From: Burkholderia seminalis DSM 23518
GTDB lineage: Bacteria; Pseudomonadota; Gammaproteobacteria; Burkholderiales; Burkholderiaceae
DNA length: 64,000 nucleotides
Assembly: GCF_902832885.1 (NCBI RefSeq)
Contig: NZ_CADFDK010000004.1
Coordinates: 219,655-283,654, forward strand
Reading direction: 5' to 3'
The number at the start of each line of letters is the position of its first letter. The stretch's first letter is position 1. The position numbers and the translations under genes are program-made. The notes under the pieces were generated by a model. The model was not told the DNA's origin. It saw nothing but the letters and a program-made list of their open reading frames with translations, and ran no database searches. This document shows, one piece after another, positions 1-64,000 of this stretch.

Positions 1-1
1 C

Positions 2-253
2 GCGGCCGGCAACTGGATCAAGGTCGTGCAGCGCGTGCCGGTCGTGATCGCGCTCGATGCCCGCGATCTCGCCGCGCATCCGCTGCGCGTCGGGCTGTCG
101 ATGCGTGCGACGGTCGACACGCACGACCGCAACGGCCATGCGCTCGACAGCGAGCCGCCGACGCCGGCCGTCAGCACGCGCGTGCACGATGGCGTCGCGA
201 GCGACGCGGAGGCGGCGGCCGCTTCGATCGTCCGCGAGAATCTGGGCGGGTAG
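2..253 (+). CDS. EmrA/HlyD-type membrane fusion protein, C-terminal fragment
   Basis: Partial gene; the reading frame is open from base 2, so the start lies outside the window. The visible 83 residues begin AGNWIKVVQRVPVVIALD, which is the C-terminal beta-barrel signature of EmrA-type periplasmic adaptors of tripartite drug exporters. The GLSMRATVDTHDRNG segment and the low-complexity Ala/Glu tail are also typical. Such proteins link an inner-membrane MFS pump to an outer-membrane channel. The partner genes would lie upstream, outside the window. The family call is firm; the substrate cannot be told from this fragment. Confidence 0.8.
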   Translation, partial: AAGNWIKVVQRVPVVIALDARDLAAHPLRVGLSMRATVDTHDRNGHALDSEPPTPAVSTRVHDGVASDAEAAAASIVRENLGG

Positions 254-505
254 CGCCCGTCGCGGAAAGGGGTAGAGCCGGCCGCGAGGGCCGGTCCGAC
301 CCCCGCGCGTCTGGTCCGGATCCTGCCCGGCGGTTCCCGTCCGACTTTCGTATTTCCGCCATCGATGTCGGCGTCGATCAAACGCATGTCGCGTTTGAGA
401 CATCGGCGCCCCTGCCTCCGGGACTACTCTCGAACAGCACGTCGCGCGTGCGCCGCACGAGCCGGCGCGCCGCGGCGTCATCCAACGAGACATGGAGACA
501 ATACG

Positions 506-1702
506 ATGAGCAGCAATCGAGGTGTCGTCTATCTTGGACCGGGCCAGGTCGAAGTCCAGAAAATCGATTATCCGAAAATGGTCGACCCGAGCGGCCGCGC
601 GATCGGCCACGGCGTGATCCTGAAAGTCGTCAGCACGAACATCTGCGGCTCCGACCAGCACATGGTGCGCGGCCGCACGACCGCACCGGTCGGCCTCGTG
701 CTCGGTCACGAGATCACCGGCGAAGTGGTCGAGGTGGGCCGCGACGTCGAGACGCTGAAGCTCGGCGATCTCGTGTCGGTGCCGTTCAACGTGGCCTGCG
801 GCCGCTGCGCGATGTGCAAGGACACGCATACGGGCGTGTGCCTGAACGTGAACCCGTCGCGCGCCGGCGGCGCTTACGGCTACGTCGACATGGGCGGCTG
901 GATCGGCGGCCAGGCCGAGTACGTGCTCGTGCCGTACGCCGATTTCAACCTGCTGAAATTCCCGGACCGCGACCAGGCGATGGCGAAGATCCGCGACCTG
1001 ACCTGCCTGTCCGACATTCTGCCGACCGGTTATCACGGTGCGGTGAGCGCGGGCGTGAAGCCGGGCTCGACGGTCTATATCGCGGGCGCGGGCCCGGTCG
1101 GCATGGCCGCTGCGGCGTCGGCCCGCCTGCTCGGCGCGGCCGTCACGATCGTCGGCGACATGAACGCGGAACGGCTCGCGCATGCGCGCGCGATGGGCTT
1201 CGAGACGGTCGACCTGTCGAAGGACGCATCGCTCGGCGAGCAGATCGAGCAGATCCTCGGCGTGCCCGAGATCGACTGCGCGGTCGACTGCGTCGGCTTC
1301 GAGGCGCACGGCCACGGTTCGTCGGGCCACGCGGAGGAAGCGCCCGCGACGGTGCTGAACTCGCTGATGGAAATCACGCGGCCGGCCGGCGCGATCGGCA
1401 TCCCGGGCCTGTACGTGACGGACGATCCGGGCGCGAAGGACAAGGCCGCGCAGCACGGCAGCCTGAGCATCCGTTTCGGCCTCGGCTGGGCGAAGTCGCA
1501 CTCGTTCTTCACGGGCCAGACGCCGGTGCTGAAGTACAACCGCAACCTGATGCAGGCGATCCTGTTCGACCGGCTGCCGATCGCGAAGATCGTCAACGTC
1601 GAGGTGATTTCGCTCGACCAGGCGCCGGAAGGCTACAAGAAGTTCGACGGCGGCGCGCCGCGCAAATTCGTCATCGACCCGCACGGGTTGCTGGCGGCCT
1701 GA
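506..1702 (+). CDS. fdhA: Glutathione-independent formaldehyde dehydrogenase
   Basis: 398-residue zinc-dependent medium-chain dehydrogenase that oxidises formaldehyde to formate with NAD+, without added glutathione. The catalytic zinc site is visible at C47 and H68-E69. The structural zinc lobe has C98, C101, C104 and C112, matching the spacing of the Pseudomonas putida enzyme. A Rossmann glycine motif (GAGPVG) follows near residue 195. The ATG at 506 was chosen because GGAGAC lies just upstream and the protein then starts MSSNRGVVYLGPG, as in the family; an in-frame start at 365 would add an unconserved Arg-rich leader. A terminator follows. Betaine demethylation at 13-26 kb releases formaldehyde, so this gene fits as its detoxifying step (inference). 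Confidence 0.93.
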   Translation: MSSNRGVVYLGPGQVEVQKIDYPKMVDPSGRAIGHGVILKVVSTNICGSDQHMVRGRTTAPVGLVLGHEITGEVVEVGRDVETLKLGDLVSVPFNVACGRCAMCKDTHTGVCLNVNPSRAGGAYGYVDMGGWIGGQAEYVLVPYADFNLLKFPDRDQAMAKIRDLTCLSDILPTGYHGAVSAGVKPGSTVYIAGAGPVGMAAAASARLLGAAVTIVGDMNAERLAHARAMGFETVDLSKDASLGEQIEQILGVPEIDCAVDCVGFEAHGHGSSGHAEEAPATVLNSLMEITRPAGAIGIPGLYVTDDPGAKDKAAQHGSLSIRFGLGWAKSHSFFTGQTPVLKYNRNLMQAILFDRLPIAKIVNVEVISLDQAPEGYKKFDGGAPRKFVIDPHGLLAA

Positions 1703-1735
1703 TGCGCTAGCGTTCGTTCGCTGCGCATCGAAGGA

Positions 1736-1770
1736 AACGGGCGGCTCCGGAAACGGGCCGCCCGTTTTTG
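1736..1770 (+). terminator. Intrinsic terminator after fdhA
   Basis: Perfect 10-bp stem (AACGGGCGGC at 1736-1745 with GCCGCCCGTT at 1757-1766), 11-base loop, followed by a T run to 1769. It lies 34 bases after the fdhA stop. Confidence 0.85.
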
Positions 1771-1850
1771 TTGCGGGCCCGAGGCGATCGAGGGGGGCGG
1801 AAGATCGGTTCGGAACGCGAATCGTCCAGCGCGAGCGACGAGGCCCGCGC

Positions 1851-2609
1851 TCAGTGGCCGCGATAGAGTTTCGCGATCTCGGCGTGGCCGGATGCGGTGT
1901 ACCGCCGGTGGCGAACAGGCAGGCTCACGCGACGCATCGGATGCGTGCGATGCGCGGCATCGCGGCTGCTTTTCCAGTCCGCCACGCGAACCGTGTCGGC
2001 GCGTTTCCGGTCGGGGGCGCGCATCGACGGCGCGGCTTGTGCAACCTGCATCTTGCTTGCCGGCGGAGTGGCGTTCGCATCGCCGCGGGGCGGAATGGCC
2101 GCCTGCTGCGCGCCGTCAGTCGAATGAAACGGATAGGCCGGCGCCGGCAACACGGGCAGCACCGGATCGTTCGCCGCAAGCGGATGCGTCTCGGTCGCCG
2201 ACGCGGACGGTGCGCCGGATCCTTTACAGACGGGATCGGTCTTGCAGGTGCGGTCGACCATCACATAACCGCCGACCAGCAGCACGAGTGTCACGATGCT
2301 CAGGATCGGTGCGCTCGACGCGCTCGGCTGCCGGAAGGCCGCGTCGCGCAACGTACGCGCGATGCGCGACGGCCACGTGTGTAAGGATCGCCGCGCATGC
2401 ATCGCGTGTGCGTGGCGGGGCGTGCGGCGAACCGGATCGAACGGCCAGTCCCATTGGCCGCAGACGGGGCAATGCTCGAGTGCGTGGAGAGCCACGAAAC
2501 CGCATTCCCTGCAGCGGCAAGCGGTGCACGGTCGCGATTCGACGCGCGCATTCAGCACGGCGCGCCACGCATCGCGCGCGCGAACGTGCCGGTTGGGCAG
2601 GACGCGCAT
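1851..2609 (-). CDS. Zinc-ribbon membrane protein of unknown function
   Basis: Unrecognised protein of about 252 residues. Near residues 28-50 there is a Cys-rich block (CTACRCRECGF, then CPVCGQWDWPF) that looks like a zinc ribbon. A single membrane span (ILSIVTLVLLVGGYVMV) follows near residue 105, with two more cysteines just beyond it (CKTDPVC). The rest is a Pro/Ala-rich tail. It lies downstream of the MocR gene on the same strand. The start is uncertain. ATG at 2609 follows a 20-codon ORF ending 2 bases before it (TGACGATG). An in-frame ATG at 2645 has no clear ribosome site. The best ribosome site (GGAGA) sits before an out-of-frame ATG at 2674, so a frameshift near the N terminus is possible. 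Confidence 0.6.
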   Translation of the reverse strand: MRVLPNRHVRARDAWRAVLNARVESRPCTACRCRECGFVALHALEHCPVCGQWDWPFDPVRRTPRHAHAMHARRSLHTWPSRIARTLRDAAFRQPSASSAPILSIVTLVLLVGGYVMVDRTCKTDPVCKGSGAPSASATETHPLAANDPVLPVLPAPAYPFHSTDGAQQAAIPPRGDANATPPASKMQVAQAAPSMRAPDRKRADTVRVADWKSSRDAAHRTHPMRRVSLPVRHRRYTASGHAEIAKLYRGH

Positions 2610-2611
2610 CG

Positions 2612-2674
2612 TCAGCGGCGGGCGGGCGCCGCCGCCGGAGCACATGCTGGCCGTCGCTCGCAGTCGGTGTTCAT
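2612..2674 (-). CDS. 20-codon upstream ORF, possible N-terminal frameshift remnant
   Basis: An ATG at 2674 preceded by GGAGA at good spacing opens a 20-residue frame (MNTDCERRPAC...) that stops at 2612, two bases before the ATG at 2609 of the zinc-ribbon gene. Either it couples translation to that gene, or it is the real N terminus separated from the body by an indel in the GC-repetitive run around 2620-2640. The sequence alone does not decide. Confidence 0.35.
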   Translation of the reverse strand: MNTDCERRPACAPAAAPARR

Positions 2675-2797
2675 GCGATTCTCCATAACATCGGACTTGT
2701 GGAACCCGTTCGTCCGCGGCTGCCCGACGTTCATTCTTGGCCGGTTGCACGCGAAACGCAAGGGCGATGTCGGTCGTCGCGGGCCGCATGTTTCGCG

Positions 2798-4219
2798 CTA
2801 ACCGTCGTGTCGTTGCCGGGCCGCGAGCGTTCCGACGGTCTCCATCGCGCGCTCGACGGCCGGCGTCCACGGCCGGCCGTAGTTGAGCCGCAGGTAGCGG
2901 CGGAATCCGCCGGTCGCGGAAAAGATCGGCCCCGGCGCGATGCTGACGCCGCTTTCCATGGCAGCGTCGAACAGGTGCATCGCATCGACGTGCGGCGGCA
3001 GTTCGATCCATAGAAAATACCCGCCGCGCGGCGCGAACACTTCGGTGTCCGCCGGAAAATAGGCCCGTACGGCCGAGAGCATCTGCGCCTGGTGCGCGGC
3101 GAGATTGCGTCGCAGCTTGCGCAGGAAGCGGTCGTATGCGCCGTCGCGCAGGTAGCTCGAAATCGCCAGTTGCGCAGGGACGTCGGCAGCCGGCGCGCGC
3201 GTGATCTGGGCCTGCCGGATCTGCTGCGCGAAGCGTCCCGCCGCGACCCAGCCGATCCGGAACCCGGGCGCGAGGCACTTCGAGAACGACCCGCAATGCA
3301 GCACGAGCCCGCTGTCGTCATACAGTTTCGCGGGCCGCGTCGGCGACGGGCCGAAATGCAGCTCGCCATACACGTCGTCCTCGATCAGCGGCACGCCGCG
3401 CGACGCGAGCAGGTCGATCAGCGCGCGTTTGCGTTCGTCGGTCAACGTCGCGCCGGTCGGGTTGTGGAACGACGTCATGAACCAGCACGCGCGTACCGGA
3501 TGCGCGTCGAGCGCCGCGGCAAGCGCATCGAGGTCGAGGCCCGCGCGCGGGTCGACCGGAATCTCGACGGCCTTCAGGTGCAGGCGCTGCACGGTCTGCA
3601 GCACCGCGTGGAACGCGGGCCGTTCGATCGCGACGAGGTCGCCGGGGCGCGTCAGCGCCTGCAGGCTGAGCGTCAGCGCTTCGAGCGCGCCGGTCGTGAT
3701 GACGATTTCGTCCATCGGCAATGCGGCGCCCGCGTTCAAGTAACGCAGGGCAATCTGTCGTCGCAATGCATCGTTGCCGGGCGGCAATCCCGACAGCAGT
3801 TTCGTGAGGTCCATGTTGCGGGCCGCGGACGCGACGTGACGCCACAGGCTGCTCATCGGGAACAGCGAATAGCTGGCGAACGCCGAGCCGAGCGGCACGA
3901 CGTCCTCGCGTCGGAGGGAGTCGAGCAGGCGGAACAGCACGTCTTTTTCGCCGGTTGGCGCGGTGCCCGGCTTGCGCGGCGGATCGTGGCCGAACCGCAC
4001 GTGCTTGTCGTCGAGGTCCGCCACGAAATAGCCGGACCGTGCCCGCGCGACGATCAGACCCTCGCTTTCGAGCGCGTAGTACGCGCGAAACACGGTGGAT
4101 GGACTGACCCGATGCGCGCGGCATGCCGCGCGCACGGTGGGGATACGCTCGCCGGCTGCCAGGTCGCCGCGCCGGATCGCGTCGGCGATCGTCTGTGCCA
4201 GCGCCGCATATCGCTTCAT
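2798..4219 (-). CDS. MocR-family PLP-dependent transcriptional regulator (GntR-aminotransferase fusion)
   Basis: 473-residue regulator with an N-terminal GntR-type winged helix (residues 1-70; IPTVRAACRAHRVSPSTVFR) fused to a type-I aminotransferase fold (about 100-473). The PLP lysine is K314 in SFSKCLAPGFRIGW, and the pocket motif FHNPTGATLT is present at 251-260. MocR proteins use the catalytically idle aminotransferase domain as a sensor for an amino-acid-like ligand or PLP. The ATG at 4219 has a GGGGCAGG ribosome site; longer in-frame starts give unconserved leader residues. It diverges from the secreted propeller gene at 4489 across 269 bases. The target is unknown. Confidence 0.9.
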   Translation of the reverse strand: MKRYAALAQTIADAIRRGDLAAGERIPTVRAACRAHRVSPSTVFRAYYALESEGLIVARARSGYFVADLDDKHVRFGHDPPRKPGTAPTGEKDVLFRLLDSLRREDVVPLGSAFASYSLFPMSSLWRHVASAARNMDLTKLLSGLPPGNDALRRQIALRYLNAGAALPMDEIVITTGALEALTLSLQALTRPGDLVAIERPAFHAVLQTVQRLHLKAVEIPVDPRAGLDLDALAAALDAHPVRACWFMTSFHNPTGATLTDERKRALIDLLASRGVPLIEDDVYGELHFGPSPTRPAKLYDDSGLVLHCGSFSKCLAPGFRIGWVAAGRFAQQIRQAQITRAPAADVPAQLAISSYLRDGAYDRFLRKLRRNLAAHQAQMLSAVRAYFPADTEVFAPRGGYFLWIELPPHVDAMHLFDAAMESGVSIAPGPIFSATGGFRRYLRLNYGRPWTPAVERAMETVGTLAARQRHDG

Positions 4220-4488
4220 GCCTGCCCCCCGGCCGCTCGAAGCCTCGCTGAAAAACAGAGTAGGGCACGGCACCCGTCGCGTGCAAGCGCGCCCCCAATC
4301 GCTGATCCGCATGTTTTTTGAGTGCTCTGATGCTGTTCTTTCGTCTGATAAACGGGCATTCTCCAGCACGTTCCATTCCCGATGACCGACCGAGACGGAA
4401 TCCACGCCGTACGGCCGTGGCTCCATGACCCAGTGGCGTGCGCGGGTTCTCGTCCGCGGCATCCTGACCCTACTCGGAAGCATCCAGC
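4220..4488. promoter_or_regulatory. Divergent intergenic region, MocR gene / propeller gene
   Basis: The 269 bases between the MocR start and the GTG of the secreted propeller gene must hold both promoters. MocR proteins often act on a divergent neighbour, so an operator here is likely. I could not define direct repeats with confidence. Confidence 0.4.
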
Positions 4489-5901
4489 GTGAAATTGAAA
4501 ACTCTCGTCGCCGGTCTCGTGGCCGGCCTCGCCCTCAACCTGTTCAGCGGCGCCGCAGCCGCAACCTGTACCAGCAATCCCGCCGCCCAGCCGAACGCGA
4601 CGTTTCCCGCCGCGTTGACCGGCAAGCTTGTCTATCACAGCTATGTCAAGTACGGAGACGGCACGAGCCAGCTGTTCCTCTACGATTTTTCGGCGCATAC
4701 GCTGACGCAGTTGAGCAAGAGCACGTGGGGCATCACCGATCCGATGAACGGCGTGTTCAGCCCCGACGGCAAGTGGCTCGCGTTCATGGGCATCAGCAAC
4801 GGCGCATGGAACGTCTTCATGCTGCAGCTCGGCGCCGGCACGCCGCCCGTCAACATGACGAACAGCACGGGCGCCACGCGCAACGAAGACCCGAAGTTCA
4901 GCGCGGACGGCAAGACGCTCGTGTTCAAGCAGAACGGCGACATCAAGCAGGCGACGCTGTCGTATACGAGCGCGGGCCCGGCGTTCACGTCGGTGGTGAG
5001 CCTGACGAACGCGCTGGCCGGCGCCGAGTATTCGATGCCGTTCCTCGCGCCGGACGCGAGCGCCGTGTACTACGCGACCGGCACCGGCTCGAGCATGGGG
5101 CTGATGAAGCGCACGATCGCGACCGGCGCGACCGCCGTGTTCGATCATCCGGCCGGGCTGCAGACGTACTACCCGATCGTGCGTGCGGACGGCATGGTGT
5201 ACTACGCGCGCTGGAAGGACAGCGGCGGGGCCGACCAGATCTATGCGAAGACGGCCGACCCGGCGTCGGTGCCGAATGCGCTGGCGCTCAACGACTGCAT
5301 GAGCAACAACTCGGATCCGGCGCCGGCGAGCGGCACGAACTACCTGTTCTTCTCGTCGACGACCGCGGGCGGCTATCAGCTTTATGTGGGCGACGTGACG
5401 ACCGGCCAGCGCTGGAGCCTGTCGCAGTTCGGCGTGAATGCCGACACGACGAAGGCGAAGCTCGGGTCGAGCTATTACGGCGGGCCGTCCACCGCCCAGA
5501 TGACGCTGCTGTCGCAGGGCCGTCCGGCCGCGGCGTCGGCGAGCTACAACGCGTCGTTCACGGCGGACAAGGCGTTCGACGGCAACGCGACGGGCACGCG
5601 CTGGGATTCGCCGGAAGGCGCGGGCGTCGATCCGCAATGGATCTCGGTCGATCTCGGCGCGACGAAGCACATCGATCACGTCGACCTGTACTGGGATGCG
5701 GGCGCGCTTGTCTATCAGATCCAGACATCGAACGACAACGTCAACTGGACGACGCTCTATTCGACGAGCAACGGCGGTTCATATAACCACGTCACGCTGC
5801 CGAATCTCAACGGAAGCGGTCGTTACGTGCGGATGCTCGGCACGAAGCGCGCGACGCAGTGGGGCTATTCGCTCTACGAAATGCAGGTGTGGGGATCGTA
5901 A
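4489..5901 (+). CDS. Secreted TolB-like beta-propeller protein with C-terminal discoidin (F5/8C) domain
   Basis: 470-residue exported protein. It has a Sec signal peptide (MKLKTLVAGLVAGLALNLFS...AAA). Propeller blades follow over roughly residues 40-330, with repeated TolB/WD40-like strands such as FSPDGKWLAFMG and FSADGKTLVFKQ. A C-terminal F5/8 type C carbohydrate-binding module covers about 335-470 (SASYNASFTADKAFDG, WISVDLGATKHIDHV, RYVRMLGTKRATQWGYSLYEMQVWG). I see no catalytic motif, so it is probably a binding protein or lectin acting outside the cell. The start is GTG at 4489, with GGAAG upstream; the signal peptide fits it exactly. A strong terminator follows the gene. Confidence 0.85.
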   Translation: MKLKTLVAGLVAGLALNLFSGAAAATCTSNPAAQPNATFPAALTGKLVYHSYVKYGDGTSQLFLYDFSAHTLTQLSKSTWGITDPMNGVFSPDGKWLAFMGISNGAWNVFMLQLGAGTPPVNMTNSTGATRNEDPKFSADGKTLVFKQNGDIKQATLSYTSAGPAFTSVVSLTNALAGAEYSMPFLAPDASAVYYATGTGSSMGLMKRTIATGATAVFDHPAGLQTYYPIVRADGMVYYARWKDSGGADQIYAKTADPASVPNALALNDCMSNNSDPAPASGTNYLFFSSTTAGGYQLYVGDVTTGQRWSLSQFGVNADTTKAKLGSSYYGGPSTAQMTLLSQGRPAAASASYNASFTADKAFDGNATGTRWDSPEGAGVDPQWISVDLGATKHIDHVDLYWDAGALVYQIQTSNDNVNWTTLYSTSNGGSYNHVTLPNLNGSGRYVRMLGTKRATQWGYSLYEMQVWGS

Positions 5902-5931
5902 GCGCGGGAAGAAATCAGTCTGGCAAACCGG

Positions 5932-5974
5932 ATGCCGTTCAGTTGATGAAACTGAACGGCATTTTTGTTTTTTG
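5932..5974 (+). terminator. Strong intrinsic terminator
   Basis: Perfect 13-bp stem (ATGCCGTTCAGTT at 5932-5944 with AACTGAACGGCAT at 5950-5962), 5-base loop, then a T-rich tract to 5974. It is 30 bases after the stop of the propeller gene. Confidence 0.92.
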
Positions 5975-6769
5975 AGATCGTGACCTGCGGTGAAGACCCG
6001 CGCAGGATTCGCGTAAAAACGCCGCCCGACACTTTGCGATCCTGCGTCGCATCTGCCGGAACCTGTTCGAAGCGGATACGACGACCAGGTCCGGCATCAA
6101 GAACCGACGGCCCGAAGCGGGTGCGGGCGACGGTTACCGTGCTCCGTTTATAACGTTTCACGTAATGGCTCGGGAGTGCAGCCGGAAATTTCAAATATCG
6201 TACTTGTACTATTTATTTTCAAGAAAATATAGTTCGAGTTCCATAGATCGCAGATAGAGCGATCCCTAAAATTGCATACAAGAAATCGATATCGCTGTGC
6301 GACGTCTTCCGGAAAGCGGGACGACGATGGGGGATGGGGTTTGACGCAAGCTGTACGAATGTAATCAGGGCGTTTCCGTGCTCGCCACCAACGAGAACGG
6401 ATGATCGTTCGCTCAACGCTTTCTCGGGGCCTGTCGAGCATCATCAGCAAGTTCGACGGCATCGGCCACATCGTCACGACGATTCACTGGAGTGATGGGT
6501 CGACAATTATTTGTCGACGGTAATCACACGCGTGTTCGATGACGAGATCGAGCCGCGCGGCGCTCGGCACGTTCGACATCCGCGAGTTGTACGTTCGCGG
6601 CGGGGCCCTGTCAGACGGGTAGGGATTCCATTCACTCATTTTCAGCCGGTGGAGGAAACGAAGGAATTGTAAATCTTCATGAAGTTAGTTGTACATATGA
6701 TTGAGCGACGCGTATCCGATCGGAACGAGGCCGCTCAAGATTCTCATTTAACGATTGAGTGAACCAGAA
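5975..6769. other. Gene-poor, AT-richer stretch before the fimbrial cluster
   Basis: About 795 bases with no convincing gene on either strand. GC drops visibly between about 6140 and 6290. Short open frames (6148-6477 and 5874-6194 on the minus strand) lack ribosome sites and family features. Two short plus-strand stretches, 6402-6523 and about 6540-6622, read like ordinary protein fragments but have no start and end at stops, so decayed coding sequence is possible. The last 100-150 bases presumably carry the promoter of the fimbrial operon. Confidence 0.5.
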
Positions 6770-7363
6770 ATGAAAAAGATTGCAATGATGATGTCGGCAG
6801 CGGGGTTGGCATTCGCGGCGATGAACGCGGCTCACGCGGCGGACGGCACGATCAACTTCACGGGCGAGATCGTGGCCGCATCGTGCGGCATCACGGGTGG
6901 CAACGGCACGTCGGTGACCGGCGGCAAGGGCGAGCAGTCGATCGACGTCAAGCTGGGCAAGGTCAGCACCGACGCGCTGGGCGGCACGGCCGGCGGCGGC
7001 ATCGCGGCCGGCACCGCGATCAACCTCGTCCTCGATTGCGGCTCGACCGCGAAGGGCCTGACCACGGTGAAGGTGCGTTTCGACCCGGCCAGCGGTTCGG
7101 GCGTCGACAGCACCAACAACAAGCTGCTGAAGACCACCGGCACGGCCGCGGGCGTCGGCATCGGTATTTACAACACCGCCGGCACGCTGCTGAACCTGAA
7201 CGCCAACGAGACGTTCGACGCACCGCTGGTGAAGGGCGGGACGGATGCGGCGCCGACTTACACGGCGAACCTGGCGATGCGCGCCGGCTACGTGAAGAAC
7301 GGCGTCGACATCGTGGCCGGCACCGCAAACGGCACGCTGCCGTTCACGCTGACCTACGAGTAA
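6770..7363 (+). CDS. Type 1-like fimbrial major subunit (pilin)
   Basis: 197-residue chaperone-usher pilin. It has a signal peptide (MKKIAMMMSAAGLAFAAMNAAHA), the paired cysteines expected of the subunit fold (AASCGITGG near residue 43 and LVLDCGST near 90), and a C-terminal donor strand ending in the near-terminal aromatic FTLTYE. It is rich in Gly, Thr and Ala, as usual for a polymerising major subunit. ATG 6770 was preferred to the in-frame TTG at 6755 because the signal peptide begins at MKKIA. It is first of the fimbrial gene set, with the chaperone 58 bases downstream. Confidence 0.92.
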   Translation: MKKIAMMMSAAGLAFAAMNAAHAADGTINFTGEIVAASCGITGGNGTSVTGGKGEQSIDVKLGKVSTDALGGTAGGGIAAGTAINLVLDCGSTAKGLTTVKVRFDPASGSGVDSTNNKLLKTTGTAAGVGIGIYNTAGTLLNLNANETFDAPLVKGGTDAAPTYTANLAMRAGYVKNGVDIVAGTANGTLPFTLTYE

Positions 7364-7421
7364 TCCACCTCCGGGCGGGGAGGCGCTGCTTTCCCGCCCG
7401 ATCAACGACTTTCTGTTCGAC

Positions 7422-8135
7422 ATGAAACGATTCCACTTTGCAGGACTGGCGCTGGCCGGCTCCCTGCTGTTGTCTTCGGCGGCTTCGCTCGCCGGCGTGA
7501 CGCTCGACGGAACCCGCGTCGTGCTGGCCGCGCCGAGCAAGGAGGCGTCGATTCTGGTTCGCAACCGCGCGTCGGCCGACGTCATGATCCAGTCGTGGAT
7601 GGACACGAGCGACGGCAAAGGGGACGTGCCTTTCGCGATCACGCCGGCATTGAACCGCCTCGGCGGCGAAAAGCAGCAGACGCTGCGCGTCCTTTACTAC
7701 GGTCAGGGCCTGCCCGGCGATCGCGAGTCGGTGTTCTGGCTCAACGTGCAGGAGATTCCGCAGAAAGCGAGGGACGACAACACTTTGCAGATTGCGGTGC
7801 GTCAGCGCATCAAGTTCTTCTACCGGCCCGCCGGACTGCCCGGCAAGGTCGAGGAAGCGCCCGCGCAACTGCGCTGGAAGGTGGTTCAACGCGACGGCCA
7901 GACACAACTCGAAGTCAACAATCCGTCGCCCTTCTTCGTGTCGCTGGCATCGGTCAAGGTGCAGAGCGGCGGTCGTGACTATGACGCGCAAGCCGAGATG
8001 GTGCCGCCTTCCGCCACGCGTCATTTCGCCGTCAAGGGCCTGCCGGCCTCCGCCGCGGAAACCGGCGTCAAGGTCCACTTCGAATCGATCAACGACTACG
8101 GTGCCGTCGAAGCCCATGACGGCACTGCCGGCTGA
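7422..8135 (+). CDS. Fimbrial periplasmic chaperone (PapD/FimC family)
   Basis: 237-residue PapD-like chaperone that folds pilins in the periplasm by donor-strand complementation. A signal peptide is followed by GVTLDGTRVVLAAPSKEASILVRNRASA (the G1/F1 edge-strand region), with the family signature VFWLNVQEIP near residue 105. The second Ig-like domain contains NNPSPFFVSLASVKV, the conserved N-P-S/T-P/F element. The length is normal for the family. It lies between the pilin and usher genes on the same strand, so it most likely serves this cluster's own subunits. Confidence 0.94.
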   Translation: MKRFHFAGLALAGSLLLSSAASLAGVTLDGTRVVLAAPSKEASILVRNRASADVMIQSWMDTSDGKGDVPFAITPALNRLGGEKQQTLRVLYYGQGLPGDRESVFWLNVQEIPQKARDDNTLQIAVRQRIKFFYRPAGLPGKVEEAPAQLRWKVVQRDGQTQLEVNNPSPFFVSLASVKVQSGGRDYDAQAEMVPPSATRHFAVKGLPASAAETGVKVHFESINDYGAVEAHDGTAG

Positions 8136-8257
8136 CATCGCCGGTTCCGCAGGTCGTATTGCTCCTCAACTTCGTCATCCCCGGGCCCTTGCCGTGGGGA
8201 GTGGACCGTTCGCGCCTGCGATGCCACTCGGGAGGTGAATCAACATAGAGAAAGGGT

Positions 8258-10765
8258 ATGGAGAACGTCAGGAAGGAAGTCGATGTCAGGACCGCCGCGC
8301 AAATCGGCGCGCCGTGCCTTGCATTGATCGGTTTGGTACTGCCTGCGACCGGCCACGCGGTCGAGTTCAACGAGTCCTTTCTGCGCAAGGGCGAAGGGCC
8401 GGTCGAGCTGAGCTACTTCGAGAAGGGCAGCGCGGTGTCGCCCGGCCGCTACGACGTCGACATCTACCTGAATCACACGCTGGCCAAGCGCCAGGACGTC
8501 GCGTTCCGCGCGGACGCCGACGGCACCGTCAAGCCGATGGTGACGCTCGGGTTGTTGCGCACGGCCGGCGTCAACATCGCGAGGCTGGAAAAGGACGGGC
8601 GTATCGCTGCAGGCGCGGACGACGAGACGATCGTCGACTTGCCCGCCGTGGCGGATGGCGCTTCGGTGGAGTTCGAGTCCAATACGCTCTCGCTGAACAT
8701 CAGCTTTCCGCAGCTCTACGTGTCGCGCACGTCGCGCGGCTACGTCGACCAGTCGCTGTGGGACGACGGCATCCCCGCGCTGTACACCGACTACCAGGCC
8801 AACTACAGCCGCAACGATGGCAGCGGCTACGGCAACGAGTCTTACTTCGTCGGTTTGCGCAGCGGCTTCAATGCCGGCGGCTGGCGCTTCCGCAACGAAT
8901 CGACGCTTACCGGCACCAAGGGCGCGAAGAGCAGCTTCACCAGCAACCGTACCTACGTCGAGCGCGACATCCGGCGTCTGCGCAGCAAGGTGGCGGCCGG
9001 CGAACTGTATACGTCGGGCGACATCTTCGACAGCGTGCGCTTCGTCGGTGCGCAGGCCGGCACCGATCTCGGCATGTTGCCGGACAGCGAAGTCGGCTTT
9101 GCGCCGATCGTGCGCGGGATCGCCGAGAGCAACGCGGTCGTGGAGGTGCGGCAGAACGGCTACGTGATCTATTCGACGCCCGTGCCGCCTGGCGCGTTCG
9201 AAATCACAGATATCTATCCGAGCGGTTCGAACGGCGACCTCGAGATCCGGATTACCGAAGCCGACGGCCGCGTGCGCCGGTTCACCCAGCCGTACTCGTA
9301 CCTGCCGGTGATGGTTCGGCGCGGCAGCCTGCGGTACGCGTTTTCCGCCGGTCAGTATCGCGTCCAGGGCCAGTCGAGCCCGAAGTTCACGCAGGGCACG
9401 CTGGTGTACGGCATGTCCGACAACTTCACCGGTTATGGCGGCATCATCGCCGCGGAAAACTATGTGGCGGCCGCTCTCGGTATCGGCGTGAATACGCGCA
9501 TCGGCGGCATGTCGCTGGATGTCACGACGAGCCGGTCGCGCACGTCGTCGGGCACCCGGCAAGGGCAGAGCTTGCGGTTCCTGTATTCGAAGACGCTCCA
9601 TTCGACCAACACGACGTTCACGATGGTCGGCTACCGCTATTCGACGGATGGCTACCGCACGCTGAGCCAGCACGTCGAAGACACGGATCGCACCTACGGG
9701 CCGCGCATCGCGCGTCAGAAAAGCCGGCTGGACGTGAACGTCAACCAGCCGCTCGGCAGTGGCTCGATGTTCGCCGGCATCGGCGACACGACCTACTGGA
9801 ACGGTGAAGGACACAGTCGGCGCCTGCAGGTCGGCTACAGCAACAGCTACAAGAACGTCAGCTACAGCGTGTCGGCGTCGCACATCCAGGAGTCGGGGCC
9901 GTTCGGGCGCCCGGACACGCAGTTCAACGTGTCGGTGAGCATTCCGCTGGGCAAGGCGTCGAGTTCGCATCGCCTGTACGCGAACGCGGTGTCGTCGACG
10001 CGCGGCGAATTCAACGTGCAGACCGGCGCGTCGGGTTACCTGAACGACAGCAACACCATCAACTACGGCGTGCAGACCGGCTACAGCCGCAGCGGCGGCG
10101 GCTCGGGCGGCGTGAGCGCGGGCTGGGATACGCGGAACGCGAAGCTGACCGGCAACTTCACGCAGGATCGTTCGGGCCGCCATTTCGACGCGGGCGTATC
10201 GGGCTCCGTCGTCGTGCATGGCGGCGGCATCACGCTCGGCCAGCCGCTCGGCGAGACGTTCGCGGTGGTGGAGGTGCCGAAGGTGCGCGACGTGACGTTC
10301 GGCGGAGCGTCGACGATCCGCACCGACCGGCGCGGCTACGCGGTCGTGCCGTATCTGCAACCGTATCGCCAGAACTGGCTGAACATCGATCCGTCGAGCA
10401 TCGGCACGCAGACCGAGATCACCGACAACGCGAAGTCGGTGGTCCCGACTCGCGGGGCCATCGTGAGGACCCGCTTCGAAGCGGAATCGGGGCGCCGGGT
10501 GCAGTTCGAGCTGGGTCAGGACGGAGGCGGCAAGGTGCCGTTCGGCGCGCAAGCCTACGACGCGAAGGGCAAGCTGCTGGGCATGGTGGACAACCAGTCG
10601 CGGTTGCTGGTGTTCGGCATCGAGGACAAGGGCAGCATCGACGTGCTGTGGGGCGACAACAGCTGCAAGCTGTCCTATCAATTGCCGATGCAGAACAAGG
10701 AACTGGCCTACGAGCGGCAGGCGGCGATGTGCATGCGTGCCGGTACGGTTGTTGGCGCAAGGTGA
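8258..10765 (+). CDS. Fimbrial outer-membrane usher (FimD/PapC family)
   Basis: 835-residue usher forming the outer-membrane pore and assembly platform of a chaperone-usher fimbria. After a signal sequence come the N-terminal chaperone-binding domain (VEFNESFLRKGEGPVELSYF, residues about 35-170), the long beta-barrel with plug (YIEVRQNGYVIYSTPVPPGAFEI-type segment near residue 305), and the C-terminal domains (VVEVPKVRDVTFGGAST...RTDRRGYAVVPYLQPYRQNW near 670-710). The C-terminal cysteine pair (NSCKLSYQLP and AAMCMRAG) is present. The start is ATG at 8258, with AAAGGG upstream. It is full length and appears intact. Confidence 0.95.
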   Translation: MENVRKEVDVRTAAQIGAPCLALIGLVLPATGHAVEFNESFLRKGEGPVELSYFEKGSAVSPGRYDVDIYLNHTLAKRQDVAFRADADGTVKPMVTLGLLRTAGVNIARLEKDGRIAAGADDETIVDLPAVADGASVEFESNTLSLNISFPQLYVSRTSRGYVDQSLWDDGIPALYTDYQANYSRNDGSGYGNESYFVGLRSGFNAGGWRFRNESTLTGTKGAKSSFTSNRTYVERDIRRLRSKVAAGELYTSGDIFDSVRFVGAQAGTDLGMLPDSEVGFAPIVRGIAESNAVVEVRQNGYVIYSTPVPPGAFEITDIYPSGSNGDLEIRITEADGRVRRFTQPYSYLPVMVRRGSLRYAFSAGQYRVQGQSSPKFTQGTLVYGMSDNFTGYGGIIAAENYVAAALGIGVNTRIGGMSLDVTTSRSRTSSGTRQGQSLRFLYSKTLHSTNTTFTMVGYRYSTDGYRTLSQHVEDTDRTYGPRIARQKSRLDVNVNQPLGSGSMFAGIGDTTYWNGEGHSRRLQVGYSNSYKNVSYSVSASHIQESGPFGRPDTQFNVSVSIPLGKASSSHRLYANAVSSTRGEFNVQTGASGYLNDSNTINYGVQTGYSRSGGGSGGVSAGWDTRNAKLTGNFTQDRSGRHFDAGVSGSVVVHGGGITLGQPLGETFAVVEVPKVRDVTFGGASTIRTDRRGYAVVPYLQPYRQNWLNIDPSSIGTQTEITDNAKSVVPTRGAIVRTRFEAESGRRVQFELGQDGGGKVPFGAQAYDAKGKLLGMVDNQSRLLVFGIEDKGSIDVLWGDNSCKLSYQLPMQNKELAYERQAAMCMRAGTVVGAR

Positions 10766-10867
10766 TCGGCCTCCGGAAAGCCTCTGCTTTGTCGTTCACC
10801 CAGGGCAGCGATGGCGAAGGGTCTTGTCACCTTCGTTGTAGCGATTCAAGATCGAATGGAAATGTGG

Positions 10868-11887
10868 ATGATTATCCGAAATAAGGTATTTATTGCACTT
10901 TGCTTGGCGCTTGCGCCGGTGTGCGCTTCGGCGGCTTGCCAAGCGGATACGACGGATGGAAAGGATTACTATGTTGTGTCGGTAAGTGGATTTAATCCCC
11001 CTCCCTTTGACCCCACCCAGACTTACGTCGGCGGGGTGATCTATACGGCAGAGGCGACGGGGATGCAGTTCACGAACGTTAAAGGTTTCCTCCCTTTTAC
11101 GAGCTGCTCTTCCGCGACAAGGGAGGTTTACACCGGCATCGGCGTTCAGGGAAACAACAACGTCTACCCGACGGACATCCCGAACATCGGGATACGGGTA
11201 CGGTCCCCAATGGGGCAGCCGTACCCCTTTATTACTAATGGTAATGGATGGACCAATAAGACCTGGGAGTTAATTTTCGCCCCGAAGATATTCGAGTTGG
11301 TGAAGACAGGAGACATCACCGCGGGCGGCATATTGACCGGCGCCTACGCCCGCTACACTGCGGACAGCGCCGCCGGCCAGACACTTGTCGAATTCCGATT
11401 CGCTTCGCCACTCATCATCAAGCCCAGGGTTCCATCCTGCACCGTCCAGAGTCCCTCCAACATTCCTGTATCCATGGGGCGCGTGATGGCGACGAGTGCC
11501 TTCTCGGGCGTCGGATCGACGGCTCCTCCCCAATCGTTCTCGATCAAGCTGCAGTGCTCGGGGGGCGCCGCGGGAACCAGGACCCGGGCTTTCGTCACGT
11601 TGACGGACGCAACGAATGCTGCAAACACTTCGAAGACCCTCTCGCTGTCGAAGAGTGCGAAGGCGGCCACCGGGGTGGGCATCCAGATCCTCAAGGATGA
11701 TGTCGTGCTGGGATACGGGCCGGATTCCAGTGCCGTCGGCAATACCAACCAATGGTATGCAGGTACCGTCAAGCAGGGTCAGGACGGCATGTCCATTGAC
11801 CTAAAGGCGCGCTACGTACAGATCAGCCCGCGTATTACACCAGGGAGCGCGAATGCCGCCGCGACCTTCACCCTGAGCTATCAATGA
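10868..11887 (+). CDS. Fimbrial adhesin / minor subunit, first copy
   Basis: 339-residue exported protein with a clear signal peptide (MIIRNKVFIALCLALAPVCASA). The N-terminal half (to about 200) is a receptor-binding-like domain with no motif I recognise. The C-terminal half is a pilin domain with the paired cysteines (SCTVQSPSNIP and LQCSGGA) and a C-terminal beta strand ending AATFTLSYQ, as in tip adhesins. The start was set at ATG 10868, which has GGAAA in front and begins the signal peptide; in-frame ATGs at 10856 and 10811 are alternatives. Base composition is more AT-rich than its neighbours in the first 400 bases, which suggests fast diversification or transfer. Confidence 0.8.
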   Translation: MIIRNKVFIALCLALAPVCASAACQADTTDGKDYYVVSVSGFNPPPFDPTQTYVGGVIYTAEATGMQFTNVKGFLPFTSCSSATREVYTGIGVQGNNNVYPTDIPNIGIRVRSPMGQPYPFITNGNGWTNKTWELIFAPKIFELVKTGDITAGGILTGAYARYTADSAAGQTLVEFRFASPLIIKPRVPSCTVQSPSNIPVSMGRVMATSAFSGVGSTAPPQSFSIKLQCSGGAAGTRTRAFVTLTDATNAANTSKTLSLSKSAKAATGVGIQILKDDVVLGYGPDSSAVGNTNQWYAGTVKQGQDGMSIDLKARYVQISPRITPGSANAAATFTLSYQ

Positions 11888-12106
11888 CCGATCCAGACCG
11901 AGAGCGCCGCTCATGCCGAAGGGACCCTCGATTGTGTTGGGTTGCCGTTTGTGAAAGAGCGGGCATGGGCGATGACCTGGACGTCCAGTGGCACCAATAG
12001 CGAGTTCCACCGATTTCAGGGCAAGGCTCGCTACGTCGCCAGCGGTGGCGAAATCAAGGCAAGGAAGGCGGACGCGACGCCGACACATGTGCTTCAGTAC
12101 AACTGA
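11888..12106 (+). pseudogene. Orphan C-terminal fragment of a fimbrial adhesin
   Basis: Directly after the TGA of the first adhesin, in the same frame, the sequence reads on for about 72 codons without a start, to a stop at 12104-12106. Its last 54 residues (LPFVKERAWAMTW..., FHRFQGKARYV..., ending HVLQYN) align with the C terminus of the next adhesin (LPFTQADALTMDW..., VYRFSGKAKYA..., ending FVIQYN). It is the end of a third, related adhesin, left by recombination or partial duplication. It has no start codon, ribosome site or upstream part, so it should not be expressed by itself. Confidence 0.75.
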
Positions 12107-12280
12107 TTTTGATAGACGAAGCGGTGAACGACAGCGACTCGCCCGCGATACCTGATTCAAACATTCCTCACGCCGACGAACCAAGGTGCCAAACGATATC
12201 GCCCTTGAGGCGCCATGCCGTCACTGTCCAACCGTTGCGTGACGCATTTGGCACGTTTCAACATCACGGATTTTGTCGAA

Positions 12281-13324
12281 ATGAATGGCATTTTTGATAA
12301 AAAGCTTCGCTGGCTTCGAGCGGCAATGGTTGTCGGCTCGTTGATCTGGTCGGGGACCGCATTGGGCTATTGTTTAAACGACGGCAATTGGGCCGGGGGC
12401 ACCTACAACGTGACGTTTCCCGCAACGATGAACGTCGCGGCGGCGCCTGTTGGCGACGTGCTGGCGCGCGCCGAGGTTACGTTTGCGGCGGCGGGGACCG
12501 GAATCAGCACCGCGTGTTGGGACACCAAGGCTACATTGTCGATGACGGTACCGGATGGTCAACTGGTTTCCGGATACAAAGGCGTATACAAAACCAGCGT
12601 GGACGGCATTGGCGTGAGATTTGTATTTGTCGACTTCGGTAACGCGGCAGGAGATATTCCGCCGATGACCTATCCCAGTGGATCCACGATTCTGGGAGGC
12701 GGTGCGCCCGTTTTGTATCCGCCGCACAAGGTGAGAGCGGAACTGGTCAGAACGGCGAAGAATGTGGGGCCGGGCGGCACCGTATCGCTCGCGTTCAATG
12801 CGGTCTTCGATGCCGCCAAGGATCCGTCCGGCAAGATCCTCCGTCGCCTTATCAATGGGAGGGGCACGACACAGGTGACGAACAACATCTATTTCGGCGG
12901 CTGCCAGACCACGACGCCCGTCACCAATGTGCGGATGGACAAGGAGCCGATCGAACGGATCAAGGGCGGCCGGGCAGCGGAACATCCGTTCTCGCTTGAA
13001 GTCGCGTGCGGGACCAACAAGCCGAGCAATCCGCTGCCGGTGAAGGTGTACTTCGAAGGCGACAAGGAGGCTGCGGGCCTGTTGCGTCTGACTGGACGCG
13101 GCACGCCGGGTGTCGCCGCCGGTGTCGGCATTGCGTTGACGAGCGACAAGGGCGTGAAGCTGCCATTCACCCAGGCCGACGCGCTGACGATGGACTGGAA
13201 CCGCTCGAGCCCGGACGGCGAGGTCTACCGCTTTTCGGGCAAGGCGAAGTATGCGCCCACGACAGGCACGATCACCGCAGGCAGCGGCAATGCCACGCTG
13301 AACTTCGTGATCCAGTACAACTGA
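12281..13324 (+). CDS. Fimbrial tip adhesin (FimH/MrkD-like two-domain), second copy
   Basis: 347-residue exported protein. A longer than usual N-terminal leader (MNGIFDKKLRWLRAAMVVGSLIWSGTALG) precedes a lectin-like domain with cysteines near residues 27 and 82 (YCLNDGNW, TACWDTK). A C-terminal pilin domain follows (FGGCQTTTP, LEVACGTNK, then VYRFSGKAKYAPTTG and the terminal FVIQYN). The two-domain form is that of fimbrial tip adhesins. It is last in the cluster, about 1.5 kb after the usher, with the adhesin remnant between. ATG 12281 gives the best signal peptide, though the ribosome site is weak. Confidence 0.82.
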   Translation: MNGIFDKKLRWLRAAMVVGSLIWSGTALGYCLNDGNWAGGTYNVTFPATMNVAAAPVGDVLARAEVTFAAAGTGISTACWDTKATLSMTVPDGQLVSGYKGVYKTSVDGIGVRFVFVDFGNAAGDIPPMTYPSGSTILGGGAPVLYPPHKVRAELVRTAKNVGPGGTVSLAFNAVFDAAKDPSGKILRRLINGRGTTQVTNNIYFGGCQTTTPVTNVRMDKEPIERIKGGRAAEHPFSLEVACGTNKPSNPLPVKVYFEGDKEAAGLLRLTGRGTPGVAAGVGIALTSDKGVKLPFTQADALTMDWNRSSPDGEVYRFSGKAKYAPTTGTITAGSGNATLNFVIQYN

Positions 13325-13456
13325 GCGAGAGCGACAGGCCGGCCGGATGTACCGGCAAGGTAATCGGCATCGCAAGCCGCGGCGGCAGCGCGCGCTCGAT
13401 GTCGTCCGAAAAATCCGGTTCAACCGCCTGATTGCACACCCGGCTCGGCTCCGGCT

Positions 13457-14482
13457 TCAGGCATGGAGCGAATGGACCGGAAAACTCGACCCGCCGCTCG
13501 CGGCACCCTGCGACAGCGGCGCGACCTGCTTGCGGCGCTCGCGCGTCGGCGCGACGCCGAACGCGTCGCGATAGCTCTTGCTGAAGTGGCACGCCGACTG
13601 GAAGCCGCACGCCATCGTGATGTGCATGATCGACATGTCGGTCTGCAGCAGCAACTCGCGCGCGCGGCGCAACCGCAGCGTCAGGTAGTAATGCGTGGGC
13701 GTCATGCCGAGGTGCTCGCGGAACAGGCGCTGAAGTTGCCGCTGCGACATGTTCGCGAGCCGCGCGAGTTCCTCGCGCGACAGCGGCTCCTCGATGTTGT
13801 TCTCCATCAGCGAGATCACTTCGAACAGCGACTTGTTCGCCGAGCCAAGCCGCGCGACGAGCGGCATGCGTTGTTGCGCGCTCGTGTCGCGCACGTGTTC
13901 GACGATGAATTGCTCGGCGATCTGCGTGACGCGCGCGGTGCCCACGCGCGCGGCGATCAGGTTCAGCATCATGTCGAGCGGCGCGACGCCGCCCGTGCAC
14001 GTGATGCGGTCGCGATCGATCACGAACAGTTCCTTCAGGAAGCGCGTGTCCGGAAACTCTTCCTTCAGCGCCGACATGTTCTCCCAGTGGATCGCGCACG
14101 CGTAGCCCGCGAGCAGTCCCGACTTCGCGAGTGCATAGGTGCCCGTGCACAGGCTGCCGAGCGGGATGCCCGAGCGCGCGAAACGGCGCAGCGTCGACAG
14201 ATGGGCCGGCGTCGTCGCGCGCTGCACGTCGACGCCGCCGCACACGAACACGATGTCGGGCTGCCCCGCGCATTCGGCCGGGCCCGTGTCGACCGTCAGG
14301 CCGTTGCTCGCCGTGACCGGGCCGCCGTCCGGGCTGATCACCGACCAGCGGTAGAGCGGCTGGCCGCTCAGGTAGTTCGCCATCCGAAGCACCTCGATCG
14401 CAGTGGTGAACGCGATCATCGTGAAATTCGGTAACGGCATGAACGCGAAGTGGGACAGCGACGCTGTGCGGTCGGGCGACAT
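13457..14482 (-). CDS. gbdR: GbdR, glycine betaine/dimethylglycine-responsive AraC-type activator
   Basis: 341-residue regulator with an N-terminal DJ-1/PfpI-like (class I glutamine amidotransferase-like) sensing domain (residues about 10-190) and a C-terminal AraC double helix-turn-helix (LARLANMSQRQLQRLFREHLG; ITMACGFQSACHFSKSYRDAFG). In Pseudomonas, GbdR senses glycine betaine and dimethylglycine and activates gbcA, gbcB, dgcAB and related genes. The same genes lie immediately downstream of the divergent glyA here, which supports the assignment strongly. The start is ATG at 14482. The 448-base region to glyA should contain its binding sites. Confidence 0.92.
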   Translation of the reverse strand: MSPDRTASLSHFAFMPLPNFTMIAFTTAIEVLRMANYLSGQPLYRWSVISPDGGPVTASNGLTVDTGPAECAGQPDIVFVCGGVDVQRATTPAHLSTLRRFARSGIPLGSLCTGTYALAKSGLLAGYACAIHWENMSALKEEFPDTRFLKELFVIDRDRITCTGGVAPLDMMLNLIAARVGTARVTQIAEQFIVEHVRDTSAQQRMPLVARLGSANKSLFEVISLMENNIEEPLSREELARLANMSQRQLQRLFREHLGMTPTHYYLTLRLRRARELLLQTDMSIMHITMACGFQSACHFSKSYRDAFGVAPTRERRKQVAPLSQGAASGGSSFPVHSLHA

Positions 14483-14930
14483 GGGGAGCGTTCCTAGAAT
14501 CTCTAATAGCTTTATGCCCGAAGGGCACGCATCGGGCTGCGGTATTGTGTGAGCGAGCGCAACAAGCGTGCCATACGGCTAAACCCTAGCTCCATACGTT
14601 GCCTGGGCGTCAGGCCCATGCTGCACTGCACCGTAACCGTGACATGCCGCACCCCGACCGGGCGGCAAACGCACTGCCGGTGTGCGTATCCATAGGTGAA
14701 CGGCCGATACCGTTTGGGTTGGTCATCCCGAAAAGCACGACCGGTCACTTGTACAAAACGGACGCGCATGGCGGAAAAGGCAAAGAACGCGTCTAAATTC
14801 ATCAATCCGCCGAAAATCCGAACGACAAGAATAGAGCCGTCGGCAGCCTTGCACTGGCGTAGCGGGAAACCCAGGCAGGGCGGGCCTTGAGCTTCGGTTG
14901 CAGCCCTTTATTCTTCGTCACGGACGCACT
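14483..14930. promoter_or_regulatory. gbdR-glyA divergent control region
   Basis: 448 bases between gbdR and glyA, with no credible gene. It must contain the promoters of gbdR (minus) and of the glyA-dipeptidase-dgc transcript (plus), and very likely GbdR sites. I looked for a glycine riboswitch (tandem aptamer core) before glyA and saw none. Several GC-rich inverted repeats occur (for example GCCCGAAGGGC near 14516), none with a terminator T run. Confidence 0.55.
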
Positions 14931-16205
<1,275 letters not shown>

Positions 16206-16243
16206 TCGATCCCACAAGAACAGACCCACGAGCGAGAGCGGAT

Positions 16244-17215
<972 letters not shown>

Positions 17216-17355
17216 GCGCCGCATCGCGCCGAACCGCTACCCGCGATTCAACATTAGAAAAATCGGGACGCGCCCGCGCAAGCCGCGCGGGCGCGCGGAC
17301 GATGTCGCGCCTGCGCGCTGAACCGCGCGGCCAATTTCCTCACGGAGTCACCACG

Positions 17356-17889
17356 ATGCAACCGCAACTGCCGATCAACGTCGATCCCGATACCGGCGTC
17401 TGGACCACCGACGCGCTGCCGATGCTGTACGTGCCGCGCCACTTCTTCACGAACAACCACGTCGCCGTCGAGGAAGCGCTCGGCGTCGACGCGTATGCCG
17501 AGATCCTCTACAAGGCCGGCTACAAATCCGCCTACCACTGGTGCGACAAGGAAGCGAAGCTGCACGGCCTGACCGGCATGGCCGTGTTCGAGCACTACCT
17601 GAAGCGCCTGTCGCAGCGTGGCTGGGGCCTGTTCTCGATCATCGAGGCCGATCCGGCCGCCGCACGCGCGAAGATCGAGCTGCGCCACTCGTCGTTCGTG
17701 CTCCAGCAGCCGGGCAAGGAAGGCAAGCTCTGCTACATGTTCGCGGGCTGGTTCGCGGGCGCGATGGACTGGGTCAACGACACGACGCCGGAAGGCAAGG
17801 GTGCACCGCGCGCGCAGTCGAAGGAAGTGCAGTGCGCGGCCGAGCATCACGACCACTGCGTCTTCGAAGTGTCGCCGATCGCGCACTGA
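17356..17889 (+). CDS. DUF5943-type V4R-like protein of the dimethylglycine operon
   Basis: 177-residue soluble protein matching the gene that separates the dipeptidase and dgcA in other betaine-degrading bacteria (PA5397 in Pseudomonas). No catalytic motif is evident. The central part (VEEALGVDAYAEILYKAGYKSAYHWC, then a Gly/Ala-rich domain with LCYMFAGWFAGAMDWV) resembles 4-vinyl-reductase (V4R)-type small-molecule-binding folds. The C terminus carries paired Cys and His residues (VQCAAEHHDHCVFEV). The start is ATG at 17356, with ACGGAG upstream. A role as a carrier or assembly factor for the demethylase is a guess from context. Confidence 0.8.
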   Translation: MQPQLPINVDPDTGVWTTDALPMLYVPRHFFTNNHVAVEEALGVDAYAEILYKAGYKSAYHWCDKEAKLHGLTGMAVFEHYLKRLSQRGWGLFSIIEADPAAARAKIELRHSSFVLQQPGKEGKLCYMFAGWFAGAMDWVNDTTPEGKGAPRAQSKEVQCAAEHHDHCVFEVSPIAH

Positions 17890-17957
17890 CGCCTCGTTTC
17901 ACTGAAGCAGAACAACACCCGCAACACGAGACATTCGAACGCCAGAGGTCGCCAGCG

Positions 17958-20021
17958 ATGCGTTATCCCCACCTGTTCAAACCCATGCAGCTGAACCAGC
18001 TGACGCTGCGCAACCGGATCGTCAGCACCGCGCACGCGGAGGTGTATGCGGAGCCGGGCGGCCTGCCGGGCGACCGCTATATCCGCTACTACGAGGAAAA
18101 GGCCAAGGGCGGCGTCGGCCTGGCCATCTGCGGCGGGTCGAGCCCGGTGTCGATCGACAGCCCGCAAGGCTGGTGGAAATCGGTGAACCTGTCGACCGAC
18201 AAGATCATCGATCCGCTCACGCGCCTGGCCGACACGATGCACAAGCACGGCGCGAAGATCATGATCCAGGCGACGCACATGGGCCGCCGCTCGTCGTTCC
18301 ACGGCGAGCACTGGCCGCACCTGATGTCGCCGTCGGGCGTGCGCGAACCCGTGCACCGCGGCAACGCGAAGATTATCGAGATCGAGGAAATCCGCCGCAT
18401 CATCGGCGATTTCGCGGCGGCCGCGAAGCGCGTGAAGGCGGCCGGCATGGACGGCATCGAGATCTCGGCCGCTCACCAGCACCTGATCGACCAGTTCTGG
18501 AGCAAGCGTTCGAACCATCGCACCGACGAATGGGGCGGCAGCCTCGAAAACCGCCTGCGCTTCGGCATCGAAGTGCTGACGGCCGTGCGCGTGGCGGTCG
18601 GCAAGGATTTCTGCGTCGGCCTGCGCATGTGCGGCGACGAATTCCACGAGGACGGCCTCGATCACGAAGCGCTGAAGGAAATCGCGCAGGCGATGTCGGA
18701 GACGGGCCTGATCGACTACCTGAGCGTGGTCGGCTCGGGCGGCGACACGCACAACACGATCGCGAACTGCATGCCGCCGATGGCATTGCCGCCGGAGCCG
18801 TTCGTGCACCTCGCGGCCGGCATCAAGTCGGTCGTGAAGATTCCGGTGATGCACGCGCAGAGCATCCGCGACGCGGGCCAGGCCGAGCGCCTGCTCGCGA
18901 CCGGCATGATCGACCTGGTCGGCATGACGCGCGCGCAGATCGCCGATCCGCACATGGTGATCAAGATCCGCGACGGCCGCGAAGACGAAATCAAGCAGTG
19001 CGTCGGCGCGAACTACTGCATCGACCGCCAGTACAACGGCCTCGACGTGCTGTGCATCCAGAACGCGGCGACGTCGCGCGAAGCGACGATGCCGCACATC
19101 ATCGAGAAGTCGCGCGGCCCGAAGCGCAAGGTCGTGGTGGTCGGCGCGGGCCCGGCGGGCCTCGAGGCGGCGCGCGTCGCGAAGCTGCGCGGCCATGATG
19201 TCGTGCTGTTCGAGAAGAACGCGGAAGTGGGCGGCCAGGTGATGATCGCCGCGAAGGCGCCGCAGCGCGAGCAGATGTCGGGGATCATCCGCTGGTTCGA
19301 CATGGAGACGAAGCGCCTGGGCGTCGACCGCCGTCTCGGCGTGGCCGCCGACGAGAAGATGATCATGGCCGAGAAGCCGGACATCGTCGTGCTCGCGACG
19401 GGCGGGTCGAGCTTCACGTGGCAGGTGCCGGGCTGGGGCGTGGCCGAGGGGCTCGCCGTCAGCTCGTGGGACATCCTGACCGGCAAGGTCGAGCCGAAGC
19501 AGAACGTGCTGCTGTTCGACGGCGTGAGCACGCATGCGGGTGCGGGCGTGGCCGACTTCATGGCGAGCCGCGGCTCGAAGGTCGAGGTCGTCACGCCGGA
19601 CGTGAAGGTCGCCGACGATTGCGGCGGCACGACGTTCCCGATCTTCTACCGACGCCTGTACGCGTTCGGCGTGATCCCGACGCCGAACACGATGCTCGAC
19701 CGCGTCTATGAAGAGAACGGCAAGATGATCGCCGTGCTGCGCAACGAGTACACGGAAGAACTGGAAGAGCGCGCCGTCGACCAGGTGGTGATCGAGAACG
19801 GTTCGTCGCCGAACGACGAGCTGTACTGGAAGCTCAAGCCGGAATCGGTGAACCGCGGCCAGATCGATCCGCACACGCTGTTCGCGGCCGAGCCGCAGCC
19901 GTGCCTGTCGGAAGAACTCGGCAACGGCCGTTTCCTGCTGTTCCGTGTCGGCGACTGCATCTCGATGCACAACGTCCACGGGGCAATCTACGACTCGCTG
20001 CGTCTCGTGAAGGATTTCTGA
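17958..20021 (+). CDS. dgcA: Dimethylglycine demethylase, flavin/Fe-S subunit DgcA
   Basis: 687-residue enzyme of the trimethylamine dehydrogenase/2,4-dienoyl-CoA reductase family. It has an N-terminal FMN TIM barrel (residues 1-345), a small iron-sulfur segment, and a C-terminal FAD/NAD(P)-like domain with GAGPAGLEAARVA near residue 397. It demethylates dimethylglycine to sarcosine, passing electrons to DgcB and the ETF. The Fe-S segment is unusual: of the four cysteines found in trimethylamine dehydrogenase, C348, C354 and C366 are present, but the second position is A351 (CVGANYC). The start is ATG at 17958; dgcB follows after 3 bases. Confidence 0.92.
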   Translation: MRYPHLFKPMQLNQLTLRNRIVSTAHAEVYAEPGGLPGDRYIRYYEEKAKGGVGLAICGGSSPVSIDSPQGWWKSVNLSTDKIIDPLTRLADTMHKHGAKIMIQATHMGRRSSFHGEHWPHLMSPSGVREPVHRGNAKIIEIEEIRRIIGDFAAAAKRVKAAGMDGIEISAAHQHLIDQFWSKRSNHRTDEWGGSLENRLRFGIEVLTAVRVAVGKDFCVGLRMCGDEFHEDGLDHEALKEIAQAMSETGLIDYLSVVGSGGDTHNTIANCMPPMALPPEPFVHLAAGIKSVVKIPVMHAQSIRDAGQAERLLATGMIDLVGMTRAQIADPHMVIKIRDGREDEIKQCVGANYCIDRQYNGLDVLCIQNAATSREATMPHIIEKSRGPKRKVVVVGAGPAGLEAARVAKLRGHDVVLFEKNAEVGGQVMIAAKAPQREQMSGIIRWFDMETKRLGVDRRLGVAADEKMIMAEKPDIVVLATGGSSFTWQVPGWGVAEGLAVSSWDILTGKVEPKQNVLLFDGVSTHAGAGVADFMASRGSKVEVVTPDVKVADDCGGTTFPIFYRRLYAFGVIPTPNTMLDRVYEENGKMIAVLRNEYTEELEERAVDQVVIENGSSPNDELYWKLKPESVNRGQIDPHTLFAAEPQPCLSEELGNGRFLLFRVGDCISMHNVHGAIYDSLRLVKDF

Positions 20022-20024
20022 ACG

Positions 20025-21950
20025 ATGAACCCGTCCTTCCTCATTACCGCCCTGTTGTGGCTGTCGGTGGCGGGGCTCGCGTTCGCGGTCGCGAAGCGCT
20101 CGTCCTACTGGCGCCTGGGCCGCGCCACGGCGCCCGGCTCGTTCGGCGTCGCGAACCTGTTCGCGATTCCGAAGCGCTATTTCGTCGACCTGCACCACGT
20201 GGTCGCCCGCGATCCGTACATCGCGAAGACGCACGTCGCGACGGCCGGCGGCGCGATCGGCGCGCTGGCGCTGGTGTTCGTCAACTACGGCCTCGCGATC
20301 TATTCGCCCTGGCTCGACAAGCTGATTTTCCTCGCGGCGCTCGCGATGCTGGTCGGCGCGGTGTTCGTGTGGCGCCGCCGCGCGGCCCGGGACGTGCCCG
20401 CGCGACTGTCGAAAGGCCCGTGGAACACGCTGCCCTGGCTGCTCGGCTCGTTCGCGCTCGGCCTCGTGCTGTTCATGCTGGTGCCGACCGGCGCGATGTC
20501 GGGTGCGTTCGCGGTGCTCTGCGCGCTGCTGATCGGCGTCGGCGCGTTCACGATGACGATCGGCGCCGCGAAGGGCGGCCCGATGAAGCATGCGATCGCC
20601 GGCCTGCTGCACCTCGCGTTCCACCCGCGCCAGGAGCGTTTCGCCGCCACGCGCGAATCGTTCACCGGCAACGGCACGGCCACGCCGCCGACCGCGCTGA
20701 AGCTGCCGGACATCGAGCATCAGGAATACGGTGTCGCGAAGCCGGTCGAATTCCGCTGGAACCAGCTGCTGAGTTTCGACGCCTGCGTGCAGTGCGGCAA
20801 GTGCGAGGCCGCATGCCCCGCGTTCGCGTCGGGCCAGCCGCTGAACCCGAAGAAGCTGATCCAGGATCTCGTCGTCGGGATGGCCGGCGGTACCGATGCG
20901 GCATACGCGGGCAGCCCGTCGCCGGGCCTCGCGGTCGGCCAGCATCGCGGCGAGCCGAACGGCCCGATCGTGTCGGGGCTGATCGAGGAGCAGACGCTGT
21001 GGTCGTGCACGACCTGCCGCGCGTGCGTGCAGGAGTGCCCGATGCTGATCGAACACGTCGACGCGATCGTCGACATGCGCCGCAATCGCACGCTCGTGCA
21101 CGGCACGGTGCCCGGCAAGGGCCAGGAAGTGCTCGCGAACCTGCGTGAAACGGGCACGATGGGCGGCTACGACACGGCCGCGCGCTACGACTGGTCGGTC
21201 GACCTGAGCGCGCCCGTCGCGCAGCCGGGCAAGCCGGTCGACGTGCTGTTCGTCGCGGGCGAAGGCGCATTCGACATGCGCTACCAGCGCACGCTGCGCG
21301 CGTTCGTCAAGGTGCTGAACAAGGCGGGCGTCGACTACGCGGTGCTCGGCTCGACCGAGACCGACACGGGCGACGTCGCACGCCGGCTCGGCGATGAAGC
21401 GACCTTCCAGCAGATGGCGAAGCGCCTGATCGGCACGCTCGGCACGCTGTCGTACAAGCAGATCGTGACGGCCGACCCGCACGTGATGCACAGCCTGCGC
21501 AACGAATACCGTGCGCTCGGGCTGCGCGTGACGGTCAAGCATCACACGACCTATCTCGCCGAACTCGCCGACAGCGGCAAGATCGCGCCGAAGGCCGTCG
21601 AGTCGCTGCAGGAAAAGCGCACGACGTATCACGACCCGTGCTACCTCGGCCGCTACAACGGCGAGACGGAAGCGCCGCGCAAGCTGTTGAAGACGATCGG
21701 CATCCAGGTCGTCGAGATGGAGCGCAACGGCATGCGCGGGCGCTGCTGCGGCGGTGGCGGCGGCGCGCCGCTGACCGACATCCCCGGCAAGCAGCGCATT
21801 CCCGACATCCGCATCGCCGACGCACGCACGATCGGCGCGGACGTGGTCGCGGTTGCATGCCCGAACTGCACGGCCATGCTCGAAGGCGTCGTGGGCCCGC
21901 GCCCCGACGTGCTCGACGTCGCCGAACTCGTCGCCGCCTCGCTGGAGTGA
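20025..21950 (+). CDS. dgcB: Dimethylglycine demethylase electron-transfer subunit DgcB
   Basis: 641-residue membrane iron-sulfur protein related to heterodisulfide reductase HdrD/GlpC. Membrane segments lie at about residues 5-25, 75-95, 98-116, 137-155 and 160-180. Two [4Fe-4S] motifs follow: C254/C257/C260/C264 and C328/C331/C334/C338. Two Cys-rich CCG-type domains come next (YHDPCYLGRYNG; GRCCGGGGGAP). It probably accepts electrons from DgcA and/or the ETF and delivers them to quinone in the inner membrane. It lies 3 bases after dgcA and 4 bases before the ETF gene, so tight translational coupling is likely. Confidence 0.92.
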   Translation: MNPSFLITALLWLSVAGLAFAVAKRSSYWRLGRATAPGSFGVANLFAIPKRYFVDLHHVVARDPYIAKTHVATAGGAIGALALVFVNYGLAIYSPWLDKLIFLAALAMLVGAVFVWRRRAARDVPARLSKGPWNTLPWLLGSFALGLVLFMLVPTGAMSGAFAVLCALLIGVGAFTMTIGAAKGGPMKHAIAGLLHLAFHPRQERFAATRESFTGNGTATPPTALKLPDIEHQEYGVAKPVEFRWNQLLSFDACVQCGKCEAACPAFASGQPLNPKKLIQDLVVGMAGGTDAAYAGSPSPGLAVGQHRGEPNGPIVSGLIEEQTLWSCTTCRACVQECPMLIEHVDAIVDMRRNRTLVHGTVPGKGQEVLANLRETGTMGGYDTAARYDWSVDLSAPVAQPGKPVDVLFVAGEGAFDMRYQRTLRAFVKVLNKAGVDYAVLGSTETDTGDVARRLGDEATFQQMAKRLIGTLGTLSYKQIVTADPHVMHSLRNEYRALGLRVTVKHHTTYLAELADSGKIAPKAVESLQEKRTTYHDPCYLGRYNGETEAPRKLLKTIGIQVVEMERNGMRGRCCGGGGGAPLTDIPGKQRIPDIRIADARTIGADVVAVACPNCTAMLEGVVGPRPDVLDVAELVAASLE

Positions 21951-21954
21951 ATCG

Positions 21955-23124
21955 ATGAATACGATCAAACGAATCGATCCGCGCCGGCCGTTCATCATCA
22001 CGGCCGCCGGCCTGAAGCGCATCACGCTCGGCGAGGAAGGCAGCGCCGATGCGAACGCCGCGCACGGGTCCGTGCACGGCCATGGCGCGGTGGTCGCGAA
22101 GCCGCGCCGCGCGCTGCAGGATCCGAAACACGTGATGCTGGTGGTCGCGCACAGTGAGCGCGGCGCACTCGACGACCATGCGCGGCAGGCGATCGCCGCC
22201 GCCGCCGTGCTCGCCGATGCGCAAACCGAAGTCGCGCTGCTCGCGTTCGGCGAATTGAAGGACGATGCGGCCGAACTCGGCGTCGACAAGCTGCTCGAGC
22301 TGACCGGCTTCGATCGCCGCGCGTTCGATCCCGAAAGCGAATTGCAAGCGTTGCAGGCCTGTGTGGCCGCGCTCGCACCGAAACACGTGTTCGTGCCCGA
22401 CAACGCGACGGGCGACGGCGATCTTGGCCGGCGTTACGCGGCGGCCGCCGGCGCGAGCGTCGCGACCCACGTCGTCGAGATCGACGCGAAGCATGTCGGC
22501 GCATATGCGCAGGCCGGGCGGGCGTTTGCCACGCGTGCGCTGCCCGACGTGATCCTGCTTGCGCCGAACGCGGCCGACGCGAAGCTGCCGTTCGTCGGTG
22601 CGGGCGAACGGCTGGCCGCCGATTTCATCCGCCCGGCGCATGACGCCGCGCAGCCGTACCGCGATCTCGGCCTGGAAGAAATCGACGCGGCCCAGGTCGC
22701 GCTCGAGGAAGCCGACTTCATCGTGTCGGCCGGCAACGGCGTGTCGGACATCGGCGCGTTCGAGCAGCTGGCCGGTGCGTTCGGCGCGGCGATCGGCGCG
22801 AGCCGTGTCGCGGTCGACAACGGCCACTTCACGCGCGACAAGCAGGTCGGCGCGACCGGCAAGACGGTCGAGGCAAGCGTGTACATCGCGTTCGGCATCT
22901 CCGGTGCGGTACAGCACTTGCAGGGGATCAAGGACTGCCGCCACGTGATCGCGGTGAACCTCGACGGCAGTGCGCCGATCGCGAAGCGCGCGAACCTGAC
23001 GGTGGTCGGCGACGCGCAGGCGACGATCGCCGCGCTGATCGAACAGGTACAGGCCGCGCGTGCTGCGCGCGGCGAATCGCCGGCCGCGGTCGGCGCCCGT
23101 GAACCGGAAGGAGTGGCCGCATGA
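21955..23124 (+). CDS. Electron transfer flavoprotein, alpha-type subunit (dgc operon)
   Basis: 389-residue ETF alpha-like protein. Its C-terminal FAD-binding domain is unmistakable (SRVAVDNGHFTRDKQVG, TGKTVEASVYIAFGISGAVQH, VIAVNLDGSAPI). It has an extra N-terminal stretch of about 80 residues before the ETF fold. It pairs with the next gene, which overlaps it by 4 bases. In Pseudomonas the equivalents (PA5400/PA5401) are part of the dimethylglycine/sarcosine catabolic regulon. It likely carries electrons from a demethylase to DgcB or the quinone pool; the exact partner is an inference. Confidence 0.88.
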   Translation: MNTIKRIDPRRPFIITAAGLKRITLGEEGSADANAAHGSVHGHGAVVAKPRRALQDPKHVMLVVAHSERGALDDHARQAIAAAAVLADAQTEVALLAFGELKDDAAELGVDKLLELTGFDRRAFDPESELQALQACVAALAPKHVFVPDNATGDGDLGRRYAAAAGASVATHVVEIDAKHVGAYAQAGRAFATRALPDVILLAPNAADAKLPFVGAGERLAADFIRPAHDAAQPYRDLGLEEIDAAQVALEEADFIVSAGNGVSDIGAFEQLAGAFGAAIGASRVAVDNGHFTRDKQVGATGKTVEASVYIAFGISGAVQHLQGIKDCRHVIAVNLDGSAPIAKRANLTVVGDAQATIAALIEQVQAARAARGESPAAVGAREPEGVAA

Positions 23125-23906
23125 ACGCCCCCCGCCTCTTGCAACGCATCGCGGTGCTCGTGTCCGTCGGCCGGCATCCGGTCAGCGGCGTCGCGCGCTA
23201 CAGCCGTAACGACGCGGCCGCGCTCGAAACCGGTCGCCAGCTCGCCGAGCAGCATCGCGCGACGCTCGACGTGATCCATGCCGGCGATCCCGCGAATGCG
23301 GCGCTGGCCGAATATCTCGCGCTCGGCGCGCGGGAGGTCGAAGTGCTGGCCTGCCGCGACGGCGACGATGCCGTCCACGCGCTCGCCGCGCGTATCGAAG
23401 GCTACGACCTCGTGCTGACCGGCACGCGCGCCGAGGGCGCGTACGACACCGGGATGCTGCCGTACCGCATCGCCGCGGCGCTCGGTTATCCGCTGGTCGG
23501 CTCGGCCGTCGACGTGACGGTCGAAGGCGGCCGCGCGGCTGTCCGGCAATTTTTGCCGAAAGGGTTGCGGCGGCGCGTCGATGCCGCGCTGCCGGCCGTG
23601 ATTGCCGTCCATCCGCTCGCCAATGCCGAGCCGCGCTACGCGTATGCGCGGCTGCGCGCCGGCGCGATCCGGCCGGCGCTCGCGGCGCCCGGCGCGGACG
23701 CCGACGCGGCCGCGTGGACGGTCGGCCCGGTCGAGCGTAAGCCCGTCAAGCTGGTCGCCGCCGAGAAGCGTTCCGGGCATGCCCGGATGCTGTCCGCGAC
23801 GACGACCGAAAGCCGGGGCGGCAACGTCGTAAATGAAGGGAGTTCGGTCGAAAAAGCACAAGTGATCCTCGCGTATTTGCGCGAGCATCAGCTCATCGAC
23901 TACTGA
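23121..23906 (+). CDS. Electron transfer flavoprotein, beta-type subunit (dgc operon)
   Basis: 261-residue ETF beta-like protein. The AMP/adenine-nucleotide-binding fold is visible (IAVLVSVGRHPVSG, SRNDAAALETGRQLAE, YDLVLTGTRAEGAYDTGMLPYRIA). The start overlaps the stop of the alpha subunit by 4 bases, which implies coupled synthesis of a 1:1 heterodimer. It is more divergent than housekeeping EtfB, and the C terminus carries a separate helical segment (EKAQVILAYLREHQLIDY), as in other dgc-linked ETFs. The gene ends 52 bases before gbcA. Confidence 0.87.
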   Translation: MNAPRLLQRIAVLVSVGRHPVSGVARYSRNDAAALETGRQLAEQHRATLDVIHAGDPANAALAEYLALGAREVEVLACRDGDDAVHALAARIEGYDLVLTGTRAEGAYDTGMLPYRIAAALGYPLVGSAVDVTVEGGRAAVRQFLPKGLRRRVDAALPAVIAVHPLANAEPRYAYARLRAGAIRPALAAPGADADAAAWTVGPVERKPVKLVAAEKRSGHARMLSATTTESRGGNVVNEGSSVEKAQVILAYLREHQLIDY

Positions 23907-23958
23907 TTTTGATGCCTGTCGGCAAGAACCCAGGGATGCAAGGAATCCGGAGCAAACG

Positions 23959-25200
23959 ATGAAAGTATCGGCAGACATTCGTGCACTGATCGAGCGGCGC
24001 AAGGAAGGGCACAGCCTCGAGGCGCCGTTCTACACGAGCGAGGACATCTTCGCGCTCGACATGGAGGCGATTTTCCGCCAGCACTGGATCCAGGTGGCGG
24101 TCGAACCGGACATTCCCGAGCCGGGCGACTACGTGACGGTCCAATTGGGGAGCGATTCGATCCTGATCGTGCGCGACGACGACATGGCGATCCGCGCGTT
24201 CCACAACGTGTGCCGTCACCGCGGCGCGCGCCTGTGCAACGAGGACAAGGGTTCGGTCGGCAACATCGTGTGCCCGTACCACAGCTGGACCTACAACCTG
24301 ACGGGCCAGCTGATGTTCGCCGAGCACATGGGCGAGAAGTTCGACCGCTGCAAGCACAGCCTGAAGTCGGTGCACGTCGAGAACCTCGCGGGCCTGATCT
24401 TCATCTGCCTCGCCGACGAGCCGCCGGTCGACTTCGCGCAGATGCGCGCCGAGATGGAGCCGTACCTGCTGCCGCACGATCTGCCGAGCACGAAGATCGC
24501 CGCGCAGATCGACATCATCGAGGAAGGCAACTGGAAGCTCACGATGGAGAACAACCGCGAGTGCTATCACTGCGTCGCGAACCATCCGGAGCTGACGATC
24601 TCGCTGTACGAATACGGCTTCGGCTACCAGCGTTCCGACGCGAACGCGGAAGGCATGGACGCATTCGCCGAAACGTGCGTGCGGCGCGGCAAGGAGTGGG
24701 CCGAGATGGGCCTGCCGTCCGCCGAAATCGAGAAGCTGCTCGACGTGACGGGTTTCCGCACGCAGCGCCTGCCGCTCGACCGCAGCGGCGAATCGCAGAC
24801 GCTCGACGCGAAGGTCGCGTCGAAGAAGCTGCTCGGCGGCTTCGACAAGGCCGACCTCGGCGGCCTGTCGTTCTGGACGCAGCCGAACTCGTGGCACCAC
24901 TTCATGAGCGATCACATCGTGACGTTCTCGGTGATCCCGCTGTCGGCCGGCAAGACGCTCGTGCGCACGAAGTGGCTCGTGCACAAGGACGCGAAGGAAG
25001 GCATCGACTACGACGTGAAGAACCTGACGGCCGTGTGGAATGCGACCAACGACCAGGATCGCGCGCTCGTCGAGTTCTCGCAGCGCGGCGCGAACAGCAG
25101 CGCGTACGAGCCGGGCCCGTATTCGCCGTACACGGAAGGTCTCGTCGAAAAATTCTCGGCATGGTACATCGGCCGGCTCGCCGAAAAAACCGGCGAATAG
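23959..25200 (+). CDS. gbcA: Glycine betaine monooxygenase, Rieske oxygenase subunit GbcA
   Basis: 413-residue Rieske non-heme iron oxygenase that removes one methyl of glycine betaine, giving dimethylglycine and formaldehyde. The Rieske [2Fe-2S] ligands are C85, H87, C105 and H108 (VCRHRGARLC...CPYHSW). The mononuclear iron histidines are H204 and H209 (NNRECYHCVANHPEL). The length is standard. The start is ATG at 23959, preceded by a ribosome site (GGAGCAAACG). It is downstream of the ETF pair and upstream of its reductase gbcB, but an unusual leader separates it from gbcB. Confidence 0.95.
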   Translation: MKVSADIRALIERRKEGHSLEAPFYTSEDIFALDMEAIFRQHWIQVAVEPDIPEPGDYVTVQLGSDSILIVRDDDMAIRAFHNVCRHRGARLCNEDKGSVGNIVCPYHSWTYNLTGQLMFAEHMGEKFDRCKHSLKSVHVENLAGLIFICLADEPPVDFAQMRAEMEPYLLPHDLPSTKIAAQIDIIEEGNWKLTMENNRECYHCVANHPELTISLYEYGFGYQRSDANAEGMDAFAETCVRRGKEWAEMGLPSAEIEKLLDVTGFRTQRLPLDRSGESQTLDAKVASKKLLGGFDKADLGGLSFWTQPNSWHHFMSDHIVTFSVIPLSAGKTLVRTKWLVHKDAKEGIDYDVKNLTAVWNATNDQDRALVEFSQRGANSSAYEPGPYSPYTEGLVEKFSAWYIGRLAEKTGE

Positions 25201-25229
25201 GTCATAGCAGCGGACAAGCGGAGCAACTG

Positions 25230-25316
25230 ATGAAACGATCCCCACGCTCACTGCGTTCCCTGCCCCCCACGGGGGCGGTCAGCCTCCTTGGGGCGGCCCT
25301 GCGGAGGCTGACATGA
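25230..25316 (+). CDS. 28-codon leader ORF overlapping the gbcB start
   Basis: An ATG at 25230 (29 bases after gbcA, with GGAG at 25220-25223) opens a 28-residue frame starting MKRSPRSLRSLPPTGAV. It runs through the whole hairpin at 25278-25312 and stops with the TGA at 25314-25316, which overlaps the gbcB start (ATGATG from 25313). The frame is therefore placed so that a translating ribosome would melt the hairpin that hides the gbcB ribosome site. The peptide has no homology I recognise. The layout is directly visible; the regulatory role is inferred. Confidence 0.55.
   Translation: MKRSPRSLRSLPPTGAVSLLGAALRRLT
25278..25312 (+). promoter_or_regulatory. Hairpin masking the gbcB ribosome binding site
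   Basis: Perfect 10-bp inverted repeat: GTCAGCCTCC at 25278-25287 and GGAGGCTGAC at 25303-25312, 15-base loop. The right arm contains the only good Shine-Dalgarno sequence for gbcB (GGAGG, 25303-25307), 5 bases from ATG 25313. The stem therefore occludes initiation unless opened. There is no T run, so it is not a terminator. From memory, similar GC-rich elements recur between genes in Burkholderiales; I could not check this here. Confidence 0.7.
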
Positions 25317-26461
25317 TGCGAGACGCGGCCAATTTCGAGCCGACGGACAGCCGGGTCACGCGCCCGGCGTTCTGGAACGGCCTGCCCGAGCGCTGGACGA
25401 GCGACGTCGAGGAAACGCTGGTGTGCTGCCACGTGCGGCAGGAAACGCACGACGTGAAGAGCTTCTTCTTCCGTTCGCCGCAGGGCCGCACGTTCTCGTT
25501 CGAGCCCGGGCAGTTCCTCACGCTCGAGCTCGACATCGACGGCGAAACGATCAACCGCTGCTACACGATCTCGTCGTCGCCGGCGCGACCGCACACGGTG
25601 TCGATCACGGTGAAGCGCGTGCCGGGCGGCAAGGTGTCGAACTGGCTGCACGACAACCTGCAGCCCGGCGCCTCGGTGCGCGTGCTCGGCCCGGCCGGCG
25701 AGTTCACGTGCGCCCGGCATCCGGCGCGCAAGTACCTGTTCCTGTCGGCCGGCTCGGGCGTCACGCCGCTGATGTCGATGAGCCGCGCGCACCACGATCT
25801 CGCGGAAGATCGCGACATCCTGTTCGTGCACAGTGCGCGCACGCCGGACGACATCATCTTCGCGCGCGAGCTGGACCTGATCGCGTCGAACCATGCGAAC
25901 TTCCGCACGTCGTTCGTCGTCGAGCGCGTGGGCGCGCGCACGAACTGGCCGGGTGTCACGGGCTTCCTGACGCTGCCGCTGCTGAAGCTGATCGCACCGG
26001 ACTTCATGGAGCGCGAGGTCTTCACGTGCGGCCCCGCGCCGTACATGAAGGCCGTGCGCGACCTGCTCGACGAAGCCGGTTTCGATCGCAAGCAGTATCA
26101 CGAGGAAAGCTTCTCGTTCGAGACGCTCGCGCAGACCGCGAGCGACGAGCTGCTCGCCGATCTCGTACCGCCGGCCGAAGGCGGCGACACCGACACGAAG
26201 CAGTACACCGTCAGCTTCGCGAAGAGCAACCGCGAGATTTCGTGCGGCTCGGAGCAGCACGTGCTCGACGCGGCGCGCCAGTCGGGCGTGCGGCTGCCGG
26301 CCTCGTGCACGCAGGGCATGTGCGGCACCTGCAAGGTGAAGCTCGTGTCGGGGCAGGTCGAAATGAAGCACAACGGCGGCATCCGCCAGCGCGAGATCGA
26401 CCAGGGGATGGTGCTGCTGTGCTGCAGCAAGCCGCTGTCGGATCTCGTGATCGACAAGTAG
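25313..26461 (+). CDS. gbcB: Glycine betaine monooxygenase reductase subunit GbcB
   Basis: 382-residue flavin/iron-sulfur reductase supplying electrons to GbcA. It has an N-terminal ferredoxin-NADP+ reductase-type FAD domain (NRCYTISSSP, residues about 80-90) and an NAD(P) domain (LFLSAGSGVTPLMSM, about 142-156; FTCGPAPYMKAV, about 238). The C-terminal [2Fe-2S] ferredoxin has CTQGMCGTCKV near 325-335 and a fourth Cys in LLCCSK. The start is ATG at 25313 or the adjacent ATG at 25316; the GGAGG at 25303 suits either. Its initiation region lies in the hairpin described separately. Confidence 0.94.
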   Translation: MMRDAANFEPTDSRVTRPAFWNGLPERWTSDVEETLVCCHVRQETHDVKSFFFRSPQGRTFSFEPGQFLTLELDIDGETINRCYTISSSPARPHTVSITVKRVPGGKVSNWLHDNLQPGASVRVLGPAGEFTCARHPARKYLFLSAGSGVTPLMSMSRAHHDLAEDRDILFVHSARTPDDIIFARELDLIASNHANFRTSFVVERVGARTNWPGVTGFLTLPLLKLIAPDFMEREVFTCGPAPYMKAVRDLLDEAGFDRKQYHEESFSFETLAQTASDELLADLVPPAEGGDTDTKQYTVSFAKSNREISCGSEQHVLDAARQSGVRLPASCTQGMCGTCKVKLVSGQVEMKHNGGIRQREIDQGMVLLCCSKPLSDLVIDK

Positions 26462-26476
26462 TCGCGATGTGTCGGC

Positions 26477-26507
26477 GCTTGTCCGGACACGTCGCGTCCG
26501 GACAAGC
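26477..26507 (+). promoter_or_regulatory. Perfect 12-bp hairpin between gbcB and the binding-protein gene
   Basis: GCTTGTCCGGAC at 26477-26488 pairs perfectly with GTCCGGACAAGC at 26496-26507, 7-base loop. There is no T run, so it is not a classical terminator. An RNA-stabilising or processing hairpin between cistrons, or a protein-binding dyad, are the options. It lies 15 bases after gbcB. Confidence 0.6.
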
Positions 26508-26595
26508 ATCCGTCGGAAAACAACGATACCGCGGATTTGTGGTTGAAGAACCTAGAGAGACAACGCGCACGGTGCGCTTATCAAGGAGATCGACC

Positions 26596-27459
26596 ATGAA
26601 ACTGTTCGGAAAACTGTTGTGGACCGGCGCACTGTCGGCGATGGTGGCGCTGAGCACGTCGGCACTCGCCGATACGAAGCCGACGCTGAAGATCGGCTAC
26701 GTCGAAGGCTGGGACGACAGCGTCGCGACGTCCAACGTCGCGGCTCGCGTCATCGAGAAGAAGCTCGGCTACGAGGTGAAGCTCGTGCCGGTCGCGGCCG
26801 GGATCATGTGGCAGGGTGTCGCGCGCGGCGACCTCGATGCGACGCTGTCCGCGTGGCTGCCGGTCACGCACGGCTCCTACTGGGATGAATACAAGGCCAA
26901 GGTCGTCGACCTCGGCGCGAATTTTCCCGATGCGAAGATCGGCCTGATCGTGCCCGCGTACGTGAAGGCGAAGAGCATCGACGACCTGAATGCGGAGAAG
27001 GCCAGCTTCGGCGGCCGGATCGTCGGCATCGATGCGGGCGCCGGCGTGATGCGCAAGACCGACGACGCGATCAAGAGCTACGGGCTGAACTACACGCTGA
27101 TGCCGAGTTCGGGCAGCGCGATGACGGCCGAGCTGTCGCGTTCGGTCGGTGCGAGCAAGCCGGTCATCGTGACGGGCTGGGCACCGCACTGGATGTTCGC
27201 GAAGTGGAAGCTGCGCTTCCTCGAGGATCCGAAGAAGGTGTTCGGCGGTGCCGAGCACGTCGACAGCGTCGTGAATCCGGGGCTCGAAGCCAAGGCCAAG
27301 CCGGTCGTCGCGTTCCTGAAGAAATTCCAGTGGAAGCCGGGTGAAATCGACAGCGTGATGCTGGCGATCCAGAACGGCTCGAAGCCGGAAGCGGCCGCGG
27401 ACGCGTGGATTGCCGCGCATCCGGACCGCGTGAATGCGTGGACGGAAGGCGCGCAGTAA
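26596..27459 (+). CDS. OpuAC-type glycine betaine/proline-betaine periplasmic binding protein
   Basis: 287-residue substrate-binding protein of the OpuAC family. It has a signal peptide (MKLFGKLLWTGALSAMVALSTSALA). The conserved segments LKIGYVEGWDDSVATSNVAA, DATLSAWLPVTHGSYW and VTGWAPHWMFAKWKLRFL hold the tryptophans that form the aromatic betaine-binding box. The ATG at 26596 has AAGGAG upstream. It lies 134 bases after gbcB, so glycine betaine is the probable ligand. No ABC permease or ATPase gene is nearby, so it must dock on a transporter encoded elsewhere. Confidence 0.9.
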   Translation: MKLFGKLLWTGALSAMVALSTSALADTKPTLKIGYVEGWDDSVATSNVAARVIEKKLGYEVKLVPVAAGIMWQGVARGDLDATLSAWLPVTHGSYWDEYKAKVVDLGANFPDAKIGLIVPAYVKAKSIDDLNAEKASFGGRIVGIDAGAGVMRKTDDAIKSYGLNYTLMPSSGSAMTAELSRSVGASKPVIVTGWAPHWMFAKWKLRFLEDPKKVFGGAEHVDSVVNPGLEAKAKPVVAFLKKFQWKPGEIDSVMLAIQNGSKPEAAADAWIAAHPDRVNAWTEGAQ

Positions 27460-27685
27460 GCGTCACCCAATACGTCGTACGAATCATCATAAAAACATGC
27501 CGGGAATGGTTTGCAGGAATCCGAAATAATCGAGATGCCATGCGGCCATATCCCGGAATTCTTTTTCGGATTCTGCAAAAAAGCCCGTAAATTGTTACAC
27601 TACGGCGCTTGTGCAAAATCATCACAGCTTGCATCGAACCAGAGTAAGCGCTAAAGCGCCAACTCCGATCGAGAGGAGGAATTGG
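27460..27685. promoter_or_regulatory. Leader/promoter region of the APC permease
   Basis: 226 bases, AT-richer than the genes around it. It holds an inverted repeat with a long spacer (GAATCCGAAA at 27517-27526 and TTTCGGATTC at 27564-27573). The ribosome site GAGGAGGAATTGG precedes ATG 27686. The dyad could be a regulator site or the base of an RNA stem. Confidence 0.45.
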
Positions 27686-29341
27686 ATGAGTCAGGCAGGA
27701 CTGCGTGCGAATCGCACCAGTGACGTTGAGGCAACCATCTCACATGATTCGACGGGCCACACGCTGCATCGTGGCCTGACCTGGAAAGACGCATTTTGGG
27801 TGACGAGCGGCGTGCCGGCAGGCGTGCTGTTCACGATCGGCGGCGTATGCGCGACGATCGGCCAGCCCGCGTGGGCGATCTGGATCGCCGCGATCACGAT
27901 GGGGCTGATTCAAAGCGCGACTTATGCGGAAATCTCGGGGCTATTTCCTCATAAATCGGGTGGCGCGTCCGTATATGGCGCGATCGGATGGGTCCGTTAC
28001 AGCAAGCTGATTGCCCCGGTTTCCGTGTGGTGCAACTGGCTCGCGTGGTCGCCGATGCTTGCGCTCGGCTGCGGCCTCGCGGCGAGCTATGCGCTCACGA
28101 GTCTCTTTCCCGCCAACGCGGCGGTGCTGCAATGGCAGCTCAAGATCGCGGATCTCGGTTTCATCAAGCCGGGTTTGTCCCTGCGGATCAATGCGACGTT
28201 CATCATCGCGACGATCCTGCTTCTCATCACGTTCAAGCTTCAGCACAGCGGCGCATCGAAGGCGGCACGCACGCAGCGCATCCTCGGCATCGCGTCGCTC
28301 ACGCCGCTGCTGATCGTCGGCATCGTGCCGTTCGTCACCGGCGACGTGCCGATGTCGAACCTGCTTCCGCTGCTGCCGCTCGGTCACGACGCGCAAGGCA
28401 ACCTCACGACCGCGACGTTCGGTTCGTGGAACGGGCAGGGCGTCACGATGGCGCTCGGCGCGATGTTCATGGCCGGCTGGGCGTCGTATGGTTTCGAGAC
28501 GGCCGTCTGCTACACGCGTGAATTCCGCGATCCGCGCCGCGATACCGCGAAGGCGATCTTCTGGTCGGGCGCGCTGTGCCTCGTCGTGATGACGCTCGTG
28601 CCGATGGCGTTCCAGGGCGCGCTCGGCACGCAGGCGATGCTCGATCCGTCGATCGGCGACGGCACGGGTGTCGCGGCCGCGATGGCGAAGATCGTCGGCG
28701 GCGGCGCGTGGGTCGCGAATGCGGTCGTCGTGATGCTGATGCTGTCGATCCTGCTGATCGTGATGACGTCGATGATGGGCTCGTCGCGCACGCTGTACCA
28801 GGCATCGGTCGACGGCTGGCTGCCGAAGTACCTGTCGCACGTGAACGAGCACGGCTCGCCCACCCGCGCGATGTGGACGGACCTCGGCTTCAACCTCGTG
28901 TTGCTGATGATGTCGGACTACATGACGGTGCTGTCGATCTCGAACGTCTGCTACATGCTGTTCGTATTCCTGAATCTCCAGTCGGGCTGGATCCACCGGA
29001 TGGATCGCGGCAACTGGGATCGGCCGTTCCGCTGCCCGACCTGGCTGCTCGTCGCAGGCTCGATCTGCGGCTACGCGAACCTCGTCTACGTCGGCGCGGG
29101 TGCGAACCTGCAGGGCGAAGGCACGTTGCGCAACGGACTGATCGCGATGCTGCTGATCGTGCCGGTCTTCCTGTATCGCCACTACTGGCAGGATCGCGGC
29201 CGCTTCCCCGAGCAGATGCAGCGCGACATGGAGCTCGAAGTGCCGAAGCGCGCGATGTGGCTGAACCTGATGCCGTATGCCGCGCTGATCGGCGCGGGGC
29301 TGACGATCTGGCTGTCGTATTACCTCGCATGGGTGAAATGA
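27686..29341 (+). CDS. APC-superfamily amino acid/amine permease
   Basis: 551-residue inner-membrane permease of the amino acid-polyamine-organocation superfamily, with about 12 to 14 hydrophobic segments. Early motifs GVPAGVLFTIGGVCATIGQPAW and FPHKSGGASVYGAIGW match the substrate-binding TM1 and TM2-3 loop of the family. It is longer than typical (450-500) because of the extended N terminus and the insertion around residues 150-190. It follows the betaine genes and has its own promoter region and terminator. The substrate is probably an amine or amino acid linked to this pathway (inference). Confidence 0.82.
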   Translation: MSQAGLRANRTSDVEATISHDSTGHTLHRGLTWKDAFWVTSGVPAGVLFTIGGVCATIGQPAWAIWIAAITMGLIQSATYAEISGLFPHKSGGASVYGAIGWVRYSKLIAPVSVWCNWLAWSPMLALGCGLAASYALTSLFPANAAVLQWQLKIADLGFIKPGLSLRINATFIIATILLLITFKLQHSGASKAARTQRILGIASLTPLLIVGIVPFVTGDVPMSNLLPLLPLGHDAQGNLTTATFGSWNGQGVTMALGAMFMAGWASYGFETAVCYTREFRDPRRDTAKAIFWSGALCLVVMTLVPMAFQGALGTQAMLDPSIGDGTGVAAAMAKIVGGGAWVANAVVVMLMLSILLIVMTSMMGSSRTLYQASVDGWLPKYLSHVNEHGSPTRAMWTDLGFNLVLLMMSDYMTVLSISNVCYMLFVFLNLQSGWIHRMDRGNWDRPFRCPTWLLVAGSICGYANLVYVGAGANLQGEGTLRNGLIAMLLIVPVFLYRHYWQDRGRFPEQMQRDMELEVPKRAMWLNLMPYAALIGAGLTIWLSYYLAWVK

Positions 29342-29414
29342 CGCGTCAGGCCGTGTAACGGCGCCCATCACCCGGAAACCGCACACGGCGGTGCGATCTC
29401 GCCGCCCGCAACGA

Positions 29415-29450
29415 AGCCCGACCGGCTGCAACCGGCCGGGCTTTCGTCAT
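29415..29450 (+). terminator. Intrinsic terminator after the APC permease
   Basis: 11-bp stem with one mismatch (29415-29425 with 29432-29442), 6-base loop, and a short T-rich tail (TTTCGTCATT). Confidence 0.75.
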
Positions 29451-29504
29451 TCAGGGCCGGCGGCATGGCCGGCGTGCACGGCGCCCGCCCGCGAGCGACG
29501 ACGC

Positions 29505-29533
29505 TTGATTTTGAGAATGATCGGTTCTAATAT
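29505..29533 (+). promoter_or_regulatory. tetR promoter with operator in the spacer; nearly leaderless start
   Basis: A near-consensus sigma-70 promoter: TTGATT (29505-29510), 17-base spacer, TAATAT (29528-29533). The repeat TTGAGAATGATCGGTTCTAA (29511-29530) fills the spacer and the start of the -10, so a bound repressor would block RNA polymerase. The initiation site should fall near 29540, 0-3 bases from ATG 29542, so the mRNA would be leaderless or nearly so. Confidence 0.65.
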
Positions 29534-29541
29534 CCTGACTC

Positions 29542-30153
29542 ATGAGTCCAACTTCTCCCGGCTCCCGTGACAGGGGGCGCCCACGCGAATTCGACACCGA
29601 CGAGGTGATCGACGCCGCGGCGCGCGTGTTCTGGGCGCAGGGATATCACGCGACGTCGATCGATACGCTGTGCGAGGCGACTGGCGTGTTTCGCGGCAGT
29701 CTGTACCGGACGTTCGGCGACAAGCACGGGCTGCTGGTCGCCGCGTTCGACCGTTATGCGGAAGGCGCGATCGCGCGGCTCAAGGAACGTCTCGCGGCGG
29801 ACTTGCCGCCGCGTCAGGCCCTCAGGGAAGCGCTGCTGTACTACACGGAAATCGGCGTGCGGCTGTCGGAGCGCCGCGGCTGCCTCATCACGAATTCGGC
29901 CGTCGAATTGCTACCCGGCGACGACGTGTTGCGACCGTACATCGAATCGACGCTGCTGCGCATCGGCACGCAATTCAGCCTTGCGGTCGCACGCGGCCAG
30001 CAATCGGGCGATTTCGACCGGAACCTCGATCCGGAAGAGGTTGGCCGGTTCCTGCTGTGCCTGATCCAGGGTATGCGCGTGCTGGGCAAATCGAGTGCGT
30101 CGGAGGCGGAACTGGCTTCGATCGTCGAAATCGCGATGCGGGCGCTGACCTGA
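29542..30153 (+). CDS. TetR-family transcriptional repressor
   Basis: 203-residue TetR-type regulator. The N-terminal helix-turn-helix is clear (VIDAAARVFWAQGYHATSIDTLCEATGVFRGSLYRTFGDKHGLLVAAF, quoted here only to mark residues 17-65). The C-terminal ligand domain matches the TetR_C group seen next to exporters and reductases. The start is ATG 29542, very close to its own promoter. Three copies of a GAATGAT-containing operator flank this gene and the downstream exporter gene, so it probably represses both itself and the exporter. Confidence 0.9.
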   Translation: MSPTSPGSRDRGRPREFDTDEVIDAAARVFWAQGYHATSIDTLCEATGVFRGSLYRTFGDKHGLLVAAFDRYAEGAIARLKERLAADLPPRQALREALLYYTEIGVRLSERRGCLITNSAVELLPGDDVLRPYIESTLLRIGTQFSLAVARGQQSGDFDRNLDPEEVGRFLLCLIQGMRVLGKSSASEAELASIVEIAMRALT

Positions 30154-30167
30154 TTTTTTTGATTATT

Positions 30168-30187
30168 TTGAGAATGATCAGTTTCAA
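30168..30187 (+). promoter_or_regulatory. Second TetR operator, near-perfect 20-bp palindrome
   Basis: TTGAGAATGATCAGTTTCAA: 8 of 10 base-pair positions are symmetric, with a central TGATCA. It shares the GAATGATC core with the site in the tetR promoter. It lies 14 bases after tetR, directly behind a TTGATT (30159-30164) placed like a -35 box, in front of the exporter gene. Confidence 0.65.
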
Positions 30188-30303
30188 ATGATGCGTGTTC
30201 CACGGACGGCAGTCGAAACCTTGACGGGCAAGCCGATTCGAAAAAGCAGCTGAAAAAACGCCGCCGCTGCGCGCAGCCGCACCGGCCTCATTGTTCAATT
30301 AAT

Positions 30304-30323
30304 TTGGGAATGATTGGTCATGA
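30304..30323 (+). promoter_or_regulatory. Third TetR operator-like copy overlapping the exporter start codon
   Basis: TTGGGAATGATTGGTCATGA shares TTG-GAATGAT and the following GGT with the other two sites, and overlaps the ATG at 30320. It is more degenerate in its right half. A bound repressor here would block initiation or elongation. Confidence 0.45.
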
Positions 30324-31312
30324 ATGGCGCAAATAACGCAGTGCCGGCCGCGGGCGCGTACGGGAAGGGGATCGCGGCATGTGTCGGTGCGACGATCCTG
30401 ATGGGCGTGATGTTTCCGGTGATGACCGACGCGTTGCGACACATCGATCCATTCACGTTCACGTCGCTGCGCTACCTGATCGCGGGCAGCGCATTCCTCG
30501 TGTTGTTGCGGGTCGTCGAAGGGCCCGGCGCATTCCGCGCGGCCGGCGAATCGGTGCCGCTTGCATGGCTGCTCGGCTCGATCGGCTTTTGCGGGTTCGG
30601 GTCGTTCGTGTTCCTGGGCCAGCAGCTGGCCGGCGACGAAGGCGCGCTGACCGCGTCGGTCATGATGGCGACCCAGCCGATGATGGGGCTGCTGCTCAAC
30701 GCGCTGGTGCGGCGCGTCCCGCCCGCGCCGGTGTCGGTGCTGTTCGTGGTGCTGTCCTTCACCGGCGTGGTGCTCGTCGTCACGCGCGGCGACGTGGCGG
30801 CCGCGCTGCACGAACCGCAGCACTATGCTGCCAATGCGCTGATCGTCGTCGGTGCGTTGTGCTGGGTCGTCTATACGTTCGGCGCGGCGCGTTTCTCCGG
30901 CTGGTCGGCATTGAAATACACGACCTTCACGACGTGGCTCGGACTGACCACGATCGTCACGGTCAATCTGATGCTGGTCGCAACGCACCGGATCGCGGCG
31001 CCGTCATGGGCCGCCGTGCACGCGGTGCTGCCGCATCTCGCGTACATGGGGCCAGTGGCCGGCTTCGGCGCGATCCTGCTGTGGATGACGGGCAACCGGA
31101 TCCTGGGGCCGATGAACGGCGTGCTGTTCATGGACGTCCTGCCCATCACCGCGTTCATCGTGTCCGCCGCCACGGGCGTGGTGCCCACTCGCGCGCAAAT
31201 CGCGGGCGCCGGCTTGACCGGCGCGGCGCTGATTCTCAACAACCTGTATCTGCGGCGCCGGGCGCGGGGAATCGGCACGGCGCCGGCGCGCGTGCCTTCC
31301 GCCTCGGCGTGA
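30320..31312 (+). CDS. EamA/DMT-family transporter (probable exporter)
   Basis: 330-residue membrane protein of the drug/metabolite transporter superfamily, with ten predicted transmembrane segments in two EamA repeats (about residues 15-150 and 165-300). The repeat signatures FTFTSLRYLIAG and FSGWSALKYTTFTTW start the two halves. EamA proteins usually export amino acids, metabolites or drugs. The start is ATG 30320. The upstream operator repeats shared with the tetR promoter point to repression by the adjacent TetR. No substrate can be named. Confidence 0.85.
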   Translation: MNGANNAVPAAGAYGKGIAACVGATILMGVMFPVMTDALRHIDPFTFTSLRYLIAGSAFLVLLRVVEGPGAFRAAGESVPLAWLLGSIGFCGFGSFVFLGQQLAGDEGALTASVMMATQPMMGLLLNALVRRVPPAPVSVLFVVLSFTGVVLVVTRGDVAAALHEPQHYAANALIVVGALCWVVYTFGAARFSGWSALKYTTFTTWLGLTTIVTVNLMLVATHRIAAPSWAAVHAVLPHLAYMGPVAGFGAILLWMTGNRILGPMNGVLFMDVLPITAFIVSAATGVVPTRAQIAGAGLTGAALILNNLYLRRRARGIGTAPARVPSASA

Positions 31313-31345
31313 GGCACGGGGCGAGCCGGCCGCCGTTTCGCATGC

Positions 31346-32230
31346 CTACGAAAACACCACCGTCCTATCGCCGTTCAGGAACACGCGCCGTTCGATGAAC
31401 GCCTTCACCGCGCGCGCGAGCGTGAGGCTTTCGACGTCGCGCCCGACCGCGAGCAGTTGCTCGGGGCGCAGCGCATGATCGACGCGCTCGACGACCTGCT
31501 CGATGATCGGCCCTTCGTCGAGATCGTCGGTGACGAAGTGTGCGGTTGCGCCGATCAGCTTCACGCCGCGCGTGTGCGCCTGGTGATACGGCTTCGCGCC
31601 CTTGAAGCCGGGCAGGAACGAATGATGGATGTTGATCGCGCGGTTCGCGAGCTTCGCGCTCGTTTCCTGCGACAGCACCTGCATGTAGCGCGCGAGGATC
31701 ACGAGTTCGGCGCCGCTCGATTCGAAGAAGTCGAGCCACTGCGCTTCCTGCTGCGCCTTCGTGTCGGCCGTGATCGGGAAGTGCCGGAACGGCAGCCCGT
31801 GCTGGGCGGCGAGCGGCTCGAAATCGGGGTGGTTCGACACGATGCCGACGATGTCCATCTTCAGCTCGCCCATCCGCCAGCGGAACAGCAGGTCCGCGAG
31901 GCAGTGCTCGAGCTTCGACACCATGATCAGCACCTTCGGCCGTGCGTTCACGTCATGGATCGCCCATTGCATGTCGCCCTGCGCGCCGCCGAGGCTCGCG
32001 GCGATCGGCGTGAATTCCTGGCGCAGCGCGTCGATCTGCAGCGTTTCATCCGTCGGATGAAACACGCAGCGTACGAAGAAGCGGTTGCTGAGGTCGTCGT
32101 CGAACACGTTCAGCGCATCGACGTAGCAGCGATGGCGATCGAGAAAGCCGACGACGGCGGCGACCTGGCCGGCCGCGCTCGGGCACGACAGCGTCAGGAC
32201 GAATTGATCGGGGCGGTGCTCGGCGGTCAT
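31346..32230 (-). CDS. purU: Formyltetrahydrofolate deformylase
   Basis: 294-residue enzyme releasing formate from 10-formyl-tetrahydrofolate. It has an N-terminal ACT domain (FVLTLSCPSAAGQVAAVVGFL, about 8-85) and a C-terminal formyltransferase-like catalytic domain (residues about 90-294) with INIHHSFLPGFKGAKPYHQA and HFVTDDLDEGPII. The start is ATG 32230, with GGAG just upstream; longer in-frame starts have no ribosome site. Placed among betaine and choline genes, it plausibly balances the one-carbon pool swollen by N-demethylation. This fits fdhA and glyA in the same window. Confidence 0.94.
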   Translation of the reverse strand: MTAEHRPDQFVLTLSCPSAAGQVAAVVGFLDRHRCYVDALNVFDDDLSNRFFVRCVFHPTDETLQIDALRQEFTPIAASLGGAQGDMQWAIHDVNARPKVLIMVSKLEHCLADLLFRWRMGELKMDIVGIVSNHPDFEPLAAQHGLPFRHFPITADTKAQQEAQWLDFFESSGAELVILARYMQVLSQETSAKLANRAINIHHSFLPGFKGAKPYHQAHTRGVKLIGATAHFVTDDLDEGPIIEQVVERVDHALRPEQLLAVGRDVESLTLARAVKAFIERRVFLNGDRTVVFS

Positions 32231-32399
32231 GAGACTCCTCGGTTGGCATGGGCGCACGGCCGTGCGGCGGCGCACGACGGCGCCGCACCGCGCGGGTAGC
32301 GGGAGGCTCAAGTAAATCAGGACGATTCCGGGGCGGATAGAACCAACGCGCCGTGTGGCTGGTATCGGCGCGCCAGCGCGTGCGGGCCGGCCGGGCCCG

Positions 32400-33305
32400 T
32401 CAGGCGCCGGCGCAGGCGTCGAGCAGCCAGCGCCGGAACACGTGGGTCGCATCCGGCTCGGGCCGCTGCGGCGGGCGCACCAGGAAGTAGCCGCGCGACG
32501 TGACGACGGGCGCGTCGACGAGCTTCACGAGCTGGCCGGACGCGACGAGCTCGTCGACGAGCGGCGACCAGCCGAGCGCGACGCCTTCGCCGAGCAGCGC
32601 CGCATGGATCACGAGCGCGTAGCTGTTGAAGGTCACGCCGCGCGCGGCGGGTGGCGGCTCGAGGCCATGCGCGTCGAACCAGCCGGACCACGACAGCCAG
32701 CGCTCGGGGCGCGTCGGCTGCACGTGCAGCAGCGGCAGTGCGAGCAGGTGGTCGGCCCGCGCGACGTCGCGGTGCGCGGCGCGGAACGCGGGCGAGCACA
32801 CGGGCGTGACCGATTCCGGAAAGAGCCGTGCGGCCGTGCACGACGGCCAGTGACCGTCGCCGAACAGGATCGCGATGTCGGCGTGGTCGCGCTGCGGGTC
32901 GTAATCCTGTGACGTGACGACGCGCACGTCGACGTCCGGCATCACGCGCTTCAGGCCGGCGAGCCGCGGCATCAGCCAGTAGGTCGCGAAGCCGAAGTCG
33001 GTGACGATCGTGAGCGCGCCGTGCTCGCGGCGCGCGCGCAGCGTGGCGGTCGCGCCGCGCAGCGTGTCGAGGCTCAGCCGCACCGCTTCGTACAGGCACT
33101 GGCCGTCGGCCGTCAGCGTGACGCCGCGCGGGCTGCGCTCGAACAGCGGCACGCCCAGTTCGGCTTCGAGCTGGTACACCTGCTGGCTCACGGCCGGCTG
33201 CGTCGAGCCCAGCTCGCGCGCGGCGGCCGTGAAGCTCGCGAGCCGGGCGGCCGATTCGAACGCGCGCAGCGCCTGCATCGACGGTAACGGTTCCGGTTTC
33301 GACAT
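32400..33305 (-). CDS. LysR-type regulator, probable choline-sulfate utilisation regulator
   Basis: 301-residue LysR-type regulator. The N-terminal winged helix is at about residues 8-66 (ALRAFESAARLASFTAAARELGSTQPAVSQQVYQLE, cited only to mark the helix-turn-helix), and a substrate-binding effector domain follows to the C terminus. It diverges from the choline sulfatase gene across 239 bases, the usual arrangement of a LysR activator and its target. In related bacteria a LysR protein linked to betC controls choline-O-sulfate use. The start at ATG 33305 matches the family N terminus. Confidence 0.88.
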   Translation of the reverse strand: MSKPEPLPSMQALRAFESAARLASFTAAARELGSTQPAVSQQVYQLEAELGVPLFERSPRGVTLTADGQCLYEAVRLSLDTLRGATATLRARREHGALTIVTDFGFATYWLMPRLAGLKRVMPDVDVRVVTSQDYDPQRDHADIAILFGDGHWPSCTAARLFPESVTPVCSPAFRAAHRDVARADHLLALPLLHVQPTRPERWLSWSGWFDAHGLEPPPAARGVTFNSYALVIHAALLGEGVALGWSPLVDELVASGQLVKLVDAPVVTSRGYFLVRPPQRPEPDATHVFRRWLLDACAGA

Positions 33306-33544
33306 AAGTCTCTCTAATGGCCCCATAAGGGCCGGACGCCTACCCGCGCGAATTCGGGCGGGCGATAGTGCATCGGACGGTGCGGCACACGCGCTTCGCG
33401 GCCGCCGGGCAATGCGTTCCGCGATTCTAGCCAGCGCGGCCCGCGTGCGCGGCGGTTTCTGCGGGCCGTCTCCGTCATGCCGGACGTCCCGCCGCCGGAG
33501 CGGCGCGCCGCTCCGTTCGAACACCGCTTTCCCCACGACCGCTC
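33306..33544. promoter_or_regulatory. LysR-betC divergent promoter region
   Basis: 239 bases separate the LysR gene and betC. LysR regulators normally bind a T-N11-A site here. I cannot single one out with confidence in this GC-rich stretch. Confidence 0.4.
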
Positions 33545-35080
33545 ATGACGAACCCGACACCCAACATCCTGATCCTGATGGCCGACCAGTTGACGCCGTT
33601 CGCGCTGCCGGCCTACGGCAACCGCGTCGCACGCACGCCGACGCTCGACCGGCTCGCCGCGCAAGGCGTGGTGTTCGACGCCGCCTACTGCGCGAGCCCG
33701 CTGTGCGCGCCGTCGCGGTTCTCGCTGCTGACCGGCAAGCTGCCGTCGGGGATCGGCGCCTACGATAACGCCGCCGAGTTGCCGGCGCAAACGCTGACGT
33801 TCGCGCACTACCTGCGCGCGGGCGGCTACCGGACGATGCTGTCCGGCAAGATGCATTTCTGCGGGCCCGACCAGTTGCACGGCTTCGAGGAACGGCTCAC
33901 GACCGACATCTATCCGGCCGATTTCGGCTGGGTGCCCGACTGGGACCAGCCGGGCGAGCGGCCGAGCTGGTATCACAACATGAGCTCGGTGCTGGAGGCG
34001 GGCCCGTGCGTGCGCACGAACCAGCTCGATTTCGACGACGAAGTCACGTTCGCCGCGAAGCAGAAGCTCTACGACGTCGCGCGCGAGCGCGCGGCCGGGC
34101 ACGATGCGCGGCCGTTCTGCATGGTCGTGTCGCTGACCCATCCGCACGACCCGTACGCGATCACGCGCGAATACTGGGATCTGTACCGCGACGACGAGAT
34201 CGACATGCCGGCCGTGCGGCTCGATGCGGCGGAAAGCGATCCGCATTCGCAGCGGCTGCGCGTCGTCTGCGAGAACGATCGCACGCCGCCCACCGACGCG
34301 CAGATCCGCGCCGCGCGCCATGCGTACTACGGCGCGACGTCCTATGTCGACGCGCAGTTCGGCAGCGTGCTGGCCGCGCTGGAGCAGTGCGGTTTCGCCG
34401 ACGACACGATCGTGATCGTCACGTCCGACCATGGCGACATGCTCGGCGAGCGCGGGCTCTGGTACAAGATGACGTTCTTCGAGGGCGGCTGCCGCGTTCC
34501 GTTGATCGTCCATGCGCCGGGCCGCTTCGGCGCCGCGCGCGTGCGCGGGCCCGTGTCGCATCTCGACCTGCTGCCGACGCTCGTCGACCTGGCCGGCGCC
34601 GCGCCCGCCGGCGGCTGGCCCGACCCGGTCGACGGTGCGAGCCTCGTGCCGCACCTGCACGGCACGCCCGCGCACGATGTCGCGCTCGGCGAATACCTCG
34701 CGGAAGGCGCGCTCGCGCCGGTCGTGATGATCCGGCGCGGCGACTGGAAGTACGTGCATTGCCCGCTCGATCCCGACCAGCTCTACAACCTGTCGGACGA
34801 CCCGCGCGAGCTGACGAACCTGGCCGGCGTGCCCGAGGCCGCCGACGTGCTCGCCGCGTTCCGCGCGGAAGCCGCGGGGCGCTGGAACCTGCCCGAGCTC
34901 GACCGGCAGGTGCGCGCGAGCCAGCGGCGCCGGCGCTTCCATTACGCGGCGACGACGCAGGGCCGCATCCAGGCGTGGGACTGGCAGCCGTTCACCGACG
35001 CGAGCCAGCGTTACATGCGCAATCACATCGAACTCGACACGCTCGAGGCGATGGCGCGTTTTCCGCGGGCCGGGCGCTGA
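33545..35080 (+). CDS. betC: Choline sulfatase
   Basis: 511-residue type I sulfatase that cleaves choline-O-sulfate to choline and sulfate. The formylglycine-forming motif is C54-A-P-S-R (LCAPSRFSLLTG), at the same residue number as in Sinorhizobium BetC. Metal ligands are visible in ILMADQ (D14) and TSDHGDMLGERG. The C-terminal part (TTQGRIQAWDWQPF...RYMRNHIELD) is the choline-sulfatase-specific extension. The start is ATG at 33545. It is followed after 45 bases by a choline-type binding protein on the same strand. Choline made here would be oxidised to betaine by betA/betB encoded outside the window. Confidence 0.95.
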   Translation: MTNPTPNILILMADQLTPFALPAYGNRVARTPTLDRLAAQGVVFDAAYCASPLCAPSRFSLLTGKLPSGIGAYDNAAELPAQTLTFAHYLRAGGYRTMLSGKMHFCGPDQLHGFEERLTTDIYPADFGWVPDWDQPGERPSWYHNMSSVLEAGPCVRTNQLDFDDEVTFAAKQKLYDVARERAAGHDARPFCMVVSLTHPHDPYAITREYWDLYRDDEIDMPAVRLDAAESDPHSQRLRVVCENDRTPPTDAQIRAARHAYYGATSYVDAQFGSVLAALEQCGFADDTIVIVTSDHGDMLGERGLWYKMTFFEGGCRVPLIVHAPGRFGAARVRGPVSHLDLLPTLVDLAGAAPAGGWPDPVDGASLVPHLHGTPAHDVALGEYLAEGALAPVVMIRRGDWKYVHCPLDPDQLYNLSDDPRELTNLAGVPEAADVLAAFRAEAAGRWNLPELDRQVRASQRRRRFHYAATTQGRIQAWDWQPFTDASQRYMRNHIELDTLEAMARFPRAGR

Positions 35081-35125
35081 GTGTCCCGCCTCGCGAACAT
35101 GAACGAACGACGGAGGAAGCGGACG

Positions 35126-36091
35126 ATGAAACGGCAATGCAATGCAGCAATCCGGATCGGCGCGGCGCTCGCCGCGGCCGCGTGCCTGGTGACGACGCAG
35201 GGCGCACGGGCGGCCGACCCTCGGACGTGCGGCGACGTGAAGATGGCGGCGCCCGGCTGGACCGACATCGACGCGACGAACGCGATGGCGGGTGTCGTGC
35301 TGAAGGCGCTCGGCTACCGGCAGGAGGTAGCGAACCTGTCGGTGCCGATCACGTACCAGGGGCTGAAGAAAGGGCAGGTCGACGTGTTCCTCGGCAACTG
35401 GATGCCCGCGCAGGCGCCGCTCGTGAAGCCGTTCGTCGACGACAAGTCGATCGACGTGCTGCACGCGAACCTGAGCGGCGCGAAGTTCACGCTCGCGGTG
35501 CCCGACTACGTGGCGGCCGCCGGCGTGCATACGTTCGCCGATCTCGCGCGTCATGCGGACCGCTTCGGCGGCAAGATCTACGGGATCGAGCCCGGCGCGC
35601 CCGCGAACCAGAACATCAAGCGGATGCTCACCGACCACGCGCTCGGCCCGTCGAACTGGTCGCTCGTCGAATCGAGCGAGACGGGCATGCTCACGCAGGT
35701 CGAGCGGGCGGTGCGCGACAAGCGCTGGATCGTGTTCCTGGCCTGGGAGCCGCATCTGATGAACACGAAGTTCCATCTGACCTATCTGTCCGGCGGCGAT
35801 GCGTACTTCGGCCCGAACTACGGCGGCGCGACGGTCAACACGGTCACGCGTGCCGGGTTCGCCGGCCAGTGCGCGAACCTCGCACGCCTGTTCCGGCAGA
35901 TGACGTTCTCCGTCGACGTCGAGAACCGGATGATCGCCGACATGCTCGACAACAAGACGTCGCCCGCGCTCGCGGCGCAGCATGCGCTGAAGGCCGACCC
36001 GGCGCTGGTCGCCGGCTGGCTGGACGGCGTGACGACGGCGGCCGGCGCACCGGGCCTGCCGGCGGTGCGCGCGGCCCTCGACGGCCGCTGA
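35126..36091 (+). CDS. Choline-type periplasmic substrate-binding protein
   Basis: 321-residue ChoX-like binding protein of the quaternary-amine family. It has a signal peptide (MKRQCNAAIRIGAALAAAACLVTTQGARA). Conserved segments include GWTDIDATNAMAG, VDVFLGNWMPAQ, YGIEPGAPANQNI, LVESSETGMLTQVERA and WIVFLAWEPHLMNTKF, whose aromatic residues line the ligand box. The ATG at 35126 has GGAGG upstream (CGGAGGAAGCGG). It is co-oriented with betC, so choline or choline sulfate is the likely ligand. No permease or ATPase gene is adjacent. Confidence 0.88.
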   Translation: MKRQCNAAIRIGAALAAAACLVTTQGARAADPRTCGDVKMAAPGWTDIDATNAMAGVVLKALGYRQEVANLSVPITYQGLKKGQVDVFLGNWMPAQAPLVKPFVDDKSIDVLHANLSGAKFTLAVPDYVAAAGVHTFADLARHADRFGGKIYGIEPGAPANQNIKRMLTDHALGPSNWSLVESSETGMLTQVERAVRDKRWIVFLAWEPHLMNTKFHLTYLSGGDAYFGPNYGGATVNTVTRAGFAGQCANLARLFRQMTFSVDVENRMIADMLDNKTSPALAAQHALKADPALVAGWLDGVTTAAGAPGLPAVRAALDGR

Positions 36092-36349
36092 TTCCCTCCC
36101 GCCGGGCGGCCGTTTTCGCCGTGCCGCCCGTCTACGTGTTTTCCCGACCGGTCGCATCGTGACCATTTAGTGTCGCCTTCAGACGGGTGGCGAGAAATAT
36201 GGGTTTGTATTTTTCGCCAATGGCTGCGTTATTGCGGAAAACGAAATGCCGAAGCCAGCTGGCGGTCTGAATTCGAATCCGCCGGCGCATCGCGGCACGC
36301 GCCGGGACGAGATTCTATCCATCGAACGGTTCAGGGAGGGTGGTCGACA

Positions 36350-37489
36350 ATGAAGCACACGAAAGTTGCCGTAGCCGCCGCGCTTGCATGCGCGGCCTGC
36401 ATTCCCGCCATCGGGCACGCGCAGAGCAGCGTGACGCTGTACGGGATTCTCGACGCGGGCATCACGTACGTGAACAACACGGGCGGCTCGCACGTCGTCA
36501 AGTTCGACGACGGCGTCGCGTACGGGAACCGCTTCGGGCTGAAGGGCACCGAAGACCTGGGCGGCGGCCTGAAAGCCGTGTTTACGCTCGAGAGCGGCTT
36601 CCGCCTCGGCAACGGTCAACTCGGCTTCGGCGGCGCCGAATTCGGCCGGCAGGCGTATGTCGGCCTGCAGAACGACTGGGGCACGCTGTCGTTCGGCAAC
36701 CAGCTCGACATCACGAACGAACTCGTGTCGATCTACAACATCTCGGCGTGGGGCAGCGGCTATGCGATCCACCAGGGCGACTTCGACCGCTTCAACGGCG
36801 ACCGCCTGCCGAACTCGGTGAAGTTCCTGTCGAACGACCTCAACGGCTTCAAGGTCGGCGCGATGTACTCGTTCGGCAACGTCGCGGGCAACTTCCATCG
36901 CAACAGCGCATGGAGCGCGGGCGCGAGCTTCACGAAGGGCGACTTCTCGATCGGCGCCGCGTACACGCGCCTGAACAACCCGAACGGTATCTACGCGTTC
37001 GACCCGTACGCGATGATCGGCACGCACACGTTCCTCGGCCAGCAGACCGTCACCGTCGACCCGGCGACCGGCGCGCGCACCGACCTGTTCGCCAACACGC
37101 CGATGGACGTCGACAGCCAGGGCACGTTCGGCATCGGCTCGAGCTACACGATCGGCAAGCTGACGCTCGACGCCAACTTCTCGTACACGACGATCAAGGG
37201 CTTCGGCCAGTCGTCGCACATGCAGGTGTATGAAGGCGGCGGCCTGTACCAGTTCACGCCGGCGCTCAGCCTGATCGCGGGCTACCAGCACACGCGCTTC
37301 GAAGGCCATCACTGGAACCAGGGCACGGCGGGCCTGCATTACCTGCTGTCGAAGCGCACCGACGTGTATATCTCCGGCGACTACCTGCGCGCGTCGCAGG
37401 GCGTCGATGCGGTGGTCGGCTACAGCTTCACGCCGTCGACGACGCAGACGCAGGCCGACGTGCGGATCGGGATGCGGCATTCGTTCTGA
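36350..37489 (+). CDS. OmpC-like general porin
   Basis: 379-residue outer-membrane porin of the Burkholderia OmpC/Opc family (Gram-negative porin 4). It has a signal peptide (MKHTKVAVAAALACAACIPAIGHA), the hallmark first strand SSVTLYGILDAGITYVNN, the periplasmic-turn motif GNRFGLKGTEDLGGGLKAVFTLESGF, and the C-terminal aromatic Phe (GMRHSF) that BamA recognises. Sixteen strands are expected for the length. The start is ATG at 36350, preceded by AGGGAGGG. Being next to the choline genes, it may serve uptake of quaternary amines, but this is guilt by neighbourhood. Confidence 0.93.
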   Translation: MKHTKVAVAAALACAACIPAIGHAQSSVTLYGILDAGITYVNNTGGSHVVKFDDGVAYGNRFGLKGTEDLGGGLKAVFTLESGFRLGNGQLGFGGAEFGRQAYVGLQNDWGTLSFGNQLDITNELVSIYNISAWGSGYAIHQGDFDRFNGDRLPNSVKFLSNDLNGFKVGAMYSFGNVAGNFHRNSAWSAGASFTKGDFSIGAAYTRLNNPNGIYAFDPYAMIGTHTFLGQQTVTVDPATGARTDLFANTPMDVDSQGTFGIGSSYTIGKLTLDANFSYTTIKGFGQSSHMQVYEGGGLYQFTPALSLIAGYQHTRFEGHHWNQGTAGLHYLLSKRTDVYISGDYLRASQGVDAVVGYSFTPSTTQTQADVRIGMRHSF

Positions 37490-37535
37490 GCGGGGTGGAG
37501 CAGGGCAGCGACGTCTTCAGCGAGATCTCTCTTTG

Positions 37536-37563
37536 GCGCGAACCGAGGTTCGCGCTTTTTTTT
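37536..37563 (+). terminator. Intrinsic terminator after the porin
   Basis: Perfect 8-bp stem GCGCGAAC (37536-37543) with GTTCGCGC (37548-37555), 4-base loop CGAG, followed by nine Ts. Confidence 0.93.
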
Positions 37564-37717
37564 CATGGTGCGATTCGATGCGGCGTCGCGCGGCGCATGC
37601 CGGCCGCGCCTGCCTCGGCCGGGTGTGCGGCAGGGTTTCGGCGGTTGAAGCTATCATCGCGGTTTGGCCGCATCGCGTATCGGCGATCGCCGGCCTTCCT
37701 TCGATGACGTCTCGCCG

Positions 37718-38968
37718 ATGACCGCCCCGTTACCCGACTCCAGTTCGCCGTCTCCGTTACCCGCCAACCTGTTCCGCCACGCACCGTTCCAGCGTTTCTG
37801 GGGCACGCGCGTGATGTCTTCGCTGGCTTTCCAGATCCTGTCGGTTGCGATCGGCTGGTATGTCTACGCGCTCACGCACAGCGCGTTCGCGCTCGGCCTC
37901 GTCGGGCTCGCGCAGTTCGTGCCGATGTTCGCGCTGACGCTCGTCGTCGGGCAGGTGGCCGATCGCTACGACCGCCGGCGCATCGCGACGATCTGCCAGG
38001 GTGTCGAGGCGCTGGCCGCCGGCGTGTTCCTGCTCGGCGCCGTGCAAGGGTGGCTGGCCGCGCCGGCCGTGTATGCGCTCGCGGCGATCGTCGGCACGGC
38101 GCGCGCGTTCGAGTCGCCGTCGGTGTCGTCGCTGCTGCCGGCCGTCGTGCCGCGCACCGACCTGCCGCGCGCGACCGCGCTGTCGACGTCCGCGAACCAG
38201 GCCGCGCAGATCCTCGGGCCCGCGTTCGGGGGGCTCCTCTATGGCGTCGGTGCGCCCGTCGCGTTCGGGACGAGCGTCGCCGCATTCGCGATCGCGGCCA
38301 TGCTGAGCAGCACGATTCCGTTGCGCGGCGCGCCGCCTGCCCGCGAGCCGGTCACGCTGCGCTCGGTGTTCTCGGGGATCGCGTTCATCCGGCGCGAGCC
38401 GGCGATCCTCGGCGCGCTGTCGCTCGACCTGTTCGCGGTGCTGTTCGGCGGCGCGACCGCGCTGCTGCCGATCTACGCGCGCGACATCCTGCAGGTCGGC
38501 CCGTGGGGGCTCGGCGCGCTGCGCGCGGCGCCGGCGGTCGGTGCGCTCGCGGGCACGCTGTGGCTCACGCGCTTTCCGCTGAAAGGGCGGCCGGGCCGCG
38601 CGATGTTCGGCGGCGTGATCGCGTTCGGCATCGCGACGATCGTGTTCGGGTTGTCGCGGCACTTCGCGCTGTCGCTCGTCGCGCTGGCCGCGCTCGGCGC
38701 GTCGGACGTGATCAGCGTCGTCGTGCGCCTGTCGCTCGTGCAGTTGCGCACGCCCGACGACATGCTCGGTCGCGTGAGCGCGGTCAACGCGCTGTTCATC
38801 GGCACGTCGAACCAGCTCGGCGAATTCGAATCGGGCGTGACGGCCGCGTGGTGGGGCGCGCCGACGGCGATCGTCGTCGGCGGCGCGGCGACGATCGCGG
38901 TTGCGCTCACGTGGATGCGGCTGTTCCCGCAGCTCACGAACATGAAATCGCTCGAGCGCGACGCGTGA
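37718..38968 (+). CDS. MFS transporter (EntS-like exporter family)
   Basis: 416-residue major facilitator protein with about 12 membrane segments. It begins FRHAPFQRFWGTRVMSSLAFQILSVAIGWYVY (residues 18-49), typical of the EntS/DHA3 exporter group, and carries the loop 2-3 motif GQVADRYDRRRIATIC. Members export siderophores, macrolides or other small molecules. The start at ATG 37718 is the first in frame with a good N terminus. No regulator or synthesis genes adjoin it, so the substrate is unknown. Confidence 0.85.
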   Translation: MTAPLPDSSSPSPLPANLFRHAPFQRFWGTRVMSSLAFQILSVAIGWYVYALTHSAFALGLVGLAQFVPMFALTLVVGQVADRYDRRRIATICQGVEALAAGVFLLGAVQGWLAAPAVYALAAIVGTARAFESPSVSSLLPAVVPRTDLPRATALSTSANQAAQILGPAFGGLLYGVGAPVAFGTSVAAFAIAAMLSSTIPLRGAPPAREPVTLRSVFSGIAFIRREPAILGALSLDLFAVLFGGATALLPIYARDILQVGPWGLGALRAAPAVGALAGTLWLTRFPLKGRPGRAMFGGVIAFGIATIVFGLSRHFALSLVALAALGASDVISVVVRLSLVQLRTPDDMLGRVSAVNALFIGTSNQLGEFESGVTAAWWGAPTAIVVGGAATIAVALTWMRLFPQLTNMKSLERDA

Positions 38969-38974
38969 CGGGCG

Positions 38975-39337
38975 TCACGCGTCCTGCGTCACGCGCACGG
39001 CCGTGCCGTAGCAGATGACTTCCGTGACACCCGAGCCGATTTCGGTCGAGTCGTAGCGCATCGCGACGATCGCGTTCGCGCCGAGCTTGCGCGCGTCGGT
39101 CAGCATCTTGTCGAAGGCCTGCTGGCGCGCTTTCTCGCACAGCGACGTATAGAGCGTGATGTTGCCGCCGAAGATCGTCTGCAGCGACGCACCGAACGAG
39201 CCGACGATCGAGCGCGAGCGTACGACGATGCCCTGCACGACGCCGAGCGAACGAACGGTCGTGTGGCCGGGCAGGTCGAACGCGGTCGTGACGCGCGCGG
39301 GCGACAGATCGTCGACGGAGCGGGAAAAATCGGTCAT
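38975..39337 (-). CDS. YbjQ/UPF0145-family protein
   Basis: 120-residue soluble protein of the YbjQ family (heavy-metal-binding-like fold, function uncertain). Its core is [34 protein letters not shown] followed by [17 protein letters not shown], with a C-terminal strand ending ICYGTAVRV. It converges on the MFS gene with 6 bases between stops. The start is ATG at 39337, with a CCGTGCTCC-type weak ribosome site. Confidence 0.88.
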
Positions 39338-39465
39338 GGCGGAGCACCGGGGTGCGGTAGTGGTCGAACGGCGATTCTATCCGGAAGGGCCCGCGGCATC
39401 GGAACGGGGGCGCGCGGCGCCACCCGTTCCGGCGTGACGGTGAACGGCCGCGCGCCGCGGATCGG

Positions 39466-40719
39466 TCAGGGCTTGGCCGTCGTTGCGGCGTTCCCGCCGA
39501 GATCGACCGCATAGGCCAGCGCCAGCTTGCCGAACTTCAGCGCGTGGTTCGCCTGCCGGTCCGAGTTCTCCAGCGTGTCGTTCACCGTGTGGATATACGG
39601 GCTGTCGTTCTGGTCGGCCTCGAACGGGAACGATGCCGGATAACCCTGCGCATTCCACGACGCGTGATCCGAGCACGCGTACCCGCACTGCGACGTGCCG
39701 ATCGCGAGTTCCGGCAGGTAGGTCTTCGCCAGGTTCGTCAGGTAGGTGTTCTGCGCCGCGCTCGTGTAGTCGGTGATCAGGTAGATATCCTTCGGATCGC
39801 CCTTGTAGTTCGTCATGTCGAGCTGCAGCACGCCGACCACGTTCGCGTTCTGCGTGCGGAACTGCTTCGCGATCGCCTTCGAGCCGAGCAGGCCGGCTTC
39901 CTCGGCCGCATACCCGACGAACTTGATCGTCCGTTTCGGCCGGTAGTCGTTCGCGATCAGCACGCGCAGCGCTTCGGTGAGACTCGCGATGCCCGATGCA
40001 TCGTCGTCCGCGCCGGGCGAGCGCGTGTTCTCCGTCGTGCGGCCGACCGTCGAATCGAGGTGGCCGCCGAGCACGATCGTGCCGGCGGCGGGATCGCTGC
40101 CGCGAATCGTCAGGATCACGGATTTCTGCGGAAAGCCGGTGTGCGCGAACTGCTCGACGGTGATGTCGGCGCGTGGGCCGGCCAGTTGTTTCCACTGCAG
40201 CGCGAGCCAGTCCGACGCGGCGACGCCGTGCGACGTCGTGTAGTAGCGGTTCGTGAAGCCGGACAGCGACGTGATCGTGCCGACGATGTTGCTGGCCTGC
40301 AATTGCTGGATCCAGGTACCGATCTGCGGCGCGTTCGACACCTTGTACGCAGGCGCCGCCGCCTGTTTCGCGAGCGTCAAGGGCAGCGGCTGCAGTGCCT
40401 GCCGCGCGTCGTCGAACGAATCGTGCACGACGTAGCCGGGCCCGTGGCCGCGCGTATGGTGGACGGCATGGGCGAGGTCGCCGAGCCGTGAATCGTCGAT
40501 CTCGACGACGTGAACGGTTTCGCGGCGCGCGGCGCCGTCGGCCGTCTTGCCGGCATCGACGGTCGTGCTGTATTGCACGGTGACGCTTGCATCGATGCGC
40601 TGAAGCTGGCGCAACGCGGTGTCGCCGAGCGTGATCCAGACGGGGGTCGCGTGCGCGGCGGCGGTCAGCAGCATGCCGCCCAGCGCGGCGCTCAGGCGGG
40701 TCGGTTTCAGAGTAGGCAT
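39466..40719 (-). CDS. Secreted M28-family zinc aminopeptidase
   Basis: 417-residue exported aminopeptidase related to leucine aminopeptidases of Pseudomonas and Vibrio. A signal peptide and a prodomain-like region to about residue 150 precede the M28 catalytic domain. The two-zinc site is visible as GGHLDS, GADDDASG, AAEEAGLLGS, LDMTNYKG and YIHTVNDT. It lies downstream of the ZmpB-like protease gene, same strand, 85 bases apart, so the two may be co-expressed as a peptide-scavenging pair. It cleaves N-terminal residues from peptides in the medium. Confidence 0.92.
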   Translation of the reverse strand: MPTLKPTRLSAALGGMLLTAAAHATPVWITLGDTALRQLQRIDASVTVQYSTTVDAGKTADGAARRETVHVVEIDDSRLGDLAHAVHHTRGHGPGYVVHDSFDDARQALQPLPLTLAKQAAAPAYKVSNAPQIGTWIQQLQASNIVGTITSLSGFTNRYYTTSHGVAASDWLALQWKQLAGPRADITVEQFAHTGFPQKSVILTIRGSDPAAGTIVLGGHLDSTVGRTTENTRSPGADDDASGIASLTEALRVLIANDYRPKRTIKFVGYAAEEAGLLGSKAIAKQFRTQNANVVGVLQLDMTNYKGDPKDIYLITDYTSAAQNTYLTNLAKTYLPELAIGTSQCGYACSDHASWNAQGYPASFPFEADQNDSPYIHTVNDTLENSDRQANHALKFGKLALAYAVDLGGNAATTAKP

Positions 40720-40804
40720 GTTCGATCTCGTGAGGATGGCGATGTCGATGTCGATGAAGGGAGCGCGCCGCAGGTCGTGCGCCGCACTCCCGCCTGCTGC
40801 GGAA

Positions 40805-42517
40805 TTACGACTTCTGCGGGACGGTCACGCCGTACGTGCAGCTCTTGTTGTACGCGTTGCCGATCGCGGTGAGCTGCGCGTTGCTGTAGCCGAGCGCGGA
40901 TGCGGCCGTCAGCACGGCCTGCGCGGCGGCCTTCTGGTTGGTCGAGCTGTTGGTCATCGACAGCCCCTTCAGGAACGCCTTGTCCATCGCCTGCGCGCCG
41001 ATCGCGTCGCGCGCGACGAGGTTGCACGACGCCCAGTACTGGCCGGCCGTATGGATCTCCGCGCCGCGTGCCTGCGCATAGGTGCGCCCGACGTTCCAGT
41101 TGGTCACGCGGCCGCCCCAGTATTCGTTGTGGCCGTCCCAGTTGTAGACCCAGTGGTACTGCGCGTCCGACGGGCTCCACTGGTTGAAGTCGCGGCTGTA
41201 CGCGGCGGCGAGATAGTCGCCGGTGCCTTCGGACAAGCCTTCCTGTTGCGACAGGCCGCCGTTCGTCACCCAGTCGTGGATGCCGTGGCCGAGTTCGTGG
41301 ATCACGACGTCCGCATCTTCCGCGTCGTCGACGCCGCCCTGACCGAAGGTCAGCCGGCCGCTGCTCGACGAGTACGACGAGTTGTCGTCGCCCGATTCGC
41401 CGTGCGGGTCGTACTGCACGCCGCCGGTGTACTGGTACGGGAGCGCCTTGATGCCGAGCGTCTGGTTCACGTAACGCAGGAACGTGTCGATGTGGTAGTA
41501 CGCGTTCACGGCCTCGAAGTACAGGTTGCCGCGCGTGAACTCGAACGTGGGCGTCGATTGCGACGGGCATGCCTTGTCGAGCGGCGCATCGAAATCGATG
41601 CACGCCGCGTACGGGCCCGTCAGCGTGTAGCGCGAACCCGACTGCGCGAGATCCTTCAGCGTCACGCGCACGCGCGCGGCCGTGAGCTGCGTCGAATCGG
41701 CGTCGTTGTTGTCCTTGTAGCCCGTGCTGCCGTAGCTGCTCTTCGTCGGCGACAGCGGATCGGGCCGGAACACGAAGCCGGTGCCGTCGGTTGCGTAGAA
41801 CGCCTTGTCCTCGGCGCGCAGCACTTCGCCGCTGCCCGAATCGATCAGCAATTCCCAGTCGCCCTTCGGCCCGTCCTGCGGGCGGCCGCGCACCTTCCAC
41901 GCGGTGTGCGTGCCGGCCTGGTCGACGAACGCGACGAGCCGCGCGTCGAGATGCGTGAAGCCGCTCACGCCGAGATACGCACGGGCGCGGTCGAGCGCCT
42001 GCTGCTGGTCGACGGCCTGCGACTTGCGCGTCGTCGCGACCACGCCGTTGATCGTGTTGCTCGCGACGTACAGGATGCGGCCATCCTTCGCGACCGTCAC
42101 CGCGATGTCGCTGCCGTACACGGGCAGTCCGGCGGCCTGCTGCTGCAGGCGTACGACGGTGAAGTCGGCGTCGTTGCGCTCGGACGTGACGACGAGGCTC
42201 GCGAGCGCGGTCGCGTCGAGCCCGAGTTGCGCCGCCTGCGATGCGACGAAGTCGCGTGCGGTCGCGGCGGGCGTCGCGGCGGCCTTCCTGGCGCGATAGG
42301 CCGGGTTGTACAGCGTGACGGCGACGCCGTCCGCGCGGAACTGCCCGCCGGCCGTATCGGATTTCGCGGCCGGCGGCGCGACGCCGCGCGTCAGGCTTTC
42401 GCGCAGGCTCGCGGCCTGCGGGTTCGACACCTTCGTATCGGCCAGGGTGCCGCCGACGATGCCGAAGCCGAGCGCAAGACCCAGGGCGAGCGGCAATGCG
42501 TTGCGTGATGTCTGCAT
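40805..42517 (-). CDS. zmpB: Secreted zinc metalloprotease, ZmpB-like
   Basis: 570-residue prepro-metalloprotease. It has a signal peptide (to about residue 26), a fungalysin/thermolysin-type propeptide (about 50-230, with YNPAYRARKA and VASNTINGVVATTRK), and a catalytic domain with H407-E408-x-x-H411 (HELGHGIHD) and a third zinc ligand near E430 (GLSEGTGDY). Length and order match ZmpB of B. cenocepacia, a quorum-controlled protease that degrades host proteins. The C terminus carries YNKSCTYGV. The start is ATG 42517. A 475-base region upstream has no gene. Confidence 0.85.
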   Translation of the reverse strand: MQTSRNALPLALGLALGFGIVGGTLADTKVSNPQAASLRESLTRGVAPPAAKSDTAGGQFRADGVAVTLYNPAYRARKAAATPAATARDFVASQAAQLGLDATALASLVVTSERNDADFTVVRLQQQAAGLPVYGSDIAVTVAKDGRILYVASNTINGVVATTRKSQAVDQQQALDRARAYLGVSGFTHLDARLVAFVDQAGTHTAWKVRGRPQDGPKGDWELLIDSGSGEVLRAEDKAFYATDGTGFVFRPDPLSPTKSSYGSTGYKDNNDADSTQLTAARVRVTLKDLAQSGSRYTLTGPYAACIDFDAPLDKACPSQSTPTFEFTRGNLYFEAVNAYYHIDTFLRYVNQTLGIKALPYQYTGGVQYDPHGESGDDNSSYSSSSGRLTFGQGGVDDAEDADVVIHELGHGIHDWVTNGGLSQQEGLSEGTGDYLAAAYSRDFNQWSPSDAQYHWVYNWDGHNEYWGGRVTNWNVGRTYAQARGAEIHTAGQYWASCNLVARDAIGAQAMDKAFLKGLSMTNSSTNQKAAAQAVLTAASALGYSNAQLTAIGNAYNKSCTYGVTVPQKS

Positions 42518-42992
42518 ACGTGATCCTCATCTCAACGGTTGGACACGCCCGCGCGTTCGTGGCGCGCAGGCACGACACGGCCCGCGCGCCGGTTCGATGG
42601 AACCGGTGCGGCGAAGCGGTGTTGGGAGTGTCGACTGACTAAGGAAACCTAAATGTCAGGTCGAAAAGAAACAGGCGGAAGAGGCGATGGAGAAGCGAAC
42701 GGCAGGCAGGTGCGGCGACGGCGAATCGAGCATCGTCATGTCTTACCCCTCGGATCGATATTGATATCGGTGGCGGCCCGTGCGGGACGAGATGCGTCGC
42801 GCACGTCGCGCGCCTCGTTAGGCTGCCTATCTAATTGCGAGGTATGTTACAGAATATTTTCAGCGACATTCCAAATTATTTTCGATGATCGCCTCGGTTG
42901 GCCGATCAATCGCCGGCATTGTTCAGCGAACGGCGGGAAACGCTGCCGGAACGCGTAATACCGCGCCGGATTGTGATTAAAAGCCGCGACGA
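42518..42992. promoter_or_regulatory. Upstream region of zmpB, no gene seen
   Basis: 475 bases between zmpB (start) and the end of the CdhR-like gene. It holds an inverted repeat CCGGTT-N6-AACCGG near 42590-42607 and the dyad CGATATTGATATCG at 42756-42769, and is AT-rich around 42840-42890. The zmpB promoter must be here. I looked for a lux-box-like CTG-N10-CAG element and could not point to a convincing one. Confidence 0.45.
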
Positions 42993-43937
42993 TCAGCGCG
43001 TCGCGCGGCGATCGCTGCGCGGGCTGACGCCGAACCGTGCGCGATACGTGCGCGAGAAATGCGACGGCGATTCGAACCCGCAGGCGACGCACACCGACGT
43101 GATGCTCATGTCGGTCTGCTGCAGCAGTTCGCGCGCGCGATCGAGGCGCAGGTTCAGGTAGAAGTGCGTCGGCGTGTCGTTCAAGGTCGCGCTGAACAGC
43201 CGTTCGAGCTGGCGCCGCGTGATCGACACATCCTGCGCGAGCGCGTCGGAGCCGAGCGGGTTCTCCATGTGCTGCTGCATCGTGCCGATGACCTGGATCA
43301 GCTTGCGGTTGTGCACGCCGTAGCGTGCGGCGATCTCGAGCCGCTGGCTGTCCGAGCGCTGCCGGATGCGGCTGACGACGAACTGCTCGGAGATCGCCGC
43401 CGCGAGGTCGCCGCCATGCCGGCGGCCGATCAGGTCGAGCATCATGTCGATCGACGCGGTGCCGCCCGCGCACGTGATGCGCCGGTCGTCGATCTCGAAC
43501 AGTTCCTGCGTCGCATTCAGGCCCGGATAGCGCTCGCGGAATGCGGCGAGCGCTTCCCAGTGCAGCGTGAGCGGTTGCGACGCGTCGAACAGCCCGGCTT
43601 CCGCGAGCACGAAGCTGCCCGTATCGATGCCGCCGAGCGTCGCACCGTGGCGGTGCTGGCGGCGCAGCCAGTCGCCGAGCGCGCGCGTGTAGCACACGAG
43701 CGGATCGAAGCCCGCGACGACGAACACCGTGTCGACCTGCTCGACGTCCGCGCACGCGGCTTCGGCCGCGACCGGAATGCCGTTGCTCGCGGCGACGGGC
43801 GCGCCGTCGGCGCTGATCACGTGCCAGCGATAGAGTTCGGTGCGAAAGCGGTTCGCGACGCGCAGCGGTTCGACCGCCGACATGAAGCCGAGCGCGGAGA
43901 AACCGGGCAGCAACAGGAAGTGAAAATCCTCGGGCAT
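42993..43937 (-). CDS. GATase1-like AraC-family regulator, CdhR-like
   Basis: 314-residue activator with the same build as GbdR: an N-terminal DJ-1/PfpI-like ligand domain (MPEDFHFLLLPGFSALGFMS..., about 1-175) and a C-terminal AraC double helix-turn-helix (LAQDVSITRRQLERLFSATL; VCVACGFESPSHFSRTYRARFG). CdhR, the carnitine-responsive activator of cdhCAB in Pseudomonas, belongs to this group, and the carnitine operon lies 9 kb away in this window. The assignment as the carnitine regulator is therefore likely but not proven. Confidence 0.82.
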   Translation of the reverse strand: MPEDFHFLLLPGFSALGFMSAVEPLRVANRFRTELYRWHVISADGAPVAASNGIPVAAEAACADVEQVDTVFVVAGFDPLVCYTRALGDWLRRQHRHGATLGGIDTGSFVLAEAGLFDASQPLTLHWEALAAFRERYPGLNATQELFEIDDRRITCAGGTASIDMMLDLIGRRHGGDLAAAISEQFVVSRIRQRSDSQRLEIAARYGVHNRKLIQVIGTMQQHMENPLGSDALAQDVSITRRQLERLFSATLNDTPTHFYLNLRLDRARELLQQTDMSITSVCVACGFESPSHFSRTYRARFGVSPRSDRRATR

Positions 43938-44062
43938 CGGGGCAGGGGATCGAATCCGGTGGTCGTCTCGCGTCGCACGGGGAGGCGATCGGGCGGGCCT
44001 GCGCCGCGCCGGTTCGCTCGCGCCGAACGGTCAGCGGGAGATTATCGCGGGTTTTGCGCGCG

Positions 44063-45025
44063 TCAGCGCGTTTTTGTGCCGCGCATGGAACGGCGCGCGG
44101 TGGTCGACGGCAGTTCGCCGAATTGCGCCTTGTACGCGTTCGCGAAATGACCGAGATGGATGAAGCCCCAGCGCGCGGCGGCATCGCTGATCGGCACCTC
44201 GGCCTGCCGCGTGTCGAGCAGCATCCGTCGCACCTGCGACAGGCGCAGCGAGCGCACATAGTGCAACGGGCTCGTCTGGACGACCGACTGGAAGCTGTTC
44301 TGCATCGTGCGCCGGCTCACGCGCAACTGCGCGCACAGGCTCAGCACGTCGACCGGCGCTTCGGGGTGCCCGATCACGTAGTCGTGCACGCGGCGCACGA
44401 TGTCGGCGCGGCATGCATGCGTGAGCCGGTTCGACGGCTCGGGCATCCGGTACGTGAGCAGATCGACGAGCACGTTGCCGACTTCGCCGCGCAGCTCGCG
44501 CTGCACGCGTGCGTCGGCGTATGTCTCGGGGGAGGACAGCACGCGTTCGAGCTGCGTCGCGATCTGCACGCTCGCGCGCATCAGCACGGCCGTCGGCATG
44601 TCGACGACGCCGCGCCGCAGCGTCGCTTCGTCGAGGCGCACATCGGCGGCATCCTCGACCTGCTGCAGCAGGTCGGCATCGGCGACGACGCCGATCAGCG
44701 ACATGTCGTCGGGCGAATGCAGTTCGAACGGGACGCCGCCGCGTGCCACCACCATCGTGCCGCGTTCGATCCGTGCGCCGCCAAACGCGAACGCGCCCGC
44801 GCCGGTGAGCGGCATGCCGAACACCGTATCGCCGGGCGGCAGCCGGCCGCGCTGGATGATGCGCACGTTCGCGGCTTCCTGGAACAGCTGCAGGCCGTCG
44901 AGCATCGCGTGCTTGACCGCGCTGCGGTACGAACCCGGGCCGATCTGGTCGTAGCGCTGGTTCCAGCCGCGCAGCGCCTCGGCATGCCGGTCCGCGTCGT
45001 CGAACATCTCGTGAAACACGAACAC
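44063..45025 (-). CDS. AraC-family regulator divergent from the amine dehydrogenase operon
   Basis: 320-residue regulator with a poorly conserved N-terminal sensor domain (residues about 1-200) and a C-terminal AraC-type DNA-binding domain (LSLCAQLRVSRRTMQNSFQSVVQTSPLHYVRSLRLSQ..., ISDAAARWGFIHLGHFANAYKAQFGELP). The overall pattern resembles EutR/FeaR-like regulators of amine catabolism. It is transcribed away from aauB across 245 bases, the classical place for an operon activator, so amine-dependent control of aauBEDA is the best guess. Confidence 0.83.
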   Translation of the reverse strand: MFVFHEMFDDADRHAEALRGWNQRYDQIGPGSYRSAVKHAMLDGLQLFQEAANVRIIQRGRLPPGDTVFGMPLTGAGAFAFGGARIERGTMVVARGGVPFELHSPDDMSLIGVVADADLLQQVEDAADVRLDEATLRRGVVDMPTAVLMRASVQIATQLERVLSSPETYADARVQRELRGEVGNVLVDLLTYRMPEPSNRLTHACRADIVRRVHDYVIGHPEAPVDVLSLCAQLRVSRRTMQNSFQSVVQTSPLHYVRSLRLSQVRRMLLDTRQAEVPISDAAARWGFIHLGHFANAYKAQFGELPSTTARRSMRGTKTR

Positions 45026-45270
45026 AGCGCCTCCGGGGGTGTCGAGCAGGACCGCGAAAGATTAAACCGGCCGAGCGGTCGGCGCAATAAGGGGGAGCGC
45101 GATTCCGCGCGCATTCTTCAGAGGGTCGGAAGGCGTCCCGCCGCCGAGGCTTTCACGCGCATTTCCAATATCCCGAATCGGCACGCACGCGTTGCCGGTC
45201 CGGGTGCTGACCGGATTTATTGTCGAACTACAGTCGCCCCACATTACGTGAATCCCCAACTGGAGGCGAC

Positions 45271-46428
45271 ATGAGGACAAGGCGACGAAGCGCGGCGCTC
45301 GCGGCGACGCTGGCGTGCGCGGCGGCGTGGGCCGGCAGCGCGAACGCGACGGAACAGCCCGAGGAGCTGGTCGTGCAGAAGATGCCGCCATGGCATCCGC
45401 ACGAGGTCTATATCGTCGACATCTCGATGCCGTCGATGACCGACGGACGCATCTACGTGTACGACGCCGATGCGAAGAGGCTGCTCGGCCAGATCGACGG
45501 CGGCTTCGGCCCCGGCCTCGCGATCTCGCCGGACCACAAGACGAGCTTCGTCGCGACGACCTACTTCTCGCGCGGCTCGCACGGCACGCGCACCGACGTC
45601 GTCGAGATGACCGACAACACGACGCTCGATCACGCGGGCGAGATCGTGATTCCGGCCAAGCATGCGCAGCATGTGCCGTCGCCGTGCAACACCGCGTTCA
45701 GCGCCGACGGCAAGCGGCTGTACGTCGCGAACATCACGCCGGCCGCGTCGGTGACGGTGATCGACGCCGTCACGAAGAAGGTGCTGTCGGAGATCGACAC
45801 GGCCGCCTGCGTGCTCGCGTATCCGTCGGGCAACGACCGCTTCACCGCGCTGTGCGAGAGCGGCAAGGCGCTGAGCGTCACGCTCGACGCGAACGGCAAG
45901 GAAACGAAGCGCACGATGTCGGACGCGTTCATCGACGTCGACAAGGATCCGGCCTTCGTGAACGCGTCGCGGTACAACGGCGGCTATCTGTTCACGACAT
46001 ACGGCGGCAACGTGCGCAGCGCGGATTTCGGCGGCGACCAGCCGGCGTTCGGCAAGCCGTGGCCGTTGCTGACGGACGCCGAGCGTACCGAAGGCTGGCG
46101 CCCCGGCGGCATGCAGCAGACGGCCGTGCAGGCGAGGCAGAACCGCTACTACGTGCTGATGCACAAGGGCGCCGACGGCTCGCACAAGGATCCCGGCACG
46201 CAGGTGTGGGTGTACGACCTGAAGTCGAAGCAGCGTGTCGCGCGCTGGGATCTCGCGCAGCAGAAAGTCGATCCGCTCGTGTCGATCCAGGTCAGCGAGG
46301 ACGACAAGCCGCTGTTCTACGGGCTGACGGCGACGTCCGACCTCGTCGTGATGGATGCGCGCACCGGCAAGCTGCAGCACGTCGAGAAGCAGATCGGCAA
46401 TACGTCGTCGCTGCTCGTCAACCCGTGA
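45271..46428 (+). CDS. aauB: Quinohemoprotein-independent amine dehydrogenase large subunit (AauB/MauB type)
   Basis: 385-residue periplasmic large subunit of a tryptophan-tryptophylquinone (TTQ) amine dehydrogenase. A signal peptide (to about residue 25) is followed by a seven-bladed propeller with family motifs HEVYIVDISMPSMTDGRIYVYD and GLAISPDHKTSFVATTYFSRGSHG, ending GKLQHVEKQIGNTSSLLVNP. The similarity pattern is closer to aromatic amine dehydrogenase (AauB) than to methylamine dehydrogenase, but I judge this from motifs only. The ATG at 45271 follows GGAGG. It is first of an aauBEDA-like operon. Confidence 0.88.
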   Translation: MRTRRRSAALAATLACAAAWAGSANATEQPEELVVQKMPPWHPHEVYIVDISMPSMTDGRIYVYDADAKRLLGQIDGGFGPGLAISPDHKTSFVATTYFSRGSHGTRTDVVEMTDNTTLDHAGEIVIPAKHAQHVPSPCNTAFSADGKRLYVANITPAASVTVIDAVTKKVLSEIDTAACVLAYPSGNDRFTALCESGKALSVTLDANGKETKRTMSDAFIDVDKDPAFVNASRYNGGYLFTTYGGNVRSADFGGDQPAFGKPWPLLTDAERTEGWRPGGMQQTAVQARQNRYYVLMHKGADGSHKDPGTQVWVYDLKSKQRVARWDLAQQKVDPLVSIQVSEDDKPLFYGLTATSDLVVMDARTGKLQHVEKQIGNTSSLLVNP

Positions 46429-46435
46429 GGCCGCG

Positions 46436-46990
46436 ATGACCCTCGATCCCGTACTCGCCACCAGCGCGCAAGCCGGCGCGGCCGTCGTCGTGCTGCTCGG
46501 CGCCTTCGCGAAGATGCGCCGGCCCGCCGCGTTCCGTCGGGCGCTCGCCGGCTACCGGCTGTTGCCCGATACGCTGACAGCGCCCATCGCGTTCGCGATT
46601 CCGCTCGCGGAAGCGATCGGTGCTGCAGCGCTGCTGTTTCCCGATACGCGCATGGCCGGTGCGCTCGGCCTGATCGCGCTGCTGCTGGCCTTCGCGGCCG
46701 GGCTCGCGATCAACCTGCTGCGCGGCCATACCGACATCGACTGCGGCTGTTCCGGCTTCACCGCCACGCGCGCGGACGCGCCGCGCGGCATCGGCTGGCT
46801 GCATGTCGGCCGCGTGCTGCTGCTCGTCGCGCTGGCCGCGACCGCGTTCGTCGAACCGGGCACGCGCGCCGTCGTGTGGTTCGACTACCTGACGCTGTTC
46901 TTCTCCGCGCTGCTGATCGTCTGCGCGCTGCTCACCGTCGACGTGCTGCTCGCCAACGTCCCGCGCCTTGTCCACTTGAGGAATTCATGA
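46436..46990 (+). CDS. aauE: MauE/AauE-type membrane protein for amine dehydrogenase maturation
   Basis: 184-residue inner-membrane protein with four or five hydrophobic segments and the family's cysteine pair in a periplasmic loop (DIDCGCSGF, near residue 102). MauE proteins act with MauD in forming the many disulfides and exporting the small subunit. The start is ATG 46436, 8 bases after aauB. It overlaps the start of the next gene by 4 bases, so translation is coupled. Confidence 0.88.
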   Translation: MTLDPVLATSAQAGAAVVVLLGAFAKMRRPAAFRRALAGYRLLPDTLTAPIAFAIPLAEAIGAAALLFPDTRMAGALGLIALLLAFAAGLAINLLRGHTDIDCGCSGFTATRADAPRGIGWLHVGRVLLLVALAATAFVEPGTRAVVWFDYLTLFFSALLIVCALLTVDVLLANVPRLVHLRNS

Positions 46991-47613
46991 TGCAAACCGC
47001 TCTCACCGTTTCCACCGCCCTGCTGTGGGTGGCCGCCCTCGCGCTCGGCGCGATCTGCCTCGCGCTGGTGCGCCAGATCGGCATCCTGTACGAACGCATC
47101 ATGCCGGCCGGCGCGCTGATGATCGACAAGGGGCCGGCGGTCGGCGCGATCGCGCCGACATTCGAACTGACCGACATTCGCGGCGCGCAGGTGAAGGTCG
47201 GCGGCTTCGATGCGACCGGCAAGGCGACGCTGCTGTTCTTCCTGTCGCCGACGTGTCCGGTCTGCAAGAAGCTGCTGCCGCTGCTGCCGTCGCTGCAGGC
47301 GAGCGAAGCGACGCCGGTGAACATCGTGCTCGCGAGCGACGGCGACGTCGACGAACACGCGCGCTTCGCGCGCAAGCACGACCTCGGACGCTTCCCGTAC
47401 GTGCTGTCGCAGGAACTCGGACTCGCCTACCAGATCGGCAAGCTGCCGTACGCGGTGCTGCTCGACGAAACCGGCACGGTGCGCGCGAAGGGGCTCGTCA
47501 ACACACGCGAGCATCTCGAGAGCCTGTTCGAGGCGAAAGAGCGCGGCGTCGCGTCGCTGCAGGCGTTCGTGCACGGCGATCACAGCCACGACGCGCATGC
47601 GCAGCACGCATGA
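46987..47613 (+). CDS. aauD: MauD/AauD thioredoxin-like disulfide protein
   Basis: 208-residue membrane-anchored thioredoxin-fold protein. It has an N-terminal anchor (about 5-28), then AIAPTFELTDIRG and the active-site motif CPVCKK (FFLSPTCPVCKKLL, near residue 98). It probably keeps or exchanges disulfides during folding of the small subunit, which carries many cysteines. The His-rich C terminus (HGDHSHDAHAQHA) is unusual and may bind metal. The gene overlaps aauE by 4 bases. Confidence 0.9.
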   Translation: MMQTALTVSTALLWVAALALGAICLALVRQIGILYERIMPAGALMIDKGPAVGAIAPTFELTDIRGAQVKVGGFDATGKATLLFFLSPTCPVCKKLLPLLPSLQASEATPVNIVLASDGDVDEHARFARKHDLGRFPYVLSQELGLAYQIGKLPYAVLLDETGTVRAKGLVNTREHLESLFEAKERGVASLQAFVHGDHSHDAHAQHA

Positions 47614-47652
47614 CCGGCCGACCCACTTACAACGTCATGGGAGAACAACGAC

Positions 47653-48186
47653 ATGGGCCTGTTTGATTCATGGTTCGAGCGGTCGGCGCGCGGCGTCGCG
47701 CAGCACAGTTCGCGGCGCAGCGCGATGGCGAAGCTCGGCAAGGTGCTGGTGGGATCGGCGCTGCTGCCGTTGCTGCCGGTCGACCGCACCGCGTACGCGG
47801 CCGATGCGGCATCGGGCGCGTCAGGCGCCGCCGCGGGGGCGAGCGACGACCCGATGAGCTGCGACTACTGGAAATACTGCGCGATCGACGGCTGGCTCTG
47901 CAGTTGCTGCGGCGGCACGTCGAGCAGCTGCCCGCCCGGCACGACGCCTTCGCCGATCACGTGGATCGGCACCTGTCGCAACCCGCACGACGGTTCGGAC
48001 TACATCGTGTCGTACAACGACTGCTGCGGCAAGACGTCGTGCGGCAAGTGCTTCTGCAACCGCAACGAGCGCGAGAAGCCGCTGTACAAGCTGTCGCTGA
48101 ACAACGACATCAACTGGTGCATGGCGAACGGCAATTCGAATTACCACTGTTCGGTTTCGGTTCTGCTGGGAGCGGCAAAACAATGA
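47653..48186 (+). CDS. aauA: Amine dehydrogenase small subunit with TTQ cofactor
   Basis: 177-residue precursor of the catalytic subunit. A long leader (about 1-49) has a twin-arginine motif (SRRSAMAKLGK), so it is exported folded by Tat. The mature part has the cysteine pattern of TTQ enzymes (CDYWKYCAIDG, CSCCGG, YNDCCGKTSCGKCFCN). By alignment with methylamine dehydrogenase from memory, the two tryptophans that form the cofactor are W104 (PITWIGTC) and W155 (NDINWC). D123 in YNDCCG corresponds to the catalytic Asp. The gene sits after aauD, which fits the order B-E-D-A. Confidence 0.9.
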   Translation: MGLFDSWFERSARGVAQHSSRRSAMAKLGKVLVGSALLPLLPVDRTAYAADAASGASGAAAGASDDPMSCDYWKYCAIDGWLCSCCGGTSSSCPPGTTPSPITWIGTCRNPHDGSDYIVSYNDCCGKTSCGKCFCNRNEREKPLYKLSLNNDINWCMANGNSNYHCSVSVLLGAAKQ

Positions 48187-48683
48187 ACGTGATGCAGGCA
48201 GGAAAGATCGTCTTGACATGCATGACCGCGATGGCGGCCTTCGCGCTGCCGGGTGCGGCCGGCGCGCAGGAAACCGTGCATGACCCGGCCGGGAAAAGCC
48301 TGTTCGATGCGCAGTGCGCGGTGTGCCACCAGGCCGGCGGGAAAGGGCAGGACGGCCTCGCGCCGCCGCTGACCGAGTATCCGGGCAAGTACGCGGCGGC
48401 CGAGCCGGGGCGTGCGCAACTGATCGCGACGCTGCTGCACGGGATGTTCGGCGAGATCACGGTGCACGACAAGCGCTACAACTTCAAGATGCCGTCGTTC
48501 GCAAGCGCGAGCGACGACGACATCGCGCACCTGCTCAACTACGTCGTGTTCGACCTCAACGCGCAGCACGGCGACGCAAAGCCGTTCACGGCGGCCGATA
48601 TCCGCGCGGCGCGGGCGAAGCAGATGGACGGCACGGCCGTGCATGCGCAACGCGCGGTGGTGATCAAGGGGCTCGGCCTGTGA
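48183..48683 (+). CDS. Monoheme c-type cytochrome of the amine dehydrogenase operon
   Basis: 166-residue exported cytochrome c. It has a signal peptide (to about residue 28) and one heme motif C45-A-V-C48-H49. A likely axial methionine is in FKMPSFA (near 103). It overlaps aauA by 4 bases (ATGA) and so is coupled to it. It is the probable electron acceptor from the TTQ enzyme or a link to the terminal oxidase. Similar small cytochromes follow aauA in aromatic amine utilisation clusters. Confidence 0.85.
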   Translation: MNVMQAGKIVLTCMTAMAAFALPGAAGAQETVHDPAGKSLFDAQCAVCHQAGGKGQDGLAPPLTEYPGKYAAAEPGRAQLIATLLHGMFGEITVHDKRYNFKMPSFASASDDDIAHLLNYVVFDLNAQHGDAKPFTAADIRAARAKQMDGTAVHAQRAVVIKGLGL

Positions 48684-49222
48684 ACGGCGCCGACGCGTCC
48701 CGCGCGCACGCCGGTGCCCCGGGAAGGCGGGGCGCGTCGGCGCGGCTCGGCGGGGTATCGCGTCGCCTGTCGTCGTGGCTGCTGCTGGCGGGTGCCGTCG
48801 CGTCGGCGGTCGCACCGCCCGCGCATGCCGACGGCGCGGCCGACGCGACGCGCGCGCGACAGCACTGGGTGCTCAACTGCATGGGCTGCCATACGGCGAC
48901 GGGCGGCGGCATTCCCGGCAAGGTGCCGCCACTCGCGAATTCGCTCGGCTATTTCACGCATCTGCCGGCAGGGCGCGAGTACGTGATGCGCGTGCCCGGC
49001 GCGTCGAATTCGGCGCTGTCGGACCAGGATCTGGCCGACGTGCTCAACTGGGTGCTCGTGACGATGAACCGCGATGCGCTGCCGCGCGACTTCCGGCCCT
49101 ATACGGCCGCCGAAGTCGCCGCGCATCGCCGCCCCGCCTTCGCCGACGTCGCGACCGTGCGCGCCGGACTGGTCCGTGCGCTGCAGGCGCGCGGGATCGA
49201 CGGCGTCACGGACCGTTACTGA
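48680..49222 (+). CDS. Second c-type cytochrome of the amine dehydrogenase operon
   Basis: 180-residue exported cytochrome c with one heme motif C67-M-G-C70-H71 following an unusually long N-terminal leader (SRRLSSWLLLAGAVASAVAPPAHA, about 28-50). The start is a GTG at 48680 that overlaps the previous stop by 4 bases. No other heme motif is present. It is an alternative electron acceptor or partner of the first cytochrome. A two-cytochrome arrangement may replace the blue copper proteins (azurin, amicyanin) of mau clusters. Confidence 0.82.
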   Translation: MNGADASRAHAGAPGRRGASARLGGVSRRLSSWLLLAGAVASAVAPPAHADGAADATRARQHWVLNCMGCHTATGGGIPGKVPPLANSLGYFTHLPAGREYVMRVPGASNSALSDQDLADVLNWVLVTMNRDALPRDFRPYTAAEVAAHRRPAFADVATVRAGLVRALQARGIDGVTDRY

Positions 49223-49255
49223 CCGGCTCATTCGACGAATCAAGGAAACGTGGAC

Positions 49256-50761
49256 ATGGAGACGAACGAAACCTTTGCGTTGCTCGACGCGACGCGCGCA
49301 TTTCTCGCGAAGCCGAAGAAGATGCTGATCGGCGCGGAGTGGAGCGATGCCGCGTCGGGCCGCCAGCTCGATGTCGTGAACCCGGCCGATGGCACCGTGA
49401 TCGCGCGCGTGCCCGCAGCGGACGAGCGCGACGTGCAGCAGGCGGTGGCCGCCGCGCGGCGCGCATTCGATGCGGGCCCGTGGCGCACCGCGAAGACCAC
49501 CGACCGCGAGCGCCTGCTGCTCGTGCTCGCCGACCTGATCGAAGCGAACGCGCGCGAGCTCGCCGAGATCGAGTCGCTCGACAACGGCAAGCCGGTCACG
49601 GTCGCGCAGGGGCTCGATGTCGCGATGGCCGCGCAGTGCTTCCGCTACATGGCCGGCTGGGCGACGAAGATCGAAGGCAGCGTGATCGACGCCGGCATGC
49701 CGTACCTGCCGGACAGCGAGATCTTTACCTATACGCGCAAGGAGCCCGTCGGCGTGGTCGGCGCGATCATCCCGTGGAATTTCCCGCTGCTGATGGCGGC
49801 GTGGAAGATTGCGCCGGCACTCGCGACCGGTTGCACGGTCGTGCTGAAGCCCGCCGAAGACACGCCGCTGAGCGCGCTGCGACTGGGCGAACTGATCCAG
49901 GCGGCCGGGTTCCCGGACGGCGTCGTCAATCTCGTCACGGGCGACGGCCGCACGGCCGGCGCGGCATTGTCGCGCGATCCGCGCATCGACAAGATCGCAT
50001 TCACGGGTTCGACGCAGACGGGCAAGACGATCGGCCACGCGGCGCTCGACAACATGACGCGGATGTCGCTCGAACTCGGCGGCAAGTCGCCGGTGATCGT
50101 GCTGCCCGACGTCGATCTCGACAAGGCCGCGCTGGGCGTCGCGAACGCGATCTTCTTCAACCAGGGGCAGGTGTGCACGGCCGGTTCGCGTGCGTATATC
50201 CACTCGAAGGTGTTCGACGGCGTGATCGAGCGCGTCGCGCAGATCGCCGCGAGCCTGAAGATCGGCCCGGGGATGGACCCGTCGACGCAGATCGGCCCGC
50301 TCGTCTCCGCGAAGCAGCGCGAACGCGTGTGCGGTTACATCGATTCGGGGTTCGGCGAAGGGGCGCGCGCGGCGGCGGGCGGCCGCGCGATCGACGGCCC
50401 CGGCTTCTTCGTCGAACCGACCGTGCTGGTCGATGCGACGCAGGCGATGCGCGTCGTGCGCGAGGAGATCTTCGGGCCGGTGCTTGTCGCGATGCCGTTC
50501 GACGATCCCGATACGGCCGTGCAACTCGCGAACGACACGCCGTACGGCCTCGGCGCGAGCATCTGGTCGAACGATCTGTCGGCGATCCACAAGCTGATCC
50601 CGCGTATCGCGGCCGGCACGGTGTGGGTCAACTGCCATTCGCTGCTCGACAACGCATTGCCGTTCGGCGGGATGAAGCAGTCGGGCTTCGGCCGCGAACT
50701 CGGCCGCGCCGTGATCGACCAGTACACGGAAAGCAAGTCGGTGATGATGAACTACGCGTGA
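49256..50761 (+). CDS. NAD+-dependent aldehyde dehydrogenase
   Basis: 501-residue aldehyde dehydrogenase. The catalytic Cys is in FFNQGQVCTAGSR (near residue 305), the general base Glu is in LELGGKSPV (near 270), and the NAD-binding loop is FTGSTQTGK. It probably oxidises the aldehyde released by the amine dehydrogenase, such as phenylacetaldehyde or a short-chain aldehyde, to the acid. ATG 49256 was preferred to GTG 49250 because the GGAAA ribosome site is 9 bases away from it. It is last in the amine operon. Confidence 0.9.
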   Translation: METNETFALLDATRAFLAKPKKMLIGAEWSDAASGRQLDVVNPADGTVIARVPAADERDVQQAVAAARRAFDAGPWRTAKTTDRERLLLVLADLIEANARELAEIESLDNGKPVTVAQGLDVAMAAQCFRYMAGWATKIEGSVIDAGMPYLPDSEIFTYTRKEPVGVVGAIIPWNFPLLMAAWKIAPALATGCTVVLKPAEDTPLSALRLGELIQAAGFPDGVVNLVTGDGRTAGAALSRDPRIDKIAFTGSTQTGKTIGHAALDNMTRMSLELGGKSPVIVLPDVDLDKAALGVANAIFFNQGQVCTAGSRAYIHSKVFDGVIERVAQIAASLKIGPGMDPSTQIGPLVSAKQRERVCGYIDSGFGEGARAAAGGRAIDGPGFFVEPTVLVDATQAMRVVREEIFGPVLVAMPFDDPDTAVQLANDTPYGLGASIWSNDLSAIHKLIPRIAAGTVWVNCHSLLDNALPFGGMKQSGFGRELGRAVIDQYTESKSVMMNYA

Positions 50762-50826
50762 GCGTCGTCGCGGGCGCGTGCGTGGCCGGCGGGTCGGCAC
50801 GCACGCGCGCGCCGACGGCCTTGCGT

Positions 50827-51270
50827 TCACGCGCGGATCAGCACGACCCCGAGGATCAGGCACGCCGCGCCGGCCATGCGGACCGGGCTGGCCGAATGCC
50901 GTTCGATGCCGAGCACGCCGAAGTGGTCGAACACGAGCGCGCCCGTCATCTGCCCGACGACGATCAGCGCGAGCGTCGTGGCCGCGCCCAGTCGCGGCAC
51001 CATCAATATCGCGATGCCGACGAATAGCGCGCCGCAGAATCCGCCGGTCCAGCTGAACCACGTGCCGGCGCCGGGGAAGGGGCCGTTCAGGCGCGGATGC
51101 GGCGACAGCAGCGCGACGGCCAGCATCGCGGCCAGGCCGACAAGGTAGCTGACCGACCCGGCCCACCACGGCGAGCCGAGCTGCGCGCGGAGGTTCGCGT
51201 TGAGCACTTGCTGCAACGCGACGCTGATGCCGGCCGCCACGACCAGCAGATAGGACAGGAGGGTAGTCAC
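50827..51270 (-). CDS. YdcZ/DMT-family small membrane transporter
   Basis: 147-residue protein with five predicted transmembrane segments, a half-size member of the YdcZ (DUF606) branch of the drug/metabolite transporter superfamily. Visible motifs are LLSYLLVVAAGISVALQQVLNANLRAQLG near the start and GVLGIERHSASPVRMAGAACLILGVVLIRA at the end. It diverges from a LysR gene across 121 bases. The substrate is unknown. Confidence 0.85.
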   Translation of the reverse strand: MTTLLSYLLVVAAGISVALQQVLNANLRAQLGSPWWAGSVSYLVGLAAMLAVALLSPHPRLNGPFPGAGTWFSWTGGFCGALFVGIAILMVPRLGAATTLALIVVGQMTGALVFDHFGVLGIERHSASPVRMAGAACLILGVVLIRA

Positions 51271-51391
51271 GTCGATGAACGCTCCGTATCAACGGCCGGA
51301 ACGGGGATGCCGGCACGGAAGGCTTTCATTCTGCGGAGCGCGCCGGTATAACACAAATATCGAATTCGGCGCGTATCCATCTCGTTTCGGC

Positions 51392-52273
51392 ATGCCATCA
51401 CTCCGGCAAATCCAGTATTTCCTGACCGTGGCCGATCTCGGCGGCTTCACGCCGGCCGCGGGCGCGCTCCATGTCGCGCAGTCGGCGCTCAGCCGGCAGA
51501 TCGGGCAGCTCGAGGAGGAACTCGGTTTCCTGCTGTTCGACCGGGAGCCGAGAGGCGTGCGGCTCACGCCCGCCGGCGCGATCTATCGTGAACGCGTGGC
51601 ATCGATCCCGGCCACGCTGACGGCCGCGGCCGAAGAGGGTTCGCAGCTGTCGCGCGGAGCGGCCGGCGTGCTGCGGCTTCTGCATTCCAGCACCGTTCCC
51701 GTCAGCAGCCTGATGCCCGATCTCGAGCGTTTCATGAGCGATTGCCCGGGCGCGCGCATCGATCTCGATCGCGCGTCGTCCGAGGATCAGGTATCGGAAA
51801 TCGCGAGCGGCCATGCCGACATCGGGATCGTCCGCTTGCCGGTGCTGCGGCGCGACGCGCGTGTGCGTTTCGTCGAATGGGCCGCGGAACGCCTGTGCGT
51901 GGCGGTGCCCGCCGATCATCCGCTCGCGGGCCGCAAGCGCGTCGCGATCTCGCGGTTGCGGCGCGAGCCGTTCGTGTCGGCGGTGTATCGGGAGCGAGGC
52001 GGGCTCGCGCGCGTCGTGATCGATCTGTGCCTGAAGCGGGGCTTCGTGCCGGCCGCGGCGCGGATCGTATCGCCGAAGACGTCGATGCTGAATCTCGTCG
52101 CGGCGGGGCACGGCGTGGCGATCGTGCCGGAGCGGATGGCGAGTCTCGGGATCGACGGCGTCGTGTTCGTGCCGATGTCGGACGAAGACGCGAGATCGGC
52201 GTGCGCGCTGCTGCTGCCGGTCGAGCCGACGGTGCTGGCGGCGGCGTTCGTGCGAGTGGTGACGGCCGGCTGA
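51392..52273 (+). CDS. LysR-family transcriptional regulator
   Basis: 293-residue LysR-type regulator with an N-terminal helix-turn-helix (residues about 3-62; IQYFLTVADLGGFTPAAGALHVAQSALSRQI..., cited to mark the domain) and an effector-binding domain. It is transcribed divergently from the YdcZ transporter, its likely target. ATG 51392 gives the standard family start (MPSLRQIQYFLTV); an upstream in-frame ATG would add 39 unconserved residues. Confidence 0.9.
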   Translation: MPSLRQIQYFLTVADLGGFTPAAGALHVAQSALSRQIGQLEEELGFLLFDREPRGVRLTPAGAIYRERVASIPATLTAAAEEGSQLSRGAAGVLRLLHSSTVPVSSLMPDLERFMSDCPGARIDLDRASSEDQVSEIASGHADIGIVRLPVLRRDARVRFVEWAAERLCVAVPADHPLAGRKRVAISRLRREPFVSAVYRERGGLARVVIDLCLKRGFVPAAARIVSPKTSMLNLVAAGHGVAIVPERMASLGIDGVVFVPMSDEDARSACALLLPVEPTVLAAAFVRVVTAG

Positions 52274-52309
52274 GCGCGGCACGTCGCCACCGTGACGGCC
52301 AGCGCGGGC

Positions 52310-52477
52310 TCAGACGCGGTATCCCGATTCACGCATCAACCGGCGCGAGGCATCACTGCGCGGGCCTTCCGCGTCGAGCCGCGCGCGCAGCCGCGTGTCG
52401 GCCTTGACGAGCACGGCGCGGTGCATGACCGCAACGATGGCGAAAACGGTCACGACGAAAAGAGCGGTAAGGATCAT
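52310..52477 (-). CDS. 55-residue single-span membrane protein
   Basis: Small protein with one N-terminal membrane span (MILTALFVVTVFAIVAVMH) and a charged, arginine-rich tail (KADTRLRARLDAEG...ESGYRV). The ATG at 52477 has a proper AGGA ribosome site (CTCAGGAACCCC). It lies downstream of the LysR gene on the opposite strand. No function is known to me; small proteins of this build are often regulators of membrane complexes. Confidence 0.6.
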   Translation of the reverse strand: MILTALFVVTVFAIVAVMHRAVLVKADTRLRARLDAEGPRSDASRRLMRESGYRV

Positions 52478-52813
52478 GGGGTTCCTGAGTGGCCGGACAC
52501 GCTGACGGCACCAGCATAGAGCCGATCCGCGGCACCCGGCGAGGCGTCGGAAATCTGTCAGCGTCGCCAGCGCCGAATCGAAAGCCGCACGCCGCATCGG
52601 GGCAACCCGGTTTCGCCCCGAATCCGCGTCAAACACCCGCCCACCAAGCCTTGGGCAAAACCTAGTGGTTTCCACTCATAGTCGCAAACAGTCAAGAACA
52701 GGTCGCCGGCGGTCTTCTCGCGGCGAATATGGCTCGTTACTTTTACTCCCACGATGCAGGCCGGCGCCACTCCGCGCACCGGCTGCCGCGAGACCAACCG
52801 GGAGAACCGAACC

Positions 52814-53767
52814 ATGAAGTCGACGAAGATCGCCGCGCTTGCCGCGGCCGTGCTGGCGACCGGCGCGTTCACGAACGCGGCGCTGGCCGAGACCGAGGCC
52901 GCGACCTGCCGCACCGTGCGTTTCGCGGATATCGGCTGGACCGACATCACGTCGACCACGGCGCTCGCGTCGACCGTGTTCGAGGCGCTCGGCTACAAGC
53001 CGACCACGACGATCGCATCGGTGCCGATCTCGTTCGCGGGTCTCAAGAGCAAGCAGCTCGACGTGTCGCTCGGCTACTGGTGGCCGGTGCAGCAGAAGCA
53101 GCTCCAGCCGTTCCTCGACAGCAAGTCGATCAACGTCGTCGAGCCGCCGAACCTGTCCGGCGCGAAGGCGACGCTCGCGGTGCCGAGCTACGAATACCAG
53201 GCCGGCCTGAAGACCTTCGAGGACATCGCGAAGCACCGCGCGGAACTCGACGGCAAGATCTACGGGATCGAGCCGGGCAGCAGCGCGAACGCGACGATCC
53301 AGAAGATGATCGACACGAACCAGTACGGGCTCGGCGGCTTCAAGCTCGTCGAATCGAGCGAGGCCGGGATGCTGGTGACGGTCGAGCGCGCGATCCGCGA
53401 GAAGAAGTGGGTCGTGTTCCTCGGCTGGGAGCCGCACCCGATGAACATCCAGCTCAGCATGAACTACCTGTCCGGCGGCGACGCGGCGTTCGGGCCGAAC
53501 TACGGCGAAGCGCGCGTGTACACGCTGACGGCACCCGACTTCATCGCACGCTGCCCGAACGCGGGCAAGCTCGTGACGAACCTGCGCTTCTCGACGCAGC
53601 TCGAGAACCAGCTGATGCAGTCGGTGATGAACAAGACGAAGCCGGCCGAGGCCGCGAAGGCCTACCTGAAGAAGAATCCGCAGGTGCTCGATCCGTGGCT
53701 CGCGGGCGTCAAGACGTTCGACGGCAAGGACGGCCTGCCCGCCGTGAAGGCGTATCTCGGCCTGTGA
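52814..53767 (+). CDS. Quaternary-amine periplasmic binding protein of the carnitine operon (CaiX-like)
   Basis: 317-residue ChoX/CaiX-type binding protein. It has a signal peptide ([25 protein letters not shown]). Conserved motifs are [60 protein letters not shown] and [16 protein letters not shown]. It is clearly a paralogue of the protein at 35126 near betC. The ATG at 52814 follows GGGAGAACC. As the first gene before cdhC, carnitine or butyrobetaine is its probable ligand. No permease or ATPase gene is in the window. Confidence 0.88.
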
Positions 53768-53828
53768 CGGCCGGCGCCCGCGCCACCCCCGCAATGCGAC
53801 ACAACTTGAATCAAGCGAGGCACCCAGC

Positions 53829-54758
53829 ATGAACCATGAAGTCATCATCACCTGCGCCGTCACCGGCGCGGGCGATACGGTCGGCAAGCATCCGGCGATT
53901 CCGGTCACGCCGAAGGAAATCGCGGCAGCCGCGATCGAAGCCGCGAAGGCCGGTGCGACGGTCGCGCACTGCCACGTGCGCGATCCGCAGACGGGCCGCG
54001 GCAGCCGCGACCCGAACCTGTACCGCGAAGTGGTGGACCGCATCCGCTCGGCCGACGTCGACGTGATCATCAACCTGACGGCCGGCATGGGCGGCGATCT
54101 CGAGATCGGCCCCGGCGAAGACCCGATGCGCTTCGGCAAGGGCACCGATCTGGTCGGCGGCCTCACGCGCCTCGCGCACGTCGAGGAACTGCTGCCCGAG
54201 ATCTGCACGCTCGATTGCGGCACGCTGAATTTCGGCGACGGCGACTACATCTACGTGTCGACGCCCGCGCAGTTGCGCGCCGGCGCGAAGCGCATCCAGG
54301 CACTCGGCGTGAAGCCGGAACTGGAGATCTTCGACACGGGCCATCTGTGGTTCGCGAAGCAGTTGCTGAAGGAAGGGCTGCTCGACGATCCGCCGCTGTT
54401 CCAGCTCTGCCTCGGCATTCCGTGGGGTGCGCCGGCCGATACGGGCACGATGAAGGCGATGGTCGACAACCTGCCGCCGGGTGCGCATTGGGCCGGTTTC
54501 GGGATCGGCCGCATGCAGATGCCGATGGTCGCGCAGGCGATGCTGCTCGGCGGTCACGTGCGCGTCGGCCTCGAAGACAACATCTGGCTCGACCGCGGCG
54601 TGCATGCGACCAACGGCACGCTGGTCGAGCGCGCCCGCGAGATCGTCGAACGGCTCGGCGGCCGCGTGCTGACGCCGGCCGAGGGCCGCCGCAAGCTCGG
54701 CCTGCCGGCGCGCGGCGAGCGTCTGCTCGAACGTCGTGCGATCGCCGAATTCGCTTGA
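53829..54758 (+). CDS. cdhC: Dehydrocarnitine cleavage enzyme (BKACE family)
   Basis: 309-residue TIM-barrel enzyme of the beta-keto acid cleavage family. With acetyl-CoA it cleaves 3-dehydrocarnitine to betainyl-CoA and acetoacetate. The zinc site and nucleophile region are visible as AHCHVRDP (residues 46-53), NLTAGMGG and the late [11 protein letters not shown]. The start is ATG at 53829. It follows the binding protein by 61 bases and precedes cdhA, so it is the second step of carnitine breakdown. Confidence 0.92.
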
Positions 54759-54843
54759 GGTTTCTTGCAAACCGACTGACACGGCGGCGCGCACCCAAGC
54801 GCGGCCGCCCACCGATTTCCCCTGATTTGAAGGATGCGTTGAC

Positions 54844-55809
54844 ATGGCTGTGAAGACCGACATCAAGACGTTCGCCGCCATCGGCACCGGCGTGATCGGC
54901 AGTGGCTGGATTTCCCGCGCGCTCGCGCACGGTCTCGACGTGGTCGTGTGGGACCCGGCGCCGGGCGCGGAGGAGCGGTTGCGCGCGAACGTCGCGAACG
55001 CGTGGCCCGCGCTCGAACGCGTCGGCCTCGCGCCGGGCGCCGATCCCGCGCGGCTGCGTTTCGTCCCGACGATCGAGGCATGCGTCGCCGACGCCGATTT
55101 CATCCAGGAAAGCGCGCCCGAGCGCGAGGCGCTGAAGCTCGAGCTGCACGAGCAGATCAGCCGCGCGGCGAAGCCCGACGCGATCATCGCGTCGTCGACG
55201 TCGGGGCTGCTGCCCACCGATTTCTACGCGCGGGCGACGCATCCGGAGCGCTGCGTGGTCGGTCACCCGTTCAATCCCGTCTACCTGCTGCCGCTCGTCG
55301 AGGTGCTCGGCGGCGCGCGCACGTCGCCGGAAGCCGTCGAGGGCGCGATGGAGGTTTACCGCAAGCTCGGCATGCGGCCGCTGCACGTGCGCAAGGAGGT
55401 GCCGGGCTTCATCGCCGGTCGCCTGCTCGAGGCGCTGTGGCGCGAGGCGCTGCACCTGGTCAACGAAGGCGTCGCGACGACCGGCGAGATCGACGATGCG
55501 ATCCGCTTCGGCGCGGGCATCCGCTGGTCTTTCATGGGCACGTTCCTGACCTACACGCTGGCCGGCGGCGATGCGGGCATGCGACACTTCATGCAGCAGT
55601 TCGGCCCCGCGCTCGAACTGCCGTGGACGAAGCTGGTTGCGCCGACCCTGACCGACGCGCTGATCGACAGCGTCGTCGAAGGCACGACCGAACAGCAGGG
55701 CACGCGCAGCATCAAGGAACTCGAACGCTATCGCGACGAGTGCATCACCGAGGTGCTGAAAGCGATCGCCGCGGTGAAGGCGCGGCACGGCATGCGATTC
55801 GAGGACTAA
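54844..55809 (+). CDS. cdhA: L-carnitine dehydrogenase
   Basis: 321-residue NAD+-dependent dehydrogenase of the 3-hydroxyacyl-CoA dehydrogenase fold. It oxidises L-carnitine to 3-dehydrocarnitine. The Rossmann motif is GTGVIGSGW (near residue 14), with the catalytic histidine in [15 protein letters not shown] (near 140) and the C-terminal helical domain [21 protein letters not shown]. The start is ATG at 54844. A stop-to-start spacing of 10 bases to cdhB shows they share a transcript. Confidence 0.94.
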
Positions 55810-55819
55810 AGGACAGGCG

Positions 55820-56308
55820 ATGACGGGCGATACCCCGCTGACGATTTACCGCGACGTGGTGCGGCCCGAATGGGTCGACTACAACGGCCACCTGCGCGAT
55901 GCGTTCTACCTGCTGATCTTCAGCTTCGCGACCGATGCATTGCTGGATCGCATCGGGCTCGACGACGCCGCGCGCCGCGAGCGGGGGCGCTCGGTCTACA
56001 CGCTCGAAGCGCACGTGAACTACCTGCACGAGATCAAGGAAGGCACGCCGGTGCGCGTCGATGCGCGCGTGCTCGCGCACGACGCGAAGCGCCTGCACCT
56101 GTATCTCGAACTGTTCGCGCCAGGGCATGACGATCCGGTATCGGCGAGCGAGCAGATGCTGCTGCACGTCGACACGCGCGACGGTGCGAAATCGGCGCCG
56201 TTCGACGACGACGTGGCCGCGCGCGTGGCCGACTTGCATGCGTTGCAGCGCGATTGCGCGGCGCCTGCGTATGCGGGCCGCGTGATCGGCTTGCCGCCGC
56301 GCCGCTAG
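55820..56308 (+). CDS. cdhB: Betainyl-CoA thioesterase (hot-dog fold)
   Basis: 162-residue hot-dog thioesterase. The catalytic segment is RPEWVDYNGHLRDAFYLLIF (residues 13-32), with a conserved Asp-Tyr-Asn-Gly-His as in 4-hydroxybenzoyl-CoA thioesterases. It hydrolyses betainyl-CoA to glycine betaine and CoA, ending the carnitine branch and handing betaine to gbcAB. It starts 10 bases after cdhA. Confidence 0.9.
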   Translation: MTGDTPLTIYRDVVRPEWVDYNGHLRDAFYLLIFSFATDALLDRIGLDDAARRERGRSVYTLEAHVNYLHEIKEGTPVRVDARVLAHDAKRLHLYLELFAPGHDDPVSASEQMLLHVDTRDGAKSAPFDDDVAARVADLHALQRDCAAPAYAGRVIGLPPRR

Positions 56309-56351
56309 CGGCGACTTGCGTCCTTCAACGTTCGATCGCGGAGCGCGCACG

Positions 56352-57308
56352 ATGCTCGAACCGGAAATCGCGGCGTTCGTCGCAGCCGTCGACGCGTGGT
56401 ATCCGGCCGATGCGGCGGTGCGCTCGCCCGACGAGCAGCGCCGCCTCTACGACCGCTTCGCGGCCGCGTGGACGCCGGCCGCGCTGCCGTCCGGCATCGT
56501 GCGGCAGGACGCCGTGTGGCGCGCGGCGGACGGGCGCGCGATCGCGCTGCGGCGCTACACGTCCGCGCGCGGCGCATCGCGCGGCACGGTGCTGTTTTTT
56601 CATGGCGGCGGCTTCGTCGTCGGCTCGCTCGACAGCCATGCGCTGATCACCGCGCAACTCGCGGCCGACACGGGGCTCGACGTGATCGCCGTCGACTATC
56701 GTCTGGCGCCCGAACACCGCGCGCCGGCCGCGCTCGAGGATTGCCTGGACGTCACGCGCGCGGCGCGCGATGCCCGCTGGCCGTTCGGCGTGTGCGCGTA
56801 TCCGCTGACGCTCGCGGGCGACAGCGCGGGCGGGATGCTCGCGGCGGCCGTCGCCACCGCGCTGCGCGATGCGGGCGAACGCAACGTCGACGGCATCGCG
56901 CTCGTTTATCCGATGCTCGGCTTCGAACCGCAATCGCCCGCGCGCGAGATCGAAGCGCGGGCGCCGATGCTGACGCTCGACGACGTGCATCGCTATCGCG
57001 CGCTGTACTGGGATGGGAACGTGTCCGACGTGCTGCGGGGCGGCGACCCGCTATTGCGCGCGTCGGTGCCGCTCGAAGCGGCGCGTTTCGACGGCTTGCC
57101 GCCGGTGCTCGCGATCGGCGCGGAACACGATCCGCTGCGCGACGACGCGCGCGTGTACGTCGAACGGATTCGCGCGGCCGGCGGGGTCGCGCGCGACTGG
57201 ATGGGACAGGGGCTGGTGCACGGCTGCTGGCGCGCGCTCGGGACGAGCCCGCAGGCCGCGCGCATGCACCGGATGGTCGGCGGGTTTTTGCTCGCACCAC
57301 ACGCGTAG
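56352..57308 (+). CDS. HSL-family alpha/beta-hydrolase, possible acylcarnitine esterase
   Basis: 318-residue esterase of the hormone-sensitive lipase family. The oxyanion motif HGGGFVVGS (near residue 92), nucleophile elbow GDSAGG (near 157), late Asp in GAEHDPLRDD and His in LVHGCW form the expected catalytic triad. Its place inside the carnitine operon, between cdhB and the butyrobetaine hydroxylase, suggests it frees carnitine from short-chain O-acylcarnitines, like HocS of Pseudomonas. That substrate is an inference. The start is ATG at 56352. Confidence 0.85.
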   Translation: MLEPEIAAFVAAVDAWYPADAAVRSPDEQRRLYDRFAAAWTPAALPSGIVRQDAVWRAADGRAIALRRYTSARGASRGTVLFFHGGGFVVGSLDSHALITAQLAADTGLDVIAVDYRLAPEHRAPAALEDCLDVTRAARDARWPFGVCAYPLTLAGDSAGGMLAAAVATALRDAGERNVDGIALVYPMLGFEPQSPAREIEARAPMLTLDDVHRYRALYWDGNVSDVLRGGDPLLRASVPLEAARFDGLPPVLAIGAEHDPLRDDARVYVERIRAAGGVARDWMGQGLVHGCWRALGTSPQAARMHRMVGGFLLAPHA

Positions 57309-57330
57309 CGGGCGTTTCCGGGAGGCAACG

Positions 57331-58530
57331 ATGCAGGCAGCAGCGCAACACCGTATCGAGGACTGGCGGACGTTTTCGGCCGACGCGGCCATCGCGGCGG
57401 CGACGATCGGCGAGGGGGCGGTCGAGGTCGAATGGCGCGACGCGCGACGATCGCCGTTCCATTTCGACTGGCTGCGCGACAACTGCGCGTGTTCCGCATG
57501 CGTGCATGCGCTCACGCGTGAACAGGTGTTCGAGATTGCCGATGCGCGCGACGATTTGTCGGCGCTCGCCGTGCACGTCGAACCCGATGGTGCGCTGCAT
57601 GTCGAGTGGAACGACGGGCATCGCAGCGCGTGGTCGCCGGGCTGGTTGCGGGCGCATGCATACGACGATGCGTCGCGCGCCGAGCGGCTGGCCGCGCACG
57701 AGCGGCACATCTGGGCCGGCGACGATGCGACGGCGATCGGCCTGTTCGCGTGGCGCGACGTGATGGAGGACGACGGTGCGCTGCTCGCGTGGCTCGCCGC
57801 GCTGCGGCGCACGGGGCTGACGCTCGTCGAAGGCGTGCCGGCCGAGCGCGGCCGCGTGGACGAGATCGCGCGTCGCGTCGGCCTGATCCGCGAAAGCAAT
57901 TTCGGCGTGCTGTTCGACGTCGAATCGAAACCGCGCCCGGACAGCAATGCGTATACGTCGCTGAACCTGCCGCCGCATACCGACCTGCCGACACGCGAAC
58001 TGCAGCCGGGCGTGCAGTTCCTGCATTGCCTGGCCAACGAGGCGACGGGCGGCGACAGCATCTTTCTCGACGGCTTCGCGCTCGCCGATGCGCTGCGGCG
58101 CGAGCATCCGGCCGATTTCGAACGACTGGCGTCGACGCCGTTCGAGTTCTGGAACAAGAGCGCGAACAGCGACTACCGCTGTTCGGCGCCGGTGATCGGG
58201 CTCGATGCGCGCGGCAACGTGACGGAGGTGCGTGTCGCGAACTTCCTGCGCGGGCCGCTCGATGCGCCGGCCGGCTCGGTCGCGGCCGTCTATCGCGCGT
58301 ACCGGCGGTTCCTCGCGCTCGCGCGCGAGCCGCGTTTCCGCGTACACCGCCGGCTGCGGGCGGGCGACATGTGGGCGTTCGACAACCGACGCGTGCTGCA
58401 TGCGCGCACGGCGTTCGATCCGTCGACCGGCCGCCGGCACCTGCAGGGCTGCTACGTCGATCGGGACGAGTTGCTGTCGCGGTGGCGCGTGCTGTCGCGC
58501 TCGGTGCCTGCCGCCGTTGCGGCGCGCTGA
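57331..58530 (+). CDS. Gamma-butyrobetaine hydroxylase-like 2-oxoglutarate dioxygenase
   Basis: 399-residue Fe(II)/2-oxoglutarate oxygenase. The N-terminal zinc-binding domain typical of butyrobetaine dioxygenases is present (FHFDWLRDNCACSACVHALTRE, quoted as a landmark near residues 48-70). The TauD-like domain holds the iron ligands H-x-D in PPHTDLP (near 215) and a distal His in VLHARTAFDP. It converts gamma-butyrobetaine to L-carnitine, so it feeds the cdh enzymes upstream. The start is ATG 57331, with GGGAGG before it. It is last in the carnitine operon. Confidence 0.88.
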   Translation: MQAAAQHRIEDWRTFSADAAIAAATIGEGAVEVEWRDARRSPFHFDWLRDNCACSACVHALTREQVFEIADARDDLSALAVHVEPDGALHVEWNDGHRSAWSPGWLRAHAYDDASRAERLAAHERHIWAGDDATAIGLFAWRDVMEDDGALLAWLAALRRTGLTLVEGVPAERGRVDEIARRVGLIRESNFGVLFDVESKPRPDSNAYTSLNLPPHTDLPTRELQPGVQFLHCLANEATGGDSIFLDGFALADALRREHPADFERLASTPFEFWNKSANSDYRCSAPVIGLDARGNVTEVRVANFLRGPLDAPAGSVAAVYRAYRRFLALAREPRFRVHRRLRAGDMWAFDNRRVLHARTAFDPSTGRRHLQGCYVDRDELLSRWRVLSRSVPAAVAAR

Positions 58531-58640
58531 TCGGCGCACGCGGTTTCTTTTCGCCTGCCCGCCGGGAAGGGAAAAAGCACCCGGACGCCAGGCGCCCGGG
58601 CGAAGCCACCCGCTGCCGGGAGGCGGAGGTATGCGTTTCA

Positions 58641-58672
58641 CAAACAAGACGAGCCCCGCGAAGGGGCTCGTC
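58641..58672 (-). terminator. Intrinsic terminator of the DUF4148 gene
   Basis: Perfect 10-bp stem (58648-58657 with 58663-58672), 5-base loop. On the minus strand it is followed by TTGTTTG. It ends the minus-strand DUF4148 gene and converges with the carnitine operon. Confidence 0.85.
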
Positions 58673-58726
58673 CGGACTGCGTTGCTTCATCGCGCGACGC
58701 GCGGCGCCCGCCGGGGGCGCATCGGC

Positions 58727-59026
58727 TTACTGGCCGAAGAAGATCGAGTCGCGTGCGTTCGACGATGCGGCTGCCGGGGCGCCCGAGTGGACGAGCGGAG
58801 CCGGCTGGGCGCCGTAGCCGCTGGTGTCGGCACCATGAATACGCGCTTCGGCGCTCTGGATGTCGTTCGGGTAGTACGGGCTCGACACGCCCGGCTTGTA
58901 GCCGGCTTGTTCGAGCTGGACCAGTTCGCCACGCACCTGGGCGCGGGTCACGGTGCTTTGAGCGAATGCGCCGAACGAAGCGGACAGGGCGACAGCGGCG
59001 ACGACTGCGGAAACGAGCGATTTCAT
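58727..59026 (-). CDS. DUF4148 secreted protein
   Basis: 99-residue exported protein of a family widespread in Burkholderia. It has a signal peptide (MKSLVSAVVAAVALSASFGAFA) followed by the conserved QSTVTRAQVRGELVQLEQAGYKPG. The C terminus is disordered-looking. The ATG at 59026 has GGAGGTCACC upstream. DUF4148 genes often respond to stress or growth-phase signals, but the function is unknown. Confidence 0.9.
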   Translation of the reverse strand: MKSLVSAVVAAVALSASFGAFAQSTVTRAQVRGELVQLEQAGYKPGVSSPYYPNDIQSAEARIHGADTSGYGAQPAPLVHSGAPAAASSNARDSIFFGQ

Positions 59027-59240
59027 GGTGACCTCCGGTGTTTTATTGAGTTCGCTCTCGACACCATGTCTTGAGCGATTGATCAAATCTTAGTCACCGG
59101 CGTGTTCAGGGTAAACGCTGATTTTGACGATAGATTGTTTCCGGCTCGGTAACAGTGGCGCGATGAATCAGTCTTTCAACGGGCTTTCTTTTCGACTTGC
59201 GCAATAAGTATGAAGAATATGGCGGGTAGCGTCGTGCGGT

Positions 59241-60227
59241 TCAGCGCGCTTCGGCCGCCGTGTCGAGCGGCCGGCCGGGCACGCATCCGGCGGGCGCGCC
59301 CGAACTGAGGAAGCGCACGCCTGTCGCGGCTTCCGACGCTTCCCACAGCAGCGCCGCCGAGGCGACGTCGCGCGCCGCGCGCGGCACGCTCGCGGGCGCC
59401 GGCAGCCCGCGCGACTCGAACCAGCCGGACGGCCCGATGTATGCGCCGCCCGCGAGATCGGGCGACGTGGCGGCATGGATCGCGGGCAGCGCGCCCTGGT
59501 CGGCCGGTTGCGCGAGATAGCGGTTCGCCGCGCGCATCAGCGCGGCGCGCGCGGGCGAACGGTCCATCGCGGGGCCCGCGAACTGCAGGTTGGTCGCCGC
59601 ATAGCCGGGGTGCGCGGCCACGCTGATTCCCGCGAACGCCGCGCGCTCGAAACGGCGCTGCAGCTCGATCGCGAACACGAGGTTCGCGAGCTTGCTGTCG
59701 CAATAGGCGAGATAACGGTTGTAACGATGCTCGGCACGCAGGTCGTCGACGCGAATCCGGCCGCCGCGGTTGAAGCCGCTCGACATCGTCACGACGCGCG
59801 CCCGTCGCGCGGCGCGCAACGCGGGCAGCAGATGGCCGGTCAGCGCGAAATGGCCGAGGTGGTTGGTGCCGAACTGCATTTCGAAGCCGTCGTGCGTATG
59901 CCGCAGCGGCAGGAACATCACGCCGGCGTTGTTGCAGAGGATGTCGACGTGGCCGTGGCGTTCGGAGACGTCGCCCGCGAAGCGGGCGATCGAGGCGAGA
60001 TCGGCAAGGTCGAGCGGATCGACCTCGACGCGGGCGTCGGGATGGAGCCGGCGGATCGCGTCGGCCGCCCGGGCGGCGCGCGCGGCGTCGCGGCAGCCCA
60101 TCACGACCGTCGCGCCTTTCGCGGCCAGCGTTTCCGCGAGCTGCCAGCCGAGACCGCTGTTGGCACCGGTCACGACCGCGACCTTGCCGCCCTGCGCCGG
60201 GACGTGGCGCGCGCTCCATGCATGCAT
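59241..60227 (-). CDS. Short-chain dehydrogenase/reductase (retinol dehydrogenase-like)
   Basis: 328-residue SDR. It has the cofactor motif TGANSGLG (residues 20-27), NNAGVM near 97, and the catalytic YCDSK (near 171). The length and LTGHLLPALR segment resemble retinol-dehydrogenase/WWOX-like SDRs. ATG 60227 was chosen because GGAGA lies just upstream; in-frame ATGs at 60239 and 60317 lack a ribosome site. It stands alone with no linked pathway genes, so the substrate is unknown. Confidence 0.85.
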   Translation of the reverse strand: MHAWSARHVPAQGGKVAVVTGANSGLGWQLAETLAAKGATVVMGCRDAARAARAADAIRRLHPDARVEVDPLDLADLASIARFAGDVSERHGHVDILCNNAGVMFLPLRHTHDGFEMQFGTNHLGHFALTGHLLPALRAARRARVVTMSSGFNRGGRIRVDDLRAEHRYNRYLAYCDSKLANLVFAIELQRRFERAAFAGISVAAHPGYAATNLQFAGPAMDRSPARAALMRAANRYLAQPADQGALPAIHAATSPDLAGGAYIGPSGWFESRGLPAPASVPRAARDVASAALLWEASEAATGVRFLSSGAPAGCVPGRPLDTAAEAR

Positions 60228-60394
60228 GTCTGTCTCCATCGGCACGGCCGACCGGCCGCGGCACGTAATCGTTACATTGCGTGGTGTAACGATAGTGCGG
60301 GCGGGCGTGACAGACAAGCGGGGGAATTAGACCGGCGCTTCTAGGGCGGGCGCAGTGCGTGGCGCGGCCAGCCCCGGCGCGCGGCCGGCAGGTT

Positions 60395-60685
60395 TTACCT
60401 GCTTCCGGCCAGCGCGAGCACCTCGGCGGCGGAGATCATCGCGGCCGCATTCGCGGGTGCCGGACGTTCGGCCGGGCGGAACACTTCGTCGCCGCGATGG
60501 ATGACCTGGCGCGACAGCGCGCAGGTGCCGGTGCGTTGCGCGAAGCGGCGGCGCCAGCGCTGTTCACCGTAGTGACAGCGGCCGGGCTCGACCCAGCGGA
60601 CGACGAGCAGCGTATCGGAACGTTCGAGGATTTCGACGTGGACGTCGGCGGGATCGAGCACAGGCAGGGATTTGGAGGCCTTCAT
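60395..60685 (-). CDS. DUF3331 protein
   Basis: 96-residue protein of the Burkholderia DUF3331 family. The conserved core is VEILERSDTLLVVRWVEPGRCHYGEQRW followed by CALSRQVIHRGDEVFRP, a small beta-rich domain. The ATG at 60685 has a good AGGAAA site. Function unknown. It lies downstream of the candidate sRNA on the same strand, 196 bases after its terminator. Confidence 0.82.
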   Translation of the reverse strand: MKASKSLPVLDPADVHVEILERSDTLLVVRWVEPGRCHYGEQRWRRRFAQRTGTCALSRQVIHRGDEVFRPAERPAPANAAAMISAAEVLALAGSR

Positions 60686-60880
60686 TTTGCCGTTTCCTAA
60701 AGCTCGTGCGGTTTCGGCCTTGGCAGTGGATGTCACTACCCGATGGCGAATCCGTAGCGGTTTCCATGAGTGGTGCGCTAAATGTAAGCGTCTGTGACCG
60801 GAAAAAACATCCTGTCTGGCTCAAATTACCTTTTGCCGATTTAGAAACAATCCACGCTTATTTTCGTGGAAACCACAGAC

Positions 60881-60910
60881 AAAAACGCCCCGGACGGGAA
60901 GTCCGGGGCG
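60881..60910 (-). terminator. Strong intrinsic terminator with no protein gene upstream
   Basis: On the minus strand: perfect 10-bp stem (right arm 60901-60910, left arm 60886-60895), 5-base loop, then TTTTT at 60885-60881. Nothing coding precedes it on this strand within 400 bases. Confidence 0.88.
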
Positions 60911-61050
60911 GAAAATCGGCCCGCGCACCGTGTCTGCTCGCCCAGTCACGGTGTCCATCGCCGGGGGACGGAGTGCCCGCAGGGATCGAAGGCGGGCGGA
61001 GAGGCGATGGGTGAAAAGCGCGGTCCGGCAACGCCATGATGGCGTGCTGA
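60881..61050 (-). ncRNA. Candidate structured small RNA
   Basis: On the minus strand the 130-170 bases before the terminator fold into an ordered set of perfect stems. ACGCC/GGCGT pairs 61031-61035 with 61041-61045. An 8-bp stem pairs 60955-60962 with 61003-61010, enclosing a 6-bp stem (60975-60980 with 60992-60997). A 7-bp stem pairs 60926-60932 with 60947-60953. The 10-bp terminator stem comes last. There is no long ORF. The 5' end is not fixed; a CTGACA (minus strand, about 61085-61090) could be its -35 box. Confidence 0.5.
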
Positions 61051-61254
61051 TCCCGTTGAGACCCTGACGCGAACATGACTTTTTTGTCAGTTTGGCGAAG
61101 TAGCTGCGCGGGACGAGCCCGAAGATTCGGCTGAGAGGCCTGTCAGTATTGGGTTTGTACGATTTACGGGCGGGATTTTTAGGACTTGTCTTCGCCGGAT
61201 TTTTCTTCGTCCGCCCGATTTCTCCGCCCGGGTAAATACTGAATCCCGATTTCG

Positions 61255-61311
61255 TGACAAACGCGCGATTGCTTTCTATGATTGGTTGGACCTTTAGTCC
61301 TTTGTGCCAAT
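61255..61311 (+). promoter_or_regulatory. Promoter and operator of the L-fucose genes
   Basis: GTGACA (61255-61260), 16-base spacer, TATGAT (61277-61282) resembles a sigma-70 promoter. Immediately downstream lie nested inverted repeats: ATTGG (61281-61285) with CCAAT (61307-61311), and GGAC (61288-61291) with GTCC (61297-61300). They are well placed for a repressor of the following SDR gene, whose ATG is at 61350. Confidence 0.45.
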
Positions 61312-61349
61312 CGGCCGACGGGTGGCCGGTTTTTTCGGGAGACGTGCTC

Positions 61350-62114
61350 ATGAGATTGCAGGGCAAACGCGCGCTGGTGACGGCGGCCGGGCAGGGCATT
61401 GGCCGCGCGACCGCGCTGCGGTTCGCGAGCGAGGGCGCCGACGTGCTGGCGACCGACATCAACGAAGCCGCGCTCGTGCGGCTCGAGGCCGACGCCGAAC
61501 GCGCGGGCGCCCGGCTGGCCACGCGGCGGCTCGACGTCACCGGTGCGAACGACGTCGCGGCGCTCGCCGCGGGCGAACGTGCGTTCGACGTGCTGTTCAA
61601 CTGCGCGGGCTACGTGCACCACGGCTCGATCCTCGACTGCGACGACGACGCGTGGGCGTTCTCGATGAACCTGAACGTCACGTCGATGTACCGGCTGATT
61701 CGCGCGCTGCTGCCCGCGATGCTCGAAGCCGGCGGCGCGTCGATCATCAACATGGCCTCGGCCGCGTCGAGCGTGAAGGGCGTGCCGAACCGCTTCGTCT
61801 ACGGCACGTCCAAGGCGGCCGTGATCGGGCTGACCAAGGCGGTCGCCGCCGATTTCGTCGAGCGCGGCATCCGCTGCAACGCGATCTGCCCGGGCACGAT
61901 CGAATCGCCGTCGCTGGAGCAGCGCATCGCGGACCAGGCGCGCACGCGCCACGTGTCGACCGACGAGGTGCGCCAGGCATTCGTCGCGCGTCAGCCGATC
62001 GGCCGCATCGGCCGCGCCGACGAAGTGGCCGCGCTCGCGCTGTACCTCGCGTCCGACGAAGCGTCGTTCACGACCGGCGCGATCCACCTGATCGACGGCG
62101 GCTGGTCAAACTGA
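61350..62114 (+). CDS. SDR, probable 2-keto-3-deoxy-L-fuconate dehydrogenase
   Basis: 254-residue short-chain dehydrogenase with TAAGQGIG (residues 11-18), NCAGYV near 88 and the catalytic Tyr-Lys in YGTSKAAV (near 150). In Burkholderia the same gene order (this SDR, a fumarylacetoacetase-family hydrolase, an L-fuconate dehydratase) makes up a non-phosphorylated L-fucose pathway. There this enzyme oxidises 2-keto-3-deoxy-L-fuconate to the 2,4-diketo acid. The start is ATG 61350, with GGGAG upstream. Confidence 0.87.
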   Translation: MRLQGKRALVTAAGQGIGRATALRFASEGADVLATDINEAALVRLEADAERAGARLATRRLDVTGANDVAALAAGERAFDVLFNCAGYVHHGSILDCDDDAWAFSMNLNVTSMYRLIRALLPAMLEAGGASIINMASAASSVKGVPNRFVYGTSKAAVIGLTKAVAADFVERGIRCNAICPGTIESPSLEQRIADQARTRHVSTDEVRQAFVARQPIGRIGRADEVAALALYLASDEASFTTGAIHLIDGGWSN

Positions 62115-62171
62115 CCGTCTCAAACTGACCGCGCCTTCCCATTCACTTTCCGTTTCCGTTCCGACGACGCT

Positions 62172-63014
62172 ATGAAACTGCTCAGATTTGGCGACAAACA
62201 CCATGAAAAACCGGGCCTGCTCGATGCGCAGGGCCACCTTCGCGACCTGTCCGGCGTGATCGACGACATCGCCGGCGATGCGCTGACCCCCGCGTCGCTC
62301 GCGCGGCTGCGCGACATTCCGCCGTCGTCGCTGCCGCGCGTCGAGGGCGCGCCGCGGATCGGCGCGTGCGTCGGCCGCGTCGGCAAGTTCATCTGCATCG
62401 GGCTCAACTATTCGGACCACGCGGCCGAGTCGGGCATGGAGGTGCCGAAGGAGCCCGTCGTGTTCGGCAAGTGGACGAGCGCGATCTCGGGCCCGAACGA
62501 TGACGTCGAGATCCCGCGAGGCTCGCGGAAGACCGACTGGGAAGTCGAGCTCGGCGTGGTGATCGGCCAGGGCGGCCGCTACATCGACGAAGCCGATGCG
62601 CTGTCGCACGTGGCCGGCTACTGCGTCGTGAACGACGTGTCGGAACGCGAATACCAGCTCGAACGCGGCGGCACGTGGGACAAGGGCAAGGGCAACGACA
62701 CGTTCGGCCCGCTTGGGCCGTGGCTCGTGACGGCCGACGAAGTGCCCGATCCGCACGCGCTGCGGCTGTGGCTCGACGTCGACGGCCACCGCTACCAGAA
62801 CGGCACGACCGCGACGATGGTGTTCCGCGTGCCGCACCTGATCAGCTACCTGAGCCGCTTCATGAGCCTGCAGCCGGGCGACGTGATCTCGACCGGCACG
62901 CCGCCGGGCGTCGGCCTCGGGCAGAAGCCGCCCGTCTATCTGCGCGCCGGACAGGTGATCACGCTCGGCATCGACGGGCTCGGCGAGCAGCGCCAGCGCA
63001 CCGTGCAGGCCTGA
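62172..63014 (+). CDS. Fumarylacetoacetate hydrolase-family protein, probable 2,4-diketo-3-deoxy-L-fuconate hydrolase
   Basis: 280-residue FAH-superfamily hydrolase. The catalytic domain starts at about residue 70 ([18 protein letters not shown]). Metal ligands are in [11 protein letters not shown], with a later D/E in NDVSEREYQ. The sequence [14 protein letters not shown] near residue 240 is typical of the family. By operon context it cleaves the carbon-carbon bond of the diketo-fuconate to pyruvate and L-lactate. Such proteins are often mis-annotated as ureidoglycolate lyase. It lies 57 bases after the SDR. Confidence 0.88.
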
Positions 63015-63037
63015 TCTCCTTTTACGGACGGTTCGTC

Positions 63038-64000
63038 ATGCCTATCATTCGATCGATGCGCGTCCTCGACGTGCGCTTCCCGACCTCGCGCCAGCTCGAC
63101 GGTTCCGATGCGATGAATCCGGACCCCGATTATTCGGCGGCCTACGTCGTCCTCGAAACCGATCGCGACGGGCTCGAGGGGCACGGGCTCACGTTCACCA
63201 TCGGGCGCGGCAACGAAATCTGCTGCGCGGCGATCGACGCGATGCGTCACCTCGTCGTCGGCCTCGACCTCGACTGGATTCGCGAGGACATGGGCCGCTT
63301 CTGGCGTCACGTGACGTCGGACAGCCAGTTGCGCTGGATCGGCCCCGACAAGGGCGCGATCCACCTCGCGACCGGCGCCGTCGTCAACGCGGTGTGGGAT
63401 CTGTGGGCGAAGGCCGTCGGCAAGCCGCTGTGGCGGCTCGTCGCCGACATGAGCCCCGAGGAACTGGTACGCACGATCGACTTCCGCTACCTGACCGACT
63501 GCCTGACGCCGGATGAAGCGCTCGAACTGCTGCGCCGGCAGGCGCCCGGCAAGGCCGCGCGGATCGCGGCGCTCGAGCGCGACGGCTACCCGTGCTACAC
63601 GACGTCGGCCGGCTGGCTCGGCTACAGCGACGACAAGCTGCGCCGGCTGTGCCGCGAGGCGGTGGACGCCGGTTTCGACCATGTGAAGCTGAAGGTCGGC
63701 GCGAACCTCGAGGACGACATCCGCCGCGTGACGATCGCGCGCGAAGTGATCGGACCCGATCGCAAGCTGATGATCGACGCGAACCAGGTGTGGGAAGTCG
63801 ACGAGGCGATCGACTGGGTGCGCGAGCTCGCGTTCGCGCGGCCGTGGTTCATCGAGGAGCCGACCAGCCCCGACGACGTCGAAGGGCATCGCAAGATCCG
63901 CAAGGCGATCGCGCCCGTGCAGGTCGCGACCGGCGAGATGTGCCAGAACCGCGTGCTGTTCAAGCAGTTCATCGCGCGCGGCGCGATCGACGTCGTGCAG
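63038..64000 (+). CDS. L-fuconate dehydratase (enolase superfamily), truncated by the window edge
   Basis: First 321 residues of a mandelate-racemase-type enolase-superfamily enzyme. The catalytic KxK is in [10 protein letters not shown]. The metal ligands begin with D in MIDANQVW, E in [10 protein letters not shown], and E in VATGEMCQN. The distinctive N-terminal lid [25 protein letters not shown] (residues 12-36) is typical of L-fuconate dehydratase. It converts L-fuconate to 2-keto-3-deoxy-L-fuconate. The start is ATG 63038; the 3' end, including the catalytic His/Asp dyad, is outside the window. Confidence 0.9.

Follow-up and report, generated by a model that had tools for sequence, protein, structure and literature searches.

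A dispersed 83-nt repeat with a leader reading frame and a hairpin over the start region lies between gbcA and gbcB in Burkholderia seminalis

Between gbcA and gbcB of Burkholderia seminalis DSM 23518, a short ORF runs through a hairpin that contains the ribosome site of gbcB, and ends on the gbcB start codon. The question raised by this locus is whether such a leader serves gbcB in particular, for instance by matching the reductase to the oxygenase as a sequence-only reading of the DNA had suggested, or belongs to something more widespread. The relevant features are listed below in coordinates of the window, i.e., the whole stretch of 64,000 nt that was analyzed. The names gbcA and gbcB are provisional because the best NCBIfam matches score below the curated cut-offs (467 bits vs 670 for gbcA and 412.6 bits vs 500 for gbcB).

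23959..25200, plus strand: gbcA (oxygenase subunit), upstream of the cassette; best NCBIfam match NF058607 GbcA
25220..25223, plus strand: GGAG, ribosome site of the leader; from sequence
25230..25316, plus strand: leader ORF, 28 codons and TGA; from sequence, frame kept across the repeat family
25230..25312, plus strand: 83-nt repeat unit, the start-codon cassette; recurs elsewhere with identical ends, missing from 51 of 65 orthologous gaps
25262..25276, plus strand: small hairpin, C-run paired with G-run; from folding, pairs almost invariant
25278..25312, plus strand: main hairpin over the gbcB Shine–Dalgarno (SD) sequence, arms 25278–25287 and 25303–25312; from folding and covariation
25303..25307, plus strand: GGAGG, SD sequence of gbcB brought by the cassette, within the right arm; from sequence
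25313..26461, plus strand: gbcB (reductase subunit), behind the cassette; best NCBIfam match NF058606 GbcB

One copy of a dispersed repeat

The sequence-only reading had described the site itself correctly. The stretch GTCAGCCTCC (25278–25287) is perfectly complementary to GGAGGCTGAC (25303–25312), giving the 10-bp perfect inverted repeat that it had placed at these coordinates, with GGAGG in the stem. The 28-residue ORF with its own ribosome site is also as claimed: its ATG (25230–25232) lies 29 nt past the end of gbcA (25200) and 6 nt behind GGAG, its 28 codons reach 25313, and its TGA (25314–25316), within the gbcB start, overlaps the ATG at 25313 (ATGATG). The leader frame is open from 24210 to 25316 (368 aa), and no upstream stop marks where the leader begins; its start is inferred from the GGAG spacing and from the ATG found at the 5′ end in 107 of 111 copies of the family.

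The main 35-nt hairpin folds at −25.3 kcal/mol, a value matched by none of 200 shuffled sequences (z = −4.3), and the small hairpin at −11.2 kcal/mol (z = −2.2). The longer stretch 25190–25345 is less exceptional, with z = −1.9 and 10 of 200 shuffles folding as well, which speaks for a chance hairpin combined with a chance ORF in GC-rich DNA. The probability of that explanation is practically nil, since the 83-nt unit recurs with the same ends in 56 of the 65 genomes of the genus and its stem covaries; recurrence, more than folding, rules out chance.

This recurrence emerged from the search for further copies that the sequence-only reading had proposed. With the site region as the query and approximately 13 candidates scored per genome, up to 14 matches were found per genome, and the recurring stretch extends from the leader ATG through the gene ATG. 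Tandem copies share an ATG and have a period of approximately 83 nt. The genome studied here carries further copies before a D-Ala-D-Ala ligase gene and before an S4-domain gene. In a sample of the family, 63 of 299 genomes matched, as did 6 of 25 genera. For diverged copies, a covariance model built from 43 copies gave matches in at least 51 of 399 genomes and at least 32 of 158 genera of the order, figures that are lower bounds because 11 candidates were scored per genome under strict filters. Across the class, 369 genomes gave six with a match to the same model, three of these in the order; the three genomes outside the order gave weak matches (L413, L414, and L415). Carriers include many Burkholderia, a Paraburkholderia, a Trinickia, an Azonexus MAG, Variovorax, Acidovorax, and Azoarcus, and a single genome of 3.0 Mb gave 45 matches at E ≤ 0.01, of which the weakest are short. 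Searches of phage records and of 5,426 complete Escherichia coli genomes for the element gave no match.

Comparison of orthologous gaps was informative about how the unit is placed. The gbcB gene is present in all 65 genomes; the gap before it holds the unit in 14 (one of them degenerate) and is without it in 51. Empty gaps have GGAG within the last 14 nt before gbcB in 50 of 51 cases, and in filled gaps GGAG precedes the leader ATG in 14 of 14. As this shift shows, the unit has taken over the ribosome site of the gene and brings a new one. In other words, we conclude from the alignments that the unit sits between a ribosome site and the start codon which that site serves in empty relatives, the old site now preceding the leader and the 3′ end of the unit providing a new one, in a hairpin, before the ATG. 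In a tree of the gbcA–gbcB flanks, presence of the unit is scattered and the deep branches are empty. Many nodes have low support and the root was set by choice on L128/L129; therefore, only the patchiness and the empty deep branches are used here, and not counts of gains or losses. One empty gap (L119) ends in GCGGAGGCTGAC, 12 nt identical to the 3′ end of the unit, and is probably a deletion remnant.

Similar variation was seen elsewhere. Before a murC-like gene, 3 of 30 genomes read are filled (30 of 65 matching genomes were read at this locus), and at two further loci (30 of 58 and 30 of 65 genomes read) empty, filled, tandem, and longer forms are all present. Inspection by eye of four loci for a target-site duplication showed ATGA at both ends of the unit. 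The few bases just before the leader, also compared by eye, are not the same in filled and empty forms at three of these loci (gbcB, the murC-like gene, and the fourth locus); at the third locus they match one empty type.

Taken together, the sequence comparisons identify the hairpin and leader at gbcB as one copy of a dispersed 83-nt repeat and not as a device specific to gbcAB. The proposal that the arrangement matches reductase to oxygenase finds no footing, as the unit is missing at gbcB in 51 of 65 genomes and precedes unrelated genes elsewhere.

Placement at start codons

In near-full copies, the 3′ end of the unit abuts an ATG in 109 of 111 cases and the 5′ end is an ATG in 107 of 111; these copies are the best-scoring matches to a query containing both ATGs, which favors ATG-ended copies, and many of them are orthologues. 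The set was obtained from 138 copies by removing identical ones and requiring at least 75 of 86 nt to be aligned, and it spans 48 different downstream starts. The earlier reading had allowed that the repeat might be a widespread intergenic one with no tie to downstream starts. Widespread it is; untied to starts it is not.

Independent annotations support this placement in part. Of twelve sequence records inspected, five list genes, and in three of these five the annotated start is the ATG right behind the unit (Variovorax WDL1 zwf, a Variovorax PBL-E5 permease, and an Azoarcus KH32C methylesterase), and a separate leader ORF is annotated in none of the five. For Paraburkholderia largidicola sdhE (L221, 1494–1850), the annotated start is the leader ATG, because the leader (84 nt, stop-free) runs in frame into the gene; this is either a leader–gene fusion or a start placed too far upstream. 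In Acidovorax temperans, a unit-like stretch (L225, approximately 1491–1565) lies inside the phosphoglycerate kinase gene, in frame and not at the start. Solved kinases align on both sides of this insert of about 25 residues (approximately residues 32–56 of the protein), which is missing from the best-matching solved kinase. A wrongly annotated start was considered for this copy and excluded, as the sequence and the comparison with solved kinases place it within the gene.

Upstream of the unit, an open frame of at least 70 codons ends −10 to +4 nt from the leader ATG in 35 of 50 gene groups, some of these frames being accidental in GC-rich DNA; the junction is most often TGA-N-ATG or ATGA. An A directly after the start is enriched (43 of 49 groups vs 20 of 31 baseline starts, P = 2e-4), but the baseline is small and no weight is placed on this result.

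The genes behind the unit include those for a Mur ligase (murC-like), D-Ala-D-Ala ligase, guanylate kinase, dCTP deaminase, alanine racemase, LysR and response-regulator proteins, and others. A Pfam run on 20 selected downstream genes showed riboflavin-synthesis, SIS/amidotransferase, PEP-utilising, cyclase, and alanine racemase genes behind diverged copies, as well as a phenylalanyl-tRNA-synthetase-like domain set, biotin carboxylase, SoxZ, and a Mu Gp27-like gene. These downstream genes share no common function. At seven places (L023, L029, L032, L155, L158, L161, and L168), a frame beginning MNGPARSLR right behind a copy resembles a diverged leader of the family; hence, older units may hide as short ORFs.

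Selection on stem and frame

In the 100 unique copies of exactly 86 nt, the outer stem is paired in 951 of 1000 cells, compared with 914 ± 2 (maximum 922) when partners are shuffled. Unit position 76, the A of GGAGG, is kept in 98 of these copies and its partner, position 56, in 86. Among 42 distinct copies before different genes, 7 of 10 outer-stem pairs have changed on both sides and 97.0% of cells pair, against 44–52% for slid partners; the covariation score was reached by 0 of 500 shuffles. At the gbcB locus alone (13 of 14 copies, the degenerate L101 being excluded), three pairs and seven cells have changed on both sides. Shuffles, which in all these tests leave the relatedness of the copies in place, reached the number of both-side-changed pairs there in 41 of 500 cases and the number of pair types in 293 of 500; the numbers of paired cells and changed cells and the score were reached in 0 of 500. 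Such compensatory changes argue that the main stem is under selection. The downstream initiation region lies within this conserved stem, although GGAGG is not found in every copy.

The reading frame of the leader is also kept. Counted from leader ATG to gene ATG, 120 of 126 unique intervals are 2 mod 3, at lengths of 62, 83, 104, 113, 131, 203, and 206 nt, with 65 and 134 nt added at one locus; the frame is thus kept through length changes of 18 to 123 nt, and the stop overlaps the gene ATG in 112 of the 126. Off-frame lengths are 82, 85, 103, 130, and 132 nt, to which looser matching adds 64, 84, and 127 nt (one copy each) and the comparison of units within single loci one copy of 78 nt. Of 136 Burkholderia-type units, 124 have the first stop of the leader frame no more than 8 nt from the gene start, versus 6 and 8 for the other two frames; among 40 diverged copies (18 lengths) the count is 32, versus 3 and 6. 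In the remaining 12 and 8 units, respectively, the leader stop is not near the start. An internal stop occurs in the leader frame of 0 of 111 unique 83-nt units, compared with 105 and 7 for the two alternative frames. The locus with the lengths 65 and 134 nt still has ATGA at the end of 20 of 22 units, some of them at full length with 78–84% likeness to the consensus and eroded stems, and at a second locus this holds for 24 of 28. In longer units (L257–L286 and L382–L411), additional hairpin-like modules separate the head from the C-run. These units, with few exceptions that are mostly one base off, keep the frame, and internal modules of differing sequence share only the frame.

The peptide shows no comparable signature. 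A search for peptide selection gave 34 synonymous events against 31.9 expected (P = 0.35), i.e., no excess, and in a codon-position test on the 100 unique copies third positions were not clearly more variable. It follows from these counts that the frame of the leader is what selection maintains, its peptide sequence being free to change, and that the leader stays free of internal stops and in phase, which places its own stop (ATGA or TGA-N-ATG) on the gene start. Translation to the end of the leader seems to matter, and its product does not.

These results divide what the sequence-only reading had offered. The geometry of translational coupling stands, with stem pairing and leader frame conserved, and control by the leader peptide gains no support, there being no synonymous excess. 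As for the gap alignment across the genus that it had called for, the unit is present in 14 of 65 genomes; in the copies of the family as a whole, stem pairing and frame are conserved and selection at the codon level is not seen. That reading had also considered sensing of a translation or metabolite state, which is not supported by a peptide of this kind and by unrelated downstream genes. A short ORF over a hairpin before a gene is what a classical leader-peptide attenuator, or a riboswitch sensing an amino acid, metabolite, or translation state on behalf of gbcB, would look like. We nevertheless consider such a sensor highly improbable: most genomes (51 of 65) have gbcB with no unit before it, the unit precedes genes of no fixed pathway, synonymous changes show no excess, modules of different sequence retain just the frame, and comparison of the element with Rfam gave nothing above the family cut-offs.

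Diverged members of the repeat show which parts are shared. Other families retain CCCCCACGCTC, the hairpin of C-run and G-run, and the TTGGGGCGGCCCGGC loop, and their arms vary from copy to copy yet remain complementary, in a comparison restricted to the 76 of 91 core matches that have a stem (score ≥6). Of these 76 copies, 57 have a recognizable leader start and 40 a downstream ATG. Of 51 copies having a downstream ORF, 15 have the start codon itself within the right arm, and for L299 a cyclase-family gene has its first codons covered by the arm GATGAAAAAG. In L187, L188, L288, and L292, the stem is present and GGAGG is missing. Masking of the SD sequence is, therefore, not universal, and the common element is a stem over the initiation region together with the stop/start register, and not the SD sequence alone. 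Pairing that persists in copies lacking GGAGG would also be expected if the hairpin served mainly mRNA stability, processing, or transcription pausing, with the ORF incidental; this we regard as very unlikely, since it leaves the leader frame and the stop/start register unexplained. In 17 of the 57 copies with a leader start, no ATG opening 60 codons was found within 30 nt (GTG and TTG were not counted), so that some diverged copies are not at starts. By eye, five copies from other families (L331, L335, L337, L341, and L353) appear to be away from gene starts.

A spreading cassette and its relation to known systems

Our preferred reading, to which we assign a probability of roughly three in four, is that the unit is a spreading translational-relay cassette of which one dispersed copy stands before gbcB. 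A ribosome starting at the old GGAG would read the leader through the stem and thereby melt the hairpin. On terminating at the gene ATG, it would either restart there or leave the SD sequence accessible to another ribosome. The gene would thus be translated via the leader, and its translation would be low when the leader is not translated to its end. Insertion of the unit would keep the coupling to the upstream gene and be near-neutral for the gene itself. Such a cassette could spread because its insertion is nearly transparent to expression, and this near-neutrality, with coupling retained, could explain why it is tolerated before genes taken to be essential. The in-frame copy inside the phosphoglycerate kinase gene would fit harmless read-through of the stretch by ribosomes. 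Several observations count against a relay: the cassette is dispensable at gbcB (51 of 65 genomes are without it), several old copies at one locus have eroded stems with the frame kept, the leader stop is away from the start in 12 of 136 and 8 of 40 units, the sdhE leader runs into its gene, the A. temperans stretch lies within a gene, some copies have a stem and no GGAGG, and some diverged copies are not at starts.

A less likely reading, to which we still give some weight, is that the unit is simply a selfish dispersed repeat which survives at starts since it brings its own SD sequence and ATG, so that stem and ORF are by-products of copying with no effect on expression. Its patchiness at orthologous sites, the tandem copies, the many copies in some genomes, the lack of a common function downstream, and the in-frame copy inside a gene are all compatible with this. 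By contrast, a frame kept through large length changes and in eroded copies, and compensatory changes within the single gbcB locus, point to a need at the site. The two readings may partly merge, in that a selfish element could be forced to be transparent to translation; the relay cassette remains the reading followed below.

The leaders of synthetic bicistronic designs consist of a short cistron that covers the SD sequence of the gene and whose stop overlaps the start of the gene; they are engineered and have no fixed stem. The cassette resembles them in layout and differs in being natural, in having a fixed stem, and in being spread over an order. REP/BIME elements are dispersed short palindromic repeats that are extragenic and have no tie to starts, and a REP-associated tyrosine transposase in the genome is taken as a mark of such repeats. 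Rickettsia palindromic elements lie inside ORFs and keep the reading frame on insertion. Both kinds are, like the cassette, short dispersed repeats bearing palindromes, and the A. temperans phosphoglycerate kinase copy resembles the Rickettsia elements in that the frame is kept. Unlike both, the cassette lies mostly on start codons (3′ ATG in 109 of 111 copies) and has a separate ORF.

For translational coupling, models of RNA unfolding and of termination–reinitiation have both been described (PMC12548453; PMC6728339). The coupled genes described there share with the cassette the stop/start overlap, an initiation region in a stem, and upstream translation through that stem; they are individual gene pairs, whereas the cassette recurs before unrelated genes as a dispersed repeat that brings its own ORF, SD sequence, and start. 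The CruR-type upstream ORF of Bordetella is likewise a regulatory upstream ORF in a betaproteobacterium; it encodes a conserved DUF2946 protein, is followed by a long gap to the next gene, has no stop/start overlap, and involves Rho-dependent termination (PMC9426467). The Betaproteobacteria toxic small RNA RF02278 is a repeated short Burkholderia element with CCTCC/GGAGG motifs that differs from the cassette in its sequence and in a terminator-like end (PMC4603805). It was excluded as the identity of the element, as a search with thresholds up to E = 5 placed no copy of it at the site; five matches to it lie elsewhere in the genome (L038–L042, on C19, C5, C8, C20, and C4), four of them above the cut-off.

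Rfam gave no gathering-level match at the gbcB site, nor on copies of the element from 20 diverged loci. With the threshold relaxed to E ≤ 5, the site had four matches, all far below the cut-offs, to microRNA, lncRNA, and prion-pseudoknot families. The sole gathering-level match in the window is RF02868 ncS037 (Burkholderia sRNA 37) at 60880–61029 on the minus strand (131 bits). Six sequence stretches of the element had no match in the open-access literature, and no description of it was among the matches listed there, as judged by title and opening of the abstract. A coupled leader and a stem placed over a start are each known, and no dispersed family carrying both from one start codon to the next was described among these matches; there is a fair chance that it forms a class of its own.

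More tentatively, and at somewhat less than even odds in our judgment, such start-codon cassettes may constitute an undescribed class of dispersed element: bicistronic leaders of natural origin that insert between the ribosome site of a gene and its start, in which the frame would be selected and the peptide irrelevant, and whose arms vary from copy to copy in other families and pair over the initiation region of each gene. They would be a natural case of ORFs that are conserved in frame and indifferent to peptide. If this is true, many unrelated genes of the Burkholderiales, essential ones included, would be under obligatory leader translation, and Mur ligase, D-Ala-D-Ala ligase, alanine racemase, and guanylate kinase would be translated through a dispersed leader. 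The filled and empty orthologues would then offer a ready system for separating the unfolding and reinitiation models of translational coupling.
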